This document shows, piece after piece, positions 1 through 6,083 of a DNA stretch of 6,083 bases. The stretch spans positions 1 through 6,083 of the forward strand of contig SKOL01000597.1 of assembly GCA_007120055.1 (NCBI GenBank), in the 5' to 3' direction. Both the position numbers and the translations under genes were made by a program. A model generated the notes under the pieces. It was not told the DNA's origin. It ran no database searches and was given only the letters and a program-made list of their open reading frames with translations. The stretch's first letter is position 1. Every line of letters starts with the position of its first letter. The stretch is from Anaerobacillus sp. (GTDB lineage: Bacteria > Bacillota > Bacilli > Bacillales_H > Anaerobacillaceae).

Positions 1-140
1 ATAAGCGGCCTGTTCTCATGTGTGTCGTCAACCAAACCGAAGTGACAAAGCTAAAACAAATTGTTAAAAAAGTCGATCCTAGTGCTTTCGTTGTCGTTAC
101 GAATGCAACCGAAGTGTTAGGTGAAGGATTCAAGGATTAG
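1..140 (+). CDS. YitT-family membrane protein, C-terminal end (partial)
   Basis: Only the last 45 codons are present; the first complete codon is at 3 and the stop is TAG at 138-140. The peptide contains VLMCVVNQTEVTKLKQIV followed by DPSAFVVVTNATEVLGEGF. This is the pattern of the cytoplasmic C-terminal domain (DUF2179) of YitT/YvjA-type proteins, where a beta-alpha-beta fold ends in a conserved 'VLGEGF'. Full-length members have several N-terminal membrane helices, which lie outside the window. Their biochemical role is poorly known. In B. subtilis a YitT-family gene (yvjA) sits just upstream of cccB-ftsE-ftsX, so the position supports the call. The family assignment rests on a short fragment but on a distinctive ending. 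No clear terminator follows; a low-complexity repeat region begins at once. Confidence 0.82.
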   Translation, partial: KRPVLMCVVNQTEVTKLKQIVKKVDPSAFVVVTNATEVLGEGFKD

Positions 141-375
141 ATAGGAGTTAGTGGGTTGGATTAGATTAGTTAGTTGGTTTGTTGGTTAGTGGTTAGTTTG
201 TTTGGATAGGTGTTTTTCGATTAGTCAAAAGTTGGAAATTTACAAAGTGGAAATTTATGTTTCCATTTTCCATTTTCCAACTTTCCAACATTTCCAACCT
301 TCCGACCTCCTAACTTTCCAACCTTCTAACTTTCCACCTTTCCACCTTTCCAACATTTCTACTTCCCACCTATTG
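141..375. repeat. Low-complexity degenerate repeat region (GT-rich arm, then TTTCCAAC-like array)
   Basis: There is no credible gene here. From about 148 to 212 the + strand is almost only G, T and A, built from GGTTAG and GTTGG words. From about 260 to 370 it becomes C/T-rich, made of roughly a dozen drifted 7-9 base units near TTTCCAAC, TTTCCAC or TTCTAAC. Inverted repeats occur within it. AAAGTTGGAAA (228-238) is the exact complement of TTTCCAACTTT (274-284), with an inner TGGAAA/TTTCCA hairpin (248-253/260-265). ATAGGTG (206-212) matches CACCTAT (367-373). The GT-rich arm could pair loosely with the CCAAC array as RNA. Function is unknown; it may be a slippage-generated or mobile repeat and may also help stop upstream transcription. 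Confidence 0.7.
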
Positions 376-378
376 ACC

Positions 379-405
379 GTTTAATATGTTGTGCTTTTGG
401 GGAAT
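379..405 (+). promoter_or_regulatory. Candidate sigma-B promoter for the first cytochrome gene
   Basis: GTTTAA (379-384) is followed after 15 bases by GGGAAT (400-405). Both hexamers match the general-stress sigma-B consensus (GTTTAA / GGGWAW); the spacer is at the long end of the usual 12-15. The start would lie near 412, giving a leader of about 60 bases. A weaker sigma-A option is TTGTGC (389-394) with TATATG (413-418). Confidence 0.48.
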
Positions 406-471
406 ACTACCCTATATGTGTAAGAACTAAAAAACACAATAAAACATACCTTAGGGAGGGTCTTAGAAAAG

Positions 472-849
472 ATGAAGAAATTACTTATTGCATTGTTTGG
501 TGCAGCTTTAGTTTTAGGTGCTTGTGGTGCAGCGGATGAGCCAGCTCCAGCACCAGAGGAAACGCCAGAAGAAGCGCCGGAAGAAACTCCAGCGGATGAC
601 GCAACGGATGAAACTGCTGAAGCAGTAACTTTTGATGCGACGGAGGCACAAGAATCTTATCAATCATGTGCTGGCTGTCACGGTGGAGACTTACAAGGTG
701 GCGGAGCATATGCTAGCCCGATCACGGGATTGTCATATGAACAAGTGTTAGCCGCTATTGAGCAAGGACCTGGTACAATGCCAGCAAATGCCGGCGGAGT
801 TACTGGCCAAGAAGCAGAAAACTTAGCCGCATGGATTGCTGCTCAATAA
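472..849 (+). CDS. cccB: Lipoprotein cytochrome c-551 type, very acidic (CccB-like)
   Basis: A small c-type cytochrome anchored outside the membrane by lipid, expected to carry electrons between the bc complex and an oxidase. The 125 residues start with a lipoprotein signal (residues 1-17) and a lipobox LGAC with Cys18. A flexible Pro/Glu/Ala linker follows (19-52), then the haem domain: CAGCH at 66-70 (Cys66, Cys69 and His70 bind haem), GPGTMP with Met103 as likely sixth ligand, and a C-terminal LAAWIAAQ helix. The mature chain has about 21 Asp/Glu and no Lys or Arg, which is extreme and suggests an alkaliphilic or halophilic host. GGGAGG (454-459) lies 12 bases before the ATG. Its position upstream of ftsE matches B. 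subtilis cccB. A shorter paralogue follows at 1205. Confidence 0.92.
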   Translation: MKKLLIALFGAALVLGACGAADEPAPAPEETPEEAPEETPADDATDETAEAVTFDATEAQESYQSCAGCHGGDLQGGGAYASPITGLSYEQVLAAIEQGPGTMPANAGGVTGQEAENLAAWIAAQ

Positions 850-864
850 AATAGTGAATTAAAG

Positions 865-913
865 AAAATGGGTGTTCAAGTAGTGTCACATACTTAAAAG
901 GCGACCATTTTTT
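865..913 (+). terminator. Probable terminator hairpin after first cytochrome gene
   Basis: AAAATGG (865-871) can pair with CCATTTT (905-911), and inside it AAGTA (878-882) pairs with TACTT (891-895). Six T residues (908-913) end the structure, partly used in the stem. The interior is imperfect, so its strength is uncertain. Confidence 0.45.
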
Positions 914-918
914 CCTCT

Positions 919-950
919 AGGTGACTGAACGTTGTTTCGGTCACCTTCTT
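919..950 (+). terminator. Second hairpin, strong stem, likely terminator
   Basis: AGGTGACTGAA (919-929) pairs with TTCGGTCACCT (936-946) over 11 pairs with one G-U and a 6-base loop. It is followed by TCTT and, after AC, TTTT, so the U-tract is broken. It stands directly behind the hairpin at 865-913 and probably backs it up. The 3' arm can also pair with AAGGCGACC (898-906) with one mismatch. Confidence 0.55.
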
Positions 951-1099
951 ACATTTTCGCGACATTAATACATAAAAAAAGACGAAATTGTCAATAGTGA
1001 TGTGATAATTTTCCTTGTTGATTCATTTCTAACAATTTAAGCTAAAGATTAATGTATTTCATAGTTAATATTATCGCGCCATTAAGTATCTATAAGTAG

Positions 1100-1128
1100 T
1101 TGCGTAATTTGTTCGCACTACATATAGT
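1100..1128 (+). promoter_or_regulatory. Candidate sigma-A promoter for the second cytochrome gene
   Basis: TTGCGT (1100-1105), a 17-base spacer, then TATAGT (1123-1128), which is 5 of 6 to the -10 consensus; the -35 box is weak. The leader would be about 70 bases. The remainder of the 850-1204 spacer holds the two hairpins above and otherwise AT-rich sequence in which I see nothing else. Confidence 0.45.
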
Positions 1129-1204
1129 TTGGCATGGCTTAGACTAGGTAATTATGAAATTCACTCAGATAGAAAAATATCTTTAAATTTTAAGGAGTGT
1201 AGAA

Positions 1205-1531
1205 ATGAAGAAAAAGTTGTTAATGGTAAGTATGTTGTTCACGCTTGTAACATTAGCGGCCTGTGGCAGCGGTGATATTTCAGAAGTAAATATGGAACAT
1301 CCTGTTGAAATTGATGCAGCACAAGCTCAGTCCGACTATCAAAGGTGTGCATCTTGTCACGGTCAAAATTTAGAAGGTGGTCCATATCGACAGTACATGC
1401 TAGAACCGTTAATTGGAATGTCCTATGAAAAAGTACTTACTGATATTATTGAAGGCCCAGGTTCAATGCCTGCAAGTATGGTTACAGGAGATCGTGCGAG
1501 AAATTTAGCCGCATGGATTGCCGAGCAATAA
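1205..1531 (+). CDS. Lipoprotein cytochrome c-551 paralogue (CccB-like)
   Basis: A second small lipoprotein cytochrome c of 108 residues. A signal peptide (1-19) ends in lipobox LAAC with Cys20. The linker is short and mixed (21-36) rather than the Pro/Glu run of its upstream neighbour. The haem site is CASCH (48-52), the likely axial Met is Met88 in GPGSMP, and the C-terminus LAAWIAEQ nearly repeats that of the first copy. The region DAAQAQSDYQRCASCHG through the end aligns almost without gaps to the first protein, so the pair looks like a tandem duplication that has diverged. This copy carries five Lys/Arg against about 13 Asp/Glu in its mature part, so it is much less acidic. AAGGAG (1192-1197) lies 7 bases before the ATG. 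It has its own promoter and terminator, so it is probably expressed separately. I leave the symbol empty because cccB fits the first copy equally well. Confidence 0.9.
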   Translation: MKKKLLMVSMLFTLVTLAACGSGDISEVNMEHPVEIDAAQAQSDYQRCASCHGQNLEGGPYRQYMLEPLIGMSYEKVLTDIIEGPGSMPASMVTGDRARNLAAWIAEQ

Positions 1532-1543
1532 CCAATATTCTAC

Positions 1544-1575
1544 TCCCCTCATCTTACAAAGGTGGGGGATTTTTT
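1544..1575 (+). terminator. Rho-independent terminator of second cytochrome gene
   Basis: TCCCCT plus ATCTT (1544-1555, one bulged C) pair with AAGGT plus GGGGGA (1559-1569) around an ACA loop. A run of six T (1570-1575) follows, 12 bases after the stop codon. This is the clearest terminator in the window. Confidence 0.88.
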
Positions 1576-1684
1576 ATAGGATCGGAAAATATACAGTCTA
1601 GCCAATTGGTGGCTGAAAACCAAAGGGACCTTTCCTTAAAAAGAATAACTTAGCTCATGAAATAAAATTGTAATATTTTTCAGC

Positions 1685-1712
1685 TTAATTTGTAGATTTA
1701 TGATGTTATAAT
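1685..1712 (+). promoter_or_regulatory. Sigma-A promoter with extended -10 for ftsEX
   Basis: TATAAT at 1707-1712 is a perfect -10 box preceded by TG one base upstream (1704-1705), the extended -10 form. The -35 candidate TTAATT (1685-1690) is poor, as is common with extended -10 sites. Transcription would start near 1719, leaving a leader of about 109 bases. In that leader TCTTCGATT (1756-1764) can pair with AATCGAGA (1802-1809) with one bulge, just ahead of the ftsE ribosome binding site; whether this matters is unknown. Confidence 0.65.
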
Positions 1713-1827
1713 GGAATTTGAGACGATTGATGTATAAATATGTTTTTTAATAGAGTCTTCGATTAAGCTAATTAACAGAATTTTTACACCATAAAGATTA
1801 AAATCGAGATTAGGAAGTGAGAAAGCC

Positions 1828-2514
1828 ATGATCGAAATGAAAGAAGTATGGAAGACGTACCCGAACGGTGTCATGGCCATCAACGGCATTGATGTGTCCA
1901 TTTCCAAAGGGGAATTTGTTTACGTTGTAGGCCCAAGTGGAGCAGGGAAATCCACTTTTATAAAATTAATGTATCGCGAAGAAAAACCGACAAAAGGTTC
2001 AGTCGTTGTTAGCGGTTATGACCTCGGAGCGATAAAAGAAAAAAAAATACCGAAATTTAGACGAAACCTTGGAGTTGTTTTCCAAGATTTTAAATTACTA
2101 CCGACCTTATCTGTATACGAGAATGTCGCTTTTGCTTTAGAAGTGATAGAAGAAAGCTCTTCCAATATTAAGCGAAAAGTAATGAAAGTGTTAGATATTG
2201 TTAAGTTAAAAAATAAAGCGCGTTTCTTCCCGCACGAATTATCGGGTGGGGAACAGCAACGTGTCGCGATTGCAAGAGCGATCGTTAACAATCCTGCGAT
2301 TCTTATTGCGGACGAGCCTACAGGGAATTTGGATCCAGATACGTCGTGGGAAATTATGAGGATTTTAGAAGAGATTAACAACAGAGGTACGACGATTTTG
2401 ATGGCAACACATAACAAAGAAATTGTTAATACCATTCGCAAACGTGTAATCGCAATTGAAGGTGGCCGTATTGTCCGAGACCAAGTAAGGGGGGAATATG
2501 GTTATGAAAGGTAG
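1828..2514 (+). CDS. ftsE: Cell-division ABC transporter ATP-binding protein FtsE
   Basis: The cytoplasmic ATPase of the FtsEX complex, which turns ATP hydrolysis into a conformational signal across the membrane that activates cell-wall hydrolases. All ABC landmarks are present in 228 residues: Walker A GPSGAGKST (35-43, Lys41), Q-loop Gln86 in VFQDFKLLP, signature LSGGEQQ (138-144), Walker B ILIADEP (158-164) with catalytic Glu163, D-loop NLDPDT (167-172) and switch His195 in ATHNKE. The stretch YREEKPTKG and the end RGEYGYER are typical of Bacillus FtsE. Length is normal for the family. AGGAAG (1812-1817) sits 10 bases before the ATG. Its 3' end overlaps ftsX by 17 bases, pointing to translational coupling and equal synthesis. 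Confidence 0.97.
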   Translation: MIEMKEVWKTYPNGVMAINGIDVSISKGEFVYVVGPSGAGKSTFIKLMYREEKPTKGSVVVSGYDLGAIKEKKIPKFRRNLGVVFQDFKLLPTLSVYENVAFALEVIEESSSNIKRKVMKVLDIVKLKNKARFFPHELSGGEQQRVAIARAIVNNPAILIADEPTGNLDPDTSWEIMRILEEINNRGTTILMATHNKEIVNTIRKRVIAIEGGRIVRDQVRGEYGYER

Positions 2515-3397
2515 AACACTAGTTAGACATGGAAAAGAAGGGGTTAAAAGCCTAGTTCGTAATGGTTGGATGACCTTTGCTTCAGTTAGTGCTGTTGCGA
2601 TTATGCTTTTAATCGTAGGTGTTTTTCTACTATTAATTCTAAATTTAAACCACTTTGCAACTTCTGTAGAAGAAGATGTTGAAGTTCGTGTGTTCATTGA
2701 ATTAACAGCAACAGAAGAGCAGCAAGAGGAACTTAGGCAGAAAATAGAACGTGTCAGAAATGTTGATTCTATTACTTATGTCCCTAGAGAAGAAGGGTTA
2801 GAACAATTTATTGAAAGTTTAGGTGAACAAGGCGAGATTTTTGAGACGTTAAGGGGCGAAAATCCACTTTATGACGTCTATGTAGTACAAGCTGTAACCC
2901 CTCATCAAACTGAAGGTGTAGCTAATGCCATTGAAAACCTCCCTTATGTAGAAGAAGTTGGTTACGGCAAAGATATTGTAGATCAGTTATTTACCTTTAC
3001 GAGTATGGCAAGACAAATTGGTTTCTTTTTAATTGTTGGTTTAATGTTTACAACCATGTTTTTAATTGCCAATACGATCAAGTTAACGATCGTTGCTAGA
3101 AAAAGAGAAATCAAGATTATGAAGCTAGTAGGAGCTACAAACGGTTTCATCCGTTGGCCTTTCTTCGTAGAAGGGTTACTGTTAGGAACGGTCGGGTCAT
3201 TAATTCCGGTAGCAATTTTAGCGTTAGGTTACAATAAGTTGTTTGATAGTTTTAGTCACAGTATCGAGTTTATGTTTATAGATTTACTTTCACCCAACCC
3301 ATTACTTTTTCAAGTGGCAGCTATTTTAATTGGAATTGGTGCGTTTATCGGTATTTGGGGAAGTATGATGTCTGTTCGTAAGTTCTTAAAAGTGTAA
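2498..3397 (+). CDS. ftsX: Cell-division protein FtsX (membrane subunit)
   Basis: The membrane partner of FtsE. It has the FtsX layout in 299 residues: a short cytoplasmic N-terminus with VRNGWMTFASVSAV, TM1 (about 29-50), a large extracellular domain (about 52-172) that in other species contacts the wall hydrolase or its activator, then TM2 (173-196), TM3 (222-245) and TM4 (268-290). The cytoplasmic loop between TM2 and TM3, REIKIMKLVGATNGFIRWPF, is the conserved coupling segment that docks on FtsE. It ends in VRKFLKV, as Bacillus FtsX proteins do. The A/G-rich AAGGGGGG (2487-2494) lies inside ftsE; ATG 2498 is very close to it and ATG 2504 (start MKGRT) is an equally good start. A weak hairpin separates it from the hydrolase gene downstream. 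Confidence 0.97.
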   Translation: MVMKGRTLVRHGKEGVKSLVRNGWMTFASVSAVAIMLLIVGVFLLLILNLNHFATSVEEDVEVRVFIELTATEEQQEELRQKIERVRNVDSITYVPREEGLEQFIESLGEQGEIFETLRGENPLYDVYVVQAVTPHQTEGVANAIENLPYVEEVGYGKDIVDQLFTFTSMARQIGFFLIVGLMFTTMFLIANTIKLTIVARKREIKIMKLVGATNGFIRWPFFVEGLLLGTVGSLIPVAILALGYNKLFDSFSHSIEFMFIDLLSPNPLLFQVAAILIGIGAFIGIWGSMMSVRKFLKV

Positions 3398-3409
3398 CAT
3401 TCCAAAGGG

Positions 3410-3458
3410 AAAAAGCGGGGCATCTTGGCATAAATTTACGGTATGCAAAAGCTTTTTT
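3410..3458 (+). terminator. Weak intercistronic hairpin between ftsX and the M23 gene
   Basis: AAAAAGC (3410-3416) pairs with GCTTTTT (3451-3457), with GCATA/TATGC (3428-3432/3442-3446) inside and a run of T (3453-3458) at the end. The outer stem is mostly A-T. It may attenuate rather than stop transcription, since I see no convincing promoter before the next gene. Confidence 0.4.
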
Positions 3459-3508
3459 AAAATTTTTAGTTTGAAAAGTTGATAATCAGTGAGGGGGAAG
3501 CCGGTACG

Positions 3509-4795
3509 ATGAGGAGAAGAGTGTTACTTATATTTTCAGTTTTAATATTAGCTTTTGCTAGTTTCATATCAATGCTAGGTTCTGATCATGTTGAAGCCAA
3601 CTCAGAGTTACAAAATAAAATTCAATCGATTCAAGAAGAGCGTTCTGGTAACCAAGCGGAACTAGAAGAAAAAGAAAGAGAAATACAAGCATTGGAAAGA
3701 GAAATGGAAAAGCTTGATAGTGAGCTTCGTACCATTGATCATGAAACGACAGTTACAAATCAAAAAATTCGTGAAAAAGACGAAGAAATAGAAAATACGA
3801 AAGAAGCGATTGAACAGTTAGTAGAAGAAATCCACGTGTTAGAAGAACGAATTGCTGAACGAGATGAGTTATTAAATAGTCGTGTTCGTTCAATGTATAA
3901 AAACGGAGGATCTGTCAATTTTATGGAGGTCATTCTTGGAGCTCGTAGTTTCGGTGATCTAATTAACCGAATCACTGCACTAAATACGATCGCTCAACAA
4001 GACCGAAATATTTTAGAAGCACACCATAATGATAAAAATGAACTTGAAGAAATAAAACAAGAAGTAGAAAATCAACTAATCACTTTAGAGGACCAGATGG
4101 TGGAACTTGAGCAATTAAAAGAAAAATTAGTTGAGCAAAGTAAAGAAAAAGGTCGTATACTTGATCGACTTGAGCTACAAGAAGGACAACTGTCTGCTGA
4201 ATTAGGCGATCTAGAAGGGGCAGATCAGATTCTTGCTGCACAAGAAAAAGCGATCCAGCAAGAGTTAGCAGCATGGGAGAGACGCCAGAGAGAATTAGAA
4301 GAACAGCGTAAACGTGAAGAAGAACGAAGGAAACAAGAGCAGCAAGCCTCTAGCAACAATAATAATTCAACTCCGACAGATACATCTGGAAGTATATTTA
4401 TGCGCCCGACAACGGGTGCGATTACATCCCCTTACGGACCGCGTTGGGGCAGATTCCATCACGGAATTGATATCGGTAAAGGCGGAAGATCAGGTGATGT
4501 TCACGTCGTTGCTGCCGAAGCTGGTACAGTTATTCGTTCTTATTACTCGGCGAGTTATGGTAATACCGTGATGATATCGCATAACGTCAATGGACAAGTC
4601 GTGACAACGCTTTATGCTCATCTTGAAAACCGTTTTGTTTCTGATGGACAACGTGTTGAAAGGGGACAACTTTTAGGTTATATGGGGAATACAGGTCGCT
4701 CGTTTGGACCTCATTTACACTTTGAAGTCCATGAAGGCCCATGGAACGTAGCAAAATCAAATTCTGTTAACCCGATGAACTACATCCCTAATTAG
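3509..4795 (+). CDS. Secreted coiled-coil M23 peptidoglycan hydrolase (PcsB/EnvC type)
   Basis: A 428-residue exported wall enzyme. A signal peptide (1-30, MRRRV then a hydrophobic stretch, likely cleaved at VEA/N) leads into two long Glu/Lys-rich coiled coils (about 32-115 and 165-280). These flank a hinge with RSMYKNG (127-133) and NFMEVILGARSFGDLINR (137-154), the PcsB-type regulatory region. After a Ser/Asn/Thr linker (281-296) comes an M23/LytM endopeptidase domain (300-428) with HHGID (His317, Asp321), YAHL (His371) and HLHFEV (His402, His404), the expected zinc ligands and catalytic His. It therefore looks active, unlike EnvC of E. coli. It lies next to ftsEX, whose FtsX loop activates such coiled-coil proteins elsewhere, so it is probably the cognate FtsEX-controlled hydrolase. 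Start ATG 3509 is chosen because GAGGGGG (3491-3497) lies 11 bases upstream and it gives a proper signal peptide; a TTG at 3479 has no ribosome site. Confidence 0.93.
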   Translation: MRRRVLLIFSVLILAFASFISMLGSDHVEANSELQNKIQSIQEERSGNQAELEEKEREIQALEREMEKLDSELRTIDHETTVTNQKIREKDEEIENTKEAIEQLVEEIHVLEERIAERDELLNSRVRSMYKNGGSVNFMEVILGARSFGDLINRITALNTIAQQDRNILEAHHNDKNELEEIKQEVENQLITLEDQMVELEQLKEKLVEQSKEKGRILDRLELQEGQLSAELGDLEGADQILAAQEKAIQQELAAWERRQRELEEQRKREEERRKQEQQASSNNNNSTPTDTSGSIFMRPTTGAITSPYGPRWGRFHHGIDIGKGGRSGDVHVVAAEAGTVIRSYYSASYGNTVMISHNVNGQVVTTLYAHLENRFVSDGQRVERGQLLGYMGNTGRSFGPHLHFEVHEGPWNVAKSNSVNPMNYIPN

Positions 4796-4800
4796 AAAAA

Positions 4801-4829
4801 TTGCTTATTAAAAAATAATCTTTTATAAT
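4801..4829 (+). promoter_or_regulatory. Candidate sigma-A promoter upstream of ctpB
   Basis: TTGCTT (4801-4806), 17-base spacer, then a perfect TATAAT (4824-4829). The -35 box is weak. The -10 box overlaps the left arm of the inverted repeat at 4822-4836, so it may be fortuitous. Transcription would start near 4836 and run through the repeat. Confidence 0.4.
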
Positions 4830-4891
4830 GGACAATAATTCAAAATTCAAAACTCAAAATCCAAAACCCAAAACCAATTGTCCATTGTAAA
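4822..4891. repeat. 15-bp inverted repeat enclosing CAAAA-rich quasi-repeats
   Basis: Positions 4822-4836 pair with 4877-4891 over 15 pairs with one G-U; the core AATGGACAAT/ATTGTCCATT is perfect. The 40-base interior (4837-4876) is made of five to six drifted units, ATTCAAA, ATTCAAAA, CTCAAAA, TCCAAAA, CCCAAAA, that change step by step from T-rich to C-rich. It codes for nothing visible. Origin is unknown: a small non-autonomous repeat or a slippage product are both possible. Confidence 0.7.
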
Positions 4892-4920
4892 TTCTAAATT
4901 TATAAAGCTCGTCATATACT
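4892..4920 (+). promoter_or_regulatory. Alternative sigma-A promoter just ahead of the ctpB structured leader
   Basis: TTCTAA (4892-4897), 17-base spacer, then TATACT (4915-4920), 5 of 6 to the -10 consensus. A start near 4927 would place the 5' end only a few bases before the closing helix of the structured leader (4932), which is what one expects of a riboswitch transcript. The -35 box is poor. The -10 also partly resembles a sigma-E CATA..A.T box. Confidence 0.38.
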
Positions 4921-4927
4921 TACAAAA

Positions 4928-5077
4928 GATAGAGAGAGGCGAACTCAAACAAAGTGTGTATCACGCTCTGCACCTATACGAAAGGGAATGAATATTACCT
5001 GAAGCTATAGAGTTAGGGAGGCGGTGAACGGTCACTATTTGAGTTAGCCTCTTTTCCGCAAAAAATGAGGTGAAAAT
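4928..5077 (+). ncRNA. Structured leader of ctpB, riboswitch-like, class not recognised
   Basis: A closing helix pairs 4932-4940 with 5047-5055 and 4942-4949 with 5038-5045: 17 pairs including the perfect AACTCAAA/TTTGAGTT and AGAGGC/GCCTCT, interrupted by one G-A mismatch. It encloses three hairpins: AGTGTG/CACGCT (4953-4967, loop TAT), CTATA/TATAG (4974-5010) with an inner AGG.AAT/ATT.CCT hairpin, and GGTGA/TCACT (5023-5036). The 3' strand of the closing helix (5047-5055) can alternatively pair with 5062-5071, which contains the ctpB Shine-Dalgarno. So the two states are mutually exclusive: closing helix formed and ribosome site free, or closing helix open and ribosome site masked. The pairing is read directly from the sequence; the switching role is inference. 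It does not match the riboswitch cores I know. Confidence 0.55.
5067..5073 (+). promoter_or_regulatory. ctpB ribosome binding site, potentially masked
   Basis: GAGGTGA lies 4 bases before ATG 5078 and fixes the start. GAGGT (5067-5071) can pair with GCCTC (5047-5051), and AAAA (5062-5065) with TTTT (5052-5055), forming a hairpin around CCGCAA. CACCT (4971-4975) in the leader could also pair with AGGTG, though five bases may be chance. Confidence 0.75.
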
Positions 5078-6083
5078 ATGTTAAATAACCGTACTGTCAT
5101 AGGATTTTGTATTATCCTAGCGTTATTAGTTGGCTCTGGTGGGACGTATGCAGCAATGTCGATCTTAGATATCGGTTCTTCTCCAAGCGTCGCGACTGAT
5201 AATGTCGTTCATACAGAAAATGAAGCCGATGGAGAAGTAGAAGAACTAACGATGGAAGAAGCAATGGAGAAATTTCAAAAAGCTTACGAAGTTATTCAAC
5301 GAAGTTACGTCGAAGAGGTTGATGGTGAAAAGCTTTTAGTTGGTGCGATTCAAGGTATGCTCGAAACTTTAGATGACCCTTATTCCGTTTATATGGATCG
5401 TCAAACAGCGAAACAATTTATGGATTCACTTGATTCCCATTTCGAAGGGATCGGTGCTGAAGTGAGCATGACGAATGGAAAAGTGACAATCGTTGCCCCA
5501 TTCCGCGATTCACCAGCTGAACAAGCAGGCTTAAGACCGAATGATCAAATTATTAAAATTGATGGAGAAGATATTGAAGGTTTATCGTTACACGAGGCCG
5601 TTTTAAAAATTCGTGGTGAAAAAGGCTCCGTCGTTACGTTAACGATCGAACGCCCAGGCGTGAATGACCCGATCGACTTTCCTGTTACGAGGGATACGAT
5701 CCCGATTGAAACGTTACGAACATCTCTCGTCGAACGTGACGGTGAAAAAGTTGGTGTCATTGAAATCACTTCATTTTCCGAAGCGACCGCAAGAGACTTT
5801 GCGGCCGAGCTAGAAAATTTCGAAAAAGAAGGAATTTCCGGTTTAATTATCGATGTTCGCGGTAATCCAGGCGGGTATTTAAGAAGCGTCCAAGAAATTG
5901 GCCACATGCTCGTTCCAGGCGGACACCCAATTGTACAAATTGAAGATCGCGAAGGTAATCGTGAACGTTATATATCTTCATTAAAAGAAGAAAAAGATTA
6001 CCCAATTATTACGTTAATTAATAAAGGAAGTGCATCAGCGTCGGAGATTTTAGCAGCTGCTTTAAAAGAAGCAGGCGGACACG
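5078..6083 (+). CDS. ctpB: S41 carboxy-terminal processing protease with PDZ domain, CtpB-like (partial 3')
   Basis: A membrane-anchored serine protease acting outside the cytoplasm. The first 335 residues are present and the gene runs off the window. A signal anchor (about 7-29) and a Glu-rich linker (47-60) precede the N-terminal helical region, where LLVGAIQGMLETLDDPYSVY (86-105) is typical of the family. A PDZ domain follows (about 115-205, with HFEGIGAEV and SPAEQAGLRPNDQIIKIDG), then the S41 core with GLIIDVRGNPGG (255-266) and NKGSASASEI (315-324). By alignment with Tsp/CtpB the catalytic Ser is Ser320; the Lys/Gln of the dyad lie beyond the end. In B. subtilis CtpB helps activate pro-sigma-K processing by cutting SpoIVFA in sporulation, and sits near ftsX. 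The symbol is inferred from similarity and position; a vegetative CtpA-like role is possible. Confidence 0.92.
   Translation, partial: MLNNRTVIGFCIILALLVGSGGTYAAMSILDIGSSPSVATDNVVHTENEADGEVEELTMEEAMEKFQKAYEVIQRSYVEEVDGEKLLVGAIQGMLETLDDPYSVYMDRQTAKQFMDSLDSHFEGIGAEVSMTNGKVTIVAPFRDSPAEQAGLRPNDQIIKIDGEDIEGLSLHEAVLKIRGEKGSVVTLTIERPGVNDPIDFPVTRDTIPIETLRTSLVERDGEKVGVIEITSFSEATARDFAAELENFEKEGISGLIIDVRGNPGGYLRSVQEIGHMLVPGGHPIVQIEDREGNRERYISSLKEEKDYPIITLINKGSASASEILAAALKEAGGH

Follow-up and report, generated by a model that had tools for sequence, protein, structure and literature searches.

The window, meaning the whole 6,083-nt stretch of DNA that was analysed, carries in this order two cytochrome c551-like genes, ftsE, ftsX, an envC/cwlO-like gene and ctpB, and the leader discussed here lies directly in front of ctpB. 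The DNA comes from a member of the Bacillaceae close to Anaerobacillus, as the murein hydrolase activator encoded upstream of ctpB is 70% identical to its A. isosaccharinicus homologue. A degenerate direct repeat with a period of 8 (TTTCCAAC/CTTCTAAC type) occupies positions 267-379, upstream of the first cytochrome gene. A second degenerate array of about 7 nt per unit (AAAATTC, AAAACTC, AAAATCC, AAAACCC) was seen by eye at 4840-4880, 3' of envC and 5' of the ctpB promoter, and is enclosed by an inverted repeat with arms at 4808-4836 and 4877-4905; a similar but different array is found at the same place in L067. The features used below are as follows, where L067-L069 are the orthologous loci nearest to the window by CtpB (74-75% identity) and L070 is the only other locus found whose leader has the long form in the corresponding position.

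3479..4795, + strand: murein hydrolase activator gene (EnvC/CwlO-like, M23), upstream of ctpB
4892..4898, + strand: possible -35 element TTCTAAA, 14 nt 5' of the -10 box; TTCTAnA-like in L067-L070 (by eye)
4913..4920, + strand: sigma-E-like -10 box, CATATACT
4926..4928, + strand: transcription start expected from the -10 box
4932..4940, + strand: closing helix P1, lower half, 5' strand (partner 5047-5055)
4942..4949, + strand: P1, upper half, 5' strand (partner 5038-5045)
4950..5037, + strand: lineage-specific interior, one rod by folding
5038..5055, + strand: P1, 3' strand, of which 5047-5055 doubles as the anti-SD strand
5047..5071, + strand: alternative nine-pair hairpin masking the Shine-Dalgarno (SD) sequence (5047-5055 with 5062-5071)
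5067..5072, + strand: SD sequence of ctpB, GAGGTG, kept in L067-L070
5078..6083, + strand: ctpB, S41 C-terminal processing protease, running off the end of the window

The original prediction had read this leader as an aptamer, closed by a 17-pair helix around three hairpins, with a translational expression platform. The folding computation returned the closing helix as claimed: P1 joins 4932-4949 to 5038-5055 through 17 standard pairs, two of them G-U (4932-5055 and 4934-5053), interrupted by one G-A mismatch (4941/5046), with pair probabilities of 0.62-1.0. The fold of 4928-5080 was matched by 1 of 200 dinucleotide shuffles (z -3.16), and for the leader alone 1 of 300 shuffles was as stable (z -3.8). 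The length of P1 by itself exceeds chance by little: when leaders of 230 nt were shuffled, the longest helices in 20 of them had 9-16 pairs, and the L077 and L091 leaders contain unrelated 19-pair helices at other places. The three-hairpin multiloop can fold, at -39.9 kcal/mol, but it is not the optimum, which is a single long rod at -42.8 kcal/mol. The proposed nine-pair hairpin over the SD sequence was also confirmed (5047-5051 with 5067-5071 and 5052-5055 with 5062-5065, U5066 bulged), with an energy of -6.1 kcal/mol when 5045-5077 is folded alone. It had been described as mutually exclusive with the closing helix, which is true of the lower nine pairs of P1, the only ones it displaces, while the upper pairs stay compatible with it. 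When the SD-masked state is forced, the energy is -33.2 kcal/mol, 9.6 kcal/mol worse than the closing-helix state. By these energies, P1 would outcompete the weak SD hairpin, and the ribosome site would then be free of that hairpin; the ensemble nevertheless places the SD bases in other weak pairs, with a pairing probability of up to 0.79 at 5070. The original prediction had recognised no known class in the core, and an Rfam 15 scan of 4880-5100 gave no match up to E 10, and nothing in Rfam 15 overlapped the window leader up to E 5.

A sensing leader on ctpB had been considered unusual. A structured leader on ctpB is in itself not unusual: 42 of the 71 orthologous loci examined, many of them close kin, carry a simple 13-pair hairpin (GGCATYGCAY..TGCCTTTT) upstream of ctpB. 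The 71 distinct loci, with repeats removed, comprise the 15 Bacillaceae loci of one genome scan together with the best 30 of 41 and the best 30 of 44 matches in two further samples; thirteen distant relatives (L016-L028) and two duplicate loci (L041 and L052) stand outside this set. In the alignment of the 29 distinct simple-hairpin sequences, pairing holds in 95.5% of cells, and 5 of the 13 pairs are changed on both sides, a number reached by 2 of 500 shuffles. The covariation score was reached by none of 500 shuffles, although kinship alone can lift a set of sequences above its shuffles without any structure. Two wobble pairs are retained, G-U at alignment columns 13-32 in 24 of 29 sequences and U-G at columns 11-34 in 19 of 29. 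No Rfam 15 match was found for the simple hairpin in the 13 loci scanned, and we found no published account of a family-wide ctpB leader hairpin in the open-access literature searched.

Of 397 genomes sampled from the order, 210 were matched by a covariance model of the simple hairpin (E up to 0.001). The 30 best matches all adjoin ctpB. Another 20 matches were picked by hand, and 18 of these are likewise next to ctpB, the other two (L157 and L161) being without it. In all 60 loci with ctpB, the hairpin scores better on the strand that encodes ctpB; one of the 30 best matches (L118) is on the opposite strand. A dispersed repeat is unlikely, as most of the genomes listed have one or two matches and those checked are mostly next to ctpB; some double matches within a genome are the same palindrome read on both strands. 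In L003, the hairpin is not the terminator of an upstream gene, since the upstream reading frame is divergent. We take this frame to be an acetyltransferase, and beyond it lies a repetitive stretch (L003 1244-2122) that is open in two frames. A pseudoknot between loop and tail, suggested by L078, found no support (4601 of 10000 permutations as good over 49 leaders).

The sequence of the simple hairpin is more conserved than a roadblock alone would require, and this suggests a binding partner. Recognition by protein is the main rival explanation for the simple hairpin. A sporulation factor would recognise the wobble-containing stem and set ctpB translation or decay in one compartment. Strong sequence conservation and the retained wobble pairs speak for such a factor, whereas the window and L070 have a stem but lack the sequence motif of the simple hairpin. 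We know of no protein partner of the ctpB leader hairpin, and we consider this explanation unlikely.

The placement of the hairpin was compared with that of the promoter. Of 60 loci with the hairpin, 47 have two CATA boxes 12-18 nt apart upstream, compared with 67 of 3000 random stretches; among 30 leaders without the hairpin (the window and L070 included), 16 have the two boxes, compared with 78 of 1450 controls. The promoter is therefore more widely spread than the hairpin. The Figure 4 legend of PMC517825 gives the sigma-E layout as a -35 element of 8 bp, a gap of 12 and a -10 element of 10, and the two-box pattern, as read from sequence, fits this legend. A passage of the same paper places ctpB under sigma-E control in B. 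subtilis. CtpB is called forespore-produced in a passage of PMC12251134, and on that wording more than a single promoter may be involved. In the long-gap leaders L003, L005, L006, L008, L009 and L011-L013, the hairpin is followed on its 3' side by another conserved block, which reads GAATAAGAACATAAAAGCTACAAAAATTAACGGTATG exactly or almost so and is possibly a second, forespore-type promoter. The motif GTACAAGC often stands between the two promoter boxes in ctpB leaders such as L001, L003, L053 and L071. The consensus of the SpoIIID site contains ACARNY; GTACAAGC resembles such a site, and a SpoIIID site would suit a sigma-E promoter under SpoIIID. The 31 stretches with a 15-base promoter pattern in viral contigs were taken as chance.

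In the window, the TATACT at 4915-4920 had been proposed as a -10 box ahead of the helix. A promoter box does lie there, but it is better read as the sporulation-type CATATACT at 4913-4920, which is 19 nt from the start of P1 and 25 nt from the matching GGC (4938). The window's upstream region does not match the strict two-box pattern, its -35 element being poor. In 41 of 54 distinct leaders, the distance from the box to the GGC of the stem has a median of 21 nt (interquartile range 17-26, range 16-62), with the stem 35-62 nt behind the box in some. In these 54 leaders, with start codons placed by a Shine-Dalgarno rule, the distance from hairpin to start codon runs from 15 to 237 nt. Because the hairpin stays near the promoter box while its distance to the start codon varies, it probably belongs to the 5' end of the mRNA and not to the ribosome site.

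The stem might also act as a terminator-like attenuator, in which hairpin and short U-run would end many sigma-E transcripts early and read-through would set the ctpB level. In an intrinsic terminator, at least about six U follow the stem without interruption. The ctpB leader has an A-run, a stem and a U-run in common with intrinsic terminators and leader attenuators, the A-run and T-run flanking the stem, and in 49 leaders the 8 nt 3' of the stem include 5 T (28 leaders), 6 T (15), 7 T (5) or 4 T (1). Unlike in intrinsic terminators, the U-run is short (TTTTCC in the window), and the element stands directly behind the promoter and, in L003, beside a divergent frame. Inspection by eye shows that a different base commonly interrupts the T-run after four T; in the window, P1 ends in TTTT and CCGC comes next. 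The hairpin also ends only 15-22 nt from the start codon in 16 of the 54 leaders, and an efficient terminator would there silence ctpB, because this gap leaves little room for a second promoter. We regard attenuation as quite improbable.

The relation of the window leader to the simple hairpin rests on place and flanks, because the window, like L070, has no match to the hairpin covariance model up to E 0.1. The nearest loci, L067-L069, carry the simple hairpin at the place where the window has P1. Their flanks resemble those of the window, with AGCTCGTCATATACT before and TTTTCCG(T/C)-AAAAAATGAGGTGAAAATATG after, apart from single-base differences; AGCTCGTCATATACT, in the window's -10 region, is common to L067-L070. 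The window element thus stands behind a promoter box and before ctpB, between flanks common to L067-L069, and these three closest orthologues have a short loop instead of its interior. By position, the foot of the simple hairpin has its predicted homologue in the 5' strand of the lower half of P1 (4932-4940). On these comparisons, the window leader looks like an enlarged version of the conserved ctpB hairpin, extended to a rod in this lineage.

The long form of L070 was compared with that of the window. The arms of P1 lie at -148 and -23 relative to ctpB in L070 and at -146 and -23 in the window. Both leaders pair at 15 of the 16 positions compared, with seven substitutions between them and one A-U pair replaced by G-C, and arms swapped between the two still pair at 14 of 16 and 15 of 16. 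Random mutation equals this retention in 293 of 50000 trials, or in 3810 of 50000 when only transitions are allowed. P1 is kept in L070, with a single pair changed on both sides. From these two sequences, we consider the support for conservation of P1 moderate. Another 28 leaders lack the simple hairpin, and none of them has its longest helix at the place of P1. Beyond P1, just two three-pair stems align between the interiors of 85-90 nt.

The enlarged rod might, however, be without any function of its own, an ancestral hairpin having been extended by neutral drift or by an inserted palindrome. This is the main rival explanation for the rod and, in our view, a somewhat unlikely one. In its favour, only the foot and the flanks are clearly common to the window and L070, and the three nearest genomes have a short hairpin. 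Against this, both long leaders have a rod that is more stable than nearly all shuffles (1 of 300 as stable for the window, 0 of 300 for L070), and no copies of either long insert were found in the related genomes searched (7 and 9). Away from the homologous place, all matches to the long leaders in these 7 and 9 genomes were short or no larger than the flanks. The window leader gave only short matches in 15 relatives (best E 0.03), and no DNA similarity to it was found in plasmids and phages. By a CtpB tree and a four-gene tree, the window and L070 may or may not be sisters; the four-gene tree places the window nearer the short-hairpin genomes, with weak support (74/68), and the long form may have had one or two origins.

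With these leaders at hand, the original reading of an aptamer with a translational switch is not supported. In such a switch, the 3' strand of P1 would alternate between the closing helix and the SD sequence, in response to a ligand or to 5'-strand cleavage. The window leader does have a closing helix and an alternative SD-masking hairpin in common with translational riboswitches, and comparable hairpins are possible in L070 (nine pairs, -8.3 kcal/mol, covering part of the SD sequence) and in L092 (eight perfect pairs, -11.0 kcal/mol). Own SD pairings are also slightly better than swapped ones, with means of -5.88 and -5.59 and 139 of 5000 permutations as low, although this is a weak test on 10 related leaders. 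In contrast, the alternative pairing is weak (-3.2 to -5.9 kcal/mol) in 5 of the 8 simple-hairpin leaders tested, and the energy gap towards the open state in the window is large. Unlike riboswitches, the ctpB leader shows no conserved core and no Rfam match; if it were a riboswitch, its core should stand out in the comparison of the window with L070, and none is seen because their interiors are not reliably alignable. Nor does a hairpin at least 100 nt from the start codon, as in 20 of the 54 leaders, suit control of the ribosome site. SD masking has left a trace outside the window and is kept as a minor rival, a very improbable one.

We instead favour a 5'-terminal structure that protects the ctpB mRNA from decay at its 5' end, although we hold this to be about as probable as not. 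A sigma-E-type promoter would produce a transcript from about 4926, presumably during sporulation, whose first structured element would lie a few nucleotides from the 5' end: a 13-pair hairpin in many Bacillaceae and, in the lineage of the window, a stem that has been extended to a rod of about 125 nt with 17 pairs at its base. This base helix would prevail over the weak SD-masking hairpin and leave the ribosome site free of it. The structure would then block 5'-dependent decay of the RNase J1 type and give a longer-lived ctpB mRNA during spore formation. The stem-loop of the aprE leader is a 5' mRNA stabiliser of Bacillus; like the ctpB leader, it is a stem-loop near the 5' end (here the expected one), upstream of a free SD sequence. 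Unlike aprE-type stabilisers, the simple ctpB hairpin is conserved in sequence and covaries across many species at one sporulation gene, and the window has a long rod. Stabilisation of Bacillus mRNAs by 5' roadblocks is described in a passage of PMC3997798.

A broader reading is that the leader is an undescribed cis-acting RNA of ctpB, present in about half of the sampled genomes and read by a sporulation-specific factor, which would set the amount of CtpB made from the sigma-E transcript and so help to time sigma-K activation, with the long rod replacing the hairpin in the window lineage and doing the same job. As a whole, we regard this reading as speculative and distinctly unlikely. According to a passage of PMC12251134, CtpB fine-tunes the processing of pro-sigma-K during B. 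subtilis spore formation. The family-wide ctpB leader hairpin is the result of greater interest here, and a conserved RNA at the 5' end of the ctpB mRNA would add an RNA layer to the timing of sigma-K.
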